Source: Luteolibacter flavescens (GTDB taxonomy: Bacteria > Verrucomicrobiota > Verrucomicrobiia > Verrucomicrobiales > Akkermansiaceae). From it: a stretch of 64,000 nt of DNA. Below the pieces are notes generated by a model. It was not told where the DNA came from and searched no databases. It saw only the letters and a list, made by a program, of their open reading frames with translations. Position numbers and translations under genes: made by a program. The stretch spans positions 1-64,000 of the forward strand of contig NZ_JAPDDS010000020.1 of the NCBI RefSeq assembly GCF_025950085.1, in the 5' to 3' direction. Of this stretch, positions 1 through 64,000 are shown one piece after another. Positions within the stretch are counted from its first letter, which is position 1. Each line of letters opens with the position of its first letter.

Positions 1-111
1 CGGAGGATTCTCCAATGGTCGTGCGGCTCTGTACAGCCCAATTGCTCAACTTCAGTTAATTTTCAGACGGCTTCTTACCAAGGATCGGCGGGATACAAGT
101 CATCTAACAAG

Positions 112-765
112 ATGCAACTCTACCTCTCATCGTATCTTATCGGCGATCAAGGTCACCACCTCGCGAACCTCGCACGAGGCAAGACCGCGCTTGTGGTTTC
201 CAACGCCCTTGATTTCTCGAATGATTCCGAGCGGCTCATGGCTGGAATAAAGCGGGAGATTGGCCGGTTGGCGGACCTCGGGATTCCTGCGGAGCCATTG
301 GATCTCCGCGACTATTTCGGCTCCAGAGACCTTCTTTCCGAGAAGCTCGCGGCGGCTGGCATGTTGTGGGTGCTCGGAGGCAATACCTTCCTGCTCCGCA
401 AGGCCATGCACCTCAGCGGTCTCGACCAACTGATCCATGGCAAAATCGATGACGAGCATTTCCTCTACGGAGGCTACAGCGCCGGCGTCTGCGTTCTTTC
501 CCCTTCACTGAGAGGCATTCACCTGGCGGATCAACCGGAAGCTCCGGCCCACGGATATGAGCATCCCATCATATGGGAAGGGCTTGGCATCATCGACTAC
601 TACATCGTGCCTCATTACAGATGCGACCACTTCGAATCGGAAAGCATGGAGGCTGTCGTGGACTACTACCGTGAGAATGACCTCCCGTATCGAGCAATTC
701 CGGATGGCGAAGTCATCCTCGACGCAACCCACAACAGGGGACAAGTCGTCGCGCCCAACCCCTGA
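112..765 (+). CDS. Peptidase S51 (dipeptidase E-like) family protein
   Basis: The 217-aa product has the class I glutamine-amidotransferase-like fold pattern of peptidase E. A GGN turn lies at residues 89-91, and the nucleophile elbow GGYSAG places the serine at about residue 123. A downstream PHY..DH segment (His168/His173) could supply the catalytic histidine. Family members cleave Asp-X dipeptides or related small substrates in the cytosol, and no signal peptide is visible. The length is close to that of dipeptidase E (about 230 aa). The gene stands alone, convergent with bamA, and a strong hairpin follows its stop. Substrate specificity cannot be read from the sequence; cyanophycinase-like relatives share the same fold. 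Confidence 0.8.
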   Translation: MQLYLSSYLIGDQGHHLANLARGKTALVVSNALDFSNDSERLMAGIKREIGRLADLGIPAEPLDLRDYFGSRDLLSEKLAAAGMLWVLGGNTFLLRKAMHLSGLDQLIHGKIDDEHFLYGGYSAGVCVLSPSLRGIHLADQPEAPAHGYEHPIIWEGLGIIDYYIVPHYRCDHFESESMEAVVDYYRENDLPYRAIPDGEVILDATHNRGQVVAPNP

Positions 766-812
766 TCCGACCTCGGTGACCGCCACAACCCGCCGTCGCG
801 CTCACCAAAACA

Positions 813-842
813 AAAAGGGCTGCGGTTGCCCGCAGCCCTTTT
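813..842. terminator. Bidirectional hairpin terminator between the S51 peptidase gene and bamA
   Basis: A perfect 13-bp inverted repeat (arms 813-825 and 830-842, loop TTGC) has A-rich and T-rich outer ends. It lies between the stop codons of two convergent genes and can work as an intrinsic terminator in both directions. Confidence 0.8.
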
Positions 843-865
843 GAAGTTCTTAGCCTAAGCCCGGC

Positions 866-3268
866 TTAGTACTGGTAGTTCAGGTAGAAGTTGAACTGGC
901 CGCCGTTGTCGGCGAGCGGGTCCGGGCTGTCGATCGGGATCGCGTAGTCGAGGGCGATCGGCACGGGGCTGATCGGCAGCTTCAGGCGGACACCCACGCC
1001 GAAGTCGTGGTAGAGATCGCTCGGGCTCGGGTCCCAGGCACCTTCGTTGACGAAGCCGAGGTCGTAGAAGACAGCGGCGCGGACATTGTCGATGACCGGC
1101 ACGGTGTATTCCGCGGAGAGGAAGCCGAGCGACTTGCCGCCGACCACTTCACCGGTGATGGAGTCGCGGGGACCCACGTCGCGGAACTCGAAGCCGCGCA
1201 GCGTGCGGCCGCCACCGAGGAAGAGGCGGTCGAAGATCGGTACCTCGCCGCTGGTGGCATCCACAAAGGCAAGCTCACCATTGAGCGAGAAGATCGAGTC
1301 CCAAGCGAGATTCCAATACTTCTGGCCCTGCACGGAGAGCGAGTAGATGTCCACATCGCCACCCAGCACGGAGCCGGCGAGAGTGAGGCCGATGTCGAAC
1401 TTCTCGCCCGAGCGGGTCTCGATGACCGCGTCGCGGCTGTCGTAGACGTAGTTCAGGCCGAGCGCGCTACGGACGAAGTCACCATCCTCATCGAGGAGCG
1501 ACGGGCGCGGGTAGGGATTGGCAGGGCTGACCGGGAAGGTCGGGTTGTTCGCGAGCCAGTTGTTCGTGAGGGTGCCCACGGCGGACTCAACATCCACGGA
1601 GACATTCTCGAGGCGGTACTCCAGCTTGATGGAGCCCTTTTCACCCCAAGGCTTGCGGATGAAGGCGGAGAAACCGGCATTCGTCTGCTCGTAGAAGTCG
1701 GAGTAGTACTGCGAGTCCTTGTAGAAGAGTTCACCACCCAGCGCGAGCTGCTGGTCCATGAACCACGGCTCGACGAGCGAGACGCTGAAGTCCGTCCGCT
1801 CGGAGCCGAGGCGGAGATTCATGCCGAAGCGCTGGCCGGCACCCGTGAAGGCCCACGGGTTCATGATGTCGAAGTTCGTCTGCTCCAGGTTGATGAAGCC
1901 CACGATGCTGTCGATGGAGCTGAAGCCGATACCGGCGCTGATGGAGCCGGTGCGGCGCTCGTCTACGAGCACGTCGATGTCGCGGTAGCCGCCACGACCA
2001 TCGCTGGAGTCCACCTGGACGCTGTTGAAGTATTGCAGGTTGTCGAGACGGGCCTTGGCGGTGTCGAGCTCCACGGAGTTGAACCAGTCGCCCGGCTTGA
2101 GCGGCATTTCACGGCGGATGACCTTGTCCTGGGTCTTGGTGTTGCCGCCGATGTTGATACGGCCGACGCGGTAGCGGGAGCCTTCGGTGATGCGGTAGAC
2201 GATGTTGACCTGATTCGGGCCGGCGTCGCGGATGTCCGGGGTGACGGTCGCGTCGGCATAGCCGCGGGAGCCGTAGTAGCTGCGGATCATCTTGATGTCG
2301 TCCCGCATCTTCTTCGAGGAGTAGGCATCGCCGCCATTGAGCGAGAGAGCCGGGTAGAGTTCCTCGGGCTTGAAGACCGTCATGCGGCCGAAGCCGACAC
2401 CAGCGACGGTATACTTCGCGCCTTCATTGATCTGGATGACGAGGTCCACGCGACCGTCGCCGACGGCATCGCGGCGGACGCTGCCGCTCACGCGGAGGTA
2501 GCCGTGGGTGCGGTAGTAATCGAGCACCGCCTCAAGGTCGGAGTCGAGCTGATCCACCTCGAAGCGGCCGGACTTGCTGATCCAGGAGAAGAAGCCCTTT
2601 TCCTTCACCTTCATCTGCTTGCGCAGGGTGCGGCCGTCGAAGACGGAATTTCCCTCGAAGCGGATGTCGCGGATCTCGTTCTTGCCGCCTTCCTCGATGA
2701 TGAAGATGAGGTCCTCACCGGTGCCGCTCTCGCTCGGCTGGGTGCGGTGGGAGATGACTACGTCCGGGTAGCCGTAGCCACGGTAGTAGGTCTCCAGATT
2801 CCGGCGGGCAGTGAGGATGGCGTCGTCGCTCAGCGCGCCGCCCACCTTCAGCTTGGTTTCCTTCGCGAGCTTTGTGTCGCTGAAAACGGTATTGCCGGTG
2901 AAGCCGACCGCCACGATCTGGCCGCGGGTCGCCACTTCGAAGATCACCTTGAGCGACTCGCCGACAGGCTCTGCCAGCACGCGCACGTCATTGACCAGGC
3001 CGGACTCGTAGAGCGACTTGATATCATTATCCACCTTCTCGCTGCGATAGGCCTCGCCGGCGCGGGTGGAGATCGAATTGCGCAGGCGGCCTTCGTCGAT
3101 CGTCGCCGAACCACGGTAGCTGATCGCCACCTCCGAGACGTTCTTGCCTTCGATATCCTGCGCCTTCGCCGGGCTGGCGGCAAAGCCGAGGAAGAACAGC
3201 GCCGCCAGGGACAGCCGGCGGGCGAGCGAGGCAAGGCCCCGTTTGGTTAGGAGGGATTGAATATCCAT
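866..3268 (-). CDS. bamA: Outer membrane protein assembly factor BamA
   Basis: The 800-aa protein has an N-terminal signal peptide (basic start, hydrophobic LAALFFLGFAAS, cleavage near AKA-QD). Tandem POTRA domains follow over roughly residues 40-430, then a C-terminal 16-stranded barrel. The barrel carries the conserved loop-6 motif GGGRTLRGFEF and ends in an alternating aromatic strand with a terminal Tyr. BamA inserts beta-barrel proteins into the outer membrane, and 800 aa is typical. It is transcribed away from tig and shares the 160-bp divergent region with it. No skp/ompH or lpx genes follow in this window, unlike in many proteobacteria. Confidence 0.95.
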   Translation of the reverse strand: MDIQSLLTKRGLASLARRLSLAALFFLGFAASPAKAQDIEGKNVSEVAISYRGSATIDEGRLRNSISTRAGEAYRSEKVDNDIKSLYESGLVNDVRVLAEPVGESLKVIFEVATRGQIVAVGFTGNTVFSDTKLAKETKLKVGGALSDDAILTARRNLETYYRGYGYPDVVISHRTQPSESGTGEDLIFIIEEGGKNEIRDIRFEGNSVFDGRTLRKQMKVKEKGFFSWISKSGRFEVDQLDSDLEAVLDYYRTHGYLRVSGSVRRDAVGDGRVDLVIQINEGAKYTVAGVGFGRMTVFKPEELYPALSLNGGDAYSSKKMRDDIKMIRSYYGSRGYADATVTPDIRDAGPNQVNIVYRITEGSRYRVGRINIGGNTKTQDKVIRREMPLKPGDWFNSVELDTAKARLDNLQYFNSVQVDSSDGRGGYRDIDVLVDERRTGSISAGIGFSSIDSIVGFINLEQTNFDIMNPWAFTGAGQRFGMNLRLGSERTDFSVSLVEPWFMDQQLALGGELFYKDSQYYSDFYEQTNAGFSAFIRKPWGEKGSIKLEYRLENVSVDVESAVGTLTNNWLANNPTFPVSPANPYPRPSLLDEDGDFVRSALGLNYVYDSRDAVIETRSGEKFDIGLTLAGSVLGGDVDIYSLSVQGQKYWNLAWDSIFSLNGELAFVDATSGEVPIFDRLFLGGGRTLRGFEFRDVGPRDSITGEVVGGKSLGFLSAEYTVPVIDNVRAAVFYDLGFVNEGAWDPSPSDLYHDFGVGVRLKLPISPVPIALDYAIPIDSPDPLADNGGQFNFYLNYQY

Positions 3269-3362
3269 GAGTATCGGCTAGCGGAAAGAATGGAACCTTT
3301 TCAGGGCAGGGGGCGTCAAGGCCCATGTAGGCGGCCCCCTTCCTAACGCCCTCACCTTCGCT

Positions 3363-3391
3363 TTGACAAGCTGAGTACGGCCCACTTAGCT
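3363..3391 (+). promoter_or_regulatory. Candidate sigma70-type promoter for tig-clpP
   Basis: A consensus -35 box TTGACA (3363-3368) is followed after exactly 17 bp by a weak -10-like TTAGCT (3386-3391), about 39 bp before the tig start codon. The -35 is strong; the -10 assignment is tentative. Confidence 0.4.
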
Positions 3392-3429
3392 TCCCGCCCC
3401 CGGCGAGTCCGGACCCACTTTTTCCCGTC

Positions 3430-4761
3430 ATGAACATCACCGTCGAAAAGCAGCCGAACTGCCTCGCCACGCTGCGCGTCCAAGTCCCTTCGGAAACCGT
3501 GCAGTCCGAGCGTGCCAAAATCGTCTCCGGATACACCGCCCAGGCCCGCATCCCCGGCTTCCGCCCGGGCAAGGCCCCGAAGAACGTCATCGAAAAGAAG
3601 TTCCAGTCCGCCATCGTGGAGGAACTCGACGACCGCCTGGTGCGCCAGGCCTATGACGAGGCGCTGCGCCAGGAAGCCCTGAAGGTGCTGAACTTCGGCA
3701 TCCCGCAGAACCTCGCCCACAACGAGGACGGAACCATCACCTTCAATGCCACCCTCACGCTGGCCCCGGAAGTGGCCCTGCCGGAATACAAGGGCATCCC
3801 CGTGAAGGCCCCGTCCACCGAGGTCACCGACGAGGAGATCGACGCCCAGCTCGACGGCCTGCGCCAGAACTTCGCCGACTATACGGACATCGAAGGCCGC
3901 GCCGCCGAAGCGGGCGACGTCCTCAAGATCGACTTCACCTCGTCCCTCGATGGCAAGCCTCTCGAGGAAGCCCTGGGCAAGCCTGCCGGCTACCTCAGCG
4001 GTCGCGAAGGCTTCGTGATGAAGCTGGACGAAAACAGCTTCCTCCCCGGCTTCTCCGCCCAAGCCGCCGGCCTGAATGTCGGCGAGTCGAAGGACATCGC
4101 CCTCACCATCCCGGAAGATTTCCCGCTTTCCGACCTGCGCGGCAAGGAAGTCGTCTTCCACGTCTCGGTGAAGGAACTGAAGCAGGCCGTCCTGCCGGAG
4201 CTGAATGACGAATTCGTCGCGAAGATCACCGGCGGCAAAACCGTCGAGGAGCTCCGCGCCCTCGCCAAGCAGCAGATCGAGATCGAGAAGCGCCGCCGCA
4301 TCGACGACCACAAGGTCAACCAGATCGTCGAGCACTTCAACTCGCTGGTGGACTTCGAGCTGCCGGACGACCTGCTCCGCCACGAGACGCAGGGCCAGGC
4401 CGACGCCCTCGTGCAGCGCGGCATGCAGTCCGGCATGACGCAGGACGAGATCGAGGCCCAGCAGGGCGAGATCATCGCCACCGCCGGCGACCAGGCCCGC
4501 ACGAACCTGAAGACGAACTTCATCCTGCAGGAAATCGCCCGCACGGAAGGCATCGTGGTCAGCGACCAAGAGCTGGTGAACCACCTCGCCATGATCGCGC
4601 AGCAGCGGAAGGAGAACCCGAAGAAGTTCATCAAGGACCTCCAGCGGAACGGCCGCATCCCCGGCATCCGCAACTCGATGCTGGTGGGCAAGGCCATTGA
4701 CTTCGTGCTGGAGCACGCCACCGTCGAGGAAGTTCAAGATGAACCATCTTCCAATGAGTGA
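3430..4761 (+). CDS. tig: Trigger factor, ribosome-associated chaperone
   Basis: The 443-aa protein has the full trigger-factor layout. An N-terminal ribosome-binding domain contains the signature loop GFRPGKAP (residues 43-50). An FKBP-type peptidyl-prolyl isomerase domain spans about 155-245, and a helical C-terminal chaperone arm follows. It binds the ribosomal tunnel exit and shields nascent chains. The stop codon overlaps the start of clpP by 23 bp, and clpX follows 72 bp after clpP. This is the common tig-clpP-clpX order, which couples folding to proteolysis. Confidence 0.95.
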
Positions 4762-5446
4762 TTTCCCGAACGTGATCCGCTCCGGCGGATCACCGCAGAA
4801 CAGCTACTACGTCCCCGTGGTCGTCGAACAGGACGGCCGCGGCGAGCGCTCCTTTGACATCTACTCGCGGCTCCTGAAGGACCGCATCATCTTCATCGGC
4901 ACCGGGATCGACGACTTCGTCGCGAACTCGGTGATCGCACAGCTCCTCTTCCTGCAGATGCAGGATCCGAAGAAGGACGTGCATATCTACATCAACAGCC
5001 CCGGCGGTTCCGTGACCGCCGGCCTGGCGATGTATGACACGATGCAATTCCTGACCTGCGACGTGAATACCTACTGCATCGGCATCGCCGCCTCCATGGG
5101 CTCGGTGCTGCTGACAGCGGGCACGAAGGGCAAGCGCTTCTGCCTGCCGAACTCGCACGTGATGATCCACCAGGTCTCCGGCGGCGCCCAGGGCACGGCC
5201 CTCGATGTCGAGCGGACCTTCGGATTCATGATCAACCTGAACAACCGCTTGCACGGCATTTTGGCCAAACACAGCGGCAAAACGGTGGAACAGGTCAAAA
5301 AAGACTCCGAACGGGATAATTACATGACCGGCGAGGAAGCCGTGGCCTATGGCTTGGTCGACAAGGTCCTCGAAAACCGGAAGGAACTTCCGGACGCCGT
5401 GGCAGCCCTGGCTGACACGAATGACGGAAAAAAGGACGACGTCTGA
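4739..5446 (+). CDS. clpP: ATP-dependent Clp protease proteolytic subunit
   Basis: The start is set at 4739 because an AGGA Shine-Dalgarno (4727-4730) lies 8 nt upstream. The reading frame is open further upstream, but that extension only overlaps tig. The 235-aa product has the Ser-His-Asp triad: Ser119 in AASMG, His144 in VMIHQ, and Asp193 in SERDNY. It forms the tetradecameric chamber fed by ClpX. The first 23 bp overlap the 3' end of tig, which suggests translational coupling. An internal ATG at 4754 is an alternative start. Confidence 0.95.
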
Positions 5447-5465
5447 AGTCTTTTCAGCTAAGTTC

Positions 5466-5502
5466 AGGCGTCGGGCTGTCCAGCCCGGCGCCTGCTGTTT
5501 TT
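5466..5502 (+). terminator. Hairpin with T-tract between clpP and clpX
   Basis: Arms AGGCG-CGGGCTG and CAGCCCG-CGCCT (5466-5493, one mismatch) are followed by CTGTTTTT. It looks like an intrinsic terminator or attenuator that could reduce read-through from tig-clpP into clpX. Confidence 0.65.
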
Positions 5503-5518
5503 ATACCCCGGCACCCCT

Positions 5519-6799
5519 ATGGCACGCGCCTCAAATCTCACGATGTGTTCCTTCTGTGGCAAGAGCCACTCGGAGGTCAAAAAGCTGATCGCCGGCCCGG
5601 GCGTCTATATCTGCAACGAGTGCGTCGAGGTCTGCTCGAACATCCTCGACAAGGAACTCGCCGAAGGCACGACCAAGGCCTCCAAGGGCCGCCGCAACCA
5701 GCAGGGCAGCAAGCGGCTCCCCTCGCCCGCCGAACTGCGCGCCCGCCTCGATGAATTCGTCATCGGCCAGGAGCATGCGAAGAAGGTGCTCTCGGTGGCC
5801 GTGTACAATCACTACCAGCGCCTGCGCCAGGATCACCCGAGTCTGGCAGAGGAATTCGCCGGCGTGGAAATCGAGAAGTCGAACGTGCTGCTGCTGGGCC
5901 CCACCGGCTCCGGCAAGACACTGCTCGCCCGCACGCTCGCGCGCCTGCTCGATGTGCCTTTCTGCATCGTGGACGCCACCACGCTCACGGAGGCCGGCTA
6001 CGTCGGCGAGGACGTGGAGAACATCATCCTGCGCCTGCTGCAGGCATCCGATTTCGATGTCGAGCGCGCCGAGCGCGGCATTATCTACGTGGACGAGATC
6101 GACAAGATCGGCCGCAAGACCGAGAACGTCTCGATCACCCGCGATGTCTCCGGCGAGGGCGTCCAGCAGGCCCTGCTGAAGATCCTCGAAGGCACGGTGT
6201 GCAATGTCCCGCCGCAGGGTGGCCGCAAGCACCCGCAGCAGGAGTATATCCAGGTGAATACGGAGAAGATCCTCTTCATCTGCGGCGGTGCCTTCGTCGG
6301 ACTCGAGGACATGATCGAGCGCCGTCTCGGCCGCAGCACGCTCGGCTTCCACGGCCGGAAGGAAGAAGTGAAGTCCGCCACCGGCAACGTGCTCGACCTG
6401 ACCGAGCCGGAGGACCTGCTGCACTTCGGCCTCATCCCGGAATTCATCGGACGCCTGCCCGTCATCTCCGCGCTCCGCAAGCTGACCGAGGACGAGCTGA
6501 TTTCCATCCTCACCGAGCCGAAGAACGCGCTGGTGAAGCAATACGGCAAGCAGCTCGCCCTGAACGGCGTGAAGCTCCGCGTGACCCGCGATGCCCTGCG
6601 CGCGCTGGCCGAGGAGGCCGTCCGCCGCGGCACCGGTGCCCGCGCCCTGCGCTCCATCTTCGAGCGGCTGATGCTCGACGTGATGTACGAGGTGCCGTCG
6701 AAGGGCGACATCGAAGCCATCACCATCAACCGCCCTGTCGTCCTCGGCGAGCGCCCGCCCCTCATGCGGCGCAAGCGCGCGGACAAGGACGCGGCTTGA
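5519..6799 (+). CDS. clpX: Clp protease ATP-binding subunit ClpX
   Basis: This 426-aa AAA+ unfoldase has the N-terminal C4 zinc-binding domain (Cys10, Cys13, Cys32, Cys35). It has Walker A GPTGSGKT (127-134), Walker B with VDEID (191-195), and the C-terminal ClpB-D2-like domain. It recognises tagged substrates, unfolds them and feeds ClpP. It directly follows clpP and is closed by its own hairpin. Length and motifs are standard. Confidence 0.97.
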
Positions 6800-6823
6800 T
6801 CGTTCGCCAGATTTGAATCAATC

Positions 6824-6865
6824 GAGACAGGGTGCCGCTTCAGGTGCCCTGTCTCATTTCTTTTC
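6824..6865 (+). terminator. Intrinsic terminator of clpX
   Basis: A perfect 9-bp stem (GAGACAGGG at 6824-6832, CCCTGTCTC at 6847-6855) can be extended inward by two wobble and two GC pairs. It is followed by ATTTCTTTTC, 24 bp after the clpX stop. Confidence 0.8.
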
Positions 6866-6978
6866 GGGCTCGGAGTTCTTTTCAAGAGTCCTTGCGTTCG
6901 TTCCAACGCGAACCAGCGGCGTGAAGGCGAAACGGCAGCGACATTGCCACAGGGCCATCCGGCTGCTAGTTTACGGTC

Positions 6979-7521
6979 ATGAGCAGCGTCCTCGAAGCCT
7001 CGGAACGCACCGCAGTCGAGCATGACCGGACCGCATTCAATCTCGCGGTGTGGGACAAGATTGTCGCGAATCCGGAATTCGCCCGGATGCCTTACCGCTT
7101 TGAAACCGACGAGCACGGCCAGATCATCATGTCTCCCCCTCCCGCCCCGAGCCACGGAAACAAGCAGTCTGAAATTTCTTATTGGCTTCGACGCCTCTCA
7201 CCCAAAGGCCGGGTGATCACCGAGTGCCCCATCTCCACGCGCAAGGGCGTGAAGTCTGCAGATGTCGCGTGGTGCTCTCCCGATGTCTGGCAGGAATCGG
7301 AAGGCAAGTCCTGCCTGCTGAGGTCGCCCGAAATCTGCGTGGAGGTCATTTCTCCCTCCAATACGAGCAGCGAGATCGAGGAGAAAAAGCAGCTCTACTT
7401 CGACGCGGGCGCGAAGGAGGTCTGGCTGTGCTCCGAGAACGGAATGATGAGCTTTTTCGTGGCAGGCAAATCCGTGGGCGCATCGGAAATGATCCCGGCA
7501 TTCCCAACGCAGATCGAGTGA
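6979..7521 (+). CDS. Uma2 family (DUF820) putative endonuclease
   Basis: The 180-aa protein matches the Uma2/DUF820 layout. After an N-terminal helical part comes a PD-(D/E)XK-like core: Asp95 in SADVAW, then Glu122 in ICVEVISPSN, then the EEKKQLYFDAGAKEVWL segment with a conserved lysine. The family is widespread and multicopy in cyanobacteria, planctomycetes and verrucomicrobia. It is predicted to be a restriction-like nuclease, but its biological role is unknown. It is monocistronic between clpX and an S41 peptidase gene. Confidence 0.85.
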   Translation: MSSVLEASERTAVEHDRTAFNLAVWDKIVANPEFARMPYRFETDEHGQIIMSPPPAPSHGNKQSEISYWLRRLSPKGRVITECPISTRKGVKSADVAWCSPDVWQESEGKSCLLRSPEICVEVISPSNTSSEIEEKKQLYFDAGAKEVWLCSENGMMSFFVAGKSVGASEMIPAFPTQIE

Positions 7522-7576
7522 GCTGAAGAAAAAGTTCCCGATTCCAATATCCGCCGCGGCTCCCTAGCCTCGCGTC

Positions 7577-8779
7577 GTGCGTGCTATCCTGCTGGCCCTG
7601 CTACCCGCCATCGTCTTCGCGGATCCCGCGACCCCGCCCGACCCGGACGAGGCTGCCTATCCGGCGATCGAGCGTTTCGTGAAGGTGCTCGAGCAGGTTC
7701 GCCAGCGGCATCCGGATGCGGACAAGGTGGAGTATGACCGGCTGGTGAACCATGCGCTGGAGGGTATGCTTTCCAGCCTCGATCCCTTCTCCAGCTTCAT
7801 CCATCCGGAGATGGCGCGAGCCATGGAGGCGGACCCGAAGCTGGACCCCTACCTGCCCTCGCTCGGGCTGACCGTCGGCGTGCGGGATGACGGGTCTTTC
7901 ATCTCGAACATCGCACCTGCCACTCCGGCATCGCGCGCCAATCTCCTGCCCGGCTCCGCGATCCTCGAGGTGGATGGCGATCCGCCGCCACCGCTGGAGA
8001 TCCTGCTTTCCTCGCTGCGCAAGCCGCCGGGCGAGCGGACGAAGCTGAAGCTGAAATCCCCCGCCGAGCCCAAGCCCGTCGAGGTCGAGCTCATCCACAT
8101 CGCCGTCGAGGAGAAGGCGGTGACCGATGCCCGCCTGTTGGACGAGGCCGGCACCGGCTACATCCGCCTCGCGTCCTTCATGGGAAGCTGCGCTCGCGAA
8201 ATGGAAGCCGCGCTCGATGAACTGGAAGACAAGGGCATGAAGCGCCTCATCCTCGACCTGCGGGGAAATCCCGGCGGCGACCTTCACCAGACCGTGCAGA
8301 TCCTGGGCTTCTTCCTGCCGCCGAATACCGCGGTGGTGACGACCCAGGGTCGCGGCGGCGAAGTGCAGGGCGAGCCGCTCAAGACCCCCGAGCGCCAGCG
8401 CCGCAAGCGCGAGTACCCCATCAACGTGCTGATCGACCACATGTCCGCTTCAGCCTCCGAGCTCACCGCGGGCGCGCTGCAGGACCTGAAGCGCGCGGTG
8501 ATCGTCGGCGAGACCAGCTACGGCAAGGGCTCCGTGCAGAACATCATCCCCATGGGTGGCGGGACGGCGCTGCGACTCACCATCGCGACCTATCACACGC
8601 CATCCGGCAAGACGCCGCACCGCACGGGCATCACTCCGGACGTGAAGGTGAATTTCACCGACGCCGATCGCGAGAAGCTCGCACTCTCCTACCGCCGCGC
8701 GGCCCTGACTGCCGATGAGGCGAAGCAGCTCGAAGGCTGGCAAGACCCCGGGCTGAAAGCCGCAGGCGAAGCGAAGTGA
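7577..8779 (+). CDS. S41 family C-terminal processing peptidase
   Basis: The 400-aa protein uses a GTG start and opens with a signal peptide (residues 1-16, ending at FA-DP). A degenerate PDZ domain lies near 95-165. The S41 catalytic core has Ser292 in the SASASE motif and Lys317 in ETSYGKGSVQ, the Ser-Lys dyad spacing of Prc/CtpA. It should act in the periplasm on exposed C-termini. The PDZ part is shorter than in typical CtpA, and the protein lacks the extra C-terminal domain of long Prc. It converges with the next gene with 7 bp between the stops. Confidence 0.9.
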   Translation: MRAILLALLPAIVFADPATPPDPDEAAYPAIERFVKVLEQVRQRHPDADKVEYDRLVNHALEGMLSSLDPFSSFIHPEMARAMEADPKLDPYLPSLGLTVGVRDDGSFISNIAPATPASRANLLPGSAILEVDGDPPPPLEILLSSLRKPPGERTKLKLKSPAEPKPVEVELIHIAVEEKAVTDARLLDEAGTGYIRLASFMGSCAREMEAALDELEDKGMKRLILDLRGNPGGDLHQTVQILGFFLPPNTAVVTTQGRGGEVQGEPLKTPERQRRKREYPINVLIDHMSASASELTAGALQDLKRAVIVGETSYGKGSVQNIIPMGGGTALRLTIATYHTPSGKTPHRTGITPDVKVNFTDADREKLALSYRRAALTADEAKQLEGWQDPGLKAAGEAK

Positions 8780-8786
8780 GCTCCCG

Positions 8787-10130
8787 TCACTCCCCGTCCG
8801 CGCCCACCACTCGCAATTGCGTGCAGAGCCACTGCGGCAGGTCATCGATCTGGTAACCGAGGTCGGCGTAGTAGGCGATGAAGCCCTTGTCCGGCTTCGG
8901 GCCGTTCGCGATGATCGGCTCGCCGTCCTTGATCTTGATCGGCAGTGATTCCCAGCGCGACTTGCGGAAGTCGCGGGTCTCGGAGCGCGCATACCAAAGG
9001 CGCGCCTCGCGCGGGGCGGGGTCCGCGGTGATCGTCAGCTCGAGGCTGCCATCGGCGCGCGAGCCATGCTTCCACGCCAGCTTCGGCAGCGGCTTGCCGG
9101 TGAGCTGGTGGCGGACGAAGGCGGAGACATTGTTGATCGCGCGGTCCGGGCTAAGCTTTCGCCCGCCCGCATCGCGTTCGGTCAGGTCGTGGCCCGCATT
9201 CGGGGAGTAGGAGATGTATTTCTCACCGGGCAGCGCGTCCCAGTAGAGGTTCAGCGCATCCGTGCTCCAGTAGGGGTCGTTGTTCCCCAACACGATGAGC
9301 TTCGGCATGGTAAAGCGCTCGCGGTAGGTCCACGGATCGACCATCGACCAGAGCTGGTTCGCGCGCGGCGTGTCCGGGATCGGCACGAGCCCGCGCTTCG
9401 TATAGGGCGAGATTTCCTCGCTGGGGCCGCCGAGTGACTTCTGCTGGTGGGTGAGCTGGTCGCGCATGTTCAGCACGTCGATGACCATCGGCGTGATCGC
9501 CATCACGCGGGGGTCATTCGCTGCGGTGAGCCAGGTGGTCCAGCCACGCTTCGACCCACCGCCGACGATGAATTTCTCCACCGGCCCGCCCCACTCCTGC
9601 TTGCCGAATTCCTGGAGCGAATCCATCGCCTTCACCACGCTCTTCACCATCGGGAAGAGCAGCGGCCACGACGAATCCCCGGAGTCGAGGAAGCGGACGA
9701 AGGTCTCCGCAATCAGGTCGTCCTCCCGCTTGCCGTCGAACAAGGGCTGGTTCGGCACGCCGAGCAGCAGCGCCACCGGGGCCTTGATCTTGCCCGCGAG
9801 CAGCGCCGCATACATCGCCTTTTGCTCGGAAGCGCTGCCACCTTCATTCAGCAGCAGCATCTTCCCCGTCGGCGCGTCCGGCGGGCGCACGATCAGGAGA
9901 TCATGGGTCCAGGTGATGCCTTGCCAGACCTGCGAGGTCAGCTTCAGGCGCCACACCTTCGCGATGCCGAAGTCCTTCGAATCCTCGATCTTCCAGCCCG
10001 AGCCGGGCTCGGCCTTCGTGAGGTAGGTGCCGAGGTCGGCCGGGATGGCAGGCGGCTCCTTCGCAAACGACAGGGCGGGCGCGCCAAGCAGCAGCGCGAG
10101 AGGCAGGACAAGCTTTCCGAGCAAACGCAT
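8787..10130 (-). CDS. PhoPQ-activated pathogenicity-related (PqaA-like) secreted protein
   Basis: The start is placed at the internal ATG (10130) because it begins a clear signal peptide (MRLLGKLVLPLALLLG..SFA). The upstream in-frame extension lacks such features. The 447-aa product has an alpha/beta-hydrolase core with nucleophile elbow VGGGSKRGW (Ser193) and a late NAGHDL histidine segment, the pattern of the PhoPQ_related family. Substrate is unknown; the name comes from Salmonella PqaA. It lies between convergent S41 and divergent tsaD genes. Confidence 0.85.
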   Translation of the reverse strand: MRLLGKLVLPLALLLGAPALSFAKEPPAIPADLGTYLTKAEPGSGWKIEDSKDFGIAKVWRLKLTSQVWQGITWTHDLLIVRPPDAPTGKMLLLNEGGSASEQKAMYAALLAGKIKAPVALLLGVPNQPLFDGKREDDLIAETFVRFLDSGDSSWPLLFPMVKSVVKAMDSLQEFGKQEWGGPVEKFIVGGGSKRGWTTWLTAANDPRVMAITPMVIDVLNMRDQLTHQQKSLGGPSEEISPYTKRGLVPIPDTPRANQLWSMVDPWTYRERFTMPKLIVLGNNDPYWSTDALNLYWDALPGEKYISYSPNAGHDLTERDAGGRKLSPDRAINNVSAFVRHQLTGKPLPKLAWKHGSRADGSLELTITADPAPREARLWYARSETRDFRKSRWESLPIKIKDGEPIIANGPKPDKGFIAYYADLGYQIDDLPQWLCTQLRVVGADGE

Positions 10131-10248
10131 CCACCATGCTACCCGCCCCCGGCGATGGCACAAGCGGCAGATTTCCCGCCGCACACCGCTCGACTACCGG
10201 TGATTCTTTCCTTGGCACGCGGCCCGTCTTCCCCGGACGCTTCCCGGC

Positions 10249-11289
10249 GTGCTCCTGCTCGCCCTCGAATCTTCCTGCGATGAAACCGCGGTCGCGATCC
10301 TGCGCGGCGAGCCGGGGCAGCCCGCGCAAATCCTCGCGTCGGAGATCGCCTCGCAGATCGAGCTTCACCGGCAATACGGCGGCGTGGTCCCGGAGGTCGC
10401 CTCGCGGAATCACTCGCTGCACCTGAGACCGCTGGTCGAGCAGGCGCTGCAACACGCCGGGGTCTCGATCCGCGACATCGATGCCTTCGCCGCCACCTCG
10501 GGGCCCGGTCTCGCGTCCTCGCTGCTGATCGGTGCGACCGCGGCGAAAGCGATGGCCGCGGCGGCGGGCAAGCCCTTCCTCGCCATCAATCACCTGGAGG
10601 GCCACCTGCTCTCGCCCTTCGTGGAGACCGGAGTGGTGCTGCCGCATCTGGCGCTGATCGTTTCCGGCGGGCACACCCTGCTGTTAGACGTGGCGGGACC
10701 GGGCCGCTACACGAAGCTCGGCGGCACGCGCGACGATGCCGCGGGCGAGGCCTTCGACAAGGTCGCGAAGATGCTCGGCCTGCCCTATCCCGGCGGACCG
10801 GAAATCGAGAAGACTGCGGCGGGCGGCGACAAGCGCGCCTTCGCCTTCCCCCGCTCGATGATGAAGGAGCCGGGCTTCGACTTCTCCTTCTCTGGGCTGA
10901 AGACCGCCGTGCTCTACACGCTCTCCGAGCGGAATCCCGAGACCGGCACGGCCCGGCCGGAGGAGATGGCAGACCTCTGCGCGTCTTTCCAAGAAGCCGT
11001 GATCGACGTGCTCGTCACGAAGACCCTCCGCGCCGCGAGGCACGCCGGGCGCAAGCTCATCGCTCTCTCCGGCGGGGTGAGCCTGAACAAGACCCTGCGC
11101 GCCGCCTTCGAGGACGCCTGCCGGAAGGAGGGCATCACGCTCGCCACCGCCACGCCGGGCCTCTGCACGGACAATGCCGCGATGATCGCCTTCGCCGCGC
11201 TCCTCCGCGCCCACGAGGGCCATGCCTCGCCGCTGGACGCGGATATCGATCCGAATCTGCCGCTGGTCGCCTCCGGGAACGCAAGTTGA
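10249..11289 (+). CDS. tsaD: tRNA N6-adenosine threonylcarbamoyltransferase
   Basis: The 346-aa protein (GTG start) has the ASKHA fold with the metal-binding His115/His119 motif NHLEGH, the GGHT loop, and the C-terminal SGGVSLN and CTDNAAMIA motifs. TsaD transfers threonylcarbamoyl to A37 of ANN-decoding tRNAs together with TsaB and TsaE, which are not in this window. The length matches the family. No clear Shine-Dalgarno is seen, as for several genes here. A HAD phosphatase gene follows 54 bp downstream. Confidence 0.95.
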   Translation: MLLLALESSCDETAVAILRGEPGQPAQILASEIASQIELHRQYGGVVPEVASRNHSLHLRPLVEQALQHAGVSIRDIDAFAATSGPGLASSLLIGATAAKAMAAAAGKPFLAINHLEGHLLSPFVETGVVLPHLALIVSGGHTLLLDVAGPGRYTKLGGTRDDAAGEAFDKVAKMLGLPYPGGPEIEKTAAGGDKRAFAFPRSMMKEPGFDFSFSGLKTAVLYTLSERNPETGTARPEEMADLCASFQEAVIDVLVTKTLRAARHAGRKLIALSGGVSLNKTLRAAFEDACRKEGITLATATPGLCTDNAAMIAFAALLRAHEGHASPLDADIDPNLPLVASGNAS

Positions 11290-11343
11290 GCCAAGATGCT
11301 TGAGGCATCGGGAAATCCGGCTCAAATTAGGCAAAACCAAAGC

Positions 11344-11982
11344 ATGGCCTACCGCACGATCATCTTCGACTTCGACGGCACCTTGGCGGACACGCTGGAA
11401 GAAACGCGCCGGATCTACAACCAGCTCGCCGTGGAATACTCCCTCCGCGAGGTGCAGGCGGAGGAGCTGCCCGAATTGCGGAAGTTTTCCCTGCTCGAAC
11501 TGCTCGACCACCTCGATATCCCGAAGCGCCGCGTGCCAACCCTGCTCTCGCGCGGCACCTCGATGATGCGGTCGGACATCACCCGCCTGGCCCTCATCCC
11601 CGGCATCGGCGAGGTCATCCCCGCCATGCGCGCCCGCGCGAAGTCCTTCGGCGTGCTGACGTCGAATGCGGAGGAAAACGTGGATCTCTTCCTGAAGGCC
11701 CACGGCCTGCGCGATCACTTCGACTTCATCTCGTCCACCTCGCGGCTCACCGGGAAATCCGGACACCTGCGCGCCATCCGGAAGACCTTCTCCCTTCACG
11801 CGGAGGAAATGCTCTACGTGGGCGACGAGATCCGCGACATCAAGGCGTCGAAGAAGGCGGGCATCGCCGTGGCCGCGGTCACGTGGGGCTTCAATTCCGC
11901 GGATTCGCTCGCCGCCGAGTCTCCGGAGCACCTGCTGCACCATCCGGACGAGCTGCTGTCGCTGGTGCCGGAGGAGGCCTGA
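11344..11982 (+). CDS. HAD-superfamily phosphatase (phosphoglycolate phosphatase-like)
   Basis: The start is taken at 11344, where MAYRTIIFDFDGTLADT supplies HAD motif I with Asp9 and Asp11 at the usual N-terminal position. Motif II (TSN), motif III lysine (TGKSGH) and motif IV (YVGDEIRD) follow. A helical cap domain lies between motifs I and II. The 212-aa length fits Gph/PpaX-type subfamily I enzymes. Substrate cannot be assigned; phosphoglycolate or pyrophosphate are typical. It follows tsaD in the same direction. Confidence 0.88.
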   Translation: MAYRTIIFDFDGTLADTLEETRRIYNQLAVEYSLREVQAEELPELRKFSLLELLDHLDIPKRRVPTLLSRGTSMMRSDITRLALIPGIGEVIPAMRARAKSFGVLTSNAEENVDLFLKAHGLRDHFDFISSTSRLTGKSGHLRAIRKTFSLHAEEMLYVGDEIRDIKASKKAGIAVAAVTWGFNSADSLAAESPEHLLHHPDELLSLVPEEA

Positions 11983-12036
11983 GCGCGGCGCATTTCAGGG
12001 TTCGACAATCCGGAGCCGCTTGCCAATCTGCGGCCC

Positions 12037-13302
12037 ATGAACGAGCAACCCGCCGCCCCCGAACCGGAGAAGCACGCAGAGGCACCCGAGGCCGCCGAGT
12101 CCACGTCCGCGCCAAAGGCCGCGACGACTCCCCTGCCAAACTCCGTGCTCGCGCTCGGCTTCGTGGTGATCGCGCTGGTCGGCATCCTCATCGCCATGGC
12201 GATGAAGTCCCGCCCGGCCGGCACCTCGGCGGATGCGGCTGGCGACCCGGCACTCCGCGAGCAAAAGGCCCAGCTCGAAATCCTCCAGTCGAGCATCAAC
12301 CAGGAGCGCGCCAAGCTCGGCCTGACCCCGCTCTATGGCGATACGACCCGGTCCGCGGATGAAGCCGCCGAGCGCATCATCAAGGACACCGCCACCCTGG
12401 TGGACCTGACGAAGGCCGCCAAGGGCCTCATCGCCGACAAGGACGCCGAACTCGACAAGCGGAACCAGGAACTCGCTGACACGGCGAAGCTGCTGGCCTC
12501 CCGCGTCGAGCAAATCAACAAGCTCCAGGCGGACCTGAACCGGGCACTCATCGACGGCTCCGATGCCTCCGGCCTCCGCACCCAGCTCGACGCCGCCAGC
12601 CAGCGCGTGATCGCCCTCACCGACGAGGTCCGCCGCCTGAGCCAGGGCAACGGCGCGCTCGCCCAGATCACCGCGGAGCGCGACCAACTCCTCATCCGCG
12701 TGGCAGAGCTGGAGGCACTGATCTCCCAAGCCTCGCTCTTCGCCGGCTCCGAAAGCGAACTGCTTGAGGACGGCGTGCAGCTCTTCCGCCAGCTCCGCAG
12801 CCTGGAAGACAAGCCGACGTCGGATATCGCGGACGCCTACAGCCAGTTCGGCGCGTTGCTCGGTGCCAATGTGGTGGACAAGATCAGCTTCCCGACTGGC
12901 GCAGCGGACATCGCTCCGGATCTTCAGGAAAAGATCGTCAGCTTCCCCGGCCTGGCCCCGGACAATGCGCTGCTGCTCGTCGTAGGCTATGCGTCCGAGA
13001 CCGGCGACGTGGACAGCAACCGCGCGCTTTCCTCCGACCGCGCCACCGCCGTGGCCCGCGTGCTGAACCAGGTGAAGAAGCCCGGCCAGCGCGTTCAGGC
13101 GGTGTATCTGGGCCAGACCGACCGCTTCGGCGCGAATGCCCCGGAGCTGAACCAGATCAGCGAGGTCTGGCAAATCGTGCCGAAGGCCGACGGCAGTGAA
13201 AGCGGTGGCAGCATTCCTGTCCCTGTCCCCGTACCGGTGCCGCTGCCATCGGATTCATCGCTGCCCGCACCACGTCCGATCCCGCCCGGTCTCGGGCAGT
13301 GA
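12037..13302 (+). CDS. Inner-membrane-anchored coiled-coil protein with OmpA-like C-terminal domain
   Basis: The 421-aa protein has an acidic cytoplasmic tail (1-34), one transmembrane helix (about 35-56), and a long heptad-rich helical segment (about 70-250). The C-terminal region (about 275-385) resembles OmpA/MotB peptidoglycan-binding domains, with a late N..LS..RA..V...L helix (NRALSSDRATAVARVL). It ends in a Pro-Val repeat. One helix plus coiled coil plus OmpA-like domain suggests a cell-wall-linked envelope spacer. No mot, tol or exb genes flank it, and the exact family is not recognised. Confidence 0.7.
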   Translation: MNEQPAAPEPEKHAEAPEAAESTSAPKAATTPLPNSVLALGFVVIALVGILIAMAMKSRPAGTSADAAGDPALREQKAQLEILQSSINQERAKLGLTPLYGDTTRSADEAAERIIKDTATLVDLTKAAKGLIADKDAELDKRNQELADTAKLLASRVEQINKLQADLNRALIDGSDASGLRTQLDAASQRVIALTDEVRRLSQGNGALAQITAERDQLLIRVAELEALISQASLFAGSESELLEDGVQLFRQLRSLEDKPTSDIADAYSQFGALLGANVVDKISFPTGAADIAPDLQEKIVSFPGLAPDNALLLVVGYASETGDVDSNRALSSDRATAVARVLNQVKKPGQRVQAVYLGQTDRFGANAPELNQISEVWQIVPKADGSESGGSIPVPVPVPVPLPSDSSLPAPRPIPPGLGQ

Positions 13303-13323
13303 TCGGCGCAGGCGATTTCACAC

Positions 13324-14475
13324 TCAGGCAGGCACGGGTGCCGAGGCATCGAGGAGCTTCTCGCTCTTCAGCTCGGCCCAGAAATCCGCGGGGATCTTCA
13401 CACCCATCGAGGTCACGTTCTCCTGTGGCTGCGGCACGCTTCGCGCACCCGGGATGGTCGCGGAGACCACGGCGGGAGCGGCGGTGAATTGGAGCGCCGC
13501 GGTGCGGAGATCCACGGCGTGCTTCTTCGCCACGGCCTCCAGCTTGGTGCGCTTCCCGATCTGCTCCGCGGTCGGCTTCCCGCCGTAGTTGAAGCGGTCG
13601 CGTCCGGTGAGGAAGCCGTTGTTCAGCGGCGAGCCGATGACCAGCGAGGCCCCGCGCTCCTCGCATAGCGGGAAGACCTTCTCGATCGCCGCGGTGTGGT
13701 CGATGAGGGTGTAGTTGCAGGCCATGAGGATGACATCCGGATCGCTTTCCTTGAAGGCGCCGAGGATGGGATCGATGTGATTCACACCAAGGCCCCAGGC
13801 CTTGATGATGCCCTCCTCCTTCATCTTGATGAGCTCGGGCATGGCACCCTTCACGGCCTGCTCGAAGTAGGCGGGATAGGTTTCCTTCAGGTCGCCATTG
13901 TCCGGCGCGAGGTCGTGGATGAAGACGATGTCGATGGAAGCGAGACCGAGGCGCTGCAGGCTGTCCTCGACCGAGCGGCGCGTGCCTTCCGCCGTGTAGT
14001 CGTACTTGTATTTGAAGGGCAGCGGATTCGCCCATCCGCCCAGCGCGGACTTCGGTGCATTCGCCGCCGCTTCGAAGACGCGGCCGACCTTCGTCGAAAG
14101 CACGAACTCTTCGCGGGGCTTCTCCGAGAGGAAGTGATTGAAGCGATGCTCGGCCAGGCCGTAGCCGTAGAAGGGCGAGGTGTCATAGTAGCGGATGCCT
14201 GCATTCCAGGCATTCTCCATGATCGCAAAGGACTGCGCGTGCGTGATGCCCAGACCGGAAGATCCACCGATGGGCGCGCTTCCGAGACCGATGCGAAAGG
14301 GAGGACGATAGCGTCCCTTTGCGGTCTTGTCAGACTGGGGAAGAGCCACACCCGACGCCGCGGAAGCTGCTGCCGCGGGTGCCGCATCCTGCGCGACGAG
14401 TCTCTGTGAGGAAGCCGCGACAAGCGCGCCGCTGGCAGTGGCAAAGGTGGCCAGGAAGTCTCTGCGTGTATTCAT
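13324..14475 (-). CDS. Tat-exported aldo/keto reductase
   Basis: The start is placed at 14475, giving MNTRRDFLATFATASGALVAA, a twin-arginine signal (RRDFL). The 383-aa product has the AKR TIM barrel with a tetrad visible as Asp98 and Tyr103 (YYDTSPFYGYG), Lys129 (STKVGR) and His187 (VFIHDLAP). It resembles D-threo-aldose 1-dehydrogenase-like AKRs. Tat export suggests NADP(H) is bound before export, as in other periplasmic oxidoreductases of this phylum. The gene converges on the preceding OmpA-like gene with 21 bp between them. Confidence 0.85.
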   Translation of the reverse strand: MNTRRDFLATFATASGALVAASSQRLVAQDAAPAAAASAASGVALPQSDKTAKGRYRPPFRIGLGSAPIGGSSGLGITHAQSFAIMENAWNAGIRYYDTSPFYGYGLAEHRFNHFLSEKPREEFVLSTKVGRVFEAAANAPKSALGGWANPLPFKYKYDYTAEGTRRSVEDSLQRLGLASIDIVFIHDLAPDNGDLKETYPAYFEQAVKGAMPELIKMKEEGIIKAWGLGVNHIDPILGAFKESDPDVILMACNYTLIDHTAAIEKVFPLCEERGASLVIGSPLNNGFLTGRDRFNYGGKPTAEQIGKRTKLEAVAKKHAVDLRTAALQFTAAPAVVSATIPGARSVPQPQENVTSMGVKIPADFWAELKSEKLLDASAPVPA

Positions 14476-14660
14476 GATGACAATGGTTCGATCGCGTGAA
14501 GCTCCGGCATCAGGGCAAGGCACAGCCCGTCACGGGCTCACATGATCCCTGATTCACCGGAAGAATCGCCCGGCACGTCTCGTCGCGCCAACGGAGATTC
14601 CGACGTTCTCCCCCGTCGGGGAAAACGGCTGCTTTCCCTCATGGGAGCACCACCGCCGAC

Positions 14661-14717
14661 AAAAAATTCCGCCGCAGTCCCTGCCTAACGGAATCCCGTT
14701 GGCAGGCTGCGGCGGAA
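14661..14717 (-). terminator. Strong intrinsic terminator of the first GH127-like gene
   Basis: The outer stem TTCCGCCGCAG/CTGCGGCGGAA (14667-14677 and 14707-14717) is perfect, and inner CTGCC-AACGG arms extend it. On the minus strand the hairpin is followed by six T residues (complement of 14661-14666), 23 bp after the gene's stop. Confidence 0.9.
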
Positions 14718-14739
14718 AGTCGGTGGACGCGCGTGGTTC

Positions 14740-17259
14740 TTACAGCCCGCTCGCCTTCATCCCGGTGAAGGAGGCGGCGTGCTTCTCACCGCGGGTGCAG
14801 TAGCGGCGCACGCCGATCATGCCGGAGCGGAAGCTGTCGTCATTGATCTCGATCTTCGGCTCGTCGAGGTCGCCGGCATAGACGCGGATGACTGGGCCCT
14901 CGGCCTCGATGCGGATTGCGGTCGCTTCGCCGGCCTTCACGGTGAGCGGCACGGTCTTCAGCGGGATCCAGCGGTTGTCGGCCTTGCCGAGCACGAGCTC
15001 GTTCTTCTCCGCGCTGATGCCGGCGTAGTAGCCACGATAGCTGTCCATGCCGGGGAAGGCCTCGCTGGTGCGGAAGAGCAGCCCGGCATCGCCCGCCTCG
15101 CTCACGGTGACCTGCGCATCGTAAACGAAGTCCGCGAAGTCGGTGTAGGGCATCACGGCCTTCGCACCGACCACGCCGCCGCTGCCGGAGTGGGCCTCCG
15201 CCGCGGTGTGGAGCGCACCGTCGCGGATGTACCAGCTACCACCGTAGCTGACCCAGCGATCGAACGTGCCCTTGCTGAAATCCGCGGCATATGACTCGGC
15301 CGGTGCGACGGGCTTGCCGATCACCGGGAAGCTGGTCACGCGCAGCATGCCGGCACCGAAGGGCACCAGACTGATTCTCTCGCGGGGCGAATCGGACGCC
15401 ACCGGGCTCACCGGAGGATCCAGTGCGATCAGGCCACTGTGCGCCATCTTCCACGTCGGCACTTTCTTTGCCCAAGTCATCAGCCGGATAGGGGTACCCC
15501 CCCGTTGAAAAGGAGAGTAAAGGACCGGCCCAGTCTTCACATCGAATGAAGCTTCGACGTTCTCAAGGTCGATATCCAAGGCGTAGTTCCAATCCGACTT
15601 GGGGAGGAGTTCGAAAGACTCGAATCCCGGCACCTTGCCCTTGTCGAAAACCACCTTCTCTTCCTTGATACCCAGAGAGAAGACCAGCGGCCCACGATGC
15701 ACGCTGACGCTGTCATTCAAGCCGCGCTGCAGCTTCACCTTCATCGGCAGCTTCAGCAGCACCTCGTCGCCTTGCTTCCAGGTGCGCTGGATCTTTGCGA
15801 AGGTGCCAGCCTTCGGTGCGGGCTCGGCCGCTCCATTCACCTCGATGGTCGCATCATCGCACCAGCCGGGGATGCGCAGCGAGAGCGGGAAGGCCACTTC
15901 CTTCTCCGTGGTGACGCTGAGACGCACGGTCTCGCCGAAGGGATAGTCGGTCTCCGAATGCAGCTTCACCTGCGTGCCATCGCCAACGGTGGCGGTCACC
16001 TCGGTGGGCGCGTGGGCGATGACCGCGAGCCCCTTGTCCGGTGTGGACGCCCAGGAGTTCTGCACGAATTTCGGCCAGCCCATGTGGAAGTTGTAGCAGC
16101 AGCACTGGAAGCCGGAGATGGGCGAGGGCGTGCTGCCATTCGCGTAGTCCTGGTCGAAGCCCTTGTGCCCGCGCTTCGCGATGACCTGGTTCGGGATGCA
16201 GTAGTAAACATGCTGATGGATGTCCCCCGTCACCGAGCCTGGCAGCGCATTGAAGGCCATGCGCTCGAGGCTGTCCGCCGCGGCAACATCGCCGGTCACG
16301 CGGGTGACGCTGGCGTCGCTCAGCATGCGCTCCACCACCGAGCAGAGCTCGATGCCCTGCGTGGTGGAATTCCCCGCGAGGAATTCGGAGCCCGCATTGA
16401 TGCCCACGGCGGTGCCATGGTCGCGGTCGAGATTCGCCACGCCATGACGGTAGGCATCGCGGTCCGCGGCCTTGCCGGACCGCAGCGAATAGACGGCAGG
16501 CATCTTGATCGCCTGCGGCACGTTCACATTGTGCCGCGGCTGGAAGCTGCGATCCACCTCGACGAACTTGTTCTCCGTGAGGATATCGGTCCACGGGTAC
16601 GCCTGCTTCGCGAGCTTGTCGGAGAGGCCGAGCAGGAACTCATCGCCGGTGCGATTGTAGAGCCAGAAGACGGTCTCGATGTCGTCGCCCGCGCGGGACT
16701 TGCCCCAGTCGCGCAGCGGCCGGGTGTCGAGGCCGGAATTCATGTGAGCATAGTACTTCGTGAGGAAGGGAATGACGCGCTCGTCACCGGTCGCCTCGTG
16801 GAAGTCGCGCAGCAGATGATTCACCACCATGCGCGGCCACCAGTCGTCGTTATTCGCCGGGCCGTAGAAGCCGTCCTCGCGCTGGCTCTTCAGAATGGCG
16901 TCGCACCACTTCGTCGCCTCCTCCTTCAGCTTTGCATCGTCGAGTCCCCAAGCGAGCGGGATGAGGCCCTTGAGATAGTAGGGACCTTTTTCCCAATTCT
17001 CGCCATCGCCGCCTCGCCACGCGCTGTTAGGGCCCGCCGCTTCCAGCAGCTCCGGCGCATGACCGGTGAGGCCGTCGCGCTGGAGCTCGAGCTGGCGCTT
17101 CAGCCATCCGTGCGGCTTCACGCTGCCGAGCGGGAGGGCCTGGAAATGGCCCTTCTCCAGCGGCGAGCGGTTCTCATGGATCGGTGCGCCCTGCTTCGCG
17201 AAGGCAAGCACCCCGATGCCTAACAGCGGCACGAAAGGAAGTATGGTGGATGGTCTCAT
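14740..17259 (-). CDS. Secreted GH127/DUF1680-like glycoside hydrolase with C-terminal LamG-like domain (copy 1)
   Basis: The start at 17259 is chosen because a GGAG Shine-Dalgarno lies about 11 nt upstream and the ATG opens a signal peptide ([21 protein letters not shown]). The 839-aa protein has the DUF1680 (alpha/alpha)6 barrel. It carries the Zn/thiolate residues of beta-L-arabinofuranosidases: Glu304 and Cys306 in GIELCSVVE, and the Cys cluster at 386-388 (CCCYN). A beta-sandwich region follows. A C-terminal jelly-roll of LamG/DUF1080 type (about 655-835) contains [16 protein letters not shown] and may bind carbohydrate. It should act on arabinose-containing glycans outside the cytoplasm. 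A close paralogue lies upstream. Confidence 0.82.
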
Positions 17260-17300
17260 CGGCAAATTCTCCGGGAATCGAATACGGCGCGCATCCGATT

Positions 17301-17324
17301 TTCAAACACGTTTTATATTTGGAA
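17301..17324. promoter_or_regulatory. Candidate operator of GH127-like copy 1
   Basis: TTCAAACA (17301-17308), a 7-nt spacer, and TATTTGGAA (17316-17324) form an imperfect palindrome about 42 bp upstream of the start codon. The same motif in near-perfect form precedes the paralogue (19946-19972), with identical spacer length. A shared transcription factor is inferred. Confidence 0.5.
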
Positions 17325-17352
17325 TTATTTCCTCACTCACAACTCGACCCGT

Positions 17353-19902
17353 TCAGAGCTTGCCGGCCTTGATGGCGGAAAAGCTCGCCGGATTCTTCTC
17401 CGGGCGGGCGGCCCAGCGGCGGACGCCGATGACGCCCTCCGTGAAGCTCTTGTCCTCCGTCTCGATCAGCGGCTTCTCCATGTCATCCACGAAGACGCGG
17501 ATCACCGGCCCCTTTGCCTCGACGCGGAGGGTGTGGGTGGAGTCCGGCTGGATGTCGATGGGAGCGCTCTTCAGCTCCATCCAGCGGTTGTCCGCCTTCC
17601 CGAGCACCACCTGTTTTTTCTCCGCGCTGATGCCCGCGTAGTAGCCGCGATACGTGTCCGCACCCATCGCGGCGTCGCTGACGCGGAAGATCACCCCGGC
17701 GTCGCCGGAGTCATTCACGCGCACCTTCGCATCATAGACGAGATCGCTGAAGGAAGCCGACGGCACCACCGCCTTTGGCCCGGTGAGGCCGTAGCCGAAC
17801 GACATCGCATTCGAGGCCGTGTGCAGCGCTCCATCGCGCACATACCATCCGCCACCATAGATCATCCATCCATCGGAGTGGCCGTCCGCGAAATCATCGG
17901 CGAAGCTCTCCCGCGCCGGAGAAGGACTGCCGATCACCGGAAAGCTGGTGATGCGCAGCATGCCGGCACCGTAGGGCACCAGCGTGACCTGCTCCACCGC
18001 GGCATCGGACGCCACCGGCGAGACCGGCGGGTCCATCGCCGCCATGCCACCCGGCGCCAGCTTCCATGAGGCGATCTTCTTCGCCGGGACCTGCAGCGTC
18101 ACCGGCGTGCTCGCCCGGTCAAAGGGATGCTCCGTCGCCTTTGCCACGCGGACCTTGAAGGACGAGGCTGGGTCCTTCTCGTCGAGCACGAGGCCGTAGT
18201 TCCAGTCCGACTCCGGATGCAGCTCATACGAGTCGAAGCCCTTCTTCTCCCACGCCACCACGTTCGCGTCAGGCTTCTCCCTTTTCGTCAGGCTCTCCCG
18301 GCGCTCCATCACCGGCAGCGCATAGACGAGGGGGCCGCGGGTCACGGAGACGGAGCCATTCACGCCCTTGTGAACCTTCACCTCCATGGGCAGCTTCAGC
18401 TCGATTTCGTCGCCGTTTTGCCACGTCCTCTCGATCTTCGCGAAGGAGGCGGCCTTTGCCTCGGGACCTGCGGTGCCATTGATGGTGATGGCGGCATCAT
18501 CGCACCAGCCGGGGATGCGCAGCGACAGCGGGAAGGAGGTGGCCTTGTCCGTCGTCACGCGGATGCGCACGCTTTCTTCAAAGGGGTAAGTCGTCTCCGT
18601 GGTGAGCGTCACCTTGCCGCCGTCACCCACGGTGGCGGTCGTGGAGACCGGCGCGATCACCAGCATGGCGAGGCCCTTGTCCGGCGTGGCGGCCCAGGAG
18701 TTTTGCACCAGCTTCGGCCAGCCCATGTGGAAATTATAGCAGCAACAGGGGAAGCCCGAGACCGGCGATGGCGTGCAGCTCGTGCCGTAGTCCTGATTGA
18801 ATCCGCGTCCGCCGAACTTCGCCGCCACGTGGTTCGGGATCGTGTAATAGACCTGCTGGCGGATCTCCGGGGAAAGCGATCCCGGCAGCGCATTGAAGGC
18901 CATGCGCTCGAGGCTGTCCCCCGCCTGCGGATCACCGAGGCTGCGGATCACGCTCGCGTCGCTGAGCATGCGCTCCACCACCGAGCAGAGCTCGATGCCC
19001 TGCGTGGTGGACGGCCCGGCCAGGAACTCGCTCCCGGAATTGATCCCCACGGCGAGCCCGTGGTCCCGCATCAGGTTTGCCACGCCCTTCGCATACGCAT
19101 CGCGGTCGGCCTCGCTGCCGGAACGCAGCGAATACACCGCCGGCATCTTCAGGGCCTGCGGCACGTTCACGCCGTGCTTCGGATGATGATCGTCGCCGAA
19201 TTCCAGGAAGCGGTTGTTCGTGAAAATGTCGGTCCACGGGTAGGCCTGCTTTGCCAGCAGGTCGGCCAGCTTCAGCAGCGACTCGTCACCCGTCTGCCCA
19301 TGGAGCCAGAAGATCGTCTCGATCTCGTCGCCCGCCCGCGCCTTGCCCCACTCCTGAAGCGGACGCGCTCCCAGGTGCGAACTCATATGGGCATAGTACT
19401 TCGTGAGGAATGGGATCACGCGCTCGTCGCCGGTCGCCTCGTGGAAATCGCGCAGCAGGTGATTCACCACCATGCGCGGCCACCAGTCGTCATTGTTCGC
19501 CGGGCCGTAGAAGCCGTCCTCGCGCTGACCTTTCAAAATCGCGTCGCACCACTTCGTCGCCTCCTCCTTCAGCTTCGCGTCATCGAGCCCCCACGCGAGC
19601 GGGATGAGGCCCTTGAGATAGTAGGGACCCTTTTCCCAATTCTCGCCATCGCCGCCGCGCCACGCGCTGTTGGAGCGTGCCGCATCGAGCAACTCCGGCG
19701 CATGCCCGGTGAGGCCGTCGCGCTGGAGCTCGAGCTGGTGCTTCAGCCACCCCTGCGGCTTCACGCTGCCGAGCGGCAGCGCCGTGAAATGGCCGGCCTC
19801 CAGCGGCGCACTCCCCGCCCCCGGCTTAATCCCCGTATCCGCAAGTGCAACAAGGCCGAGCACCCCCAAGGGCGCGGCAGCAAAAAAGATGGCATTTCTC
19901 AT
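17353..19902 (-). CDS. Secreted GH127/DUF1680-like glycoside hydrolase with C-terminal LamG-like domain (copy 2)
   Basis: The start is set at 19902, where [21 protein letters not shown] is a signal peptide. The longer frame begins inside the operator region. The 849-aa protein repeats the architecture of copy 1: helical barrel, [11 protein letters not shown] motif, [10 protein letters not shown] cysteine cluster, beta-sandwich and LamG-like tail. Residues from PLGSVKP to KYYAHM differ at only about seven positions from copy 1, while the rest is roughly two-thirds identical or less. The pair probably arose by tandem duplication and may split related substrates. 93 bp separate the two genes. 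Confidence 0.82.
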
Positions 19903-19945
19903 GAACGGTCGCGTTTTACGGATGCAACCTGATGTTTCACTCAGT

Positions 19946-19972
19946 GAATTCAAACACGTTTCATGTTTGAAT
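19946..19972. promoter_or_regulatory. Perfect palindromic operator of GH127-like copy 2
   Basis: AATTCAAACA (19946-19955), spacer CGTTTCA, and TGTTTGAATT (19963-19972) form a perfect 10-bp inverted repeat, 44 bp upstream of the chosen start codon. It matches the site before copy 1, which points to co-regulation, for example by a LacI- or GntR-type regulator that is not in the window. Confidence 0.6.
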
Positions 19973-20244
19973 TTTTTCATCCAAACTGACCTGTAAGACT
20001 AAACCCGATCGAGCCGCCGATCACGCACACAGTGCCCGGGTGACCGCAGAAGCTCCGTCCTCCACGCATTCGATTCGATACCGGAACGTAATCCGCTCGT
20101 TATCGTCGCCCGCCATTCCAAGCGTTTCACGATTCGGTTTCCCCTGTTTCGAAGCCAGTTGAATCTCGGATGCGCAATCTGCCGGGACCATTGACATCTG
20201 GGGAGAACCCGCGAAAACAATGGAGATATCACGACGCCCCGCCA
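19973..20244. other. Intergenic stretch with lower GC and no confident gene
   Basis: Between the GH127-like operator and the small membrane protein gene lies a lower-GC stretch. A minus-strand frame (20021-20200, 59 codons) reads plausibly but has no recognisable family, start signal or strong codon bias. It may be a decayed gene remnant. Nothing else is visible. Confidence 0.4.
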
Positions 20245-20583
20245 ATGATAGGAAATGCATTCCGCTGGATTCTCCACTGGCTTCGGCAAGGGCTCAAGCT
20301 GTGGTTCTTTGCGACCGTAGCGTCCATTTGTCTTGTCCCCCTTTTCCTCCCCCTGGAGATCATGAATAGATGGGCCGTTGACTCGGACGAGCTCCATTTG
20401 CTGGCGAAGCTTGGGATTGCGGCAGGCCACATCGCCTGCTTCGCGGTCGGCGTCGCAGTGTTCACTGCCGTCTTGGCGAGCCAACTGAAGGATCACCCTC
20501 TTCGCCCTTTCGTCTCACGCCGCATGACCCGGGATGGTCGCAATGGCGCGCCCCAAGCTCGGAAAAGCAGCCCCTCCACGTGA
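20245..20583 (+). CDS. Small two-helix membrane protein, unknown
   Basis: The start at 20245 gives a 112-aa product whose core has two hydrophobic helices (about residues 18-37 and 54-78) joined by a polar loop, with a basic Arg-rich tail. An upstream in-frame ATG at 20170 is possible but adds a low-complexity polar stretch. No family is recognised. GC is lower than in the flanking genes, and no partner is evident. Moderate confidence only, because no Shine-Dalgarno is seen. Confidence 0.45.
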   Translation: MIGNAFRWILHWLRQGLKLWFFATVASICLVPLFLPLEIMNRWAVDSDELHLLAKLGIAAGHIACFAVGVAVFTAVLASQLKDHPLRPFVSRRMTRDGRNGAPQARKSSPST

Positions 20584-20682
20584 GCAGGGCATTTAGCTTG
20601 CCAGCCTCCGGAGGCCTCTTCCCCCGCATCACGACCTGATTTTCCCTTGCCCCGCGCGGGCCGGTGGCCGCTACTCGCGCTC

Positions 20683-22101
20683 GTGATCCCGAACGTCCTC
20701 GCCGAACGCTACGCGTCCCCCGCCCTGCAAGCCATCTGGTCCGCCGAAGGCCGCATCGTGCTGGAGCGCGAGTTCTGGATCGCGGTGATGAAGGCCCAGC
20801 GCGACTTGGGCCTCGACATCCCCGCCGAGGCGATCGCCGCGTATGAGAAGGCGAAGGACTCCGTCGATCCCAGCTCGATCATGGCGCGCGAGCGCGTGAC
20901 CCGCCACGACGTGAAAGCGCGCATCGAGGAATTCAACGACCTGGCCGGCCACGAGCATATCCACAAGGGCATGACCTCGCGCGACCTGACGGAAAACGTG
21001 GAGCAGCTCCAGGTGTGGCGCTCGCTGCTGGCAATCCGCGACAAGTCCGTGGCCGTCCTCGCCCGCCTGAAGAAGCGCGCCGAGCAGTGGAACGACCTCG
21101 TCATCACCGCCCGCACCCACAACGTGGCCGCGCAGCCGACCACGCTGGGCAAGCGCATCGCGATGTTCGGCGAGGAAATGCTCTCCGCCCACCATGCGCT
21201 GGCCGATGTGATCGCGCGCTACCCCGTCCGCGGCCTGAAGGGCGCGGTGGGCACGCAGATGGACCAGCTTTCCCTTTTCGATGGCGACGCCTCGCAGGTC
21301 GCCGCGCTGGAGCAGAAGGTGGTCTCCCACTTGGGCATGCCGGCGGTGTGGACGAATGTCGGCCAGGTCTATCCCCGCTCGCTGGACTTCCGCGTGGTGG
21401 CGGCCCTGACGGATCTCGCCAGCGGCCCGTCCTCCTTCTGCCGCACGCTGCGCCTGATGGCCGGCCACGAGACCGCCAGCGAAGGCTTCGCCCCCGGCCA
21501 GACGGGATCGAGCGCCATGCCGCACAAGATGAATTCCCGCTCCTGCGAGCGAGTGAATGGCTTCCACGTCATCCTGAAAGGATACCTCGCCATGGCCTCC
21601 GGCCTCGCCGGCGACCAGTGGAACGAGGGCGATGTCTCCTGCTCCGTGGTCCGCCGCGTGATGCTGCCGGATGCCTTCTTCGCCATCGACGGACTTTTCG
21701 AGACCTACCTGACCGTGCTCGACCAGATGGACGCCTACCCGGCCGTGATCGGGAAGGAGAACGCCCACTACCTGCCCTTCCTGATGACCACCACCATCAT
21801 GATGGAAGCCGTGAAGGCCGGCGTGGGCCGTGAAACCGCGCACAAGGCGATCAAGGAACACGCCGTGGGCACCGTGAACGACCTGCGCGCGGGCAAGACG
21901 ACCGTGAACGATCTGGTGGACCGCCTGGCCAATGACGAGCGCATCCCGATGGATCGCGGCCAGCTCGCCGCCATCGTCGCCGAGGGCGAGAGCAATGCCG
22001 GGGCCGCACAGGCACAGGTTGCCATCTTCTCGAAGGCAGTGGGCGAACTCGAGGCAGCCCACCCGGAAGCCGCCGCCTACGCCCCCGGCTCCATCCTCTG
22101 A
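20683..22101 (+). CDS. purB: Adenylosuccinate lyase
   Basis: The GTG at 20683 gives the usual purB start (IPNVLAERYAS) and a 472-aa enzyme; the TTG 36 bp upstream adds no conserved sequence. Conserved elements include TSRDLTENV (substrate loop), the RTHNVAAQPTT segment with His146, and the superfamily signature GSSAMPHKMN (275-284). PurB cleaves SAICAR in purine synthesis and adenylosuccinate in AMP formation. It is monocistronic and ends in a hairpin shared with the convergent neighbour. Confidence 0.95.
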   Translation: MIPNVLAERYASPALQAIWSAEGRIVLEREFWIAVMKAQRDLGLDIPAEAIAAYEKAKDSVDPSSIMARERVTRHDVKARIEEFNDLAGHEHIHKGMTSRDLTENVEQLQVWRSLLAIRDKSVAVLARLKKRAEQWNDLVITARTHNVAAQPTTLGKRIAMFGEEMLSAHHALADVIARYPVRGLKGAVGTQMDQLSLFDGDASQVAALEQKVVSHLGMPAVWTNVGQVYPRSLDFRVVAALTDLASGPSSFCRTLRLMAGHETASEGFAPGQTGSSAMPHKMNSRSCERVNGFHVILKGYLAMASGLAGDQWNEGDVSCSVVRRVMLPDAFFAIDGLFETYLTVLDQMDAYPAVIGKENAHYLPFLMTTTIMMEAVKAGVGRETAHKAIKEHAVGTVNDLRAGKTTVNDLVDRLANDERIPMDRGQLAAIVAEGESNAGAAQAQVAIFSKAVGELEAAHPEAAAYAPGSIL

Positions 22102-22178
22102 GAAAGTGGCCGCGGCTTCCAGCCGCAAGCCTCCACGGACTGATGCAAGGCTTGCGGCAAGATGCCGCAAGCCTCTTT
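22102..22178. repeat. REP-like double palindrome, probable bidirectional terminator
   Basis: A perfect 12-bp inverted repeat AGGCTTGCGGCA / TGCCGCAAGCCT (22148-22159, 22163-22174) follows a related smaller palindrome GCGGCT-TCC-AGCCGC. GAAAG and CTTTC lie at the outer ends. It fills the 81-bp gap between two convergent stop codons. Confidence 0.7.
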
Positions 22179-22182
22179 CCGC

Positions 22183-23907
22183 TCAGCGGAACAGCGCATC
22201 CACGCCCATCGCCGACTTGCGGAGGAACTTCGGCACGGCCTTGCTTTTTCCCGGGCGGATGAGCCGGAAGATCAGGCCGAGCAGGTTCAGCGTGAAAACG
22301 TGGTCGATGAGCCGGTAGCCGCGCTGGCGGCGGAGCAGCAGGGAGGAAAGCCAGCCGAGCGTCTGCCGCTTCACCTTGAAGGGCTCAAAGTTGATCTTGA
22401 TGCGGTAGCGCTGCCGGCGGTCGCTCGGCCACGCCTTCTTGTAGGCCTTCTTCGAGGCGCGGATGCGCTCGGCCAGCTCCGGCTCGAAGGGCAGGAAGTA
22501 GTAGCGCCGCGCCAGCCGCACGAGGTGGCAGAAGTCCCGCCAGTGCTCGATGTCCGCCACGGGCAGGTCCGCGGTGCGCGCCAGCTCGATCATGCGCGGG
22601 AAGAGCGCGTAGGCCGCCTCGCCCTCGCGCAGCGCACGCTCGGGATCGGTCACGAAGTGCCGCAGCACCTTTCGCACCGCGTGATTGATGAAAAGGCAGT
22701 CCCAATAGACATGCAGGAGCGGCGGGATGCGGACGCGGCGGAAGAAGAGCTTCTGCGAGGCAAATTCCCCGATGTAGTGCAGCTCCTTCACCACCGTCTC
22801 CGAGTGGCGCAGCAGCTCCAGCACCGCGGGTGCCTTCTCCGCGCCCACGACGTGCGCGACTGCGTCCTCCACGGACTCGTGATAGCGGAAGATCCGCAGC
22901 GCAACCCGGGTATTCAGCCGCAGCCAGAAGTCGCGGCCGTCTTCCTCCAGGAATGCGAGGCGTCGGAAGCGGTGCCACCCGCCGGTCTGACACCACACCG
23001 AGATGCCCGCGAGATTCGCATCGCCCTGCAGTTCGCGCGCGTATTGCTCGCAGTCCCAGCCGATGAAGCTGGGATACTCCCCTGCTCCCTCGTATTCACG
23101 GCGCGCCTGCAGCTCCACGATCTTGCGGTGCGGCGTTCGGAAGAAGGCGCGGTTCAGCGGCAGGTAGCGGAAGAAATCGCTCTCGCCGTATTTCATCGAG
23201 AGGATGAAGGCGGGCGAGTCGATGCCCTTCAGCGCATCCGCCAGCGTGCGACGGTGCCAGATGAGATCGCCGATGCGGTGCGCGCCGACGGTCCATGTTC
23301 GCAGGATGAGCGTGCGCCCGTGCTTCTCGAAAATGGGCAACAGGTCGTGCAGCAGACGATTCGTCTCCTTCGCATCGCGGACATGCAGGCGGGTGCGCAG
23401 CGGGTCCTTCACGTCCACGCCATCGCTCTCGCCGATGCGCAGGACGATGCCGGTGATCTGCGGGAAGTCCGCGAGCATGCCCCCGACCAGCTCGCGATAG
23501 TAGCACTCCAGCTTCTCCCGATCCTCGCCGATGGCCGCCTCGACTCCGGGCGACACCGGCAGCACGTCCGAGGTGAGATAGAGATCCAGCCCCGCCCCGC
23601 GGACGATTTCGAAAAGCACCGCGAACTCCTCGCGCAGCACGGCGATACGCGCGGCGGTCTCCTCGTCATGCAGCGGGTGGGCGGCGAGGTGCGCCAGATC
23701 ATCCAGCGTGACCGCCGTGAATCCCGCCGCGGCCACTTCGCGAGTGAAGGTCCGCAGGTCCTCCCGGATGCCCTTCCACTGCTCCTCGCGCTCCGGTCCG
23801 GACGTGGCGAGCCGGGTGAAGTGAATCTTCGACCAATTGATGCGGCGGCCCTCGCAGCCACGGAAGAACGGTCCGATCGCGTCGATAAGATAAATCCCCG
23901 GCAGCAT
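22183..23907 (-). CDS. Conserved protein of unknown function, possible GH67-like TIM barrel
   Basis: The start at 23907 (MLPGIYLIDAIGPFF) is preferred, since an upstream open extension would run into the divergent gene's start. The 574-aa protein has no signal peptide. Its first 350 residues read as a TIM barrel with barrel-end motifs VLRIGESDG, LRTWTVG, FIGWDCEQYAREL and GISVWCQTGGWHRF. These recall the catalytic face of alpha-glucuronidases (GH67) but are not diagnostic. The C-terminal third is helical and Arg/Lys-rich. It stands alone, convergent with purB and divergent from the secretin-like gene. Function is not assigned. Confidence 0.7.
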   Translation of the reverse strand: MLPGIYLIDAIGPFFRGCEGRRINWSKIHFTRLATSGPEREEQWKGIREDLRTFTREVAAAGFTAVTLDDLAHLAAHPLHDEETAARIAVLREEFAVLFEIVRGAGLDLYLTSDVLPVSPGVEAAIGEDREKLECYYRELVGGMLADFPQITGIVLRIGESDGVDVKDPLRTRLHVRDAKETNRLLHDLLPIFEKHGRTLILRTWTVGAHRIGDLIWHRRTLADALKGIDSPAFILSMKYGESDFFRYLPLNRAFFRTPHRKIVELQARREYEGAGEYPSFIGWDCEQYARELQGDANLAGISVWCQTGGWHRFRRLAFLEEDGRDFWLRLNTRVALRIFRYHESVEDAVAHVVGAEKAPAVLELLRHSETVVKELHYIGEFASQKLFFRRVRIPPLLHVYWDCLFINHAVRKVLRHFVTDPERALREGEAAYALFPRMIELARTADLPVADIEHWRDFCHLVRLARRYYFLPFEPELAERIRASKKAYKKAWPSDRRQRYRIKINFEPFKVKRQTLGWLSSLLLRRQRGYRLIDHVFTLNLLGLIFRLIRPGKSKAVPKFLRKSAMGVDALFR

Positions 23908-24014
23908 GCTCAGTGCGACGCTGGCGTCACACAGATGCGGCGCAAAGACCCCGAATATGACAGGATCGTGACATTCGGCGGGAGAGAGCCACTTTTCCGT
24001 CTTTTGACATCCAT

Positions 24015-24043
24015 TTGACCTGCGGCCGGCGCGGACCTGCGAT
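24015..24043 (+). promoter_or_regulatory. Candidate promoter of the secretin-like/two-component operon
   Basis: TTGACC (24015-24020) is followed after 17 bp by TGCGAT (24038-24043), close to the start codon at 24056. A second TTGACA (24004-24009) lies just upstream. The spacing is right but the -10 match is weak. Confidence 0.3.
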
Positions 24044-24055
24044 GCTGGCGGAGTT

Positions 24056-24862
24056 ATGAAGAAAACCATCTGCATCCTGATCACCGGACTCACCACCCTG
24101 TCCGGACTCCACGCCCAAGACCGCGCCGCCACCGATCCCTTCGTCCGGAATGGTGCGCAGGACAACCAAGCCGACGAAAATATCCCGCGGGTGATCTCGA
24201 TCTGCGTCGAGAACTTCTCGCTGGACCTCAATGAGGCATCCGCACTCTACCAGCAGAAGATGGGCGACACCAAGCTCTACGCCGAACTCCGTGCTCGCGT
24301 GGCAAAGAACCAGGCAAAGCAGGAGACCTTCAGCGTGATCCGCGCGCGCACGGGGGAGAAGGCGTTGGTCGAGAGCCTATCGGAGCATATCTATCCCACG
24401 GAGTACGATCATGGCACCCCGGCGAATACCCCGGTGCCCGCTGCCGCTGCGGCCACGGCAAACGGAAACAAGCAGGCGTCCACACCGACAGCCACCCCAG
24501 CGACCATTTCCCCGGCCACCCCTCCCATCCTGCCGACCGCTTTCGAAACACGGAACACCGGCATCACCGTGGAGATCGAACCGACCCTCACTGCCGACGG
24601 TCGCGTGGTAGACCTACGGATCGCACCCGACTTCACCACCCTCGCGGAACGAGTGAAATGGGGCCAGGGCACCGCGGAGGCCGAGCTGCCCATCTTTGAG
24701 TCCCAGCGCATCACACTTGCCACCTCTCTCATCACCGGCCAACCGCAACTGCTGGGCACGCCGAGCCGCCCTCCGGTGTCAAAGGTGGATGCTGACTCCG
24801 CGAACCGCGTGTGGTTCTGTTTCGTTACCGCGGATGTCATCCCCGTCGTGAAGGAACCTTGA
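24056..24862 (+). CDS. Secreted protein with secretin-like C-terminal segment
   Basis: The 268-aa protein begins with a signal peptide (MKKTICILITGLTTLSGLHA). A helical N-terminal part is followed by an Ala/Thr/Pro-rich linker (about 120-160). The last 100 residues contain ETRNTGITVEIEPTLTADGR and VDLRIAPDF, then SLITGQPQLLGTPSRP. This is the beta-strand pattern of secretin (GspD/PilQ) C-domains, but only part of a barrel protomer is present. It is translationally coupled (TGATG) to the sensor kinase, so it may be an envelope component or accessory of that signalling unit. No pil or gsp genes are nearby. Confidence 0.65.
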   Translation: MKKTICILITGLTTLSGLHAQDRAATDPFVRNGAQDNQADENIPRVISICVENFSLDLNEASALYQQKMGDTKLYAELRARVAKNQAKQETFSVIRARTGEKALVESLSEHIYPTEYDHGTPANTPVPAAAAATANGNKQASTPTATPATISPATPPILPTAFETRNTGITVEIEPTLTADGRVVDLRIAPDFTTLAERVKWGQGTAEAELPIFESQRITLATSLITGQPQLLGTPSRPPVSKVDADSANRVWFCFVTADVIPVVKEP

Positions 24863-26442
24863 TGAGAAGCCACTGGCTCACTCTCGGACCGATGCTTGCC
24901 GCCGCCGCTCTGGTGCTCTGGGGCGGCGAGCGGATGTCCCGACGCACGGTGGAGGACAGGATTCCCGCGGATCGCGACCGGGTGTTCGATTTCGCGGCGT
25001 CCTTCCGCGGCGAGCTTGACCGGCTGGATGACGTCTATGCGGGGCACTTGGCGGAGATCGCCAGCTCCACCGCCTCCGCCTGGCTGCCCGTGGATGCCAG
25101 CGAGCGACGCTGCGAGAATGTCATCGGCCTACGGTCCTGCTACGTCTTCGCCTCCTCGCAGCGGACTGCGTTTTTCAGCGGGAAGAAGCCAGCCGTGGGC
25201 GCCAGCAGCCGCATCCCGGAAGTCATCGCGGAGGGCGATGGCGGGCGGATCGTCCCACGCAGTGCGGTGGTGCTGCCCAAGGAAATCCTGGAAGGCGTCT
25301 CCACCACGAGCGGCTGGCTCCCCGGTCCGGAAGAGGGCCATCAGGTCCGGTGGATCCGCACGGAGCCGGCACGCGTGATTGCCTTCGTCATTGATGAGGA
25401 TGAGCTGGCGGAGTGCCTGCAAAAGCACCTCGCCGCGTGGATGCCCGGCCCGATGGCTCCGCTGCGCGAAGCGGACGAGCGGGTGGCGATCCAGGGCCCC
25501 GGCGGGAAGGAGTGGCTGGCACGTGCCGATGCCTCGCACACGGGCCCCGCAGCGATGTCGTTGCCTCATCGCACCGGTCTCGGCGAGTGGCAGGTGCTGG
25601 CGTGGGACAAGCTGGAGACCGGCAGCACCCACGATGCCGCCACGCTGATCCTCGCGGGAGCGATCGCCTGCGGGCTGATCCTTGCCGGCATCTCGCTCCA
25701 GATCCAGCAGGGCCGGGCACTGCGGCTCGCGGAAGAGCGGGTGTCCTTCGTGAACCGCGTGTCGCACGAACTCGGCACGCCGCTGACGAACATCCTGCTC
25801 AATCTCGATCTCGCCGGGCGCTCGCTCGACACACGACCGGCCGAGGCCCAGCGGCGGCTCTCGCTGGTGCATGAGGAAGTCCGGCGGCTGGGACGGCTCG
25901 TCGCGAACGTGCTCACGTTTTCCCGCAGCGAGCGGAAGACCCTGGAACTCGCGCCCACCGCCTGCATCCCGGACCAAGTGGTGGAAGACATGCTCGCACA
26001 ATTCCAACCGTCGCTGGATCGCCGGAAGATCCGCGTGGAATGGCAGCGCGGCGCGGGCAATAGCACGCTGCTGGATGCGGACGCGCTCGCCCAGATCACC
26101 GGCAACCTGATTTCCAATGTCGAGAAATACGCCGGCTCCGGCGGTTGGCTCGGGCTGGCGACCTCAATGGAAGGGGACCGGCTGGTGCTGCGCGTGAGTG
26201 ACCGCGGACCGGGCATCCCGGCGCGCTTTCGGGGCAGGATCTTCGAGCCTTTCGAGAGGATCCACGGCGGCGTCAGTGAGGGCGCCAGCGGGACAGGGCT
26301 GGGCCTCGCCATCGCGCGCGACCTCGCCCGGCGGATGGGCGGGGACTTGCTACTATGCCCATCGGAGACGGGCACCGTCTTCGAGCTGGACCTGCCCGCA
26401 CCGCCCCACCTCGCCATCATCTCCCACACTGAAGTCGCATGA
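24862..26442 (+). CDS. Membrane sensor histidine kinase
   Basis: The start at 24862 overlaps the preceding stop (TGATG) and has AAGGAAC upstream. The 526-aa protein has TM1 (about 8-22), a large extracytoplasmic sensor (about 30-255) without a recognised fold, TM2 (about 259-280), and no clear HAMP. The DHp box VNRVSHELGTPLTN has phospho-acceptor His302. The HATPase has N-box NLISNVEKYA, G1 DRGPGIP and G2 GTGLGLAIARD. Its gene overlaps that of the response regulator by 4 bp, so the two are a cognate pair. Confidence 0.92.
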   Translation: MRSHWLTLGPMLAAAALVLWGGERMSRRTVEDRIPADRDRVFDFAASFRGELDRLDDVYAGHLAEIASSTASAWLPVDASERRCENVIGLRSCYVFASSQRTAFFSGKKPAVGASSRIPEVIAEGDGGRIVPRSAVVLPKEILEGVSTTSGWLPGPEEGHQVRWIRTEPARVIAFVIDEDELAECLQKHLAAWMPGPMAPLREADERVAIQGPGGKEWLARADASHTGPAAMSLPHRTGLGEWQVLAWDKLETGSTHDAATLILAGAIACGLILAGISLQIQQGRALRLAEERVSFVNRVSHELGTPLTNILLNLDLAGRSLDTRPAEAQRRLSLVHEEVRRLGRLVANVLTFSRSERKTLELAPTACIPDQVVEDMLAQFQPSLDRRKIRVEWQRGAGNSTLLDADALAQITGNLISNVEKYAGSGGWLGLATSMEGDRLVLRVSDRGPGIPARFRGRIFEPFERIHGGVSEGASGTGLGLAIARDLARRMGGDLLLCPSETGTVFELDLPAPPHLAIISHTEVA

Positions 26443-27107
26443 CCATCCTGCTCGCCGAAGACGATCCGCTGACGCTCGATGCGCTCGCCGCGTGCATCGA
26501 GGACGAGGGCTTCCGCACGATCTCCGCGTCGGATGGGAAGGAGGCGCTGGAGCTGTGGGCGCGGCACCGGCCCCAACTGCTGTGCCTGGACATCATGATG
26601 CCCGGCGTGGATGGCTTCGAAGTCTGCCGCCGCGTGCGTGCGACCGACCCCGCGGTGCCCATCCTCTTCCTCTCCGCGAAGAACGAGGAGGCGGACGTGG
26701 TGGTGGGCCTTGGTCTCGGTGCGGACGATTTCATCCGCAAGCCCTTCACCCGTGCCGAGGTCATCGCACGCATCCGCGCGGCACTGCGAAGGGTGGCTCC
26801 TGCGAATGGCACCAGCTTCACGATGAAGGATCTCACCGTGAGGCCGGATGCGCTGAGTGCGGAGCGGAATGGCAAGGTCATCGAGCTGACCCGCCGCGAG
26901 GTCTCGATGCTGGAGCTGCTGCACCGCCACGCGGGCAAGCCGGTGAGCCGCGATGCCTTCCTCGATGCCTGCTGGGGCCTCGACTACTTCCCCGACTCCC
27001 GGACGCTCGACCAGCACGTGCTGATGCTGCGGAAGAAGATCGAGGCTGATCCGGCAAGGCCCGAGATCATCGAGACCGTGCGCGGGACGGGGTATCGGTT
27101 TTCGTAG
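26439..27107 (+). CDS. OmpR/PhoB-family response regulator
   Basis: The 222-aa protein has a receiver domain with the acidic pocket (Glu7, Asp8, Asp9), phospho-acceptor Asp51 in CLDIMMPGVDG, switch Ser79 and Lys101. The C-terminal winged-helix DNA-binding domain includes LTRREVSMLELL and RTLDQHVLMLRKKIE. It begins inside the kinase stop codon (ATGA). Targets are unknown. The upstream secretin-like gene is in the same operon. Confidence 0.94.
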   Translation: MTILLAEDDPLTLDALAACIEDEGFRTISASDGKEALELWARHRPQLLCLDIMMPGVDGFEVCRRVRATDPAVPILFLSAKNEEADVVVGLGLGADDFIRKPFTRAEVIARIRAALRRVAPANGTSFTMKDLTVRPDALSAERNGKVIELTRREVSMLELLHRHAGKPVSRDAFLDACWGLDYFPDSRTLDQHVLMLRKKIEADPARPEIIETVRGTGYRFS

Positions 27108-27139
27108 CGGGGCCGGATTTCCGTAAGGGAGTCGCGTTC

Positions 27140-27709
27140 ACGTAGCGGAGCTACATCCCCGTAGCGGAGCCGACTGCGTCGCTCCGGCTGGGTGCGGACC
27201 GCATGAACAGTCAAAGTGGCGATCCACCTTCAACCCCCGCCCCGCCGGAAGGACGCAGTCCTTTCGCTACCTTTGGCTACGCTTCCGCAGCGGAGCTACA
27301 TCCTCGTAGCGGAGCCGACTTCGTCGCTCCGGCTGGGGGCGGACCGCATGAACGATCCAAGCGGCGATTCTCCTTCATTCCCCGCCCCGCCGGAAGGACG
27401 CAGTCCTTCCGCTACCTCTGGCTACGCTTCCGTAGCGGAGCTACATCCTCGTAGTGGAGCCGACTGCGTCGCTCCGGCTGGGTGCGGACCGCATGAACGA
27501 TCCAAGCGGCGATTCTCCTTCAGCCCCCGCACAGCCGGAAGGACGCAGTCCTTCCGCTACCTTTGGCTACGTTTCCGTAGCGGAGCTACATCTTCGTAGC
27601 GGAGCCGACTGCGTCGCTCCGGCTGGGTGCGGACCGCATGATCGATCCGAGTGGCGATCCACCTTCAGCCCCCGCACAGCCGGAAGGACGCAGTCCTTCC
27701 GCTACGGGA
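27140..27709. repeat. Tandem array of four 145-bp REPIN-like units
   Basis: Four head-to-tail copies start at 27141, 27286, 27431 and 27576, an exact 145-bp period, with a few substitutions; the last is cut short near 27709. Each unit holds two inverted palindromic cores: GGAGCCGAC-TGC-GTCGCTCC and GGAAGGAC-GCA-GTCCTTCC. Each core is bounded by GTAGCGG or its complement CCGCTAC. The period is 3n+1, so the overlapping open frames here are artefacts of the repeat. It fills the 627-bp gap between the response regulator and the convergent secreted-protein gene. Confidence 0.9.
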
Positions 27710-27734
27710 GAGTTCGCGCTAGCGACGGTGCGCC

Positions 27735-29684
27735 TCACTGCTCGGCATTTGCCCGCGCCTCGGCCTTCGAGCCCTTCTCTTCCAAGATCTCGCCGAGCAT
27801 GCGCTGGATGCCGGCCTCCGCCATCTCGCTGCGCGGGTAAAGCGCGCGGGCCTTGAGATACCAGGAAAGCGAAGCTCCAACCTGCTTGTCGCGGCGCTCT
27901 TCGAATTCACGTGCCTTGCTAAGCGCGCGGGTGAAGTCGGCCACGTCCGGAGCCAGCTTTTCCAAGGCGAGGCCGAGATTCGGATCGTCCGGGAAATCCT
28001 TGCGGAGGGAAGCGAGCTGCTCCCATGCCGCGTAGTCCTGGCTCATCTTGCTGAATTCCGCGGCCTTTTCGAGCGCACCCTCGATGCGGGTCAGATTCGT
28101 GATGATCTGCTTGAAGGCATCCTCGCGCGCGGCATCGCCCGCGATGGCCGGGGCCAGCTCATACTGGCGGCGGAAGATCTCGCGGTAGTTCCGCTCGCTG
28201 AGAAGGCGGTCGAAATCATTCTTCGCGACCGCCATGCCACCGCCGGCTTCGACGAGCTTGTCGAATTCGGCGAGCTTCGGATTCTGCGGCCACACTTCCA
28301 TGGCGTTCTTGATCTCCTGCGCGGCCTTCTCGTTGTCGCCCTTGGAGGCGGCGAGCTTCGCGGCATCGATGTGCATGCTGCTCACCCGCGTGTAAGTCGC
28401 GATCGCGGCTTCCGGCTTGGTGGCGTCAAAGTCACCGGCCATCTCCTTCAGCTTCTTCGTCAGGTTGCTGGCGGTGGTGTAATCCTTCGCATCGAGAGCG
28501 GCGATGAGCTTGTAGGACTCGCGGACGAATTCCAGCACCTGGCGCTTTTGCTCGCGCGGCAGGACCCGGATGGACGGCATGAATTCACCCACCGCATAGG
28601 CCTCGCTCAGGCGCTTCGCGGCGCTCTGGTATTCCTTCTTTTCCACGAGGAAGGTGAAGGCGTCCACGCCTTGGTTCACGTCGCGGATCGCCTCGCTGGC
28701 AAGCGAATCGAGCGCCGCCACGGTCGGGCTGGCACCGAGGCTCTCGGTGAAGAGCTTGTTCACCTCGGACTTCTGGTCGATGTGCAGGCGGTTGTCCCCG
28801 TCCTGGAAAATCTGGTGGTAGAAGCGCGCGGACATCACCACGTGCTCGAAGCGGCGCTGCACGAAGAACTGCAGCATGAGCGCCTGGTACTGGACCTTCG
28901 CCTGCGTGATCTGGAGTTCGTTCTTGGCGGTATTCGCCTTCTTCATCGCCTCGATCTCGGCGATGCGCTTCACGGAATCCACATACTGGAGCGAGACGAC
29001 GCCGCGGCCCGGATTCTCCGCAGGAGCCTTCGCCCGGCCGGGTGCCCGGTTGTTGCCACCGCCGCCACCCTGGCCGGTCGCCTTGGTCTCGTTGAGCGAG
29101 GGATCGTGCTCGTGGCGGGCCTTCCAGTCGGCATCCTTGATGAGGCGCTGCTTCTCCTCCTCGATCGCGCTCGTCAGCGCGCGCGTTCCCGAGATGTCCT
29201 TCTTCGCGAGCACCGCGGCATAGATCGCCTGGGTCAGCGAGTCGCAGAGCTTGGCGTCGCCGGGGAAAGATGAAGCACGCGGGAGCAGCTTCACCGCGCC
29301 CGGGAAGTCCGGCCCGCCCTTGTGATGCGGCGAGACGAGCTCGAGGATCTGGTCGATGGTCTCGCGATAGGCCTGGGCGTCCTCGGACTGGTCCTCGGGC
29401 TCGTTCAAGTAGCGCTCGAAACGCGCGGCGAGGGCCCTGTTGTCCGTCGCAGCCCAGGTGTGCCCGTTCCACGAGACGGTCTCCGCGGAGGGATCGAAAA
29501 ATGGAAGCTCGCTGCCAAAGGGCGAGCCGCCCGGCTTCGCCTGCTCCGGCTGCCGCTGGACGACGGTGTCGTTCGTCTGCGTCGCCGGGGGATTCGTCAC
29601 GCGCTCGCGGGCGTCCGGGTGCAGGACCTGGCCGGGCGCGATGGCGACGGTGGCGAGCAGGGCGAATGGGATGAAAGTTTTCAT
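27735..29684 (-). CDS. Secreted helical-repeat (TPR-like) protein, unknown
   Basis: The 649-aa protein has a signal peptide (MKTFIPFALLATVAIAPG) and a Pro/Gln-rich linker. A long, mostly helical body follows, with a Gly/Asn-rich break near residues 203-215 (GQGGGGGNN). Several helical hairpins in the second half (for example AASKGDNEKAAQEIKNAMEVWPQNPKL) resemble TPRs. The gene is 19 bp downstream of the small anchored protein gene and probably forms an operon with it. It is predicted to be periplasmic. No enzymatic motif is visible and no function is assigned. Confidence 0.7.
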   Translation of the reverse strand: MKTFIPFALLATVAIAPGQVLHPDARERVTNPPATQTNDTVVQRQPEQAKPGGSPFGSELPFFDPSAETVSWNGHTWAATDNRALAARFERYLNEPEDQSEDAQAYRETIDQILELVSPHHKGGPDFPGAVKLLPRASSFPGDAKLCDSLTQAIYAAVLAKKDISGTRALTSAIEEEKQRLIKDADWKARHEHDPSLNETKATGQGGGGGNNRAPGRAKAPAENPGRGVVSLQYVDSVKRIAEIEAMKKANTAKNELQITQAKVQYQALMLQFFVQRRFEHVVMSARFYHQIFQDGDNRLHIDQKSEVNKLFTESLGASPTVAALDSLASEAIRDVNQGVDAFTFLVEKKEYQSAAKRLSEAYAVGEFMPSIRVLPREQKRQVLEFVRESYKLIAALDAKDYTTASNLTKKLKEMAGDFDATKPEAAIATYTRVSSMHIDAAKLAASKGDNEKAAQEIKNAMEVWPQNPKLAEFDKLVEAGGGMAVAKNDFDRLLSERNYREIFRRQYELAPAIAGDAAREDAFKQIITNLTRIEGALEKAAEFSKMSQDYAAWEQLASLRKDFPDDPNLGLALEKLAPDVADFTRALSKAREFEERRDKQVGASLSWYLKARALYPRSEMAEAGIQRMLGEILEEKGSKAEARANAEQ

Positions 29685-29703
29685 GAGGAACGGGACGGGA
29701 CGC

Positions 29704-30105
29704 TCAGAGAGGATTGATGCCGGTGGCGACCGCGATGCCGGCTTCGCGGATGCGGACCTTGATGCGGTAGCGCTGGGAGCGCTCGATATTGGACTTGGCC
29801 AGATTGGCCGGGATCTCGACGCCGAGGAACTGGTCGCCCGAATTCGTGTCCACCTTCAGGCTCACGACCTGGTTCGGATTGTCGCCGAGGAAGAATTTGT
29901 CATCCACCGTGCCCTCCACGACGTACTCGTTGTCGCGCAGGGATACGCCATCCATCACATCGGACATGTTGATGGTGGCCATGTTGGCATAGGTGTCCTT
30001 TTGCTTCCCGAGGAAGAACTTGCCACCGAAGAAGGCGATGGCCACGAGAGCGGCGATCCCGATCAGAAGACCGGGCTTGATTCCAGAACTGGCGCGTCGA
30101 GCCAT
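29704..30105 (-). CDS. Small membrane-anchored beta-rich protein, unknown
   Basis: The 133-aa product has a basic N-terminus, one transmembrane helix (about residues 11-30), and an extracytoplasmic beta-rich domain (about 50-130). The domain includes VEGTVDDKFFLGDN and RYRIKVRIREAG, suggestive of an OB-like or small beta-barrel fold. It is the first gene of a probable two-gene operon with the secreted helical-repeat protein, which suggests a membrane anchor for that partner. No family is recognised. Confidence 0.65.
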   Translation of the reverse strand: MARRASSGIKPGLLIGIAALVAIAFFGGKFFLGKQKDTYANMATINMSDVMDGVSLRDNEYVVEGTVDDKFFLGDNPNQVVSLKVDTNSGDQFLGVEIPANLAKSNIERSQRYRIKVRIREAGIAVATGINPL

Positions 30106-30224
30106 GGGACTACAGTGGTGGGTTTCGGCTTAAAGTTCAGTCTCTAAACGTTTCCCGTGGACTCAAGTTTCCACGATTTTCGGGGTGATTCACGCCTTTT
30201 CCCCACATTTGCCCGGTATTTCCA

Positions 30225-32018
30225 TCAATCCCACTGGTGGCGGCGTGTGCCGACCCATGCAGCGATGAGACCGGCGGCGATGTGGAACCCGAGCGTGTAG
30301 AGGCAGGCCTCACGGGTGGAAAGCGAGGTATCCACCACGGTCTTCACCGCCTCCAGCACCTTTGGCTCCAGCGCCCCGATGCTGCCCGACCACGCCCAGT
30401 AGGCGGAGATGAAGGGCCGCGTGAAACCCTCGACGGAATCCGGCAACGCAAGCACCGCCCCCGAGAGAGGAAGCTGGAAACCAACGAGATAGATGGAAAG
30501 CAGCGACGCCTGCTCGGCGGTGCGCATCAGCGCGGAGATGCCGAGACAGATGGCCGTCATCCCGCCATTCACTAGCAGGAGGAAGATGATATGGCTCTCG
30601 AAGCCCCCTGCCCCGCCGCGGAATGGCGCGAACAAATTGACGAAAACCGCCATCCACAGCGATTGCGCGAGGACGAGACACGCGAGGAAGGCGATCTTGC
30701 TGGCCAGATAGGCGGTCGGTCGCAGCCCCCCGAATTTCTCCTTCTCGAAGATGGACCGCTCTCCGGCGATCTCCCGGGCGGAGTTGTTCGAAGCCATCAG
30801 TGCGAGCAGGATGACCTGGAACATGACGATCCCGGAAACGGCCGAGCCGACGCGCACCTGATCCTGCCTCACGACCTGCTGCTCCTGGAAATCCTGCATC
30901 ACGTTCCCCAGGCGGGTCTCGGAAAGATTCGCGATCTGGCCGAGGGCGTTGTCCTTGAAGAGGGTGACCAGCACCGGGAAGCAGAGCAGGATGGCGAGCT
31001 GGAGAAAGACCTGTCCGCGATCCCGGAAAAAGATCCGCCAGCGGCGGGACAGCAGCGTGGTGAATTGCGCGAAGAAGCCGGGCGTGCGGATCTTCTCCGA
31101 CTCGGGCTTCTCTTTCGCCGCTTGCTCCTTCTCGTCCGTCACCTCCTGGGTCGGGACCGGCTCGGGATCGGCAGGCAGGTGCAGGCCGCCGGAATCGACG
31201 AGCTTCGTGCGATTCCGGTCGAGCTTCGTATAGTAAGGCCCGCGGTGCTTCATCCACGAGCTCTGCCAGCGATCGGAGGTCTGGCTGGCGAGCTTGGGGT
31301 AGACTTCCTCGGTATCGTGCACCGAGAAGTAGTGGTTCATCTGGTCCGGCGGGCCGTGGTAGGCCACCCGGCCCTCGTGCAGGACGAGGATGGAATCGTA
31401 GAGTTCCAGGTGAGCCAGCGAGTGGGTCACGGACAGGACGATGCGGCCCTCGCGGCGGGAGAGGTCGTGGAGCAGGCGCACGATTTCCCGCTCTGAGCGG
31501 GGGTCGAGGCCGCTGGTCACCTCGTCGCAGAGGAGCAGCTTCGGATCCGACACCAGCTCCATGGCGAGGCCTAGGCGACGCTTCTGGCCGCCAGAAAGCA
31601 CCTTCACGTGGCGGTCGGCGATGGTGGTGAGCCCGGTTTCTTCCAGCACCCGGTCGATGCGCTGGTCCAGCTCCTCCATGTCCCGCGTCTTCACGCGCAG
31701 GCGGGTGGCGGCCTCCACCGACTCGTCCACGGTGAGCGGATCGTAGGCGACGGAGAACTGCGGCACGTAGCCGATCTCCGAGGGGTCGAGGTCGCCCTCC
31801 TCGGAAAGATTCCGCCCGTCCCAGTAGAGCGCTCCGGCCGACTCCGGATTCAGGCCGGCGATGGTTTTCAGCAGGGTCGTCTTGCCGCAGCCCGAGGGGC
31901 CGACGATCGCCATGAAATGCCCGCGCGGGATCTGGATATTGACCTTATCGACGAGGTTCACGTCCTCGCCGTCCTTCTTGATGGTGAAACAAACGTCCTT
32001 GAGCTCGAGCACGGGCAA
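30225..32018 (-). CDS. ABCG-like half transporter (ATPase fused to ABC2 membrane domain)
   Basis: The 597-aa protein has an N-terminal nucleotide-binding domain with Walker A GPSGCGKTT (40-48), signature LSGGQ (141-145), Walker B LLLCDE (161-166) and H-loop SVTH. A charged linker (about 270-320) leads to six predicted helices of an ABC-2 permease. This N-terminal ATPase/C-terminal permease order is that of ABCG/White-type exporters and needs dimerisation. FHA domains found on some bacterial relatives are absent. The substrate is unknown. It appears monocistronic. Confidence 0.9.
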   Translation of the reverse strand: MPVLELKDVCFTIKKDGEDVNLVDKVNIQIPRGHFMAIVGPSGCGKTTLLKTIAGLNPESAGALYWDGRNLSEEGDLDPSEIGYVPQFSVAYDPLTVDESVEAATRLRVKTRDMEELDQRIDRVLEETGLTTIADRHVKVLSGGQKRRLGLAMELVSDPKLLLCDEVTSGLDPRSEREIVRLLHDLSRREGRIVLSVTHSLAHLELYDSILVLHEGRVAYHGPPDQMNHYFSVHDTEEVYPKLASQTSDRWQSSWMKHRGPYYTKLDRNRTKLVDSGGLHLPADPEPVPTQEVTDEKEQAAKEKPESEKIRTPGFFAQFTTLLSRRWRIFFRDRGQVFLQLAILLCFPVLVTLFKDNALGQIANLSETRLGNVMQDFQEQQVVRQDQVRVGSAVSGIVMFQVILLALMASNNSAREIAGERSIFEKEKFGGLRPTAYLASKIAFLACLVLAQSLWMAVFVNLFAPFRGGAGGFESHIIFLLLVNGGMTAICLGISALMRTAEQASLLSIYLVGFQLPLSGAVLALPDSVEGFTRPFISAYWAWSGSIGALEPKVLEAVKTVVDTSLSTREACLYTLGFHIAAGLIAAWVGTRRHQWD

Positions 32019-32084
32019 ACGGGTGAATTGGATAGCTACGGAAGAAAGCGGCCGTTTTTCGCAAGGGCGAGAAAGAAAGGGCGG

Positions 32085-32180
32085 TCAGTCTCCGGACGCC
32101 CCACCGATCTCCACCAACGCCTCGCCAACCTCAATCAACTCCCGGGCGGTGGAAAAGTGTCTCCCGAGAAGCTCTTTCAA
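32085..32180 (-). CDS. Possible very short ORF or gene remnant
   Basis: In the 215-bp gap before the ABC transporter a minus-strand frame reads LKELLGRHFSTARELIEVGEALVEIGGASGD and then stops. The frame is amphipathic and protein-like, with only a TTG as local start. The frame continues upstream antisense-free across nifU-like sequence in another phase, so it may be a C-terminal remnant. Low confidence. Confidence 0.2.
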   Translation of the reverse strand: MKELLGRHFSTARELIEVGEALVEIGGASGD

Positions 32181-32233
32181 TGCTGCTTTGGAGGTTTGCC
32201 GGGGACGAGCACTGTATCGAGAACGGGGCCGTC

Positions 32234-32692
32234 TCACTCCAGCGGAACGATCCGAATCTTCCCGGCGGGCTGCTTCATGCTGTCGGAGATCGTGGTGCCG
32301 ACCGCTTTCGGTGCTTCCGCCGGGGTCTGGTCGAGGGCGTTTTTCAGCGCGCCCTCCACGAGCTGGCCGCAGTGGATCTTCATCGGAGGCAGCGGACCGA
32401 GGTCGCCGGTCAGCTCGTTTGCGGAGAGTTCGCGGGCTTCCTCGGCGGTCTTGCCCTTGAGCAATTCGGTGGCCATCGAGGCGACGGCGATGGCGGTCTG
32501 GCAGCCGAAGGACTGGAAGGAGGCCCGGTCGATCACCTTTTTGCCGTCCTTTTCGGTGAACTTCAGCCACATCCGCAGCATGTCCCCACAATCGGGCGAG
32601 CCGACGGTGCCGACGGCATCCGCATCGGCGAGTTCGCCTTGGTTCTTCGGCGAGGACAGGGCTTCGCGGACTTTTTCTTCGAAATCGCTCAC
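32234..32692 (-). CDS. NifU/IscU-type Fe-S cluster scaffold protein
   Basis: The 152-aa protein has the three cluster-ligand cysteines of the IscU/NifU-N fold: Cys35 in SPDCGD with Asp37, Cys64 in FGCQTAIA, and Cys108 in KIHCGQL. It should assemble Fe-S clusters using sulfur from a cysteine desulfurase, which is not in this window. The C-terminal tail is longer than in IscU and lacks the NifU ferredoxin and Nfu domains. It is divergent from the FGGY gene (134-bp gap). Confidence 0.9.
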   Translation of the reverse strand: MSDFEEKVREALSSPKNQGELADADAVGTVGSPDCGDMLRMWLKFTEKDGKKVIDRASFQSFGCQTAIAVASMATELLKGKTAEEARELSANELTGDLGPLPPMKIHCGQLVEGALKNALDQTPAEAPKAVGTTISDSMKQPAGKIRIVPLE

Positions 32693-32826
32693 GCCGCGAC
32701 GATGCGGCAGGCGGGCGAGGATTCAAGCGCGGGAAAATAGGAACCACCAAGCTTGCAAAGACCCGCCGCACCGGAAAATCTAACGCCGCCCCCAACAAAA
32801 TCCTCCCGTCGCCCGGATAACGAGGC

Positions 32827-34320
32827 ATGCACTTTCTAGGAATCGAAATCGGCCACGCCGCCACCCGCGTGGTGGCACTGGATCTCGAAGCCGCCACGGT
32901 CGCGGCCGAAGCCACCGCCGCCCACGCGTGGGTCGAGGGGCTTCCCGACGGCTACCGCGAGCAGGATCCGGCGTCGTGGATCTCCGCAGCGGACCACGCG
33001 ATGCGGCAGGTGCTGGAGACGCTGGGGGACGCCCGCGGCGGGGTCGCGGGCATCGGCATCACCGCGCCGACCGGCGGAATGGTGGTGCTGGATGAGAACA
33101 ACCGCATCGTCCGCCCCGCGAAGCTGGGGATTGACCGCTCGGCCCAGCGGCAGGCGGAAGAGATCGCCCGCGCCTTCGGCGGGGCACCCGGACTGATCGA
33201 GCTCTGCGGGAATCCGGTGGATGCCGGTTCGTTGGCCGCGCAGTGCCTGTGGCTGAAGCAGCATGAGCCCTACCACTTCCAGCGCGCCGCGCGTCTGATG
33301 ACGCCGCAGGACTTCATCGGCTACTGGCTGACGGGTGAATCCGGCATCGAGGCAGGTTCCGCGGCCACGACCGGTCTCTTCAATGTCCCGCAGCGGAAGT
33401 GGAGCGGCGAGCTGATGGAATTCATCGACAGCCGCGTCTTCGACATGCTGCCGCCGGGCATCTCCCCGCTGCAGCCGCGCGGGCAACTCCGCCCCGGCCT
33501 GTGCCGCTCGTGGGGCCTGCCGGATGGCGTGATCGTGGCCCCGGGCTCGGGTGCCGCCGCGCTGGCCGCCCTCGCCGTGGGTGCCGCGGGGAATGGCTCG
33601 GTGGTCGCGGACCTCTACGCCGATGGCTCGCTGTGCGCGATTTCCGACCGCCCCGCCGTGGACTTCCAGGGCGAGGCCTCCATCCTCTGCGATGCCTCCG
33701 GCCGCTGGATCACGCGCATGGGCATGGCCAATGCCGTGTCCGCACTGGAACTCGTGCGGCGCCACTACGGCTGGTCCAACGCGGAATACGAAAAGGCGCT
33801 GACAAGCACGGAAGCCGGGGCAAACGGTCTGCTCTTCCTGCCCTACCTGCGCGGCGAGATCACGCCGCGCCTGCCGGATGCCACCGGCGTGCTCCACGGG
33901 GTGACGCTGGACAATTTCACGCCGGGAAATCTGGCACGCGCCTCGGCGGAAGGCCTCGCGCTGGGCTTCGGCTACGGCTTCAGCCGCCTGCGCGACCTCG
34001 GCTTCGAGCCCTCGGGCGTGCGCGTCAGCCGCGATGCGGGCCCGGCCTTCCACCAACTCCTGGCCGATGTCTTCGGCGTGCCGGTCGCCTCGGTCGCGGT
34101 CTCCGGCGGCTCCCTGCTGGGTGCAGCCATGCAGGCGGCGGTGGTGTATTTCCGGCTGAATGGCGAGTCGCTGGGCTTTGACGAGATCGCCGGCTACATC
34201 GTCACCATGGACGATGCGACGCGCCGCGATCCCGATCCGCAGCGCCACGAATTCTACCAGGACCTGCTGGCCCGCCAGCAGTACCTCGTCGAGACGCTCC
34301 ACGCGGGAGGTTTCCTGTAA
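32827..34320 (+). CDS. FGGY carbohydrate-kinase family protein with lost catalytic motifs (probable pseudokinase)
   Basis: The 497-aa protein aligns over its whole length with xylulokinase (REQDPASW, VRPAKLGID, LFLPYLRGEITPR). However, the phosphoryl-transfer and ATP motifs are altered. The N-terminal DxGT motif reads IEIGHA (Asp to Glu7). The catalytic-base motif GGGDN reads PGSGA (240-244), losing the Asp. The SLGTSG loop reads DLYADG. The late GGGA..S nucleotide loop reads SRDAGP. Asp103 is kept. Kinase activity is therefore doubtful. The stop overlaps the acyltransferase start (TAATG), and folD follows, forming a coupled trio. Confidence 0.8.
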   Translation: MHFLGIEIGHAATRVVALDLEAATVAAEATAAHAWVEGLPDGYREQDPASWISAADHAMRQVLETLGDARGGVAGIGITAPTGGMVVLDENNRIVRPAKLGIDRSAQRQAEEIARAFGGAPGLIELCGNPVDAGSLAAQCLWLKQHEPYHFQRAARLMTPQDFIGYWLTGESGIEAGSAATTGLFNVPQRKWSGELMEFIDSRVFDMLPPGISPLQPRGQLRPGLCRSWGLPDGVIVAPGSGAAALAALAVGAAGNGSVVADLYADGSLCAISDRPAVDFQGEASILCDASGRWITRMGMANAVSALELVRRHYGWSNAEYEKALTSTEAGANGLLFLPYLRGEITPRLPDATGVLHGVTLDNFTPGNLARASAEGLALGFGYGFSRLRDLGFEPSGVRVSRDAGPAFHQLLADVFGVPVASVAVSGGSLLGAAMQAAVVYFRLNGESLGFDEIAGYIVTMDDATRRDPDPQRHEFYQDLLARQQYLVETLHAGGFL

Positions 34321-35003
34321 TGGCTGGCAAGGGCTCGGAAATCCGCGAGAGCGGGAAGGCCACCGCGCTCGGCACCTTCGCGGGGCGGCTGATGCAGGCG
34401 TGGAGCGCCACCCTGCGCTTCGAAATCATCGACCGCTGCGGCCTCACCCGGCCCGGTGGCATCCCCGGCCCGGTGATCTACTGCCTGTGGCACAACCGCA
34501 TCTTCACCATGCCCGCCGCATGGAAGAAGTCCTGCGGAAAGCACCGCCAAGCCGTGGTGCTGACCAGTGCCAGCCATGATGGTGCGGCGCTCGCGCGGGC
34601 GGTAGGCGTCTTCGGCATCGGCTCGGTGCGTGGCTCATCCTCCCGCCGGGGCGTGGCCGCGCTCGTCGGCATGCGGAAGGCACTGCGGGAAGACACCGAC
34701 GTGTGCGTGACGCCGGACGGACCGCGCGGCCCGAAGCACATCGTCCAGCCCGGCATCATCAAGCTGGCGGAGTCCACCGGCGTGCCGATCGTGCCGATCC
34801 ACGTGACGTATTCCTCCTGCCGCGAGCTGAAAACCTGGGACCGCTTTGCCATCCCGGCCCCCGGCAGCCGGGTGCGCGTCATTTTCGACGAGGTGCTTGC
34901 CGTGCCCGGAGGGCTCTCCGAAGATGACTTCGAAACGTGGCGCCGCCGACTGGAGGAGATCATGCTCCGCGGTGCCAACCCAACTTCCGACCACCTACGA
35001 TGA
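34320..35003 (+). CDS. DUF374 lysophospholipid acyltransferase-family protein
   Basis: The 227-aa protein has the LPLAT-like motifs of DUF374: LWHNR (His58), [13 protein letters not shown] and [13 protein letters not shown]374 proteins are thought to acylate a lipid precursor at the inner membrane; some act in lipid A-like pathways. The start overlaps the FGGY stop and the stop overlaps the folD start (ATGA), so all three genes should be translated together. The acyl acceptor is not known. Confidence 0.85.
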
Positions 35004-35872
35004 GTTCCGTAATTGATGGCAAGTCCGTGGCAGCCGCCGTGCTCGAAGAATGCCGCAGCGAAGTCGCTGAGCTGAAAGCCAAGGGCATCACGCCCGGCCT
35101 GGCCGTCGTGCTGGTGGGCGATGACCCGGCGTCGCACGTCTATGTCGGCTCGAAGGTCCGCACCTGCGGCGACCTTGGCATCTACTCGCGGAAGATCGTG
35201 CTGCCCGCCGAGACCTCGCAGGAGGAACTGCTGGCCGTGGTGAAGGAACTGAATGCCGATGCTGCCATCCACGGCATCCTGGTGCAGAGCCCGCCGCCGA
35301 AGCACATCGACGAGGAAGCGATCATCCGCGCGCTCGACCCGCGCAAGGACGTGGACGGCTTCCACCCGGAAAACGTCGCCAAGCTCGCGCTGGAGGACAA
35401 GACCGGCTTCGTCCCCTGCACGCCCGCCGGCAGCATGCGCCTGCTCGCCGCCGCCGGGGTGAAGACCGCCGGTGCCGAAGCCGTGGTCATCGGCCGCAGC
35501 ATGATCGTCGGCAAGCCGATGGCGCTGCTCCTGATGGCGAAGGGCTCGGACGCCACCGTCACGGTCGCACACTCGCGCAGCAAGGATCTCGCCGCCATCT
35601 GCCGCCGCGCCGACATCATCGTCGCCGCCGTCGGCCGCCCGGAAATGGTGAAGGCCGACTGGGTGAAGGAAGGTGCCGTGGTCATCGACGTGGGCATCAA
35701 CCGCATCGAGGACGCCTCGAAGAAGAGCGGCTACCGCCTCGTCGGCGACGTGGCCTATGACGAGGTCGCGCCGAAGTGCTCCGCCATCACCCCGGTCCCC
35801 GGAGGCGTCGGCCCGATGACCATCGCGATGCTGATGAAAAACACGCTGCAAGCGGCGCGTCAGCTCGGCTGA
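35000..35872 (+). CDS. folD: Bifunctional methylenetetrahydrofolate dehydrogenase/cyclohydrolase
   Basis: The start at 35000 overlaps the acyltransferase stop (ATGA) and gives the usual FolD N-terminus. The 290-aa enzyme has the catalytic Tyr/Lys motif SHVYVGSK, the VQSPPPKH segment, the Rossmann [13 protein letters not shown] motif and the C-terminal [10 protein letters not shown] signature. It interconverts methylene-, methenyl- and formyl-THF in the cytosol. A hairpin follows 16 bp after the stop. Confidence 0.95.
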
Positions 35873-35887
35873 GAAACGAAAAGAAAA

Positions 35888-35912
35888 GAGCGTGGACACG
35901 GCGTCCACGCTC
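35888..35912. terminator. Bidirectional REP-type hairpin after folD
   Basis: A perfect 10-bp inverted repeat GAGCGTGGAC / GTCCACGCTC with a 5-nt loop lies between the convergent folD and adaptor genes. The core GCGTGGAC...GTCCACGC recurs at 42440-42460, so this is also a member of a dispersed repeat family. Confidence 0.75.
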
Positions 35913-35945
35913 CTCGGTTCAAAGGGCTGTCGATGTTTCGCGGCC

Positions 35946-37022
35946 TTACTTCCCTCCGGCCACCAGCGGGCTCGGGGTGACGGCATCGCCGGGGCGCAGC
36001 ATCGCATTCGGGCTGACGATCACCTGGCTGTCCGGCTTCAGCGCCGCGGAGGTCACTTCCATCTGCGGGCCGAGATTGCGGCCGGGCAGCACATCCACGA
36101 GCTTCATCTTCCCGTCCTCGACGATGGAGACGAACGACTTGCCATCGCGGAGGATGAGCGTGTTGTTCGGCAGCAGGTAGGTGCCGGGCGCGGGCTTCAG
36201 CTTGAAGGCGACGGTGCCGGTGAGGCCCGCGGGCAGGGTGAGGTCCGGATTCTCCAGCAGCAACTCCACGCGCATGGTGCCGGTGGCGGTGTCGAAGAGA
36301 TTGCTGGAGCGGCTGACCTTCGCCGGAAATTCGCGTCCGGGAAGCTCGGCGAACTTCACCGTCGCCTCCGTCTCGGCGGAAAGGCGCAGCGCGACATCCG
36401 GCGTGGCACCCACGGCGAAGCGGAGCTGGTTCAGCCGCACGATGTGGAACATCCACTCGCTGGTGGTGGCGGAGTCGCCGCGCACGAAGTCACCACGGTC
36501 GATGCGGCGTGCGGAGACGGTCGCTTGGAAAGGAGCCTTCACGACGGCGAACTTCTGGAGCTCTTCCAGACGACCCACCTCAGCCCTCGCGGCGCGCACG
36601 GCGGCCTCCAGCTCGGCGGCGGATGCCTCGCGCTGCTCGGCCTCTTCCTTCGAGACGGCCTGCGCATTCAGCAGGCCGGTGGTGCGGTTCGAGGTGCTGC
36701 GGGCGATCTCGGCACGGGCGACGGCCTGATCGACGGACGCCTTCGCGGCTTCCAGCTCCTGCTCGATGTCCGGGATATCGATCACCGCGAGCGTGTCGCC
36801 CGCCTTGACGCGGTCGCCGATATCGACCGGCCGCTCCTTCACCGTGCCGGTGGCGCGGGAGAAGATGCGGGCCTGCTCGACCGGCTCGGTGCGACCCGGC
36901 AGGTCAAAGGTGCGGGCCTCGGTTGCGGCGGACGGGGCCACGGTGCGCACCGTGGCCGGCTCCTGCGCGAGGGCAGACACCGCGGAGGCGACGAGGAGAA
37001 AGGGAAGCGTGCGGGCAATCAT
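35946..37022 (-). CDS. RND efflux periplasmic adaptor (MFP/HlyD family)
   Basis: The 358-aa protein has a signal peptide (MIARTLPFLLVASAVSALA). It has a lipoyl half-motif with VDIGDRVKAGDTLAVID, a helical hairpin (about 85-150), a second lipoyl half (VVKAPFQATVSARRID), and beta-barrel and membrane-proximal domains. No lipobox is present. It bridges the RND pump and an outer-membrane channel; no TolC gene is present here. Its start codon overlaps the pump stop by 4 bp, so the pump gene comes first, the reverse of the usual acrAB order. Confidence 0.92.
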   Translation of the reverse strand: MIARTLPFLLVASAVSALAQEPATVRTVAPSAATEARTFDLPGRTEPVEQARIFSRATGTVKERPVDIGDRVKAGDTLAVIDIPDIEQELEAAKASVDQAVARAEIARSTSNRTTGLLNAQAVSKEEAEQREASAAELEAAVRAARAEVGRLEELQKFAVVKAPFQATVSARRIDRGDFVRGDSATTSEWMFHIVRLNQLRFAVGATPDVALRLSAETEATVKFAELPGREFPAKVSRSSNLFDTATGTMRVELLLENPDLTLPAGLTGTVAFKLKPAPGTYLLPNNTLILRDGKSFVSIVEDGKMKLVDVLPGRNLGPQMEVTSAALKPDSQVIVSPNAMLRPGDAVTPSPLVAGGK

Positions 37023-40000
37023 GACGGCTCGGGAATGACGGTGGATGGGAGAGCTTCCTCGCTCTCTTCTTTCTTCGGGTGGAATCTGGCGCGGACGAAG
37101 GCAAAGGCAATCGGCACGACGAAGAGCGAGGCCATGGTGCCAAAAAGCAGGCCGCCGATCACGGCGCGGCCGAGAGGAGCATTCTGCTCGCCGCCCTCGG
37201 CATGACCGAGTGCCATGGGGATGACGCCCAGGATCATCGCCAGCGCGGTCATCATCACCGGGCGGAGGCGGGTGGTGGCAGCCTCGATGGCGGCATCCAG
37301 CGCGGTCTCGCCCTGGTCGAAGCGGTCACGGGCAAAGCTGCTGACGAGCACGCTATTCGCCGTGGAAACGCCCACGACCATGATGATGCCCATCAGCGCG
37401 GGCACGCTGAGCGGGGTGCCGGTGACCCACAGGCCGAAGAGCGCACCGGACACGGCGACCGGCAGGCCGCTGATCGCCACGAAGGGCAGCGTCCACGATT
37501 GGAAATTCACCACCATCACGAGGAAGACGAGGACCGCGGCGAGGCCGAGGCCGCCGATGAGCTCGGAGTAGGCGGACTTCATGAGGGCGGCCTGGCCGGT
37601 CAGCTCGATCTTGTTGCCGGGCTTCTGCTGCTTGCGCAGTTCCGCAAGCATGTTCTCGAGCTCGATGGTCAGGCTCCCGAGATCCCGGCCCGCGGCATTT
37701 GCCACCACCGTGTAGGTCGGCTGCAGGGTGGTTCGCGAGACACTCGCGGGGGCGCGCTTTTCCACCACGGTGGCGAAGGCGCGGAGCGGCACCGGAGAGC
37801 CCGTGCCCGCCGATCCCCGGATCGGAAGGTTGAGGAGTTGCTCCACGCTGACGAGATTCGATGGCGGTGCGATCACCTGCACGTCATACGAGGCGCCGGT
37901 CGCGGGGTCGGACCAGTAGTTCGGCGCGATGGAGCCACCGCTGCCGAGCGCGGCAAGCATGGCATTCGCCGCATCCTGCTGGGTGATGCCGAAGGTGGCG
38001 GCACGCGCGCGGTCCACGCGGATCGCATAGCCCGGCTGGTCCAGCACCTCGCGCAGGGTCACGTCCACCGCGCCGTGCACCTTTGAGAAGTCGTCGCGAA
38101 GCTTTCTCGCGAGCGCCAGATTCCCCGGGACATCGCGGCCCATGAAGCGGACCTCGAAGGTGGTCGGCGCGCCGGATGCCAGCGTCTGGCTGGTCGCGTC
38201 GGCGGGACGGAAGAAGGACTGCACGTCGGGGAACTTCTCCGCGAGCATCTCGCGGATCTTTTGCTCGTAGCCGAGGCTCGGCCCGTGGTCGCCCTGGAGC
38301 TGCACGAGGATCTCACCGTCCGACGAACTGATGGCGGTGGTCTCGACCCACGCCTGGTTCACCGATGAAGGAGCGCCGATATTCTCGACGATGAACTGGA
38401 GTTCTTCCGCGGGGATCACATTGCGGATCTCGCGCTGGATGTCCGCGAGGGATGCCGAGGTGTCCTCGATGCGGATGCCGCTGGGAATGCGGACGAACAA
38501 GCGGATCAGGCCGGCATCGGTCTTCGGGAAGAACTCTCGGCCCGACTGCCACGCGGAGAAGCCGCCGATGCATGCTGCCACCAGCACGGGGATGAGGATG
38601 AGGTATTTCCTGGGCATCAGGAATTTCAGGATCTTGCCCTGGAATTCCGCGATGCGGTCCACGCCGCTTTCGATGCCGTGGTGGATCTTGCCAAAGCCAC
38701 GCGGCGGCAGGCCCTCGCGCTTCTTCTCCGCCGCGGCCTCCGCGGGCAGGATGATCGAGGCGAGCGTCGGCACCAGAGTACGGGCGAGGAGGTAGCTCGC
38801 GATCATCGCGAAGACCACCGCCAGCGCGAGCGGGCGGAACACGTACGATGCGGTGCCGCTGAGCAGGAAGATCGGCAGGAAGACGATACAGATGGAGATC
38901 GTGGAAACGAACTCGGGGAAGGCCACCTCGCGGGCACCGTCGATGATCGCCTGCCGCACGCCCTTCCCGAGCGATATCTGCCGCTTGATGTTCTCGATCT
39001 CCACCAGCGAGTTGTCCACGAGGATACCGATCGCCAGCGCGAGACCGCCGAGGGTCATCAGGTTGAAGGTCGCACCGACGAGCGAGAGACCCACGATCGA
39101 GCAGAGCAGCGCGAGCGGAATGGAGGTCAGCACGATGAGCGTGGAGCGCCACGAACCGAGGAAGAGCAGCACGACCGCGGCGACGAGACCGCCCACCAGC
39201 AGGATCTCGTGCTCCACGCCTTTCACCGCCGCACGGACGAAGACGGATTGGTCGAAGATCGGCTCGATGTTCATCCCCTCGGGGGCCGATGCGCGGACCT
39301 CGGGCAAGCGCTCCATGATCCCGTCGATGATGTCCACGGTGGAGGCATTGCCGAGTTTCAGGATGGAGATCATCACCGCGTTCTGGCCGTTGAGACGCGC
39401 GATGTTCGAGCTGACCGCCTCGCCGTCGCGGACGTTTGCGAGGTCGCGCAACAGGATGGTGCGGCCTTCCACGGAGCGGATCGGCAGGTCGAGGAAGCCC
39501 TGGATATTCTCCGGGCTCGCATTCAGCTCCACGGGCAATTCGCGGCCGCCCTCACGCAGCGAGCCGGAAGGCAGGGTGAGATTCTGCCGGCCCACGGCGG
39601 CATTCACCTCCGCCGCGGAAATGTCGAAGGCATTCAGCGCCTCGGGGTCGAGATCGACCATCACCTGGCGCGCGGCACCACCGTAGGGCAGCGAGATCCG
39701 CATGCCGGGCACGCTCTGCAAGGATGCACGCAGGGTGAGGCGCGCGTAGTCGAAGAGCTGGCCGCCGGTCATCGTGTCCGACGAGATGACCATCTGCACG
39801 ATGGGCACGCTGGACGGGCTGGTGCGGACGATCAGCGGCGGCGTGGTGCCCGCCGGCATGCGACGGATGATCGTCTGCGACACCGATGTCGCCTGCGCGA
39901 GCGCCGTATTGATATCGACGTAAGGCTGGAACTTCAGCTTCACGAGGCCGATGCCATTCGAGGTCTCGGAGCGGACCTCCAGCAGGTCATCGACGTTGTT

Positions 40001-40216
40001 CAGCGTGGCGATCTCGGAGAAGGACGAGATCTTCGACGCCATCTCGGCCGCGCTGAGGCCATTGTAGCTCCAGACGATGGTGACCTCCGGGCTATCGACA
40101 CGCGGCAGGATATCCGTGGACATCCGCTTTGCCGACATGAGGCCGAAAAGCAGGATGAGGATACCGAGAACGCCGATGGTGTATTTGTAACGGAGTGCAA
40201 AAAGAACGATCCACAT
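37019..40216 (-). CDS. Efflux RND transporter permease (HAE1/AcrB superfamily)
   Basis: The start is set at the ATG of MWIVLFALRYKYTIG, which begins TM1; the longer open frame adds a non-conserved polar leader. The 1,065-aa protein has the RND layout: 12 helices and two large periplasmic loops. The TM4 region carries LGGLALAIGILVDNSLVEIENI, with the proton-relay acidic residues, and the second half repeats it with the VGVSTANSVLV segment. Drug or metabolite export is likely; substrate is not readable. It is co-transcribed with the adaptor downstream. Confidence 0.92.
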   Translation of the reverse strand: MWIVLFALRYKYTIGVLGILILLFGLMSAKRMSTDILPRVDSPEVTIVWSYNGLSAAEMASKISSFSEIATLNNVDDLLEVRSETSNGIGLVKLKFQPYVDINTALAQATSVSQTIIRRMPAGTTPPLIVRTSPSSVPIVQMVISSDTMTGGQLFDYARLTLRASLQSVPGMRISLPYGGAARQVMVDLDPEALNAFDISAAEVNAAVGRQNLTLPSGSLREGGRELPVELNASPENIQGFLDLPIRSVEGRTILLRDLANVRDGEAVSSNIARLNGQNAVMISILKLGNASTVDIIDGIMERLPEVRASAPEGMNIEPIFDQSVFVRAAVKGVEHEILLVGGLVAAVVLLFLGSWRSTLIVLTSIPLALLCSIVGLSLVGATFNLMTLGGLALAIGILVDNSLVEIENIKRQISLGKGVRQAIIDGAREVAFPEFVSTISICIVFLPIFLLSGTASYVFRPLALAVVFAMIASYLLARTLVPTLASIILPAEAAAEKKREGLPPRGFGKIHHGIESGVDRIAEFQGKILKFLMPRKYLILIPVLVAACIGGFSAWQSGREFFPKTDAGLIRLFVRIPSGIRIEDTSASLADIQREIRNVIPAEELQFIVENIGAPSSVNQAWVETTAISSSDGEILVQLQGDHGPSLGYEQKIREMLAEKFPDVQSFFRPADATSQTLASGAPTTFEVRFMGRDVPGNLALARKLRDDFSKVHGAVDVTLREVLDQPGYAIRVDRARAATFGITQQDAANAMLAALGSGGSIAPNYWSDPATGASYDVQVIAPPSNLVSVEQLLNLPIRGSAGTGSPVPLRAFATVVEKRAPASVSRTTLQPTYTVVANAAGRDLGSLTIELENMLAELRKQQKPGNKIELTGQAALMKSAYSELIGGLGLAAVLVFLVMVVNFQSWTLPFVAISGLPVAVSGALFGLWVTGTPLSVPALMGIIMVVGVSTANSVLVSSFARDRFDQGETALDAAIEAATTRLRPVMMTALAMILGVIPMALGHAEGGEQNAPLGRAVIGGLLFGTMASLFVVPIAFAFVRARFHPKKEESEEALPSTVIPEPS

Positions 40217-40405
40217 GATCTGTAGAGCCTCGGCGGCGGGTGCTGGAATTAACGATGACCAAGATGCCGCGGAACCGGCCGGTATTCCCGATTTTCCCGA
40301 TGGGAAACGATCACCGTGGCAGCGCGATCCGCGCCACCTTCGTTCGATGAACGTCAAACGTCGCGTGTTTTTTCGGTTTGAAACACTTTTTCCGGAGAAA
40401 TGCCG

Positions 40406-40429
40406 CTACGGTGATTTCCGTAGGAGGAG
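40406..40429 (+). promoter_or_regulatory. Strong Shine-Dalgarno next to a small hairpin before the DUF1080 gene
   Basis: GGAGGAG (40423-40429) lies 6 nt before the ATG, the strongest ribosome-binding site in the window. The hairpin CTACGG-TGATTT-CCGTAG (40406-40423) abuts it and could modulate translation. Confidence 0.45.
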
Positions 40430-40435
40430 CTACCC

Positions 40436-41104
40436 ATGAAACCCATCATCCTGCTCCCGCTTCTCGCCGTGACCGCCCTCGCCGAACCGGTCGCCCTCTT
40501 CAATGGCAAGGACCTCACCTGCTGGAAGGCGGATGTCCCGGAGGCGGACAAGAAGCCGGACATCGCCCCGAGCTTCATCGTCCGCGATGGTAATCTCGTC
40601 TCCCTCGGCAAGCCGCTCGGCCATCTGGTCACGGAGCAGGAGTACGCCAACTACCGGCTGACCGTGGAGTATCGCTTCCCGGACAAGGGAGGGAACTGCG
40701 GCGTGCTCGTCCATGCCTCGAAGCCGCGGGCACTCTACGGCATGTTTCCGCAGTCCATCGAGGTGCAGATGCAGTCCGGCAACGCGGGAGACTTCTGGTG
40801 CATCGGCGAGAACATCGAGGTGCCGGACATGGAGAAGCGCCGCCCTCACAAGGAGGGACAGAAATTCGGCGGAGGCCCGGACGACGCGCGCAACATCAAG
40901 AACCTGACCGACGACTCCGAGAAGCCTCTCGGCGAGTGGAACACGATGGTGATCACCTGCAAGGGCGACACCGTGACCGTGGAGGTCAATGGCACCGAAG
41001 TGAATGCGGGCAACAAGGCAACCGCGAGCAAGGGGAAGATCGCCCTGCAGGCCGAGGGGACCGAGGTGGAATTCCGCAAGGTGGAACTCGAGCCCGTGAG
41101 ATAA
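40436..41104 (+). CDS. Secreted DUF1080 (3-keto-disaccharide hydrolase-like) protein
   Basis: The 222-aa protein has a short signal peptide (MKPIILLPLLAVTALA) and one DUF1080 LamG-type jelly-roll. Family marks are FNGKDLTCWKA near the N-terminus, FPDKGGNCGVLVH, the SIEVQMQSGNAGDFW strand, and GEWNTMVITCKGDTVTVEVNG. Relatives cleave 3-keto-glycosides or bind carbohydrate. The product is probably periplasmic. The same fold occurs as the tail of the GH127-like proteins. It is followed by a lipoprotein gene 48 bp downstream. Confidence 0.88.
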   Translation: MKPIILLPLLAVTALAEPVALFNGKDLTCWKADVPEADKKPDIAPSFIVRDGNLVSLGKPLGHLVTEQEYANYRLTVEYRFPDKGGNCGVLVHASKPRALYGMFPQSIEVQMQSGNAGDFWCIGENIEVPDMEKRRPHKEGQKFGGGPDDARNIKNLTDDSEKPLGEWNTMVITCKGDTVTVEVNGTEVNAGNKATASKGKIALQAEGTEVEFRKVELEPVR

Positions 41105-41152
41105 GTCACGAAGATCTCGCCGGGACGCATGCGGTGAGATATCAGGTGCCGC

Positions 41153-42403
41153 ATGCGTTGCTTGTCCTCCCTCATCGCCGTGCCGCTTGTCCTCGGCGCT
41201 GTCTCTTGTCGCAAAGAAAGCTCCACCCAGCCCGGACCACCGGTCGCAACCCCGGAAACTGCCGCGACCGAAACCACAACCGCTGACGAGGAGGTCAACG
41301 ACAAGAGTGCGAACATCCACGAAGAGGTCGCAGCCGCGGCCAAGGATGGCGATCGCGAGAAGCTGCTGCGGCTCTGGTCCACCGGGGCGCTGGTCGATGA
41401 ACTTGTGAGCCGCGGCTATCTCGGCGAGCCCGACGCGGAGGCGAAGTCACGCGCGAAAGCGGCGATCGACGAGCACTCCGACCTGCTCGCCTCCTATCTT
41501 GAAAAACGCATCGGCGAATCGTGGCAGCCCTACATGACCAGCGTGACGACGTCCGGGCTGCAGGTGAGCATTTATCGCACTCGCCAGGAAGACGGGTCGC
41601 GCGACACGGTGATGCGCTTCTGGTATCGCTCGCATGAAGGACGCACACAACTCGTCGATTGCGAGGACATGACGCTCGGCTATCGCGCCTCCACGCTGCT
41701 GCTCGGCCTGGTGGCTCCGGCGGAGCTATCGTGGCGGCAGCCCTTGCTGGACCTTATGGCAAAGATCAGCCAGGCAGGCAGCGAGAGCACCTTTGTCGTA
41801 GCTGCCGCCGTCGGCGATGAGGCCGACGCCTTGATCGCCGCAAATCCTCCCGACGAGCTGAAGGCCTTTGCCTACAAGCTGAAGGCCGAGCGCCTGCTCA
41901 TGGAGGGCAAGCCCGCTGATGCGCTGAAGGCGATCAAGGAATTCGCCGCCGCTTCACCGGGCTCACCCTGGGCGGAGTTCCTGCGCGGGATGGCGCTGAT
42001 GTATCTCCACCGGGAATTCGAGGCGATCACCGCATTCAACAGCTACGGGAAGCTCGCGGGATGGGATGCCACAGCCCACGACTACATCGCGTGGTGCCAC
42101 TACATGGAGGGCAACGAGAAGTCGGCGATCGAACACGCGAAGCAGGGCCTGCTGCTCAACAAGGACATGACCGGTTGCCTGCTGACCATGGTCTGCTCCA
42201 GCAAGCCTGCGGAAATCGCGCAGCTCGGCAGCTACTTCAAGAACACCTTCGACTCCGAGCAGACCTACGCCTACGTGCTGGACGAAACCATGGACATGGA
42301 TGACCCGGGGGTTCCCAAGGCGGTATTCTCGCTGATGGAGACTGAGCTTCCAAAGAGCGGGCTGCTTGAGGACTACCGGAAGAAGGTTCAAGCAATCGAC
42401 TGA
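41153..42403 (+). CDS. Lipoprotein with TPR-like C-terminal region, unknown
   Basis: The 416-aa protein has a lipoprotein signal with Cys19 (LVLGAVSC), then a Pro/Thr/Glu-rich linker. A globular middle part lies at about 60-200. A helical-hairpin region (about 240-350) contains LLMEGKPADALKAIKEFAAASPGSP, resembling TPRs. It should be lipid-anchored in the envelope. No family is recognised. It is in the same direction as the DUF1080 gene and may be co-transcribed. Confidence 0.7.
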   Translation: MRCLSSLIAVPLVLGAVSCRKESSTQPGPPVATPETAATETTTADEEVNDKSANIHEEVAAAAKDGDREKLLRLWSTGALVDELVSRGYLGEPDAEAKSRAKAAIDEHSDLLASYLEKRIGESWQPYMTSVTTSGLQVSIYRTRQEDGSRDTVMRFWYRSHEGRTQLVDCEDMTLGYRASTLLLGLVAPAELSWRQPLLDLMAKISQAGSESTFVVAAAVGDEADALIAANPPDELKAFAYKLKAERLLMEGKPADALKAIKEFAAASPGSPWAEFLRGMALMYLHREFEAITAFNSYGKLAGWDATAHDYIAWCHYMEGNEKSAIEHAKQGLLLNKDMTGCLLTMVCSSKPAEIAQLGSYFKNTFDSEQTYAYVLDETMDMDDPGVPKAVFSLMETELPKSGLLEDYRKKVQAID

Positions 42404-42433
42404 TCTACTACGTCCGCAGTAGATGGTTTGGAA

Positions 42434-42488
42434 TGAGGAGCGTGGACGTTCCGTCCACGCCGTGTCGACCGGAGGCCGACACTCCTCA
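42434..42488. repeat. Branched palindromic (cloverleaf-like) REP element
   Basis: The outer arms TGAGGAG (42434-42440) and CTCCTCA (42482-42488) enclose two hairpins: GCGTGGACG/CGTCCACGC (42440-42448, 42452-42460) and GTGTCG/CGACAC (42462-42467, 42477-42482). It sits between convergent stops and may act as a terminator. The first hairpin shares its core with the repeat at 35888-35912. Confidence 0.75.
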
Positions 42489-42489
42489 G

Positions 42490-44997
42490 CTACACCCGGC
42501 GGAGGACGATCCCGGCGATCATGAAGACGATGGCCGCAAGCCCGGCCCACGGCAGGGCGCTCGTGCGGATGCGCACCACCGGAATGCCATCGCGCGGAGC
42601 GGCGGAGACAAAGCTCTCCACCTTCGCCAGGGTGGGATCGGGCTGACCGGACAGGCGATACTCCGCCGGATAGCCGCGCTCCCAGCGGAGCGTCTTCACC
42701 TTGCCTCGCTCGGGATCGTGAAGGCGTAGCGTCAGCCGCGGCGCATCGCCGGGATCGACGCGGACCCGGTAGCGACCGATGCCGCTTTCCTCGATGCTGA
42801 CGGGGAATTCCTTGCCGGTGTCATCCAGCGCGTGACCGGTCCACGGCACCGCGGAGAGTGCACGCCCGGCGTCATCGGTGGCGCGGACGTCGATGTCCCA
42901 GCGCCCGCGCTCGCGGTGCGAGGCCGTCTCGATGCCCACCGACTCCTCCTTCCGCAGCGCGCCACGGAAGACCTGCGCCCAGAATTTCCCGCAGCCCTGC
43001 CAGGCCAGCCACTCACTGCCCCAGCGCTCGGTGAGGTCGCCGGTGAAGGCGATGCCGGTGCCAAGACCGAAGCGCCCCACCGCCAGCAGCGGATCGCCGG
43101 ACTCGACCGCGAGTAGCACCTGCGCGGTCGGCTTTGGCCGGGCCATCACGTAGCCGAGCACCGGAGGAAAAGCCGCGCTTTCAAAGCCAGCCATGATGGG
43201 ATGCTCGGTCACGCCCGCCGGCTCGTAGAGGTCTTCTTTGATCGCGGAGCGCGAGGCCTGCATCGTCTCGCGGGTGAAAATCTGCGGGACATTCTCGGGC
43301 GCATCCGTCTGATAGAAACGCCCGCGCCCGGCCTCCGCCATCTGCGAAAGCAGGTCACCCGCCGCGCCCTGACCCATCGCCACGGTGGATACGGTCATAC
43401 CGGAGTCGGACATCTCGCGGCACAGCTCGACGATGTTCATCGGATCGAACTGGCCGTCGGTGAGGCCGATCACGTGCTTCAGCTTCGCGCTCGCGCCGCG
43501 CAAGATATCGCGCGCCTGCACAATGCCCGGCTGCATGTTCGTGCCGCCACCCTCAGCAATCGAGTCGATGGCCGCGGCGACCTGTGCGCGGTTGGCCGCG
43601 GAGGTGAGGTCGAGCACGAGCTGCGGCTGATCGTCGAAGGCGATGACCGCGATCTGGTCCTGATTCCCCAGAAGCTCCGCCGCGCTGCGTGCCGCCTGGC
43701 GAGCTAGCTCCAGCGGCGGACCGGACATCGAACCGGACTTGTCGATCACCAGCACCATCGCGAGCGAAGGCTTCTCCTTGTCCTTCTCGAAGCGCGAGAC
43801 GAGGGGCAGCACCTCTTCCACCGGCGTCTTGAAATAGCCGCCGATGCCGAAGGTATTTTCCGAGCCGGTCATGATGAGACCGCCGCCGAAGTCGGTGACG
43901 TAGCGCTTCAGCGAGGCCATCTGCTTCGGCGAGATCGCGGTCGCGGGCACGTCGGCCAGCACGATGGCATCGAATGCCAGGATCTCCTCGAAGGAATCCG
44001 GCAAGCCGCGCGCGCCACGCGTCTCCAGCGTCACGTCCTGCTCGCGCATCAGGCGCTCGAAGGGCCGCATCTGCGCGGGCTTCTCGTGGATCACGAGGAT
44101 GCGCGGCTTCCCACGCACCGGCAGTGTCATCGAGAGGTGGTTGTTCGCGGGGAACCAGTCATCGTCCGGGACCAACTCCGCATCCCACACGGTATCGCCG
44201 GAGGTGACCATGCGGACCTCGGCATGACAGGCGGTCTCTTCCTTCGCGGTGAGCTTGATGGACTGCTCCGCCACGGCGACGCCGCGGTGGATGAGGCGCA
44301 GCTTCGCATTCATGTCGCGGTTCGACGCGACCTTCACGGTGAAGCGCACCATCTCCCCCTCGAAGGCGAGCGGGGTGCCCGCCTCGATGGAGGTAACCGC
44401 GGCCTCTGGCTTGTCGAGCGAGCCGAGCTTCACGAAGCGCAGGTCGGTCTTCTCCGTGGAAAGACGTTCCGCCGCCTCTGCCACCGGCCCTTCTAACAGA
44501 CCGTCCGAAAGCACCACGATGCGCCGCCCGCGATTCGCCGGGAGGTCGAAGCGAGCCCCGGCCAAGGCACCCGCAAGATCCGTGGACGAGCGGAATGCGG
44601 CATCGCCACGGCCTGCCTCGCACTCGGCGATGAATTTCTCCGCCTGCTCGAAATCGCTGCGCCGCAGCTCCCGTGCGAAGAGGAAGAGCGACCAGGTATC
44701 GCCGGGCCTGAGACCCTCGACGGACTTCCTGATCTCCGCGATGCCTCGCCGCATCTCGCCGGGATCGACGGACTCGGATCCATCTAACAGGAACGCGACA
44801 TGGACGTCATCGCTCTTGCGCGTGAAGAACGGGCGGCACAGCGCGAGCAGCAGCAGGAGCAGCGCGATGAAACGACAGAGCGTCGCCGCCAGCTTCATGG
44901 CCGGCGGGCGGTCCACCAGCGAGCGCCGGTAAACGAGGAAGAACAGCGGCACGGCAATCGCCAGGCCGAGGAGGGGCATCCAGGTGAGCAGTTCCAT
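42490..44997 (-). CDS. Large membrane VWA-domain protein (BatB-like), last gene of the Bat-like operon
   Basis: The 835-aa protein has two N-terminal helices (about 5-23 and 38-56) and a first VWA-like domain with a degenerate MIDAS (DGSES, 72-76). A beta-sandwich follows, then a class-I amidotransferase-like segment (about 298-400), a second VWA with intact MIDAS DKSGSMS (419-425), and a C-terminal helix. Such proteins pair with MoxR ATPases in Bat-type systems. The gene starts 6 bp after the stop of the preceding VWA gene. The combined VWA/amidotransferase fold is common in planctomycetes and verrucomicrobia, but its function is unknown. Confidence 0.82.
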   Translation of the reverse strand: MELLTWMPLLGLAIAVPLFFLVYRRSLVDRPPAMKLAATLCRFIALLLLLLALCRPFFTRKSDDVHVAFLLDGSESVDPGEMRRGIAEIRKSVEGLRPGDTWSLFLFARELRRSDFEQAEKFIAECEAGRGDAAFRSSTDLAGALAGARFDLPANRGRRIVVLSDGLLEGPVAEAAERLSTEKTDLRFVKLGSLDKPEAAVTSIEAGTPLAFEGEMVRFTVKVASNRDMNAKLRLIHRGVAVAEQSIKLTAKEETACHAEVRMVTSGDTVWDAELVPDDDWFPANNHLSMTLPVRGKPRILVIHEKPAQMRPFERLMREQDVTLETRGARGLPDSFEEILAFDAIVLADVPATAISPKQMASLKRYVTDFGGGLIMTGSENTFGIGGYFKTPVEEVLPLVSRFEKDKEKPSLAMVLVIDKSGSMSGPPLELARQAARSAAELLGNQDQIAVIAFDDQPQLVLDLTSAANRAQVAAAIDSIAEGGGTNMQPGIVQARDILRGASAKLKHVIGLTDGQFDPMNIVELCREMSDSGMTVSTVAMGQGAAGDLLSQMAEAGRGRFYQTDAPENVPQIFTRETMQASRSAIKEDLYEPAGVTEHPIMAGFESAAFPPVLGYVMARPKPTAQVLLAVESGDPLLAVGRFGLGTGIAFTGDLTERWGSEWLAWQGCGKFWAQVFRGALRKEESVGIETASHRERGRWDIDVRATDDAGRALSAVPWTGHALDDTGKEFPVSIEESGIGRYRVRVDPGDAPRLTLRLHDPERGKVKTLRWERGYPAEYRLSGQPDPTLAKVESFVSAAPRDGIPVVRIRTSALPWAGLAAIVFMIAGIVLRRV

Positions 44998-45003
44998 GCA
45001 GGG

Positions 45004-46752
45004 TCAGCCGGCCTTGCGGCGATGATAGAGGAGGAATTCGATGACGAGCATCGCGATGGCCAGCAGCAGCAGCCAGAAGGAGATGGGATAGCCGCGCTCG
45101 ACCGAGGCACCGCTGTCGGCAGGGCCGCTGCCGTCCAGCACGGTCTCCGAGCGCTCGAAGAGCGCGCCGCCGAACCAGCGTGGCCCGGCCTGCGTGGTCG
45201 CGAGGTAGTGGCCGAATTTCGACACGGTGAAATCACCGTCCGGGATGGAGCCACCGTCCGGCTTCGTGACCGGGCCGCCGGCATTCACCCGCGAGCCAGT
45301 GGGGTGCGCCGAGCGCAGCGCAGGGCCACGGCCGCTGAGATCGATGGCCGCGCCATGGACCAGCGCGGGAAAGACCGGCGAGAAGAAGAACTCGCCCTTC
45401 GACGGATCGAGATTCACCACGAGAGCATCGCGGCCTTCCACGCGGGCCTTCCAGATGAGCGGCTTCCCGGTCTCGGATGCGGCGAGGATCAAGGCACCGG
45501 CGACGGGCGTGAGATCGCGCGCGCCCTCGAAACGCATCGCTTCGAGATCCAGATGCTTTGTCACCGGATGGCCGGGGATTTTCGACTCCGCGGCGAGCAC
45601 CTCGATTTCCCCTGCCCCGCCGGTCCAGAAGGGCGACTCGCCGGTCGGCGCGAAAATCACCTGCCGCGGATCCGTGGTCGGGCTCCCCTGGGAGATGGTG
45701 ACATCCGCCCCCTCGTCCACGAGGGAAAGCATGCCGCCGGTCTGCGCGAATGACTCGACGCAGCGCTGGAAGAAAAGCGGCTGCGGGCCGACGACCTTTA
45801 CGGTGACGGGCTTCGGCTCGGCGAGACCGAGGGCAACCACATTGTCCGTCGCAAGCGCATCGGGGAACTTCAATTCGGCGGTCCACCGGCCCGGCGTGGC
45901 ATCGTCGATATCCAGCGTGTCGCTGGTCTCCTCGCCGGGCTTGAGAGTCACCGGGACAAGGCGGGCGAGGCCCATCTCATCGTGGCGCAGCTCCAGCTCC
46001 GCGCTCGTCTCCTGCTTCACCGAGGAGGCGATACGGTAGAAGAACACGGCACCGCGCGTGGTGCCGGGCTTGCGGTCCAGATCCGCGGCGATGAAGCCGG
46101 CATTGGGCGCGGACGGGGTGAGGCGCATGATTTCCACGCCGGGATCAAGGCCTTCCCATCCGGGATTCCCATCGGTGATGAGCAGCACGCGCCCGGCACT
46201 GCCCGCGCCCTTCGCGCAGGAGTTCAGCGCGGCCACGGTCTGCGGCCCCACGGGCACGTCGGCCACCTGCAGGCGCGAGATGGCGTCGGTGAGATCCTTC
46301 GGCGAATCGCTGGCGTGACTGAGGAAATCGAGCTCGCCCGAGGCGGTGGCCAGCGCGGCACGGCGGGTGCCATTGAGCGCGCGGATGATGTCGCGGGCGC
46401 GGTCCTTCGCGTCTTCCAGACCGTCCTTGCCACTGCCATCGGCTCCCGTCTTCGCCCGCATGGAGGGCGAGGTGTCGATGACGATGAGCAGGTCACGCTT
46501 GTCCTGCGATGCCGGACGCGGCCCCGCCGCGGCGAAGGCGATGGCCCCGAGTGCGAGCGCGAGCAGCAGCAGCGAGAAGAGATCACGCAGGCGCTGGAAG
46601 AGCGATGATGCCTTCTTCTCCTGGAAGATCTTTTCCCAGAGGAAGAGTGCATTCACCGGGAAGCGGCGCGGGCGGACCTTCAGGAAATACGCCGCGGCGA
46701 GTGGCGCGAGCGCCGCGAGCATCCACAGGAAGCTGGGGGAGGTGAAGTTCAT
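45004..46752 (-). CDS. BatA-type membrane protein with VWA domain
   Basis: The 582-aa protein starts with the BatA N-terminal domain: helix 1 at about 8-23, the FPVNALFLWEKI motif, and helix 2 at about 58-77. A VWA domain follows with DTSPSM (93-98), a non-canonical MIDAS with Pro for Gly. A long beta-rich region leads to one C-terminal helix (about 555-575). It is predicted to sit in the inner membrane with its large domain outside. It is transcribed between the DUF58 and second VWA genes. Confidence 0.85.
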   Translation of the reverse strand: MNFTSPSFLWMLAALAPLAAAYFLKVRPRRFPVNALFLWEKIFQEKKASSLFQRLRDLFSLLLLALALGAIAFAAAGPRPASQDKRDLLIVIDTSPSMRAKTGADGSGKDGLEDAKDRARDIIRALNGTRRAALATASGELDFLSHASDSPKDLTDAISRLQVADVPVGPQTVAALNSCAKGAGSAGRVLLITDGNPGWEGLDPGVEIMRLTPSAPNAGFIAADLDRKPGTTRGAVFFYRIASSVKQETSAELELRHDEMGLARLVPVTLKPGEETSDTLDIDDATPGRWTAELKFPDALATDNVVALGLAEPKPVTVKVVGPQPLFFQRCVESFAQTGGMLSLVDEGADVTISQGSPTTDPRQVIFAPTGESPFWTGGAGEIEVLAAESKIPGHPVTKHLDLEAMRFEGARDLTPVAGALILAASETGKPLIWKARVEGRDALVVNLDPSKGEFFFSPVFPALVHGAAIDLSGRGPALRSAHPTGSRVNAGGPVTKPDGGSIPDGDFTVSKFGHYLATTQAGPRWFGGALFERSETVLDGSGPADSGASVERGYPISFWLLLLAIAMLVIEFLLYHRRKAG

Positions 46753-46897
46753 GGCCGATCAAGCTTCGTGGCGGAATGACGACGTCGTTCCAGTTGGAGA
46801 AGGCGTCGCCGGAGCATCGTGAGCGGCGGCATCATGCGCGCCTTGCCCTGCCGGAAGGGACGCAGTCCTTCCGCTACTAAGATGCATGAAAGGCTCC
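46753..46897. repeat. Operon gap with a solo REP element (46850-46877)
   Basis: The 145-bp gap between the DUF58 and BatA-type genes holds one copy of the palindrome GGAAGGGAC-GCA-GTCCTTCC followed by GCTAC. It matches the second core of the 145-bp array at 27140-27709. No gene is seen. Confidence 0.75.
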
Positions 46898-47794
46898 TCA
46901 CGCAGCGAGCCCTCCTCTCTGTAGGATGGCGCGGATCACCTCGTCGAAGGCCTCGCTGTCGAGCGTGCGGGTGAAGCCGATGCCGCGGCGCGCGCACTCG
47001 ACGCGCAACTTCTCATTCCACTCCGCCACGGCGGCGGCGTAAGCATCGAGCTCGCGGGCGGTCACGGTCACCTTGCGGCGCTTGCCGGACTCCACGCACT
47101 CCAACTCCAGATCGCCCTTGCGATCGCACTTCAGGTCCTCCTCGGACAGCACCTGGATCGCATGCACGTCATGGCCGAGACCGGAGAGCCGCTTGAGGCC
47201 TTCCTCAAATCCACCCGGGAAAAGGAAATCCGATACCACGACCACGAGTCCCTTCTTCCGGTGCCTCGCCTGGAGCGTCTTCACGCAGGTGTTGAAGTCG
47301 GTGTCCTTGCCGAAGCAGGTCGCGCTTTCCAACGAGCGGAGGAAAGGGAGCACCTTGCCACGGCCGCGCGACGCCTCAAGGAGCGGCCGCAATTCGTCCG
47401 CCATGCCGTAACAGGCCACGCGGTCCTGGCAATTCAGCCCGATGTAGCCGAGTGCCGCGGCGAGCTTGCGAGCCATCGCCGTCTTCGTCTGCATCGAGCG
47501 GCTCATATCCAGCAGGAGATAGACGGTCGCATCTTCCTCCAGTTCGAAAAGCTTGATGACCAGCTCGTCGAAGCGCGCATACACTCGCCAGTCGATGGCC
47601 CGGTAGTCATCGCCATGGCGATACTCGGCGTAGTCCGCGAAGGTGATGCCCGTGCCCTTGCGCGTGCTCTTGCGGTCCGCCTGCATCGACCCGCCCAGCA
47701 CGCGACGGACGAGAAGGAACAAGGTCTCCAAGCGACGGATGAACGCCGCGCCGGTCAGCTCGCCGGGAGGAAGGGATTCGAGGGGTTCGGGCAT
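46898..47794 (-). CDS. DUF58 (VWA-like) protein, MoxR partner
   Basis: The 298-aa protein has the DUF58 signature around YRHGDDYRAIDWRVYAR and a MIDAS-like DMSRSM (96-101). DUF58 proteins accompany MoxR ATPases and are thought to be substrates or adaptors in chaperone-like maturation. No membrane segment is present, so it is cytosolic. Its start lies 2 bp after the lipoprotein stop, indicating tight coupling to the inserted gene pair upstream. Confidence 0.9.
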   Translation of the reverse strand: MPEPLESLPPGELTGAAFIRRLETLFLLVRRVLGGSMQADRKSTRKGTGITFADYAEYRHGDDYRAIDWRVYARFDELVIKLFELEEDATVYLLLDMSRSMQTKTAMARKLAAALGYIGLNCQDRVACYGMADELRPLLEASRGRGKVLPFLRSLESATCFGKDTDFNTCVKTLQARHRKKGLVVVVSDFLFPGGFEEGLKRLSGLGHDVHAIQVLSEEDLKCDRKGDLELECVESGKRRKVTVTARELDAYAAAVAEWNEKLRVECARRGIGFTRTLDSEAFDEVIRAILQRGGLAA

Positions 47795-47796
47795 GG

Positions 47797-48282
47797 CTAC
47801 AATTGATTGACGAAATCTTCCAAATAGGAGTCGTAGCCGTTAAAGAATGCCCATCCGAATCGATCTACCTTAATAGATCGAACCACTCTGCCGGAGTTCA
47901 GATCGACGACTGATCCCTGTAACGTTTTCATCTGCCCGTCGAGGTAGGTGGTATAGGTGAAGCTCAACGCATAAACCGACCTCAACTGCTTTTCGCTAAA
48001 TGACTCGATCCGGCCGGTCGTGCGGCTCGGCTGATGAGACACCCCAAACTCTGTGACCACTGATCGCCGGGCAACGTCGTCAGAGACCACGTTGTATCCG
48101 CGGTTAACCAAAAGATGCTCAATCTCCTCTCGGAAACCTAGGTGATCGCTTCGTTTGCACGTGACCGTTATCGTTGCGGCGGTCGGGACCGCTGCAGCTG
48201 ACGTAGGACGACTGCTGGAAGCACAGGAGGAAAGGAGAGCCAACGAGGTGAGCGCAAGTAAAGCGAATCGAAGGAGATTCAT
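47797..48282 (-). CDS. Small lipoprotein, unknown, inside the Bat-like operon
   Basis: The start is placed at 48282, where MNLLRFALLALTSLALLSSC is a lipoprotein signal with lipobox LSSC (Cys20). The 161-aa product then has an alpha/beta domain with VTCKRSDHLGFREEIEHLL and SGRVVRSIKVDRFGWAFF. No family is recognised. Base composition is visibly less GC-rich than the flanking MoxR and DUF58 genes, so recent gain is possible. It is transcribed with the operon. Confidence 0.65.
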   Translation of the reverse strand: MNLLRFALLALTSLALLSSCASSSRPTSAAAVPTAATITVTCKRSDHLGFREEIEHLLVNRGYNVVSDDVARRSVVTEFGVSHQPSRTTGRIESFSEKQLRSVYALSFTYTTYLDGQMKTLQGSVVDLNSGRVVRSIKVDRFGWAFFNGYDSYLEDFVNQL

Positions 48283-48332
48283 AACGTCGTTGAGAATATT
48301 GAGGAGGGCGTGAATGGCAATCGTGAGGAGCT

Positions 48333-48587
48333 TCACTTAGAACTACATCCGTAGCAGGTGTCTTCTCCTGGAACCGAAGGCAATAGCCCGCAGTGCCTGC
48401 ACAGACGAGAATTGACGACTTTGGCTTTCTTACCTTTGCGCCTCGCCTTCTTGGGGCCATCTCCCACAACCTTTGGACATCGCTTCTGGAGATGAGCTTG
48501 CAGTTTGTGGCCGGAAATCGGTGAGCCGCACTTCGGGCACGAAACAAGAACAGGACGCTCGTGACGTGGGACATCGTCTGCTTCCAT
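48333..48587 (-). CDS. Small zinc-finger protein, unknown, inside the Bat-like operon
   Basis: The ATG at 48587 gives an 84-aa product. It has an N-terminal CPKC plus His32/Cys37 finger (Cys17, Cys20) and a C-terminal four-Cys ribbon (Cys63, Cys66, Cys78, Cys81), separated by a Lys/Arg-rich stretch. It could bind nucleic acid or act as a structural zinc protein. It starts 46 bp after the MoxR stop. GC content is lower than in its neighbours, as for the next gene. Confidence 0.6.
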   Translation of the reverse strand: MEADDVPRHERPVLVSCPKCGSPISGHKLQAHLQKRCPKVVGDGPKKARRKGKKAKVVNSRLCRHCGLLPSVPGEDTCYGCSSK

Positions 48588-48633
48588 GCCTTTCAACTTT
48601 CGTCAATTTCGCCCCTTTCGTTGTTACCCAACT

Positions 48634-49614
<981 letters not shown>

Positions 49615-49976
49615 GGGAAGATCGTGGATGGGAGATCGGAGATAGAAGATGGCGGATCAAACGACCGTGTAGCGGTCAAGGATGGTAGCCGTGGACTTCA
49701 GCCCACGGACAGGAGTTCGTGCGTTCGCTGTCGCCTCGCGACAGAGGATTCCGGGCCTGTGGATCAGAGGATGATCGCCACGCCGCCCGTCGGGTTCCAG
49801 TGTCGCGATGCGACACGGTTGCCTGCGCCGCGTCTCCGTGGGCTGAAGCCCACGGCTACCATCCTGGGTCACCACGCGACCGGGAGACGGGTCACACGTG
49901 GAGACATGCAAGTCGATCGCGGGGAGGAGAGAGGCCATGGGGAATCCGGAGGAGAAAGTTGTCTCAATGGCGGCTC
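49615..49976. other. Operon gap dominated by a REPIN-like element; no gene
   Basis: The 362-bp gap between the coiled-coil and MoxR genes contains the 187-bp element at 49679-49865 and short flanks. Open frames across it are chance products of the palindromes. No promoter consensus for moxR was found. Confidence 0.6.
49679..49865. mobile_element. REPIN-like non-autonomous element with nested inverted REPs
   Basis: The ends carry a perfect 16-bp inverted repeat (49679-49694 and 49850-49865) that extends to about 31 bp with one mismatch. Each end is itself a hairpin (CCGTGG.CTTCAGCCCACGG). Inside lies a second inverted pair, TGTCGC-N-TCGCGACA (near 49729 and 49801), also with one difference. 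Two REPs in inverted orientation define a REPIN, normally mobilised by RAYT transposases. None is present in this window. Confidence 0.7.
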
Positions 49977-51602
49977 TCATTCCGCAGGCGCATCGCCGGT
50001 TTCGTGGACTCGTTCGAAGTATTCGCGGACGCCGAGCTTCAGCTCTTCCGGGATGTCGTCGCGACGGACGAGCGACTCCATCTGGCGGCGGAAATCGCGC
50101 TGCTTCGCCACTCCGGCACGACCGGCGATGCCGGTGCCGCTCTCGGCGGACTCGACGGTATTGGAAGACGGGCCCTCGCCGTTCGGGTTGCCCTTGATCT
50201 CGGCGCGGTTGTTGTTGTCCTTGAGTTCATCGCGCCCGTCGCGACGGCTTTCCACGCTGCCCCTGCCCGCTTGCTTGCCGCCGGGCTGCTGGCCCTGCGC
50301 CATGGACCGGCCGAGGCCGAGCGTCTGGCTCTGGCCTTGCGCGAATTGCCTCGCCTCGCTCATGCCGGCACGCAGCTTGCCGAGCTTGTCCTTTGCCTTC
50401 TGCCGCGCGCCGAGTTGGCCGAGGCGGTCACCGAGCTTGTCCATCTTCTCGCCCAGCTTCATGGCCATCGCCTCGGCGTCGGGGTCAAATTCACCCTGCT
50501 CCAGCTTCGCGCCGAGCTGACGGGCATCGGCATCCATCTCATCGAGCATTTCCTGCAGCGGCTGCTGGTTGCCCGGGTTCGCCTGCATCTGCTCGCCGTC
50601 CATCTTGTCGCCCGGCTTCATCTTCTTGCCGAAGTTCCGCTGGCGCGCGCCGTCCGCCATGCGCTTGGCCATTTCCTTGGCCTTCGCAGCGTTCTTCTTG
50701 AGCTGCTCCAGCTCCTCCGGCGTCATCTTCTCCTTTCCTTCGGGCTTCATCTCGCCGAGTTCCTGCTTCGCCTTTTCGAAATCCTTCGCGTCGAGCTGCT
50801 TGCCGAGCTGGCGGGCATCCGCGAGCGATGACTTCGCAAGCTCCTCGGCGGAAAGCTTGATCACCGCCTCATCCTGCCGCGCCTCCAGGCCCTGCATCGC
50901 CTTCGCGAGTTCCTGCTCGAATTTCGCGATCTGCTTCTCCGCCTCGCGCTGGTCCTTGGTCTCGGCGAGCTGCTTCGCCAGTTCGCGCAGCTTCGCGGGG
51001 TCGAGCACCTTCCGCTCTTCCTCGCCGAGGTCCTTGATCAGCTCCTCCACGGCTTCCTCGACCTGCTTCTTCACCTCGGCGCTGCGCATCGCCGTCAGCT
51101 CCTCGCTGGCGATGCGGTCGCGCACGGCCTGGCTGTGCGGGAGGAATGCCAGCACCGCGGCGATGACCGCCAGCAGCACGCCGATGCCGTAGGAGCGCTT
51201 CGGATGCACCAGCGGGACGCCCGCAGGGTCCAGCGAAGAGACCCTCGCGGCCAGCATCCTTTCCTGGAGCTGATAGACCTCGCCATCCCCGCCCTTTGAC
51301 CGGAAGCCGAGCCAGGAAAGCAGGCCGTCCTTCAGGCCGAAGGTCTCGTCCGCAGCCAGCGCGGCATCCGTGGAATTCCTCCGGGAAGCGATCAGTGCGA
51401 TCACGAAGACAAGCAGCGCCAGGCCGAGCGCGACGGCATAGCCGACGCGCGGGGCCGCATAGCCGAATGCCCGCCATGCCACCGCCCAGACGAGGCAGGT
51501 GCCGGCAGCGGCAAGCAGGCACCGGGCGCCGATGCGCGATGCGATACCGCGGTCAAGACGCCGCCGGACGGCATCGAGGAATGAAAGGAGGGAGGTGTTC
51601 AT
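49977..51602 (-). CDS. Membrane protein with long charged coiled-coil C-terminal region
   Basis: The start at 51602 overlaps the stop of the giant TPR gene (ATGA), showing translational coupling; the longer frame is antisense to its end. The 541-aa product has two N-terminal helices (about 27-45 and 52-72) and a third near 128-146. A long Glu/Lys/Gln-rich alpha-helical region follows (about 165-420), then a Gly/Gln/Asn-rich low-complexity tail. No enzymatic motif is visible. It probably sits in the inner membrane with the helical part projecting from it. Confidence 0.75.
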   Translation of the reverse strand: MNTSLLSFLDAVRRRLDRGIASRIGARCLLAAAGTCLVWAVAWRAFGYAAPRVGYAVALGLALLVFVIALIASRRNSTDAALAADETFGLKDGLLSWLGFRSKGGDGEVYQLQERMLAARVSSLDPAGVPLVHPKRSYGIGVLLAVIAAVLAFLPHSQAVRDRIASEELTAMRSAEVKKQVEEAVEELIKDLGEEERKVLDPAKLRELAKQLAETKDQREAEKQIAKFEQELAKAMQGLEARQDEAVIKLSAEELAKSSLADARQLGKQLDAKDFEKAKQELGEMKPEGKEKMTPEELEQLKKNAAKAKEMAKRMADGARQRNFGKKMKPGDKMDGEQMQANPGNQQPLQEMLDEMDADARQLGAKLEQGEFDPDAEAMAMKLGEKMDKLGDRLGQLGARQKAKDKLGKLRAGMSEARQFAQGQSQTLGLGRSMAQGQQPGGKQAGRGSVESRRDGRDELKDNNNRAEIKGNPNGEGPSSNTVESAESGTGIAGRAGVAKQRDFRRQMESLVRRDDIPEELKLGVREYFERVHETGDAPAE

Positions 51603-54600
51603 TTCTTTTCCGCTGCCTTGTTGATCAGATCCTGCATCCACTTGCGCTCTTTTTCGTCGAGATCGTCGAGCTTGATCTCCTTCGCGATCGCGGCGGCCTC
51701 CGCCGGTTTCTTCTCGCGGTCGTCGGTCCACTTCGCGCGGTAGGCGCGGGCGTAGGCGATGGACTTCGCGTCCCCGCTCGCCTTTGCCGCGGCGTCGGCG
51801 GCATCGAAGCCCTTGATGGCATTCTCCTTCTCGTCGGTGCGCCAGCCAATGATCCCGGCTTTCTCCGTGAGGAATTTCGCCTTCATCGGGTGCTCCGCGG
51901 GCAGGCCGTCCACCGCAGCGAAGATGTCCTCGCGGGTGAAGGCCTTTGAGTCCAGCAGGGCGGAGAGATCGGTCGGGTGCTTGATCTCGCGCTTCAGCGT
52001 CGCGTCGTCGGACAGCATCGCGGCGAGCAATTCACGGCGCGGCTTCTCATATGCCGCCTCGCTGAAGGTCGGCTCATGGAGCATGGGGAATGACTGCGCC
52101 AGCGAGTACTGCTTGCGGACCTCGTCATAGCGCTTCCGCGAGTCCTCGGGCAGGCCCTCCAGCCAGCGATCAAAGGCCGAGCCATCCCCTGCCGCGACCT
52201 GAGACATGATGCCGAGCGGGATCACGTCGCGCTGCATTTCCCGGCGGTTGAATGCCAGCAGGTGCTCGCAGATCTTCAGCGCTTGGGCCGCGCCCGCCTT
52301 CTTCTTCTCGCCATCGAGCTCGTGGATGCGGAGGACGAGCATCGCGGCCAGCGGGTCGAAGAAGCGATCCATCTGCTGGGTCGCATAATACTCGTTGTTC
52401 CCGTCGGCGATGAGCTGGATCGACTCCACCTGCCGGGCGAGGCCGGCGGGGTCTCCGGTTTCCGCGAGCTGGCAATACGTCAACTGCTTCAACAAGGCCT
52501 CCTGAACCGCCTGCTCCTCGCGATCGACGGGAGTGCCATTGTAATTCGAACTCGATACCGCGAGGACCAGCGATCCCATGTCCACGCCCTTCGTGAGGGT
52601 CTCCAGCTCCTCCAGCAGACCCTGCGAGGCGGCAGCCTCCACCGAGAGCGCGGCGAGCGCTTCCATGCGCGATGCCCGTGACTTCGGAGCCTCCGCGGCG
52701 AAGCGCTTGGCCAGCGCGGCAAGACGATCCGCGCGCTTCACCGATGGCGCGGCGTCGTCCTTCGCATCCGGCAGACAGGAGACCAGGCACTCCATGCGGA
52801 ACCTCTGTGTGGGGTCCTCGATCACCGCCACCCAACCCTTCAACGCGGCCTCGATCTCCTTTGAGAAAGCGGGCAGCGCATCCCCGTCTTCCTGATTTCC
52901 ACCGAGCACGACCGCCCGCAGTCCTTGGTGGAACTCGCCCGGCCGCGCGATCAGGAGCTTGGCGGAGTCGCCGAGACCTCCCTGCCAGAGCTTCATCATC
53001 AGATCGAGCCGCCCGCGCATGCCGGAGCCCGACCGGACCGCCCGCGCGATGCTCTCCGCGTCACCGGCCCGCAGGGCGAGGGAAAGATTCAGCGAGGAGA
53101 TCGCCCCCCGTGCCTTGTCCTCGTCGCCGCTGCCATTCGCATAGTCGATGCGGCTCTTCTCGAAGGCGGCCAGGAGTTTCTTCGCATCCTCCGGCGGGAT
53201 GCTCTTCCACGAGGCGAAGCGATTGAGCGCAGGCACCGAGACGTAGCCGGCCCAGGGACGCTCCGGGGTGAGGAAGGTGGAGAGGAAGTCCACCATTGCC
53301 TTGGCGCAGGCGGGATCGTCGAAGTGATCCGCCGGGCGATTGTGCAGCACGCCGGCCAGCGTGGCGAATTTCAGGTCGGCCGGGATGCCCGGTGCCGAGA
53401 CGAAAGCGGCGAAGCTGGCGCGCAGCTCGGCCTTCGCCGTGTCGTCCAGGCGATTCCCGGCTGCAGACATCACCGCGAGGTGGACGGCATTCGCGAGCGA
53501 AGGATCGGCTTTCTTCAGGTCGCCATCCGTCCATGCGGACAGCTTCTCGCGCCAACCGTTCGAATAGTCCCACGAGCTCTGATAGCGCATGCGGGAGATC
53601 ACCAGCGCGCCCATGATACCGCGGAGTTCCTTTGGAGTCTCCTTCGCGAGCAGGGCGTAATAGCCGGCATTCGCGGGCAAGCCCGCGGGCACCTTGACCT
53701 TCTTCACCTCGGCTTCGCGGACCTTCGCATCCTCTCGGAAGATACGGTCGAGGTAGTAGGAGAAGTTGTTCTCGTACTGGCCCAGCTTTGCCGACGCCGG
53801 TTGCTTGTCGAAGGCGGCTAGGAAGCCGAGGAGATCGCGCAGGCTGCCCCCGCGGCTGATCATGGAATCCATGAGCTGGGAGTGCGCGTAGGTCTCTGCG
53901 GCGGTCATGTAGCCGCCGCTGCTCGACGACCAACCGCGTGCATTCGCACTCATGTGCTCCAGGCACATGTTCCAGAGCTTCGCCGCCAGCTCGGGATCGC
54001 TGCCCGCGAGGCGTGCGACCAGAGGTTGCAAGCCGCTGTCGGAGGAATACGGCTGGAGAGTCGGCGGCAGGCCATCCTTGAGATACTCCTCGGCCTTCTT
54101 CCTCGCCTCGATGTCGCCGACCTTCAGATTCTCGGCTAGCTGCTTCTTCACGGAGGCGGAGGCGTTCTTCGCGGCATCCGGCAGCCAGGTGCCGACGAAG
54201 CTCCACAGCGCCTGACGCTCCTCCGGCGTCCACTTGCCGATGGCCGAGGCCTGGCGGTCCAGCTCGGCGTAGGCGGTCTGCGGCTTGTTCGCCAGCACCG
54301 CGCCGAAGATGCGCGCCCAGAAGCGATCCGGGCCGTCCACTTTCATCAGTTCCTCACCCAGCTTCGGCGAGCCATCGCGCTGCTTCACACGGTTCAGGCC
54401 GTAGTCGAGCATGCTCTTGCCATTGCCATCGATCGCGTTCGCGACGATGTCAGGGCCCGGCGAAAAGTAGCCCGAATCCAGCAGGGTCTCCGCCTTCGGG
54501 AGACCGCCGCCGGGGCTATCGAGGATCTGGTACCAATTCAGCGATCCCATGTTCGCCAGCCCGTGGGCCGAGACGAAGCGCATCGCACAGACGGCGGTCG

Positions 54601-57600
54601 CCGGGTTGCCATTGAAAGACGAGAAGAGATTCTGGAAGGCATTGATCCGCTGGTTCGGCCCGGGCAGATAGATCCCGCTCTTCTGCATCTCCGCATAGAG
54701 CGGCCATGCTTCCTCCGGTCCCAGGATCTTGATGGCGAAGCGATGCAGCTCCGCGCTGCGCGCCTGTGGGTCCTTCGCCTGCTCGACCGTCCGGGAGAGT
54801 TCCCGGCTGAAGGACTGCGAGTCGTAGGTGCCCTGCCGCAGCGCTTCACACATGAAGTCCTCGATCGCCGTGCGCAGGTCCTCCCTCTTCGCCGCGGCCG
54901 CGGCACGCGAGATCCACTCCAGCTCCAGCACCACCTGCTGGCCGCGATCCATGGGGCGCTCGGCATTCGCCTTCTTCCACTCGTCGAATTTGGCGACGCC
55001 GGGAGTCTTCGCGATCTCCTCGCAGGTCTCCATGATCTTCGCCCAGTCGCCGTTCTCCTTCGAGAGGCTGAGGAGGAATTCCTTGTCGTAGGGTTCCAGC
55101 ACCTTGCCCTCTTTCGCCCGCTTCGCCAGCCACGCGGACGGCATCAAGCCCTGCGGCGCGCCGCCACCGGAGGACGAGCCATTGCCCCGGATCCACGACC
55201 ACATGTAGTCCCGCCGGTTTCCGTAGAACCTGCGGTTCGCCTCCGGTTGCTCGATGCGGATCACCAGGCGCAAGGCACCCAGTGCCGCGGCGTCCAGTTC
55301 CTCATCGGCGGCCCCCAGGACGTCGCGGGTGCCGGCCAGCATCACGAAGCCCTGCTCGGTGGTCTGCGGATGCAGGATCATCGCGCGGAACATCTTCTTG
55401 CAAAGATCCTCCCGGCGCTTGGACACCTCCTTGTTGTAGTTGTTGCTCTCACCTGCCTTCCGGAAAAGCGGCGTCATCTGGACGTCCATGTAATCATCCG
55501 TGGTGATGCGGACCATCATGTAGTTCACCCACGAGAGATTGCGCTCGGCCTTGAAGCTCGGCTCGAGGTTCTCGAGCAAGCCCGCCATCGCTTCCAGCGC
55601 ATCGAGCCTCTTCGACGCGCTGTTCCCTTCCACCCATGAGGAAAAGAGCACCGATATCACATCCTCGTCGAAGTCGCCCTTCGCGAGTTCCTTTGCTTGC
55701 TTGAGCTGCTCCTCCGGCTTCAGCACGGAGTAGAGGGCGGTCTTCACCGTCAGGTCGTCCGGCTTCTCCTCCGCCAGCTTGCGCAGCAGCGGCCCGGCCT
55801 CCTCCTTTTTCTCCAGCGACATCAGCAGCATCGCGTGGTCCAGGCGACGGGCATAGCTGGCCCCCTCGGCAGGCGCGCTCACCAGGATGAGTTCCTTGTC
55901 CAGCTTGAGGGACTTCGCCTGCGAAAGCACGCGGTCGCGCTCGTAGCTCGAATTGTGCGTTCCGGCGGATTGGCGCAGACTGCCCAGCAGCAAGCGCGCG
56001 GCAGCGTCCCGCTTCCCATCCTTCACGAGTCGCGCGACGTCTTCGCCGTTCCTGCGACTGGGCGACATCATCCGGGAACCGCTGCCATAGCGGTTCCGCA
56101 TCGCGCGGCTGGCGAAGCCGCTGGCAGGTCCGCTCAGGTAGCGCTTCGACTCATCCTCCAGGCCGAGATCCTTCAGCCATGCGGCGACCTGCCCCTTGAG
56201 TTCGGGATTGTAAGACGAGCCCTTGCGAAGGCGGAGTGCCGCCCGTTTCGCGGGCTCCAGATCGACGCCCTCGGTCTTCGCCTTCGCGAGTGCCACGCCG
56301 GTGGTCACGATCTCCTGCTCCACCCGGTCACGCCAAAGACCGGCATCCGGCACCTCGCGTGCCTTCAAAAGCAACGCGTAGGATTTCTCCGGGGACTTCT
56401 TCGCGTGGAAGCACGAGGCGAGCAACAGCTCCTCGATGCTCGGACTCGCCGCAGCCTCGATCTCCGCGACCTCCCGCTCGACTTCCTTCGACTTGCCCGC
56501 CTGCTCGTAGATGCAGACGCGGGAAATGCGGTCGTCCAACTTGCCGGTCAAGGCGGCGAGCGCCTCGGTGTCCAGCGGCTTCACCTGCGGCTGGCCGGGC
56601 ATTCCGTTCTCGGACTCTCCCAGCAGCTTGAGCAGGCGCCGGTGAGTGTCCGTCAATCCCATGCCGCCCTGGCTGCGGGTGCCGCCGAGGAGATTGCTCA
56701 ATTGCGGGGAAAGCTCCTGGAGCACCTCCGGGTAGCTCTGGGCATTTGCCCGGCCACCACCACGGAAACCCATGCCCCATGGCGAGTACATCCCGCGATA
56801 GCGGGAGCTCGCGAGCTGGGCCTTCTTCGGGTCCTTCTTCATCTCCGCATTCAGGCGGTTCAGCCACTCGATGCCGCGCTCGATCTGGCCGTCCCTCATC
56901 CAGCGGCTCGCCAGTTCGAATGAAAGGTAGTTTCCCGTGATGCCGTCCGGGGACTTCTCCATCTGGGCGATGAAGAGATCCTCGGCCTCCTTCTTCAGTT
57001 CCTTCGGCACCTTGTCCCCGGCGAAGGCAATGGTCTGGAGCTGGTGGCAATTCCTCTCCTGCTTCTCGGCAGGGAGAGTCTTGAAGAGATCGATCCGCTG
57101 CCGCGCCCCCTTCTCACCCGCACCCTCGTCGCCATCGAGCGGCAGGCGGCTCGCCATCCACAGTGCGAACTCGGGATCATCCTTCTCCATGAGGTCCACG
57201 CCGCGCTGCATCAGGCGCGCGAAGTCGGGATCCGGCTTGTTCTGGCTGTTGTTCGAGGATGCCGTCTGGAAGTACCAGCGGAAGTCATCCGCCGAGGCCT
57301 TTTCGCTCATCACGAGTTCCTTCATTTCCTCCGGCTTGAGGAAGAAGACTTTCTTGAAAGTCTCCAGATCCTCGAAGTGGCTGGATGAAACCTTCGCGAC
57401 GATCGCGGCACGCTTTTCCTCATTGTCACGCGCCACGATCATGAGCTGGGCGAGTGCCATGCGACGCATGGCATCTGCCGACGCGGGCAGGAAGATCTCA
57501 CCCGGCTGCATCCCGGCGTAGTAGCCGTAGCGATCCGGGTCCTTCGCACTCATGATCTGCGACTGATATCCCTGATACTCCGGCATCGCCTTGCGCGTCA

Positions 57601-60475
57601 CCGTCGGCTTCTTCGTCGTGGGATTCATCCCCGGATGCCCATAGGGATAGCCGTAGGGGTTCCCATAGCGGTTCGCCAGGACCGGCGGTGCGTGCTTCAG
57701 GTCGCCATCCGCCTCCAGCAGGGTGGCGAAGCGGTCCATCGCCTCGTCAATCTTCCCGGCCTCCAGCAAGACGACCGCGAGCATGTAGGAAAGCCGCCAA
57801 TCCTCCGGGAATGTGAGCACCTCCCGGGCGAGCACGGTGGCGGCGGCCTCCCACTCCTTCGCGCGGGCCAGCGGCATCACCAGCTTCTCCACCGCACGCG
57901 GGTCGGTGGACTTCCCGCCCTCGGCCAACTCGCGCAGGCCGCGCTCGGTCTCGCCCTGGCGGATCCAAAATGCGGAAAGGCGGCGGCGCGCCTCCGGAGC
58001 GTCCGCTCCCGACATCATCCCGCGAAGGATCTCCGCCGAGGCTTCCATGTTTCCCGCCGTTTCCTGCAGGTCGGCGATGCGGAACTTGAGCTGCGAATCA
58101 TCCGGCTTGCGGCGGGCGGCTTCCTCCACGCACTTCAGCTCCTCCTCCGTCAGCATCCACTCGCGATACATGTCCGCGAGCGCCAGCAGCGGAAGCGGCG
58201 ACGATGGATTGTCCCGCGAGCGGCGGCGGAAGTCGGAGATCAGCTCCTCCTCCTTGCCCTCCATCTCTGCCATGCGCGCCAGGCCCGCGGCCCACTTCAG
58301 CTTCGAAGCCGGGGATTCTGCCTCGTCATAGAGCGCGGTGAAACTCCGCCACGCCTCTTCCATCATGCCGGCCTCGCGCTGGGCCTCGGCGAGCTTTTCA
58401 CGAAGCTCTTCCTCGCCGCCGAATTTCGCCAGGGCACGACGCAACTCCGCCACGGCCTCCGCCGGGCGACCATCGCCGAGGTAGAGCTCGGCGCGCTTCG
58501 TCCACGCCAGCTTGTCGCCGGGCGCGAGCTTCAGCCACTCGTCCGTCGCCGCGAGCGCCTTCTCTGAATCTCCCGCGCGCTCCAGCAGCTCGACGAGCTT
58601 CTTCACGTGGGCCGTCTTCGTCCCGCCGGGCAGCGCCATCATCTCGCGCATCGCGGCGACCGCCTCATCCATGTCCCCGCGGATCTCGTGCAGGCGCACC
58701 CGCTGCGTCGCCGCCAGCAGGCTATCGTCCGCCGCCATCGCGTCCTTCAGCACCTGCTCCGCAGCAATGCTGTCGCCCAGCGTCTCGTGGATCTCGGAAA
58801 GCAAGCAACGCTCCTGGAGCGTCAGGTCGGGCTTCGCGGAAAGCTGGTCCAGCCACTTCTTCGGCTCCTCCGCCCGGGCGATCAGTCCGCTCGCGAGCTT
58901 CAGGGCCGTGTCCAGATCGGTCGGAGATTTCGCCTGGCGCACCAGTTCCATCGCCTGCGGCACCGCGGCCTCCGGCGTGTCGCTCAGTTGTGCCGCCTGG
59001 CAGAGCGCCGCGAGCAGGAGCGGGTCATCCGGGAAATCCTTCACCCGCGGCTGGAGCATGGCGAAGGCCTCGCTCGACTTGCCATGGGCGGAAAGCGAAC
59101 GCGCGATCCGCATCAGTCCCTCGCGGTCCGCGCCGGCCGCCATCTCCTTCCACAGCGCTACGGCCTCGTCGCCCTTCTCGCGGGACACCAGGAAGGTCGC
59201 CAGCGCTTCACCCGCCTCGCCATCCTTGCCGTGCTTCGCCATCGCATCGCGGAGGATCTTCTCCGCGCCGTCGAATTTCTCGAAGCGCTCCAGCAGGCGG
59301 GCGCGCGCCACCAGCCCCGCCTCGTCCTCCGGCGTCAGCGCGAGCGCCTTGTCGAGCGCCGCCGTCAGGCCGGCCTCGTCCTTGAGGGTCTTCCGCAGCG
59401 TGGCCAGCCTTTCCCACAGGCCCACGTCCTGTTTCGCCGTCTCGAGCAGGGCCACCAGCTCGTCCGCCGCTTCCTTCGGACGCTCGGCGCCTTCCAGCAG
59501 GCCGATGAATTCCTCGCGTACCTCGCGATCGCCGGGGAGCACCTTCAGCACCTCGCGGAACATCGCGATGGCCTCGTCCTGCTCGCCCGAGGCCAGCAGC
59601 GACTTCGCCGCCTCCTTCTTCACCGCCACGCGGCGTGGATAGGATTCGCGCAGACCGCCGAGGAATTCCTTCAAGCCCGCCGAGTCATCCTCGCGGGAGA
59701 ACAGGGCACCGGCACGCGCGAGCACCTCGCGCTCCAGCCACGAACCCTCGGCCGAGACCGCGAAGACATCGCGATACTCCTTCAGCGAATCCTCTTTCTT
59801 CCCTGCCTGGGCAAGGATCTCCGCCACCTGCAGGCGGCGCAGCGCCTTCTTGTAGGGATCGTCGGTCTTCTCGGCCAGCTCCCGCGCGGCGGTCACCGCC
59901 TCGTCCAGCATGCCCTCGCCGATCTCCAGCTCGACCAGATCTTCCTTCAGCCCCTCGTCTGCGGGATTCGCGGCAATGAGTTCCTGCCACGCCTTCACCG
60001 CCTCGCCCGGACGTCCGGCCCGAGCCAGCATCTTCCCGCGCAAGGTGCCGGCTTCCACACCGAGCGTCTTGTCCTTCGCCGCCACGGCCAGGTCGTCCAG
60101 CGCGGCATCGAAGCGCAGCGCCACCCCGAGCGCCTTGCCACGGGCCAGCCGCGTGGCCGCGTCCTCGGGCGCGAGCTTCACCGCCTCGTCCAGCGCCTTG
60201 AGCGCTGCGGCCTCGTCGCCGGAATGCTCATGATAGACCGCGAGCAGCCGCCAATCCGCCGCCGCTCCCGCCTTGGCCCGCTCCTCGAGCTCGGGCTTCA
60301 GCGCCTCGAGCTCCTTTTCCTCAAGCCACGCATCGAGCATGCGGCCGAAGAGCACCGGATTCTCCGGCTTCTTGAGGAGCATCGTGCGGTATCGCTCCGC
60401 CTTCTCCGGAATCTCACCGGCGTTCAGGGGGAAGGCGAACGCTGCCAGAATGAGAATAACTTTCCGGTTTATCAT
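51599..60475 (-). CDS. Giant exported TPR-repeat protein, first gene of the Bat-like operon
   Basis: This single uninterrupted 2,958-codon frame encodes a protein of about 320 kDa with a signal peptide (MINRKVILILAAFAFPLNAG). At least the first 950 residues are tandem TPR hairpins of about 34 aa (for example DEAAALKALDEAVKLAPEDAATRLARG). A Tyr/Pro/Gly-rich loop (GNPYGYPYGHPG) follows, and further helical-repeat blocks with short GYG/RGMYSPWGMG-like loops run to the C-terminus. No transmembrane helix beyond the signal is evident, so it is probably periplasmic. Bat operons usually contain small TPR proteins; this one is far larger. Its stop overlaps the next gene. Confidence 0.85.
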   Translation of the reverse strand: MINRKVILILAAFAFPLNAGEIPEKAERYRTMLLKKPENPVLFGRMLDAWLEEKELEALKPELEERAKAGAAADWRLLAVYHEHSGDEAAALKALDEAVKLAPEDAATRLARGKALGVALRFDAALDDLAVAAKDKTLGVEAGTLRGKMLARAGRPGEAVKAWQELIAANPADEGLKEDLVELEIGEGMLDEAVTAARELAEKTDDPYKKALRRLQVAEILAQAGKKEDSLKEYRDVFAVSAEGSWLEREVLARAGALFSREDDSAGLKEFLGGLRESYPRRVAVKKEAAKSLLASGEQDEAIAMFREVLKVLPGDREVREEFIGLLEGAERPKEAADELVALLETAKQDVGLWERLATLRKTLKDEAGLTAALDKALALTPEDEAGLVARARLLERFEKFDGAEKILRDAMAKHGKDGEAGEALATFLVSREKGDEAVALWKEMAAGADREGLMRIARSLSAHGKSSEAFAMLQPRVKDFPDDPLLLAALCQAAQLSDTPEAAVPQAMELVRQAKSPTDLDTALKLASGLIARAEEPKKWLDQLSAKPDLTLQERCLLSEIHETLGDSIAAEQVLKDAMAADDSLLAATQRVRLHEIRGDMDEAVAAMREMMALPGGTKTAHVKKLVELLERAGDSEKALAATDEWLKLAPGDKLAWTKRAELYLGDGRPAEAVAELRRALAKFGGEEELREKLAEAQREAGMMEEAWRSFTALYDEAESPASKLKWAAGLARMAEMEGKEEELISDFRRRSRDNPSSPLPLLALADMYREWMLTEEELKCVEEAARRKPDDSQLKFRIADLQETAGNMEASAEILRGMMSGADAPEARRRLSAFWIRQGETERGLRELAEGGKSTDPRAVEKLVMPLARAKEWEAAATVLAREVLTFPEDWRLSYMLAVVLLEAGKIDEAMDRFATLLEADGDLKHAPPVLANRYGNPYGYPYGHPGMNPTTKKPTVTRKAMPEYQGYQSQIMSAKDPDRYGYYAGMQPGEIFLPASADAMRRMALAQLMIVARDNEEKRAAIVAKVSSSHFEDLETFKKVFFLKPEEMKELVMSEKASADDFRWYFQTASSNNSQNKPDPDFARLMQRGVDLMEKDDPEFALWMASRLPLDGDEGAGEKGARQRIDLFKTLPAEKQERNCHQLQTIAFAGDKVPKELKKEAEDLFIAQMEKSPDGITGNYLSFELASRWMRDGQIERGIEWLNRLNAEMKKDPKKAQLASSRYRGMYSPWGMGFRGGGRANAQSYPEVLQELSPQLSNLLGGTRSQGGMGLTDTHRRLLKLLGESENGMPGQPQVKPLDTEALAALTGKLDDRISRVCIYEQAGKSKEVEREVAEIEAAASPSIEELLLASCFHAKKSPEKSYALLLKAREVPDAGLWRDRVEQEIVTTGVALAKAKTEGVDLEPAKRAALRLRKGSSYNPELKGQVAAWLKDLGLEDESKRYLSGPASGFASRAMRNRYGSGSRMMSPSRRNGEDVARLVKDGKRDAAARLLLGSLRQSAGTHNSSYERDRVLSQAKSLKLDKELILVSAPAEGASYARRLDHAMLLMSLEKKEEAGPLLRKLAEEKPDDLTVKTALYSVLKPEEQLKQAKELAKGDFDEDVISVLFSSWVEGNSASKRLDALEAMAGLLENLEPSFKAERNLSWVNYMMVRITTDDYMDVQMTPLFRKAGESNNYNKEVSKRREDLCKKMFRAMILHPQTTEQGFVMLAGTRDVLGAADEELDAAALGALRLVIRIEQPEANRRFYGNRRDYMWSWIRGNGSSSGGGAPQGLMPSAWLAKRAKEGKVLEPYDKEFLLSLSKENGDWAKIMETCEEIAKTPGVAKFDEWKKANAERPMDRGQQVVLELEWISRAAAAAKREDLRTAIEDFMCEALRQGTYDSQSFSRELSRTVEQAKDPQARSAELHRFAIKILGPEEAWPLYAEMQKSGIYLPGPNQRINAFQNLFSSFNGNPATAVCAMRFVSAHGLANMGSLNWYQILDSPGGGLPKAETLLDSGYFSPGPDIVANAIDGNGKSMLDYGLNRVKQRDGSPKLGEELMKVDGPDRFWARIFGAVLANKPQTAYAELDRQASAIGKWTPEERQALWSFVGTWLPDAAKNASASVKKQLAENLKVGDIEARKKAEEYLKDGLPPTLQPYSSDSGLQPLVARLAGSDPELAAKLWNMCLEHMSANARGWSSSSGGYMTAAETYAHSQLMDSMISRGGSLRDLLGFLAAFDKQPASAKLGQYENNFSYYLDRIFREDAKVREAEVKKVKVPAGLPANAGYYALLAKETPKELRGIMGALVISRMRYQSSWDYSNGWREKLSAWTDGDLKKADPSLANAVHLAVMSAAGNRLDDTAKAELRASFAAFVSAPGIPADLKFATLAGVLHNRPADHFDDPACAKAMVDFLSTFLTPERPWAGYVSVPALNRFASWKSIPPEDAKKLLAAFEKSRIDYANGSGDEDKARGAISSLNLSLALRAGDAESIARAVRSGSGMRGRLDLMMKLWQGGLGDSAKLLIARPGEFHQGLRAVVLGGNQEDGDALPAFSKEIEAALKGWVAVIEDPTQRFRMECLVSCLPDAKDDAAPSVKRADRLAALAKRFAAEAPKSRASRMEALAALSVEAAASQGLLEELETLTKGVDMGSLVLAVSSSNYNGTPVDREEQAVQEALLKQLTYCQLAETGDPAGLARQVESIQLIADGNNEYYATQQMDRFFDPLAAMLVLRIHELDGEKKKAGAAQALKICEHLLAFNRREMQRDVIPLGIMSQVAAGDGSAFDRWLEGLPEDSRKRYDEVRKQYSLAQSFPMLHEPTFSEAAYEKPRRELLAAMLSDDATLKREIKHPTDLSALLDSKAFTREDIFAAVDGLPAEHPMKAKFLTEKAGIIGWRTDEKENAIKGFDAADAAAKASGDAKSIAYARAYRAKWTDDREKKPAEAAAIAKEIKLDDLDEKERKWMQDLINKAAEKK

Positions 60476-60801
60476 GGGCGCAGGTTGAACGGTCGAACGC
60501 GTGACGCAATTCGAATTCCTTGTGACATTTTGTAGCGGATAGTGTCATCACCGGGAGTCCGCCACGACATCACAGGGAAACGTCACCAACCGGCATCCCA
60601 TGTCTCCGGATTCGTCTCCGTGACACAAAATTTACAATCCTCCACAAGCGCCTGATTTTCCAATCACGACGCTACCCACGAGCCCGCCTTGGCGCGACCG
60701 GGACAAGCTCCCGACATGTCTCACCGAAAGCTCATGCCTCAAGAAAGGGCCGCCCCTTCCTTCACCGGCGCTTCATCAATTTTTCACCGGCAAGTCCTGC
60801 C
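60476..60801. other. Upstream region of the Bat-like operon; no gene
   Basis: The 326-bp gap is less GC-rich than the genes. It contains several GTGACA/TGTCAC half-sites (near 60522, 60542 and 60618) and an AATTCGAATT palindrome (near 60508). The operon promoter should lie here. No -35/-10 pair or terminator could be assigned with confidence. Confidence 0.4.
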
Positions 60802-61200
60802 TCACGAGCGGCGGACCGTCTCCCGCAACTCCAGCATCGTAGGCTCGTTGCAGTAGGGACAGCGGAAGTGCCCCTTCACCAGGACGCCATAGGCGACGGG
60901 AAGACGATAGCTGCCAGCGACGCACTTGGCGTTCCGGTTCCGCGAGCATCCCTTCTTCACGAGCACCGGCATCATGCAGAGCGGGCACTTGCCTCCGGAC
61001 GCGAAGATCCATTGGAAAATGGCCAGCAGCACCGCACCGACACCGACCGCCAAGGCGATCTTCAAATAGTCATGTTCTCCCGTCACGACCCCGTAAATGA
61101 CGAGGCCGATGGCAGTGGGAATCATCAACCTGCTGATGATTAACAATAGTGCTGCCATCTGCAGCTTGAAGATGATTTGGGCGTGTCTTGGTCGGTGCAT
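60802..61200 (-). CDS. Small membrane protein with cytoplasmic zinc ribbon, unknown
   Basis: The ATG at 61200 gives a 132-aa product with two hydrophobic helices (about residues 16-39 and 48-66). A Cys-rich domain follows: CPLC (72-75), Cys85, Cys93 and CPYC (114-117), consistent with one or two zinc sites. No family is recognised. It is transcribed on the minus strand between hrpA and the giant TPR gene, with lower GC content than either. Confidence 0.6.
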   Translation of the reverse strand: MHRPRHAQIIFKLQMAALLLIISRLMIPTAIGLVIYGVVTGEHDYLKIALAVGVGAVLLAIFQWIFASGGKCPLCMMPVLVKKGCSRNRNAKCVAGSYRLPVAYGVLVKGHFRCPYCNEPTMLELRETVRRS

Positions 61201-61398
61201 GGCGACTTGCGATCCGATTAGGCGGAAGACTTGTATCGCCGCGCCAAGATCATTCCGCAAATCCGAAGATCATGAAAAGTTTGCAAACATGGGGGAAGCT
61301 CCCACCCGCTTGAGGAAAATCGGGCGAAATCACTTAACTTAGCTAAAGCAAGTCCTCGCAAAGTTGCAGAATGCGCCCGTCTGAGCCGCCCAAGTGGA

Positions 61399-64000
61399 TC
61401 AGAATCCCTCAGCCAGGCGCTTCTCGGAGACCTTCATCTCAGTCCCGATGTCGGGCGCGAAGAGGGACAGGCGATACTCCTCTAACAGCCAGCCATATTT
61501 CCACAGTGCCGGATCGTCCGGGCGGGCGGTCCATGCGATGAACCACGGCTGCCAGAACTTCCGGACGCGCTCCATCTTCTCCAGATCCTTTACCAGCGGG
61601 AGGCTGGTGAGACGACCGATGCGCGAGCGGATGCCGCGCAGGTAGCGGTCGTGGCCACGCAAGCGGGCAAAGCCGGTGCGCCAGACGAAGCGCGGGCGCA
61701 GGAGCCACGCGACCTGCTCTTCCAGATCGGAAGCCACGGCGGAGAGGTTGCGGTCCTTCGCGTTCGCGTGGATCCACTGGCGCACGGGGCCGATGGCCTC
61801 GAAGGTGGCATCGAGCGACTTGCCGATCGCCGTGGCGGCTTCATACCACCTGCCCTTCGCGTCCTTCGTCCTCGCGGCGAATTCCGCAGGCGTGGCGATG
61901 CGCTTTCCTCCCGCCGCACCTTCCGCTGCCACGGCCATCAGCTCTTCCAGCGTGATGCCCATGCGCGGCAGTTCCACCTTTGCCATCAGGCCGAGTGGAT
62001 ACTTCTTCTTGAGATACGCGACCTGGTCGGGCTGGGCCAGCATCAGCAGGCGCACCTGCCCGGCACGATGAGACTCGGCGGCCTCCGCCGACCTGGAAAA
62101 AGCGCGCACGCCGACGCTGCTGCCTTCATCGACCAGTGCGGGGAATGCAGGCCCGGCAGAGGTCTCGATGTGCTCCGGCACCTCGCCCTCCGTCCACGCC
62201 TTCATGCCCGTGCGCTCCCACTCGAGATTCGCCGCGGCCTCGAAGCGCTCCTTCACCACCTTGCCCAGCTTGGCACGGAGCGCCTTCACGTCCTTGCCAA
62301 AGGCGATCTCGTTCTCCTCGTCGTCGCAGACCCAGATCTTCGTGACGAGTTCCTCCGGCAGGCGCTCCAGGTCGAAGTTGCGGGGCTCGACGGTGTAGCC
62401 GGAAAACTTCGTCAAGTACTGCGCGAGCCGTACTTCCAGCGGCCCGTCCTTTTCCCGGTACCGCCACTCGTCGGCGAAGCCGTTCGCGGCCTCGGCCACC
62501 GGTTGGCACTCGCGGCGCAGGTCCTTTGGCAGCGAGCGGATCATCCACTCGGCACGCCACGCCATGGCCCCCGGCACGCCCCAGGACGGGAGCCAGTCGG
62601 GCAGCGTCGGGAGCTGGTCGATGTGGACTCCCATGGTCACGCCATCATCCCGCTCGCCGGGCGCGGCGCGGTAGTAGAGCGCGTATTCCTGGCCGGCATG
62701 CTCCAGCCAGTCGGGATAGCCTTCCAGATCGAGCCCTTCGAGATCTTCCAGCACCACGTCCTGCCGCGTCGCGAGGATCTGGTCCTCGTGCTTGCCGCGC
62801 CAGTCGTGGAAGGCCTTCGCCGTGCACATGCCCTGCGGCAGGCGGCTCTCGAAAAACTCCAGCACCGCCTCCTCGCTCCACAGTCCGCCGGGGCGACGCA
62901 GCTTGTGCTCGATGCCCTCGATCTCTTCCTTCAACTCGGCCAGCCGCTCGGCAGCGCGGGACTTCCCCTTCACGCCGCCCTGCATGAGGCCCTCACGGAC
63001 GAAAATCTTCCGTGCGCCCTCGGGATCGATCCGTCCGAAGTGGACACGCCGCCCGGCGACGATCGGCAGGCCGCCGCACAGCACCGTCTCCTTCGCATAG
63101 ACCGCGCCGTGCTGCTCGTCCCAGTGGCCGTCGCCGTAGCGCTTCGTGCACAGGTGCGGCGCAACCTGCTCCACCCATGCGGGATCGATGCGCGCGATGC
63201 GCCGGGCCCAGAGACGCGTGGTCTCCACCAGCTCCATCGCCATCACCCAGTCCCAGCGCTTTCCGCCGAAAAGCCCCGAGCCCGGGAACACCGCGAAGTG
63301 CCCGCCCGAGGCACTGCGGTAGGCACGCTCCTCGCGATCCCACAGGCCGAACTGCCGCGGTGCGCCGGCGAGCAGCGAGCGGTGGAATGCTTCATACGAC
63401 GCGCCTTTCTCCACGCTCTCCGGCGCGGGCTTCAGTTGCCACTTCAGCTCGCGGTGGACGAGGTCCTTCAGCTCGTCGTGGACATTCGCCCACTCGGTGA
63501 CGCGGCGGTAGCTGAGGAAGGCATCGCCGCAGAACTTGCGGAGCTGGTTCCGCTTCCAGCCGCGTCCTTCGCGGAAGCGCTGGAGATCGAGCCACAGCCG
63601 CAGGATCGAGCGGAAGTCGGAATCGGCATCCTTCCACCGCGCGTGGGCGGCATCGGCCTGCTTGATCTTCTCGGCCGGGCGCTCTTTGGGATCGCTCGAT
63701 TCCAGCAGAGCCACCACCGGCAGGATCTCCGAGAGACAATGCTCGTGACGCGCCTCCAGCAGCATGCGCGACAGGCGCGGATCGACAGGCATGCGCGCCA
63801 TCGTCCGGCCGGACTCGGTGAGGTTCTTGTCCTTGTCCAGCGCACCGACCTCGCGCAAAGTACGATAACCCTCGGAGATCGCCTTCGGTGCCGGAGGATC
63901 GAGGAAAGGGAAGTCCTCGATATCCGGCAAGCCGAGCGATTTCATCCGGAGGATGACCCCGGCGAGCGAGCTGCGGCGGATCTCCGGGTCGGTGAATTCC
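61399..64000 (-). CDS. hrpA: ATP-dependent RNA helicase HrpA, C-terminal part (runs off the window)
   Basis: The frame is open to the right edge: codons before the first internal Met read EFTDPEIRRSSLAGVILRM, the conserved HrpA segment upstream of LGLPDIEDFPFLDPP. About 867 codons are present. They cover the HA2/ratchet region, an OB-like region, and the long DUF3418 C-terminal extension typical of bacterial HrpA. The DEAH helicase motifs lie beyond the window. HrpA rescues stalled ribosomes or acts on mRNA. The internal Met at 63945 is not the start. Confidence 0.9.
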   Translation of the reverse strand, partial: EFTDPEIRRSSLAGVILRMKSLGLPDIEDFPFLDPPAPKAISEGYRTLREVGALDKDKNLTESGRTMARMPVDPRLSRMLLEARHEHCLSEILPVVALLESSDPKERPAEKIKQADAAHARWKDADSDFRSILRLWLDLQRFREGRGWKRNQLRKFCGDAFLSYRRVTEWANVHDELKDLVHRELKWQLKPAPESVEKGASYEAFHRSLLAGAPRQFGLWDREERAYRSASGGHFAVFPGSGLFGGKRWDWVMAMELVETTRLWARRIARIDPAWVEQVAPHLCTKRYGDGHWDEQHGAVYAKETVLCGGLPIVAGRRVHFGRIDPEGARKIFVREGLMQGGVKGKSRAAERLAELKEEIEGIEHKLRRPGGLWSEEAVLEFFESRLPQGMCTAKAFHDWRGKHEDQILATRQDVVLEDLEGLDLEGYPDWLEHAGQEYALYYRAAPGERDDGVTMGVHIDQLPTLPDWLPSWGVPGAMAWRAEWMIRSLPKDLRRECQPVAEAANGFADEWRYREKDGPLEVRLAQYLTKFSGYTVEPRNFDLERLPEELVTKIWVCDDEENEIAFGKDVKALRAKLGKVVKERFEAAANLEWERTGMKAWTEGEVPEHIETSAGPAFPALVDEGSSVGVRAFSRSAEAAESHRAGQVRLLMLAQPDQVAYLKKKYPLGLMAKVELPRMGITLEELMAVAAEGAAGGKRIATPAEFAARTKDAKGRWYEAATAIGKSLDATFEAIGPVRQWIHANAKDRNLSAVASDLEEQVAWLLRPRFVWRTGFARLRGHDRYLRGIRSRIGRLTSLPLVKDLEKMERVRKFWQPWFIAWTARPDDPALWKYGWLLEEYRLSLFAPDIGTEMKVSEKRLAEGF

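Follow-up and report, generated by a model that had tools for sequence, protein, structure and literature searches.

We find that a family of giant TPR proteins and a membrane machine with a MoxR-type ATPase and VWA proteins are inherited together in a scattered set of Verrucomicrobiota; hence, the two very probably work together. The evidence starts from a block of genes in the window, by which we mean the whole 64,000-nucleotide stretch of Luteolibacter flavescens DNA that was analysed (G, C and L numbers denote genomes, contigs and loci throughout). The original prediction had placed eight same-strand genes at 42490-60475, and all eight open reading frames were found there, on the minus strand (Table 1). 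The coupled stop/start on which it drew is real, ATGA at 51599-51602 being the start of the membrane coiled-coil protein (CC) overlapping the stop of the giant. Six of the eight genes form a conserved core, in the order giant - CC - MoxR - DUF58 - BatA-like VWA - VWA/GATase1-like, the last of these encoding the protein that we call VWA835. In a comparison of 195 loci, the zinc finger and lipoprotein genes were matched in no genome but that of the window. The gap between CC and MoxR (49615-49976) contains an inverted repeat with arms of 44 nt (49666-49709 and 49835-49878) that are 84% complementary, and this element is matched at nine further sites in the genome (on C3, C4, C17, C25 and C26, and twice each on C5 and C15). 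Scans for promoters (1 site vs 1.7 expected) and terminators (11 vs 11.7 expected) gave counts not above those of shuffled sequence. Upstream of the giant, at 60802-61260, lies a gene for a small protein with a zinc-ribbon match below the Pfam cut-off, relatives of which are found near a giant in G007 and G009.

Table 1. Genes of the block and the repeat element within it, by position in the window.
Feature	Coordinates	Strand	Description
Giant TPR protein	51599..60475	-	2,958 aa; heads the block; TPRs by Pfam and TPR PSSM
CC, membrane coiled-coil protein	49977..51602	-	541 aa; three hydrophobic segments near the N-terminus
Inverted-repeat element in the CC-MoxR gap	49666..49878	.	Outside the conserved block
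MoxR-type AAA+ ATPase	48634..49614	-	326 aa; Pfam AAA_3 and AAA_lid_2
Small zinc-finger-like protein, accessory	48333..48596	-	87 aa; zinc-finger matches below the Pfam cut-off
Putative lipoprotein, accessory	47797..48336	-	Lipobox-like LLSSC; likely start 48282; no Pfam family
DUF58 protein	46898..47794	-	298 aa; Pfam; no hydrophobic segment
BatA-like membrane VWA protein	45004..46752	-	582 aa; Pfam BatA N-terminal domain and VWA_2; three hydrophobic segments
VWA835, membrane protein with VWA and GATase1_like	42490..44997	-	835 aa; Pfam; three hydrophobic segments

Membership of the giant in the MoxR/VWA cluster, as opposed to its being a TPR gene never found beside moxR/VWA genes elsewhere, had been predicted and is borne out by comparison with other genomes. 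The arrangement giant-CC-MoxR-DUF58-BatA-VWA is found again in several families of the window's order and in other classes of the phylum, and the giant lies directly upstream of CC in 36 of 56 CC genomes; in most linked genomes, it is the first gene of the block. Orthologues of the block in relatives were recognised by profile only. G007, G008, G009, G037 and G045 have the same order as the window. In a survey of the phylum, 14 of 240 genomes had a match to a CC profile, 11 of them at E < 1e-40 and the other three at about 1e-4 to 1e-5; in a survey of the order, 51 of 288 had one, comprising 46 strong matches (37 of them new) and five with E values from 1e-5 to 1e-8. We set aside the weak matches of both surveys. 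In all eight new strong CC genomes from the phylum (G103, G245, G261, G183, G204, G105, G061 and G213), CC is immediately preceded by an open reading frame of 3,055-3,882 aa with a match to the giant profile, and followed by the rest of the block as far as the contig reaches.

A same-strand giant is directly upstream of CC in 14 of the first 19 CC genomes, where the two genes overlap or are separated by at most 25 nt in nine of the 14, and by 95-230 nt in G007, G009, G037 and G045; the spacing is unsure in G008, and all spacings were measured from the first start codon of each open reading frame. Of the next 37 CC genomes, 22 have the giant directly upstream; these 22 include G400, with only a 622-aa piece, and G333 and G471, where the giant is cut by the end of the contig. 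The giant is not directly upstream in 13 of the 56 CC genomes, namely G036, G049, G050 and ten of the 37, the upstream sequence spanning only 2.5-7.5 kb in several of these ten. A large open reading frame precedes CC in G405 and G390 and does not match the giant profile, and in G018, G329, G388 and G367 the sequence upstream of CC was not covered, the contigs of G018 being too short to tell. In G030, two giants come after the block; in G309, which belongs to these ten, a giant is located behind the VWA gene and on its strand; and in G036, G049 and G050 the giant is on a different contig from CC, as is VWA835.

We also examined 16 loci from named genomes that were found with the giant. Ten of them have CC and MoxR next to it on the same strand (L094, L096, L097, L099, L103, L104, L105, L106, L108 and L109), two are contig-cut (L095 and L102), three show no CC (L098, L101 and L107), and L100 has two giants in tandem, with the contig ending just behind the second. 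Some of these loci coincide with G genomes (L094 = G008, L099 = G328, L097 = G480, L105 = G490, L108 = G469 and L102 = G018), and the two sets were not added. The L100 contig is labelled Akkermansia muciniphila; since 18 genomes of genus code g3, which we guess to be Akkermansia, gave no CC match, the label may be wrong.

Giant and machine occur together irrespective of their position. Among 57 relatives, CC is present in 11, the same 11 in which we found a close VWA835 orthologue (E < 1e-240), and a giant match at E < 1e-40 was obtained in every one of them. CC is lacking from the other 46 relatives, which yielded one strong giant match, in G005 (61% complete), and weaker TPR matches (E 1e-8 to 1e-3) in nine. 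This pairwise search scored five candidates per genome and misses deep giants; a TPR-half profile was next applied to 34 selected genomes, 19 with CC and no clear upstream giant, and 15 for comparison. At E ≤ 1e-40, the profile matched 18 of the 19 CC genomes and none of the 15 comparison genomes, three of which (G035, G043 and G047) have a weak CC-like match of about 1e-5. G296 and G356 have short giant pieces only, and G367 has CC with no giant detected. Thus, a giant-family protein, sometimes a fragment, is present in 55 of 56 CC genomes (36 linked, G030, and 18 by profile), and the partnership of giant and machine persists where their genes are unlinked. CC itself is patchily distributed: within the window's genus, it is present in 4 of 18 genomes. 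Shared regulation could in principle produce such a pattern, if giant and machine served the same envelope stress or lifestyle and made no contact; however, gene order is conserved between the window's order and other classes, and genomes that lack CC have almost no strong giant matches, so that we consider this explanation improbable.

The giant is a real gene under purifying selection, since its dN/dS against the G009 orthologue is 0.19 overall. Its N-terminus resembles a Sec signal peptide by eye, and no segment rises above the hydropathy threshold used; signal peptide and topology, here and for the membrane proteins described below, were taken from the sequence and not from a trained predictor. 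The best Pfam TPR stretches all lie before residue 930. A TPR PSSM iterated on 14 giants, with the threshold set at the level reached by 3 windows of 14 shuffled giants, detected 26 TPR windows that start before residue 930, the first of which overlies the signal-like N-terminus; hence, the count of TPR units, a check proposed with the original prediction, comes to about 25 tandem TPRs between residues 40 and 926. Only five TPR-like windows were found by the PSSM in the remaining ~2,000 aa. Pfam gave a TPR_Slam match below its cut-off at 1547-1596, and profile comparison detected a TPR-like stretch near residues 1320-1590 with a probability of 87 and assigned the last third of the protein a probability of 1; two tail profiles searched against the PDB returned matches at E 0.018 or worse only. 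The profile of the N-terminal half matches bacterial TPR proteins in the PDB, among them PA4667 of Pseudomonas (2.4e-15), which we take to be LbcA, a partner of a protease that is not known to work with MoxR/VWA proteins. LbcA is a bacterial TPR protein like the matched part of the giant, but its solved chain has 540 aa and the giant 2,958 aa.

Constraint is distributed unequally over the giant. Against G009, dN/dS is 0.09 for residues 40-930, the TPR half, and 0.22 for residues 1000-2958; the other five core genes range from 0.03 to 0.10, so the TPR half is constrained like CC (0.095), and nearly like MoxR (0.066), whereas the tail is looser. Mean pairwise identity across 19 operons is 18% for the tail and 32% for the TPR half (the halves being split by residue number, not by alignment), compared with 38% for BatA, 48% for VWA835, 58% for DUF58 and 68% for MoxR. 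In the same operons, distances between TPR halves track those of BatA (r 0.98) and VWA835 (r 0.97), as expected for any vertically inherited genes.

In a quick 40-row tree of the TPR half, drawn with a midpoint root, operon-linked giants fall on both sides of the deepest drawn fork. All seven rows on one side are linked; orphan giants, which are frequent, occur at several places on the other. The linked/unlinked label changes 7 times on this tree vs 12.3 times in shuffles. Because linked giants stand on both sides of the fork and the label changes less often than in shuffles, linkage looks ancestral, followed by duplication or relocation, with the placement of the long branches G049_orph2, G061 and G050_orph2 unsure. 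The deepest match to a giant, in G061, is a weak one (211 bits, residues 26-1398), so convergence of TPRs is possible there. The genome of the window has an orphan giant paralogue of 2,732 aa (G000:C6:268394-276592, L035) that does not adjoin MoxR; it forms one clade with the orphans of G007, G008 and G009.

The machine proteins divide by their hydrophobic segments, which were found in CC (24-42, 53-71 and 137-155), the BatA-like protein (6-24, 58-76 and 557-575) and VWA835 (4-22, 36-54 and 814-832), and not in MoxR or DUF58. In the BatA-like protein and VWA835, the loop between the first two segments is basic, suggesting that this loop is cytoplasmic and the VWA domains periplasmic; by the same rule, the coiled coil of CC would be periplasmic. 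MoxR has both the AAA_3 domain (6.4e-62, 207.7 bits) and the AAA lid that mark the MoxR AAA+ family, and its best solved chain is 2r44 (3.7e-83). In VWA835, residues D419, S421, S423, T486 and D514 are invariant in 13 sequences and are presumably those of the MIDAS motif. Because solved GATase1-like chains match this protein both before the VWA domain (3rht, profile 338-401) and after it (2gk3, 589-684), the VWA domain (about 414-575) seems to be inserted into a GATase1-like fold.

CC reaches no Pfam cut-off, and its C-terminal motif is conserved. Protein searches with CC returned few names, all from Verrucomicrobiota where legible, and other phyla were covered through plasmid records. One CC orthologue is named 'DUF4175 domain-containing' by one source. 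We rejected this assignment for CC: DUF4175 is absent from the five Pfam families found for the window's CC at E ≤ 5, and is not among the best 25 of 42 Pfam families for 17 CC members.

The reading that we lean towards, which we hold at slightly under an even chance, is that an inner-membrane MoxR/VWA machine is dedicated to giant exported TPR proteins as its clients or partners. MoxR and DUF58, with no membrane segments, would act at the cytoplasmic face, and the BatA-like protein, VWA835 and CC would be anchored in the membrane, their VWA domains and the coiled coil lying most likely on the periplasmic side. We infer that the giant would be exported, that its conserved TPR superhelix would dock on the VWA/CC domains, and that the chemistry of the machine, ATP hydrolysis by MoxR, would power loading, folding or release of the giant; the fast-evolving tail of ~2,000 aa may perform a variable job, facing outward or towards clients. 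We favour this reading because strong giant matches are almost never found without the machine and the machine is nearly always found with a giant, and because giants are often in excess and their TPR half is as constrained as CC.

A close rival is that the giant is a fixed structural subunit, a periplasmic scaffold towards the outer membrane that organises other clients, as is thought for the small Bat TPR proteins. The position of the giant at the head of the block, its co-occurrence with CC and the CC-like constraint on its TPR half would all be consistent with a scaffold; for the Bat proteins of Leptospira, moreover, VWA and TPR domains have been proposed to form a large complex (PMC3557215). 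However, a scaffold would be harder to square with the number of giants. The 11 CC-bearing relatives have one CC each and eight of them have two giant loci; G388 has seven matches to the giant TPR profile on several contigs, some of them fragments on short contigs; and orphan giants are frequent. Such surplus giants fit clients better than a fixed subunit, although paralogous subunits are possible. We regard the scaffold as possible but doubtful.

The original prediction described the block as Bat-like, with no recognisable BatD. The Bat (Bacteroides aerotolerance) operon comprises batA-E with moxR and duf58, BatB being a second plain VWA protein and BatC and BatE small TPR proteins. The block has moxR, duf58 and a gene for a BatA-type VWA protein in one cluster, and thus shares with Bat the MoxR and DUF58 proteins, the BatA-type N-terminal domain with VWA, and a TPR component. 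In contrast to Bat, it has CC, its second VWA protein is the 835-aa GATase1-like type and not a plain VWA protein like BatB, and its sole TPR protein has 2,958 aa, unlike the small BatC and BatE. No BatD was found in the block with Pfam, as predicted; BatD is instead encoded at G000:C1:242807-245212, in a separate Bat-type run of the same genome (G000:C1:242807-250931, L156) with the order MoxR-DUF58-(DUF4381-like)-VWA-VWA-BatD, in which the DUF4381-like protein scores 26.1 bits vs a cut-off of 27.2. With BatD in a separate operon and a last VWA protein of the GATase1-like type, the Bat-like label has to be given up, and it is very unlikely that the block is an ordinary Bacteroides-type aerotolerance operon with an enlarged TPR member. 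Furthermore, no giant lies beside the MoxR/VWA genes of five comparison regions (G000:C1, G051, G037:C7, G001 and G002). Since the BatD run is separate and the comparison regions lack a giant, we conclude that the block is a distinct cluster type.

The largest neighbour in the comparison regions is a 1,449-aa TPR and PQQ-propeller protein encoded between MoxR and DUF58 (L152:2320-6669, G051:C116). A third MoxR cluster, at G000:C1:264448-276174 (L150, L151), has a more distant relative of VWA835, and many of the 57 relatives have VWA835 matches similar to that of the third cluster (about 1e-42 to 1e-61).

MoxR, DUF58 and a PF07090 VWA protein stand side by side in the window (Pfam), the arrangement of MoxR-DUF58-GATase1-like-VWA clusters. 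The alphaproteobacterial versions of this cluster presumably include a DUF4175 membrane protein, a member that Pfam did not detect in the window's CC. Clusters on plasmids of Ketogulonicigenium robustum and Deinococcus aetherius have MoxR and a large VWA protein related to VWA835, as do three clusters from the window's taxonomic order (G037:C7, G051:C116 and G000:C1); DUF58 is present in all of these except the Deinococcus cluster, where it is not annotated. Unlike the block, none of the five has a giant TPR protein in the stretches compared. The bifidobacterial PFNA cluster (pkb2-fn3-aaa-atp-duf58-tgm) likewise encodes a large secreted protein, FN3, ahead of a MoxR ATPase and DUF58, and its authors suggest that MoxR may help to fold FN3 (PMC8430577). 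The block differs from PFNA in having no kinase, transglutaminase or FN3 by Pfam, in its giant being a TPR protein, and in the presence of VWA proteins and CC. Among the titles and displayed abstracts of the open-licence PMC literature, we found none that describes this block.

The window's MoxR also scores above the cut-off of Pfam bpMoxR, a family of MoxR-vWA-beta-propeller systems (37.0 vs 27 bits, against 207.7 for AAA_3), which raises the question of a MoxR-vWA conflict or defence system like those of multicellular bacteria. PADLOC, however, gave partial matches only (MoxR eight, CC one, the other four proteins none), with E values between 1e-4 and 7e-3, Pfam found no beta-propeller domain in the block, and most of the components look exported or membrane-bound. 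We therefore rejected a defence role, which we consider scarcely credible.

A broader proposal, which we put forward as speculative and rather doubtful, is that the block represents an undescribed and ancient envelope system of Verrucomicrobiota, in which a single dedicated MoxR/VWA machine would assemble one or more TPR superhelices of ~320 kDa, the conserved TPR halves plugging into the machine and the fast-diverging 2,000-aa tails forming a lineage-specific outer structure. If this is true, giants depend on the machine for their function, and their near absence from genomes that lack it would be explained. To our knowledge, MoxR/VWA clusters are widespread, and for most of them the client is not known. 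In the present case, a single protein family accompanies the machine across the genomes that we examined, also where the genes are not adjacent, and a testable partner can thus be named. Giant genes are common in the related Planctomycetes, with 45 in one strain and a presence in 29 of 29 genomes there according to the Fuerstia paper (PMC5177795), and the block gives context to a class of such genes.
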